Below, piece after piece: positions 1-8,859 of a DNA stretch of 8,859 nt (position 1 is its first letter; each line of letters starts with the position of its first letter). Under the pieces are notes generated by a model that was given only the letters and a program-made list of their open reading frames with translations, was not told the DNA's origin and did no database searches. The DNA lies in contig JAEOTL010000505.1 of assembly GCA_016839845.1 (NCBI GenBank), forward strand, positions 1-8,859. The letters run 5' to 3'. The stretch comes from Promethearchaeota archaeon. Its GTDB lineage: Archaea; Asgardarchaeota; Lokiarchaeia; Sigynarchaeales; SOKP01. The position numbers were made by a program, and so were the translations under genes.

Positions 1-24
1 ACTAAATCAGTTGTATGCTAAATA

Positions 25-258
25 ATGGAGCAAATTCTTATTAAGAAACTATTTATTTGGGCTATACTATCAATAAATTTGATATTTGCATTTATTATTG
101 GGGTTACTATTCCCCAATTAGAGACGTATAATGGTCAAATCTTTGGATATGTTATGATTCCTTTGTTGATTATTCTAAATTTCATTATAGTTGACAGATT
201 TCATTTTTACATCGTCCAATTAGAAGAAAGGGAGGATAAGCACGATGATGAAGATTAA
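25..258 (+). CDS. Small protein with two membrane spans, unknown function
   Basis: A 77-residue hypothetical membrane protein. Two hydrophobic stretches are visible, at about residues 7-29 and 38-57, joined by a short polar loop. A very acidic charged tail (about residues 66-77) follows and probably stays in the cytoplasm. An in-frame stop at 19-21 makes the ATG at 25 the earliest start; no clear Shine-Dalgarno site precedes it. Its last 14 bases overlap the start of the archaeosortase gene, so the two are almost certainly co-transcribed and may be translationally coupled. It lacks the Pro-Gly-Phe type signal plus basic tail expected of an archaeosortase substrate, so a partner or accessory role is more likely than a substrate role. 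I do not recognise the family. Confidence 0.7.
   Translation: MEQILIKKLFIWAILSINLIFAFIIGVTIPQLETYNGQIFGYVMIPLLIILNFIIVDRFHFYIVQLEEREDKHDDED
230..235 (+). promoter_or_regulatory. Shine-Dalgarno site of the archaeosortase gene
   Basis: GGGAGG lies 9 bases before the ATG at 245 and inside the end of the upstream reading frame. It is one of the few strong ribosome binding sites in the window. It supports 245 (or the adjacent ATG at 248) as the true start despite the 14-base overlap. Confidence 0.75.
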
Positions 259-1117
259 AGCGATAGCAAAAATGAAAAAACCTATCATAGAGTATAATGA
301 ACGAAAATACGTTTTCTCAATAAAATCTTTAATCATATTTGCAATAGGTGGACCAATGTCAGCATATTTAGTCTATTTATTTTTTGATCTGCAGCTTAAT
401 TATTGGCTACATGAAATTGTTGTAAAACAGACGGTGTATTTTCTAAATTTATTTTTTAATATGAATGCAACTGTCGAATATAATCCAATAGGAAAATACC
501 ATTGGAATTTCATCGTACCTAGTAGAGGGATGATATCATTCGAGACATTTTGTACTGGAGTTCAAGCAATAGTCATTTTTGTTGGTGTGATCCTCTTCAC
601 TCCACATAGCCAAGACAAGAACACAAGAAGAGATATAGTGTGGAGAAAAACTAAAGCACTTATCATCTCATCTGTAATTTTCTATATTGTCAACATAATA
701 CGGATGCTTATTCAAATTGAGTTGTATTATATTGGTTATGCGTGGAATGATATCCATTTTTCTATTAGTGCAGCAAGCTCTTTTATAGCAGTTATTATTG
801 TTCTATTAACGCACCGATGGATTCCTGAATTTATAATTTCAATAATATACGTCGGAACATTAGTGAGTGAGCCGATCAAATTAAAGAGAAAAGAAAAGGT
901 TAAAGAACAAATTCAAACCACAAACGAAGTTGATCTAAAAACAATGGGGAAAATCCTTAGGATGGATAGAAAAACATTTTCTCAGGATATTGCAGCATGG
1001 GCTAAGGACTTTGAATATGCAATTGAAGGAGAATATCTGAAAGTCCCTCCTGAGAAAGTTCCTGAGTTTATCAAATTACTTAAGCAAGATAAACCATTTC
1101 AGAGAATTAGTAAATAA
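245..1117 (+). CDS. Archaeosortase/exosortase-family protein with C-terminal winged-helix-like domain
   Basis: A membrane-embedded cysteine transpeptidase-like protein. Family members cut a C-terminal sorting signal from exported proteins and transfer them to a lipid or other anchor. The hallmark triad is visible: Cys103 in F-C-T-G within a hydrophobic stretch (about 98-118), Arg153 in N-I-I-R at the next helix (about 137-160), and His171 in D-I-H-F before another span (about 173-190). Further hydrophobic segments lie near 25-48 and 194-207. After a lysine-rich linker (about 211-225), a soluble region of about 65 residues (226-290) reads like a helix-turn-helix or winged-helix domain, with two short helices and then an E-G-E-Y-L-K-V strand pattern. 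This tail is not part of the core family. No obvious substrate with a sorting signal is encoded here. The family call is firm; subfamily and substrate are unknown. Confidence 0.85.
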   Translation: MMKIKAIAKMKKPIIEYNERKYVFSIKSLIIFAIGGPMSAYLVYLFFDLQLNYWLHEIVVKQTVYFLNLFFNMNATVEYNPIGKYHWNFIVPSRGMISFETFCTGVQAIVIFVGVILFTPHSQDKNTRRDIVWRKTKALIISSVIFYIVNIIRMLIQIELYYIGYAWNDIHFSISAASSFIAVIIVLLTHRWIPEFIISIIYVGTLVSEPIKLKRKEKVKEQIQTTNEVDLKTMGKILRMDRKTFSQDIAAWAKDFEYAIEGEYLKVPPEKVPEFIKLLKQDKPFQRISK

Positions 1118-1145
1118 CTAAAGTTAGAAAAATAGTACTACCTTC

Positions 1146-1159
1146 TTATTAATTAATAA
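1146..1159. repeat. 14-base perfect palindrome in the mtrH upstream region
   Basis: TTATTAATTAATAA reads the same on both strands and sits about 30 bases before the mtrH start codon. It overlaps the most TATA-like stretch of the 69-base gap (TTAATAAT, 1153-1160). It could be the core promoter, an operator, or only a by-product of high AT content. Confidence 0.35.
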
Positions 1160-1186
1160 TTTTACTTAAAAACATAGTTGTAAATC

Positions 1187-2089
1187 ATGCTAAATTTTGA
1201 AGTTGAGCAAAAAGTAGTTCAAATCGGGAAGAATCGTATAGGGGGGAATCCCGGTCAAAATCCCGTTACAATGATCGGGTCAGTATTTTACGCAAAACAT
1301 GCTGCTCTATTGAATGAAAAGACTGGGGAGATAGATAAGAGTATCGTAGAAAAAGAATTAAATGATTTTACAGAAATTATAGAGGATACTCAAATGCAAG
1401 GAATAATCGATGTAGTTGGTGCTTATCCCGAAACACTCTTAAAATATTGTGAGTTTGTAGCAGATACTGTCGATTTCCCATTTTTAGTGGATGGTTTAAA
1501 TGATTCTTCGCGTATACCCGCAATGGAAGGATTAGCAGAAGCTGGTTTACTTGATCGAGCAATTTTGAACAGTATAGATGAGGCAACAACAGAAGATACT
1601 ATCTTGAAATTAAAGGAGATAGGAGTAAAGAATGCTATCGTTCTAACTTTTGGAAGTAGATATGTCTTCCCCAAACAAAAATTGAAATTTTTAGAAGAAA
1701 CACTTATCCCAAAGGCACAAAATGCAAATATTGAGAATATACTAGTCGATACTGCTGTCCTCGATTTACCTTCGGTCTCTGTTAATTTCGAGACAAATAA
1801 TCTTGTTAAAAGCAGATTAGGATTACCTACAGGGTGTGCTCCATCAAATGCTATATATAATTGGGAATTTATTAAAAAATACGGTGATATACCTAGATGT
1901 GGGGCAATAGCATCTATAATGACCTATTGTGCAAGTGCTGGGAGCGATTTTCTACTCTTTGGGCCAATAAAATTTGCTAAATGCGTAATTCCCTCTGTTG
2001 CGTTAATCTCTGGTGTAAATTCGTATTATAGAAAAAGGGTTTTAAGAAAAAATATATCAGAAAGTACTCCTCTTAATGTGCTCTTCTAA
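1187..2089 (+). CDS. mtrH: MtrH-family methyltransferase (tetrahydromethanopterin S-methyltransferase subunit H-like)
   Basis: Homolog of MtrH, the subunit that moves a methyl group between tetrahydromethanopterin (or a related pterin) and a corrinoid. The 300 residues match the family along their whole length and are close to its usual size of a little over 300. Recognisable motifs are G-G-N-P-G (19-23), G-S-V-F-Y (31-35), V-D-T-A-V-L-D-L-P-S (187-196), G-L-P-T-G-C-A-P-S-N (212-221) and D-F-L-L-F-G-P-I (254-261). No mtrA-G genes or corrinoid protein are next to it, so it is a stand-alone form. In other archaea and bacteria such copies are thought to work with separate corrinoid proteins on methylated compounds. 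That role is inferred here. A stop at 1181-1183 fixes ATG 1187 as the first start. There is no Shine-Dalgarno site, so the mRNA may be leaderless. The gene ends 18 bases from the convergent GTPase gene. Confidence 0.88.
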   Translation: MLNFEVEQKVVQIGKNRIGGNPGQNPVTMIGSVFYAKHAALLNEKTGEIDKSIVEKELNDFTEIIEDTQMQGIIDVVGAYPETLLKYCEFVADTVDFPFLVDGLNDSSRIPAMEGLAEAGLLDRAILNSIDEATTEDTILKLKEIGVKNAIVLTFGSRYVFPKQKLKFLEETLIPKAQNANIENILVDTAVLDLPSVSVNFETNNLVKSRLGLPTGCAPSNAIYNWEFIKKYGDIPRCGAIASIMTYCASAGSDFLLFGPIKFAKCVIPSVALISGVNSYYRKRVLRKNISESTPLNVLF

Positions 2090-2107
2090 TTACTCTTCAT
2101 TTGATAT

Positions 2108-3613
2108 TTAAGATATATATCTAAGCAAAAGAGCTTGAGTTTGCATTAAAAATTTGGGCAGATCAGTATCTATTTTTTCTTTCTTCTTCTCATTATCTAT
2201 AAGGAATAAAATAAACATTTCATTCTGAGCAATTTGAATTTTCTTAAAGAGAACAATTGAGTTGCCAACCTTAAACAATGCCTCTTCTTGCTGTAAAGCT
2301 TTAAAACTTGAGAAGATTTTATATAGAATTGCAAACTGTGGGGCAGTAACTTCAAAAACATTGACAATCTCTTCTGTTTTGGAGATCTTCGTTAATTTTC
2401 TCGCTTTTGATGAATAATAATCCGCCAATACAAGACCATCTGTACTTAACAATAACGATAAATAAGATTTTGCACTTTGTGAGAAATTTTTCAGATTATG
2501 ATTAATAATCTCTCTATTGGGAGATAGTTTGGAAATTCCTGAAGAAAATGCTCTTAAAATTGTATAAATTTGGAAAATGCTTGTTACATATAACTCATTT
2601 GGTCCATTAGAAGCGAGTTCAGCAAGTCTTTCTCGTACAATTTTAATATTAGTTTTAATTTCCCCTGAATTTACTATATCCGGGTCACCTTTTGAAAGAA
2701 CATATATAATTGGTGTATCTTGATTAAAGCGTTTCAGAACAGCTTTTAAGTCTTGAAGATATTTAAAACTTTCTTCAAACCTATTTTTGTTCCTTATGTC
2801 AATGAAATAGAATAGGAGATCTGCTTCATATAAATAAATTTCTGCTCTATTGATATATTTTTTTCTAAACACAAGTTGACCGCCTAAATCCCATAAAAAT
2901 ATTGTTGCTCCCAGTGCTTCAATAGATGTGATACTAGCTCCTGAAGTAGGTTTTAATCCAATTAATTTACTATATTTCCTATCTACGCTCAAAAGAAAAC
3001 TTGTTTTACCAGAATCGTCTAATCCTGCCATTAAAATCTTTAGCTTTCGATGTGAACTTACAGGGGTTGAAGGATTTTTTTCGATCTCAATTATTTGTTT
3101 AAATAAACTTACAAAAAAAGATTCCACCTTCTCTTGAGATGGATAATCATTATGCATCTTCTCATCAAATTCATTAAAGAAATCGATGATAATCGGCTTT
3201 ATTCTATTAATATTGTTGTACAAAAAACTTCTGCTGTATTCATCTACCAAAACCGATAATGCAGTTGCTACTGGAGTTTCAGATTGGTTCGTTTTGATAT
3301 AATGAAAAAATGATAGAGAAGTTGCTTTAAAATCAGGATAGGGAAGAATTGCGAAGTATTTAAGATTGTCAAAATCTACGTCCTCGATAAATTCTCTGTC
3401 ACTGATAAAAAGACTCAAATTTTTTATAGAAATCTGTGTTACATCTCGATAGGATAGAATAAGCTGATTTTGATCCTTATCCGTTTCTTCTAATTTCGCG
3501 AGTTCTTTATCACTGACGTAATTCGGGAACATGTAAATAGGCTGAGGTCCTAACTCACCATGAATACTAAAAATGAAGCCCTTAACAACTGAAGACTTAA
3601 GTAGTTCTTCCAT
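2108..3613 (-). CDS. Rag/Gtr-like small GTPase with N-terminal longin-like and C-terminal roadblock-like regions
   Basis: A 501-residue, three-part regulatory GTPase. Residues 1 to about 180 look like a longin domain: G-F-I-F-S then G-P-Q-P-I-Y near the start, alternating strands, and helices after 115. Residues 190 to about 360 are an Arf/Ras-superfamily GTPase. They carry a G1 P-loop G-L-D-D-S-G-K-T (197-204), a candidate switch I Thr223, G3 W-D-L-G-G-Q (241-246), G4 S-K-G-D (307-310) and G5 T-S-I (344-346). From G5 onward the order T-S-I, then S-S-G-I, then L-S-P-N, then N-L-K-N-F-S-Q (374-380) closely parallels eukaryotic RagA/Gtr1. The remainder (about 382-501) has the roadblock/longin-like pattern L-L-L-S-T-D-G-L-V-L-A-D-Y. 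G4 has Ser where Asn or His is usual, but the base-specifying Asp is kept. No membrane span or C-terminal lipid-anchor cysteine is seen. The domain borders are my estimates. Confidence 0.85.
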   Translation of the reverse strand: MEELLKSSVVKGFIFSIHGELGPQPIYMFPNYVSDKELAKLEETDKDQNQLILSYRDVTQISIKNLSLFISDREFIEDVDFDNLKYFAILPYPDFKATSLSFFHYIKTNQSETPVATALSVLVDEYSRSFLYNNINRIKPIIIDFFNEFDEKMHNDYPSQEKVESFFVSLFKQIIEIEKNPSTPVSSHRKLKILMAGLDDSGKTSFLLSVDRKYSKLIGLKPTSGASITSIEALGATIFLWDLGGQLVFRKKYINRAEIYLYEADLLFYFIDIRNKNRFEESFKYLQDLKAVLKRFNQDTPIIYVLSKGDPDIVNSGEIKTNIKIVRERLAELASNGPNELYVTSIFQIYTILRAFSSGISKLSPNREIINHNLKNFSQSAKSYLSLLLSTDGLVLADYYSSKARKLTKISKTEEIVNVFEVTAPQFAILYKIFSSFKALQQEEALFKVGNSIVLFKKIQIAQNEMFILFLIDNEKKKEKIDTDLPKFLMQTQALLLRYIS

Positions 3614-3624
3614 AATTTACAGAA

Positions 3625-3640
3625 TTTTTTAAATTTAAAT
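3625..3640 (-). promoter_or_regulatory. Possible TATA element of the longin-Rag GTPase gene
   Basis: On the minus strand this reads ATTTAAATTTAAAAAA and lies 12-27 bases before the ATG at 3613. No Shine-Dalgarno sequence separates it from the start, so transcription would begin at or near the start codon. The whole region is AT-rich, so the assignment is weak. Confidence 0.35.
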
Positions 3641-3662
3641 CTCTTAACAATATTAAGCAAAA

Positions 3663-3704
3663 TTAATTATAAAAATTAGATACTTAATTATAAAAATTGG
3701 ATAC
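3663..3704 (+). repeat. Two adjacent 21-base direct repeats ending at the start codon
   Basis: Copies at 3663-3683 and 3684-3704 are head to tail with no gap and differ at one base (A against G at repeat position 16). Each holds the core TTATAAAAATT and ends in GATAC. The second copy ends exactly one base before the ATG at 3705. The core looks like an archaeal TATA box, so this may be a duplicated promoter or an operator pair. Confidence 0.9.
3667..3675 (+). promoter_or_regulatory. Candidate TATA box of the MMP2-like/threonine gene cluster
   Basis: TTATAAAAA in the first repeat copy is centred about 34 bases before the ATG at 3705. A transcript starting some 27 bases downstream would have almost no leader, which fits the absence of a Shine-Dalgarno site. 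The second copy carries the same box at 3688-3696, too close to the start codon to make a full-length message. Confidence 0.5.
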
Positions 3705-4667
3705 ATGATACTTGAAAAAATTGCTAAGAGCATTAACGCCAATAAGCATATTCTAGAAAAAAAAGAAATTAGTCCAATAGTCCAATATATTGAAAAAAAT
3801 ACTTATAAAAGTCCACAAATTTTTTCTGACATCGGTGAAGACTCGGCCGCCATAATAAATAATGATAAATATATCCTGATTACAACAGACAGAATAAAAA
3901 CCGAATTTATTGAGAATTTTCCGTTTGGTGCAGGTTTTAGTTCAATTTTAGTTAGTGTGGACGATATATATGCTTGTGGAGGAACTCCATTGGCAGCAAG
4001 TATAATAATTTCTGTAAAAAACCCCACGATTGGTGAAGCTATACTTGAAGGAATTTCAGAAGGATCTAGAAAATTCAAAGTTCCAATAGTTAGGGGTCAC
4101 ACTAACTTACAAAGTAATTTTTGTGAATTGAGCTCTACTATGATTGGAGAGATAAAGCGTGAAGATTATATCTCTGCGGGAAATGCTCAAGTAGGAGATG
4201 ATATAATTTTAGCAGTAGACTTTGATGGCAAACCCGGAAAAGCGAGTAAATTCTATTACGACACTACAACATTTAAAAGTTCTGAAGAAGTATTACGAAA
4301 ACGTAGCTCTCTAAATATAATAGCTAAAAAACATTTGGCTAACGCATCAAAAGATGTATCCAATGGGGGAATTTTTGGGACATTATTACAGATGATTAAA
4401 TATTCAGACGTAGGAGCAGATGTCAATATAAATACCATAAAAATTCCTCCGATATTATTAGAAAAAGATTATACCATAGAATCCTACATAGAATCCTACC
4501 TCACAACTTCTTTTTTACTGACGTGCAAAAACAAAAACAGTGAAGAAATGATAGATACTTTTAAAAAATATGGAATCGTTGCCAATGTTATAGGTAAAAT
4601 TATTAATGATCCATGTCTTTTGAGAATAAATAATGGAAAGAAGTCAATTGATGTAATGAAATTTTAA
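3705..4667 (+). CDS. AIR synthase-related (PurM/ThiL-like) protein, methanogenesis marker 2-like
   Basis: A 320-residue member of the PurM superfamily, whose members bind ATP and usually make phosphorylated or activated intermediates (PurM, ThiL, SelD, HypE). The N-terminal half shows G-E-D-S-A-A (44-49), T-T-D-R-I (60-64) and D-D-I-Y-A-C-G-G-T-P-L (86-96), matching the metal/ATP-binding part of ThiL-like proteins. The segments D-F-D-G-K-P (172-177), D-T-T-T-F-K (186-191) and K-D-V-S-N-G-G-I-F-G-T-L (216-227) look most like the MMP2/sll0787 branch, whose reaction is unknown to me. It is the first gene of the plus-strand cluster, 83 bases ahead of the ACT gene. The gap between it and homoserine dehydrogenase functions suggests an ATP-using step, possibly in the same pathway. 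A 12-base tandem duplication makes residues I258-Y265 a repeated I-E-S-Y. Superfamily is sure; function is not. Confidence 0.8.
   Translation: MILEKIAKSINANKHILEKKEISPIVQYIEKNTYKSPQIFSDIGEDSAAIINNDKYILITTDRIKTEFIENFPFGAGFSSILVSVDDIYACGGTPLAASIIISVKNPTIGEAILEGISEGSRKFKVPIVRGHTNLQSNFCELSSTMIGEIKREDYISAGNAQVGDDIILAVDFDGKPGKASKFYYDTTTFKSSEEVLRKRSSLNIIAKKHLANASKDVSNGGIFGTLLQMIKYSDVGADVNINTIKIPPILLEKDYTIESYIESYLTTSFLLTCKNKNSEEMIDTFKKYGIVANVIGKIINDPCLLRINNGKKSIDVMKF
4476..4499 (+). repeat. Perfect 12-base in-frame tandem duplication
   Basis: ATAGAATCCTAC occurs twice in a row and encodes I-E-S-Y twice in the C-terminal half of the AIR synthase-related protein. Being perfect at the DNA level, it looks like a recent slippage event that kept the frame. 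Confidence 0.9.
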
Positions 4668-4672
4668 TTTTT
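4662..4672 (+). terminator. Possible T-rich transcription stop after the MMP2-like gene
   Basis: TTTTAATTTTT spans the stop codon of the AIR synthase-related gene. Archaeal termination often needs only a U-rich run. An 83-base gap with a TTAATAA element (4722-4728, about 26 bases before the ACT start) follows, so the ACT-hom genes may have their own promoter. AT richness makes this weak. Confidence 0.25.
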
Positions 4673-4750
4673 AAAAGAAATCCGAATACAAGTTTCATTT
4701 TAAGAGAAAAACGGAAATGGGTTAATAACATAAGAAAAAAAGTAATTGTA

Positions 4751-5260
4751 ATGGAAATTAAGAAAACTATGATAAATTTAGAAGTTAGATTGCCAGATAC
4801 TCCTGGAAGTTTAATTGAACTGATAAAACCTATCTCAAAAAATGGTGGAAACATTTATGGTATTATGCATTTTCATGATAGGAAAGTAAATAATATGATC
4901 CCGGTGAATATTAATTTTGAACTAAGCCCAGAACTCAAAGAATCGAGCTTACAAAATATAAAAGAAGAACTAAAAGAAAATAACATTCAGATCGAGAATA
5001 TTACATATGGAATTGAAAAAAGAGTTCTCACTGTGCTTTTAACTGGGCATGTATTTGATACTGATGTACTTGATACAATAAAACGTTTAGCAGCTAATAA
5101 TATTACTGTTTCCGAATTACAAGCCAAATTTACGGGGTTGAAAGAAATTAGTAATGTTAAATTTAAAATTGAATTTCCTGAAAATTTGACAAAAGAAGAG
5201 TTGATTATAGAGCTACGAAAAATATGTGAGGAAAAAAACTTATTCTTAATAACAAGTTAA
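4751..5260 (+). CDS. ACT-domain protein, predicted allosteric regulator of homoserine dehydrogenase
   Basis: A 169-residue protein like COG2061, the archaeal stand-alone ACT protein usually found beside homoserine dehydrogenase. The N-terminal ACT domain (about 6-85) begins with an alternating strand, then the ligand-loop motif D-T-P-G-S-L (16-21) and N-G-G-N-I (31-35). The second part carries T-G-H-V-F-D-T-D-V-L-D-T-I (98-110), a signature I associate with this family, and ends with another beta-alpha-beta-like stretch. It probably binds threonine or another amino acid and controls the enzyme encoded 55 bases downstream, which has no ACT domain of its own. There is no Shine-Dalgarno site; an ATG at codon 7 is an alternative start. 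A TTAATAA element at 4722-4728 is suitably placed for a leaderless transcript. Confidence 0.85.
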   Translation: MEIKKTMINLEVRLPDTPGSLIELIKPISKNGGNIYGIMHFHDRKVNNMIPVNINFELSPELKESSLQNIKEELKENNIQIENITYGIEKRVLTVLLTGHVFDTDVLDTIKRLAANNITVSELQAKFTGLKEISNVKFKIEFPENLTKEELIIELRKICEEKNLFLITS

Positions 5261-5315
5261 TAGTTAATAAATTGAGGCTTTTTAATCGAATTTGTAAACA
5301 ACCAATTTAATATGT

Positions 5316-6338
5316 GTGGAAGAAATGGACGTAAAAATCTGTTTAATTGGAAAGGGTATCGTAGGAACAAGTTTTCTTAAGTTATTAAATGAAAAGAATA
5401 CTGAATTCAATGACCTTTTTGGTTTTAATTTTATTGTAAATTCAATTGTGGAGGAGGATGGTGCATTAGTCAGGAAAGAGGGAATAAATTTGGAGGAGGT
5501 TCTCAAAATAGCTGATAATTTCAGAGATCTACCTTACTGGGAAAAAAATCTAAAACCAAATGAAATCTTTTCTAAATTAGATTTAGATGTGTGCATTGAA
5601 GCTACCCCTACAAATCATAAAACCGGGGAACCAGGACTTTCTCATATTATAAGCGCCTTAAATAATGGAATAGATGTAATTTCTTCAAATAAAGGTCCAT
5701 TTTACTTAGAATATGATAAAATCAGACAATTGGCAAATAAGAAGAAGTGCTATGTTTTGTATGAAGCCACTGTAGCAAGTTGTGTTCCCGCTCTTGGAAT
5801 TAAAGGCAACATTGAGGGTAATGAAATTATTAGTATTAAAGCCATATTGAATGGAACATGTAATTTTATATTGAGTAGGATGACGGCTGAAGGGGTGGAT
5901 TTTACATTAGCATTAAAGGAAGCACAGGAACTAGGTTACGCAGAAGCCGATCCTAGCCTGGATATTGAAGGATACGATGCCGCAGGAAAATTAGTTATTC
6001 TTGCGAATGATTTATTAGGATGGCATAAAAACATTACTGATGTAAAAGTAGAGGGAATTTCGAATATAACTCCCCAAGCAATTGATTTAGCGAAATCGGA
6101 TGGACTCGTTATTAAACATTTGGCTATTGCAGAGAAAAATGAATTAAAAGTTGAACCACGGTTGATTAATAAACATTCCTCTCTTAATATCAGAGGTAAT
6201 TTAAACGTAATAGAATTAGAAACTAAGTTTGCAGGACCGATAACACTCATGGGCCGAGGAGCAGGAGGACCTGAAGCTGCTTCAGCTATAATTAATGACT
6301 TAATCAGCATTACCAAGAAAAAACAAAACGCCACATAA
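5316..6338 (+). CDS. hom: Homoserine dehydrogenase
   Basis: Reduces aspartate semialdehyde to homoserine with NAD(P)H in the cytoplasm, the branch point to threonine and methionine. The 340 residues contain the dinucleotide-binding G-K-G-I-V-G (12-17), the core T-P-T-N and N-K-G-P (97-100, 125-128), E-A-T-V-A (150-154), L-N-G-T-C-N-F-I-L-S-R-M (178-189) and the catalytic block E-A-Q-E-L-G-Y-A-E-A-D-P (202-213) through D221 and K225. By analogy with the yeast enzyme, E210, D221 and K225 are the likely active-site residues. The end G-A-G-G-P-E-A-A-S-A-I (315-325) is typical. There is no aspartokinase fusion or C-terminal ACT domain, so regulation is probably by the upstream ACT protein. GTG 5316 is the longest start; ATG 5325 (codon 4) fits the family's N-terminus equally well. 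A stop at 5295-5297 excludes longer forms. Confidence 0.93.
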   Translation: MEEMDVKICLIGKGIVGTSFLKLLNEKNTEFNDLFGFNFIVNSIVEEDGALVRKEGINLEEVLKIADNFRDLPYWEKNLKPNEIFSKLDLDVCIEATPTNHKTGEPGLSHIISALNNGIDVISSNKGPFYLEYDKIRQLANKKKCYVLYEATVASCVPALGIKGNIEGNEIISIKAILNGTCNFILSRMTAEGVDFTLALKEAQELGYAEADPSLDIEGYDAAGKLVILANDLLGWHKNITDVKVEGISNITPQAIDLAKSDGLVIKHLAIAEKNELKVEPRLINKHSSLNIRGNLNVIELETKFAGPITLMGRGAGGPEAASAIINDLISITKKKQNAT

Positions 6339-6362
6339 CCATAACCTTATAATAGATCTATC

Positions 6363-6368
6363 AAGGAG
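6363..6368 (+). promoter_or_regulatory. Shine-Dalgarno site that decides the start of the LOG-like gene
   Basis: AAGGAG lies 10 bases before a TTG at 6379 but only 1 base before the in-frame GTG at 6370. Normal spacing therefore favours TTG 6379 as the real start codon. Confidence 0.65.
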
Positions 6369-6378
6369 TGTGTGTAAT

Positions 6379-6897
6379 TTGAATCTAAATGTTAAACAAC
6401 CTATAAAAGCAATAATTTCTGTTATAGGAGCAAGTGAAATTAGTAAGGAAATCGAAGAACAAACTTTTCAAATAGGCAGATTACTTGCCTTAAACAATTA
6501 TGCTGTAGCATGTGGGGGCTTGTCTGGAGTAATGGAGGCAATCTGTAAAGGTGTGAAACAAGAAGGAGGGTTAACTATTGGAATCATACCTTATACCGAC
6601 AAGAGCAATGCGAACAAATATGTTGATATTGTAATTCCTTGTCCTTTTTCACAAGCCAGAAATATTGTCGTAGTACTCGCAGGGGATCTCTGTTTAGCTA
6701 TTAGTGGTAAAGCAGGAACATTATCTGAAATAAGTTTTGCATGGATATACAACAAACCTATAGTTGCATTGGAAAGTGTTCCTGGATGGTCCTCCAAAAT
6801 TGCGAATCAAAAACTCGATGATAGAAGAGAGGATATGATATATGGGGTAAATTCACCTCAAGAGGTTATTGATAAAATTAATGAGTTATTAAAATAG
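6379..6897 (+). CDS. TIGR00725/LOG-like Rossmann-fold protein
   Basis: A small protein of the SLOG/LOG (lysine decarboxylase-like) superfamily, best matching the TIGR00725 type. The longest frame starts at GTG 6370 (175 residues), but the ribosome binding site favours TTG 6379 (172 residues). In 172-residue numbering the glycine-rich nucleotide-binding stretch A-C-G-G-L-S-G-V-M-E is at about 44-53, R-N at 94-95, and S-G-K-A-G-T-L-S-E at 109-117. The last corresponds to the P-G-G-x-G-T-x-x-E signature of cytokinin-activating LOG enzymes, with the first Pro replaced. Family members bind nucleotides or nucleotide-derived ligands, and LOG enzymes cut a phosphoribosyl bond; the archaeal role is unknown. 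The gene lies 40 bases after hom and 19 bases before thrC, so it is probably part of the same transcript. A role in threonine metabolism is only suggested by position. Confidence 0.8.
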   Translation: MNLNVKQPIKAIISVIGASEISKEIEEQTFQIGRLLALNNYAVACGGLSGVMEAICKGVKQEGGLTIGIIPYTDKSNANKYVDIVIPCPFSQARNIVVVLAGDLCLAISGKAGTLSEISFAWIYNKPIVALESVPGWSSKIANQKLDDRREDMIYGVNSPQEVIDKINELLK

Positions 6898-6916
6898 ATG
6901 GTTTGTCCCTTAAATT

Positions 6917-8272
6917 ATGATTAAATTACACTCAACCAATAATACTGATCCAGATGTCGATTTTAAAACTGCAGTACTAAGAGGACAAGCGTTAGACAAA
7001 GGATTGTATGTGTTAAATACAATTCCAAAAATATCAAACGAGGAGATAAATAGCTATCAAACTATTTCTCTTGATGAAATTGGGTTCATGGTTTTATCTA
7101 AAATAATAGGAAAGCTTATCCCAGAGAACAATCTTAAGGAGATCTTAAAAAATGCTCTAAATTTCTCAGTTCCTATGAAAGAAATTGAAAAGAGTAATTA
7201 TATTTGTTTTTTAGATAAAGGTCCAACCGCGAGTTTTAAAGATTTTGGAGCAAGGACTCTTGCCAGGTTGATGGAATATTTTTTGAAGGAAGATAACAGA
7301 ACTATTACCATCTTGACTGCAACATCAGGAGATACTGGAGGTGCTGTAGCACAAGCATTTTATGAAATGCAAGGGATCAACGTTGTTATATTATACCCTA
7401 AAAACGAAGTTAGCGATCTACAAAGAAAACAGATGACAACTCTTGGCAAAAATGTTACTGCAATTGGTATTGAGGGAAAATTTGATGACTGCCAGCGTTT
7501 TGTGAAATCTGCTTTTAATGATCCTGGCCTGAGGAATAAGAATCTCTCGTCAGCAAATTCAATAAATATTGGACGATTGATTCCTCAATGTCTATACTAT
7601 TTCTATAGTTATTCACGCCTTTTTCAAGAAAACAACGAATCGGTTATTTACTCAGTTCCCTCTGGAAATTTTGGTAACCTTATGGGGGGATTATTAGCTG
7701 CAAAAATGGGGTTGCCTGTGGTGAAATTTGTCTCAGCTGTGAATGAGAATGATGAATTTCCTCAATACCTAGAAACAGGGATCTACAATAAGGTTGAACC
7801 TTCGAGAAAATGCATCAGCAATGCAATGAATGTAGGACACCCATCAAATCTTGCTCGGGTAATTGATTTATATGGAGGACACTTGGATGAATCTGGAGTT
7901 GTTATGAAAGATCCTGATCTCCAAGCTATGAGACGAGATATTACCTCCTACTCTATTACTGATGAATTGACAAGAAAAACTATAGAAAATTTTTATAATA
8001 ATTATAAAAGTTTCATTGAACCTCACGGAGCAGTTGGTTGGGCAAGTTTACAATTATTTAGAATTGCTCATTCTGAATTAGCTAAACATAAAGCAATTTG
8101 TTTTGAAACTGCAGATCCAGCTAAATTTCCTGATGAATTTACCTCTTTAATAAATAAAAATCCACAAATTCCTCCTTCTCTTAGCCTTTTAAACAGTAAA
8201 AAAGAGTATTTAACTCAAGGAGAAATTAATAATTATCAAGGTTTTAAGAAATTCCTTGAGAATAATTTATAA
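6917..8272 (+). CDS. thrC: Threonine synthase
   Basis: A PLP enzyme that converts O-phosphohomoserine to threonine and phosphate, the last step of threonine synthesis. At 451 residues it matches the longer E. coli/fungal-type threonine synthase rather than the shorter form common in archaea. The PLP-binding lysine is K108 in T-A-S-F-K-D-F-G-A-R (104-113). T-A-T-S-G-D-T-G-G-A (134-143) and the phosphate-cradle motif P-S-G-N-F-G-N-L (248-255) are intact, as is the C-terminal E-P-H-G-A-V-G (368-374). A stop at 6911-6913 fixes ATG 6917 as the start, and there is no Shine-Dalgarno site. It sits 19 bases behind the LOG-like gene. Homoserine kinase, which supplies its substrate, is not encoded in the window. 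Confidence 0.95.
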   Translation: MIKLHSTNNTDPDVDFKTAVLRGQALDKGLYVLNTIPKISNEEINSYQTISLDEIGFMVLSKIIGKLIPENNLKEILKNALNFSVPMKEIEKSNYICFLDKGPTASFKDFGARTLARLMEYFLKEDNRTITILTATSGDTGGAVAQAFYEMQGINVVILYPKNEVSDLQRKQMTTLGKNVTAIGIEGKFDDCQRFVKSAFNDPGLRNKNLSSANSINIGRLIPQCLYYFYSYSRLFQENNESVIYSVPSGNFGNLMGGLLAAKMGLPVVKFVSAVNENDEFPQYLETGIYNKVEPSRKCISNAMNVGHPSNLARVIDLYGGHLDESGVVMKDPDLQAMRRDITSYSITDELTRKTIENFYNNYKSFIEPHGAVGWASLQLFRIAHSELAKHKAICFETADPAKFPDEFTSLINKNPQIPPSLSLLNSKKEYLTQGEINNYQGFKKFLENNL

Positions 8273-8301
8273 TGGATTATACGTAATTTAAATAAATGTA
8301 A

Positions 8302-8330
8302 TTTACGTTACTTAATTTAAGTACCGTAAA
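8302..8330. promoter_or_regulatory. 29-base near-perfect palindrome upstream of the second GTPase gene
   Basis: Around a central base at 8316 the two 14-base arms pair at 13 positions; only 8308/8324 mismatch. The inner 15 bases are TACTTAATTTAAGTA. The single-base centre makes an RNA hairpin less natural than a binding site for a dimeric protein. It ends just upstream of the TATA box (8335-8345), a location suited to an activator or repressor. It could also lie in the 3' end of the thrC message. Confidence 0.6.
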
Positions 8331-8334
8331 AGAA

Positions 8335-8345
8335 TATATATAAAA
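8335..8345 (+). promoter_or_regulatory. Candidate TATA box of the second Rag-like GTPase gene
   Basis: TATATATAAAA is centred about 26 bases before 8366, which would give a leader of about 15 bases containing the AAGGTGA ribosome binding site. The position and composition are typical of an archaeal core promoter. Confidence 0.6.
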
Positions 8346-8365
8346 TAATTTTTTTGTATTGTGTA

Positions 8366-8372
8366 AAGGTGA
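8366..8372 (+). promoter_or_regulatory. Shine-Dalgarno site of the second GTPase gene
   Basis: AAGGTGA matches the 16S rRNA 3' end complement and stands 9 bases before a TTG at 8382. Its last three bases (TGA) are also an in-frame stop, so the gene cannot start further upstream. Confidence 0.7.
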
Positions 8373-8381
8373 AATTTAAGT

Positions 8382-8859
8382 TTGGAGAAAAATCTAAAAC
8401 AGTCAATAATGTATTTGAAGAAAGAGGAGCCAGATGTTAAACCAGAAGCTTCAAAAATTTTATTTACAGGACTTGACGATGCCGGAAAAACAAGCATAAT
8501 TTTAGCCCTCCAAAGAGAATTCTCTAAAATTGCTATTCTATCACCAACCAGGGGTGCCCAAAGAAGAGTTTTCGATTTTTTAGGAAAAGAAATCTCCGAA
8601 TGGGATTTAGGGGGTCAAATTAGTTATCGTATCTCTTACCTAAAAAATCCGGGTAAATTTTTCGATGGAACAGAAATTGCAATCTATGTTATTGATGTTC
8701 AAAATAAACCAAGATTTCCTGAAGCGATCAGTTATTTTAAAGATGTAATTGCACAGTTTAAAACGTTAGAAATCGAACCTCCTATATACACCTTCCTTCA
8801 TAAGTATGATCCTGCTCTGAAGAGAAGCGCGTTAAATGAAATGGAGAATTTGATTGTCG
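8382..8859 (+). CDS. Rag/Gtr-like small GTPase, 3' end outside the window
   Basis: A partial gene of 159 codons, open to the end of the window. Its start is TTG 8382, chosen from the Shine-Dalgarno spacing; an ATG at 8409 is the alternative. The translated part contains G1 G-L-D-D-A-G-K-T-S (30-38), a likely switch I Thr56, G3 W-D-L-G-G-Q (74-79) and G4 H-K-Y-D (140-143). The His at G4, and the stretch Y-L-K-N-P-G-K-F-F-D-G-T-E-I-A-I-Y-V-I-D-V (86-106), parallel RagA/Gtr1 more than Arf. The Rag family normally has a roadblock domain after the GTPase, which would lie beyond the window. The N-terminus is short and carries no longin domain, unlike the other GTPase here. It follows thrC by 109 bases with its own promoter elements. 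GTP binding looks intact. Confidence 0.85.
   Translation, partial: MEKNLKQSIMYLKKEEPDVKPEASKILFTGLDDAGKTSIILALQREFSKIAILSPTRGAQRRVFDFLGKEISEWDLGGQISYRISYLKNPGKFFDGTEIAIYVIDVQNKPRFPEAISYFKDVIAQFKTLEIEPPIYTFLHKYDPALKRSALNEMENLIV

Follow-up and report, generated by a model that had tools for sequence, protein, structure and literature searches.

The DNA analysed here, called the window throughout, is a stretch of 8,859 nucleotides from a Promethearchaeota archaeon (contig JAEOTL010000505.1) and encodes on its minus strand a protein of 501 residues, LGR1 (2108..3613), that joins three domains in a single chain. An N-terminal longin domain (residues 7-183; 3065..3595, minus strand) is followed by a Rag/Arf-type GTPase domain (residues about 190-345; 2579..3046, minus strand) and by a roadblock domain (residues 363-501; 2111..2527, minus strand), the C-terminal element characteristic of Rag and Gtr proteins. 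Pfam, AlphaFold2 and fold comparison agree on this anatomy, which we regard as all but certain. A preliminary description of the same DNA had read these three domains from the sequence alone, and its reading is confirmed, with a longin fold found within residues 1-185 and a roadblock fold, rather than some other, at the C-terminus. The longin follows the order b1-b2-a1-b3-b4-b5-a2-a3 that the fold requires (AlphaFold2, fold comparison), and its b4-b5 loop (residues 107-114; 3272..3295, minus strand) is the site at which FLCN and the paralogue LGR2, described below, carry an arginine. Next in the chain comes the GTPase, not a DENN domain as in FLCN-type GAP subunits.

The LGR1 gene converges with that of an MtrH-family methyltransferase (1187..2089, plus strand; 18 bp between ends) and diverges from that of an AIR-synthase-related protein (3705..4667, plus strand; 91 bp between starts). 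Each of these neighbours is found in 16 of 17 loci, comprising the window and sixteen genome loci, all titled Lokiarchaeia or Lokiarchaeota. The window also encodes an archaeosortase H (245-1117, plus strand; NF041736, E 9e-94), which often neighbours the MtrH gene across loci, and, cut by the window end, a second GTPase that is RagA-like and of the LokiRagO type (8382..8858, plus strand; 8yl2, E 1.7e-50). Between the two GTPase genes lie those for an ACT-domain protein, a homoserine dehydrogenase, a SLOG protein and a threonine synthase (4751-8272, plus strand). We make no claim of an amino-acid-sensing role from the ACT-domain, homoserine dehydrogenase and threonine synthase genes, since several relatives that have none of the three at that place keep the GTPases.

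The G domain of LGR1 is of the Gtr1_RagA type (PF04670; 74.6 bits, cut-off 22); Pfam also matches Arf here, and 8yl2 and RagA are matched by sequence. Across the LGR family, Gtr1_RagA is matched in 40 of 41 members at E<=0.1. LGR1 shares with RagA:RagC and Gtr1:Gtr2 the Gtr1_RagA domain and the order of GTPase then roadblock, and it matches the structures 6s6d, 4arz and 8fw5. Unlike LGR1, the eukaryotic Rag and Gtr proteins have no N-terminal longin, and their regulators are carried on separate chains. The closest solved relatives of its GTPase-roadblock part by sequence are LokiRagO (8yl2) and LokiRagM (8zla, 9m28), titled RagA-like or Rag-like GTPases, for which we found no paper naming 8yl2 in the literature searched; the matches start at the GTPase, and the chains, of 342 and 385 residues, cover no longin, unlike LGR1. 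The LokiRagO-type protein of the window is the second GTPase, not LGR1. The roadblock fold also matches MglB, so that LGR1 resembles MglA:MglB in combining a small GTPase with a roadblock; MglA:MglB consists of two chains, with an MglA-type GTPase and no longin. Among proteins in the LGR1 position elsewhere, one has no P-loop (L088, 363-1907, plus strand) and two have WDIPG in place of WDLGG (L091, 6283-7818, and L093, 358-1866, both plus strand); given these altered motifs, the three are possible pseudo-GTPases.

The top structural match of the LGR1 longin, by VIA as well as Foldseek, is archaeal: 8yqg, a dimeric Lokiarchaeal longin. In the VIA ranking it is followed by C9orf72-SMCR8 (7o2w_A, 13.2), the active FLCN GAP complex (8dhb_J, 12.9), Lst4 (4zy8_D, 12.5), FLCN (6nzd_H, 12.5; 6ulg_L, 12.0) and GATOR1 (9v0j_A, 10.9), with TRAPP (9.8), VAMP7 (8.9), Sec22b (8.5) and AP2 sigma (8.2) lower down. 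Foldseek places Lst4 (1.8e-4) and 6ulg_N (8.1e-4) directly after 8yqg, with E-values that are modest past 8yqg and with LOV/PAS domains appearing from 3.9e-3 on. By these comparisons of a predicted fold, the eukaryotic folds nearest to the LGR1 longin are the longins of the FLCN/FNIP and C9orf72-SMCR8 complexes, and its closest structural kin among eukaryotic longins is the FLCN/FNIP class. The likeness is clearer for FLCN and Lst4 than for the GATOR1 longins, whose Z scores of 9.4-10.9 overlap that of TRAPP. At the level of sequence, the Pfam Folliculin model matches none of 15 LGR1 longins, and LGR1 is therefore not classed as a folliculin. Profile searches of solved structures returned nothing significant with either the LGR1 or the LGR2 longins; neither set retrieved an FLCN or NPRL chain, and 8yqg came up with the LGR1 set at no better than E 0.79. 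The best stray Pfam match to LGR1 longins, PDDEXK_3 (5.2e-4, 3 of 15), was dismissed as chance because fold and alignment both indicate a longin.

Running the LGR1 longin alignment as a genome search revealed a second fusion, LGR2, a paralogue of about 470 residues that has the same domain order by alignment and is encoded near LGR1. Homology between the two longins is plain (hhalign, 99.8% probability, E 1.8e-29), and it is in LGR2 that a sequence link to folliculin appears: every one of 21 LGR2 longins matches the Folliculin model at E<=1, the best at 5.2e-6, and one of them (L025) scores 25.1 bits, above the curated cut-off of 23.3. These matches are short, covering about 60 residues at model positions 49-110, and individually weak, many falling under the curated cut-off. 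Among the families listed (25 of 33), Folliculin is the only longin model found in the 41 full LGR-family members, 24 of which match it at E<=0.1. In whole genomes, 50 of 59 LGR2 places match at E<=0.01, compared with none of 14 control genomes. A Folliculin match occurs in 88 of 227 genomes of the phylum, above the cut-off in 40, and since other Asgard longin proteins account for 78 of the 128 matches listed, it marks a broad longin clade, not LGR2 alone. When human FLCN residues 149-201 were scored without gaps against single LGR proteins, shuffles were generally not beaten; fewer than 20 of 500 shuffles reached the real score in 2 of 43 rows.

The broader clade includes proteins of other architectures. 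Five Asgard proteins with no Pfam GTPase score above the Folliculin cut-off (L095, 1360-2598, plus strand, 8.7e-8; L096, 1243-2589, plus strand; L098, 610-1797, minus strand; L100; L101) and have an ARGG or SRGG loop. The region after their longin looks DENN-core-like by eye, and they may be longin-DENN proteins. A further protein (L083, 910-2001, plus strand) carries a longin that scores 23.1 bits with the Folliculin model, just short of its cut-off of 23.3, together with a Ras-family GTPase (E 8e-49) in one chain, and is another longin-switch fusion with a GTPase of a different kind.

LGR2 and FLCN also share a single residue. FLCN Arg164, the R of KDSLARGF (6ulg_L numbering), is the catalytic arginine finger, on a loop that is the counterpart of the one bearing NPRL2 Arg78 (review, PMC7464330), and in the C9orf72 complex the finger is SMCR8 Arg147 (PMC8213707). 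The column aligned to FLCN Arg164 holds arginine in 22 of 22 LGR2 proteins, in 4 of 4 proteins of a third type (G158, G159, G161 and G162), and in none of 15 LGR1 proteins. In the LGR2 protein of L025 this arginine is R91. A motif search found the arginine motif in 118 of 120 LGR2 homologues listed, the two exceptions being an N-terminally cut fragment and a protein with SRGG. LGR2 thus has the loop motif of FLCN in common with it. LGR1, in contrast, has no finger in its b4-b5 loop, the trait of FLCN-type GAP subunits, and among 55 LGR1 proteins no conserved arginine occurs anywhere in that loop. The preliminary description had compared LGR1 with FLCN-FNIP and NPRL2-NPRL3 and had suggested a self-contained regulator and switch. 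The comparison gains support in that the longins of these complexes are among the nearest eukaryotic structures and that the linked paralogue matches Folliculin with the finger residue in place; it is not supported for LGR1 itself, which has neither the arginine nor the Folliculin match. For the same two reasons LGR1 alone is not a complete switch plus GAP, and self-containment, if it applies anywhere, suits the LGR1/LGR2 pair better than one chain.

Relatives of LGR1 number 380 proteins at E<=1e-3, and among 120 listed nearly all are full length and those named come mostly from Promethearchaeota or other Asgard MAGs. Some proteins 67-71% identical to LGR1 (for example P0011, P0048 and P0055) come from MAGs labelled Thorarchaeota, Hermodarchaeota and Odinarchaeota; these names are perhaps broad or mistaken, which makes a distribution by label unsafe. 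The LGR1 longin alignment finds matches in 77 of 227 genomes of the phylum at E<=0.001. Sorted by hand among the matches listed, with strong matches mostly over the whole domain taken as LGR1 and mostly partial ones at about E 1e-23 to 1e-14 as LGR2, and with the third type, weaker rows and a short LGR1-like piece in G002 dropped, LGR1 is present in 59 genomes, LGR2 in 59 and both in 53. In a tree of the GTPase-roadblock part, drawn without eukaryotic rows or an outgroup and rooted for drawing only, the 15 main LGR1 rows stand apart from LGR2, RagO and the third type (support 98/99, on a 31-row side), and two divergent proteins in the LGR1 position (L087, L088) fall outside the main LGR1 group.

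LGR1 and LGR2 belong to a conserved cluster with the RagO-type GTPase gene, a conserved neighbour of LGR1, and a gene for a zinc-ribbon protein whose C-terminus is weakly roadblock-like by sequence (3 of 7 members match Robl_LC7, at E 0.018 or weaker; 7f8m at E 0.065). The RagO-type counts rest on the best row of each genome, with two kept for G117, and the zinc-ribbon counts on the main rows; a second paralogue and any weak or distant row were left out of both. Of 33 genomes that have LGR1 and LGR2 on one contig, 32 place them within 25 kb of each other (median 7953 bp), the other 20 of the 53 being uninformative on distance because the genes are on different contigs. All 32 close pairs are on opposite strands, so the two do not form one operon. 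RagO-type and zinc-ribbon genes share a contig in 52 of 55 genomes with both, and all 52 pairs lie within 25 kb on the same strand (median gap 196 bp). LGR1 lies within 25 kb of RagO in 46 of 47 same-contig genomes, and LGR2 in 44 of 45, co-oriented with it in 44 of 44. The whole four-gene cluster spans 25 kb or less in 30 of 46 genomes having all four genes; the remaining 16 have LGR1 and LGR2 on different contigs. Outside these 46 genomes, genuinely longer distances occur in G090 (81 kb from LGR1 to LGR2 and 87 kb from LGR2 to RagO) and in G002 (959 kb between LGR1 and RagO). In the latter genome the full LGR1 is accompanied by an MtrH gene (L015), while a fragment corresponding to LGR1 residues 1-55 (L026, about 4456-4620, plus strand; E 3.5e-17) sits beside an AIR-synthase gene, a layout that looks like a rearrangement broken at LGR1. 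In three loci two RagO-type genes stand in tandem (G107:C115:842-2809, G111:C3:111900-113929 and G155:C47:17989-20093); they may be of the same kind as the MK-D1 operon pair for which Tran et al. modelled a Rag-like heterodimer. In the genome of the window, LGR2 would be expected beyond the RagO-type ORF, which is truncated at 8858.

The order longin-GTPase-roadblock is already published for MK-D1, where Rag-like GTPases lie fused between longin and roadblock domains in AlphaFold2 predictions and 26 of 74 small GTPase sequences are combined with a roadblock or longin (Tran et al. 2024, PMC10933270). By that published description, the MK-D1 fusions and LGR1 share both the domain order and a Rag/Arf-like GTPase. 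To this account, whose main text has FLCN in its introduction and reference list only, our analysis adds a counted conserved cluster in which LGR1 is accompanied by LGR2, a RagA-like GTPase and a zinc-ribbon/roadblock-like gene. The literature searched, mostly open-access papers, yielded no description of a folliculin-type longin in Asgard archaea, and Asgard papers naming folliculin did so in a single mention each, among the matches listed. As far as that literature goes, neither the FLCN-class longin nor the conserved cluster had been described before.

Rag GTPases pair via their roadblock domains. The longins of FLCN and FNIP also pair, inserting between the Rag G domains (PMC7464330), and a linked pair of LGR proteins with a roadblock at one end, an FLCN-class longin at the other and a finger in one of the two fits a built-in complex resembling FLCN:FNIP-Rag. 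That these domains are fused suggests a mutual action between them. With the anatomy, the LGR2 arginine and the linkage as observed, we tentatively propose a Rag-type module with FLCN/FNIP-like longins attached, in which LGR1 is the fingerless partner, a reading that we hold to be somewhat short of probable; the pairing, the GAP activity and its target, and the cellular role are what we infer beyond the observations. LGR1, a Rag-family switch GTPase with a longin in its own chain, would pair with LGR2 roadblock to roadblock, as in RagA:RagC and Gtr1:Gtr2, and longin to longin, as in FLCN:FNIP. The finger of LGR2 would accelerate the hydrolysis of GTP by LGR1, by its own GTPase domain or by the neighbouring RagO, and the fingerless longin of LGR1 would serve as an FNIP-like scaffold that reads the switch. 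RagO and the co-encoded zinc-ribbon/roadblock-like protein would then form the rest of a Rag/Ragulator-like module.

LGR1 may instead form a homodimer with a longin of the general Asgard kind, which would serve to dimerise or provide a GEF-like platform, as in TRAPP; its likeness to FLCN would then be a likeness of longins in general. The absence of Folliculin matches to LGR1 longins, the dimeric 8yqg as their best structural match, the homodimers that Tran et al. (2024, PMC10933270) modelled for other Rag-like architectures and the homo-tetrameric title of the solved LokiRagO all point this way, and we consider such a homodimer possible, if rather unlikely. The lack of a finger would also suit a longin that acts within the chain as an effector or membrane platform, reading the GTP-bound state of its own or its partner's G domain with no catalytic role. 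The analogy is to the SRP receptor, in which an SRX longin accompanies the Arf-like SR-beta, and Pfam SRPRB gives weak matches in the GTPase region (E 0.0046 for LGR1; 39 of 41 LGR-family members at E<=0.1). That match is far weaker than Gtr1_RagA, however, and behaves as a general small-GTPase match. The 50 structural rows listed for the LGR1 longin contain no SRX chain, which we do not count against this reading. Overall, we consider the effector role improbable.

Gene layout bears on whether LGR1 and LGR2 form a complex at all. RagO is nearer to LGR2 and on its strand; all LGR2-RagO and RagO-zinc-ribbon pairs within 25 kb share an orientation, with LGR1 always opposite LGR2; other neighbours of LGR1, such as the MtrH-family gene, are equally conserved; and the link is broken in G090 and G002. 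LGR2 might accordingly regulate RagO, with LGR1 an independent GTPase kept in place by inherited synteny. Yet the two proteins are paralogous, have all three domains in common and occur together in 53 genomes, against 59 for each, and we think it quite improbable that they act apart. Tran et al. (2024, PMC10933270) report that small GTPase genes generally lie outside operons with roadblock or longin genes, and found it hard to tell from genome layout which GTPases and regulators go together; the cluster described here proposes such an assignment.

Eukaryotes use longin-domain GAPs on Rag GTPases. Longins have been proposed to derive from prokaryotic roadblock-type GAP domains (Zhang et al. 2012, PMC3521125). 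The preliminary description had suggested that LGR1 could be an ancestor-like form of a regulator-switch complex; its interpretation is supported in part, for the domain calls and the comparison with FLCN-FNIP and NPRL2-NPRL3, but neither for LGR1 alone as switch plus GAP nor for an ancestral character. More speculatively, LGR1, RagO, the zinc-ribbon/roadblock-like protein and LGR2 might represent a pre-eukaryotic Rag module in which an FLCN/FNIP-like longin pair, with the arginine finger in one of the two, is covalently fused to a Rag pair, with the eukaryotic FLCN-FNIP and GATOR1 GAPs descended from, or sharing an ancestor with, such a fusion by parting from the GTPase and joining DENN; we regard this reading as unlikely. 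In human cells the Rag-type switch and the regulator domain are on separate proteins, and LGR1 joins both kinds in one chain. If the archaeal fusions work as we propose, the pairing of a Rag switch with a longin GAP would be older than eukaryotes, and the arginine of LGR2 makes the origin of Rag-longin signalling testable in archaea, at one residue.
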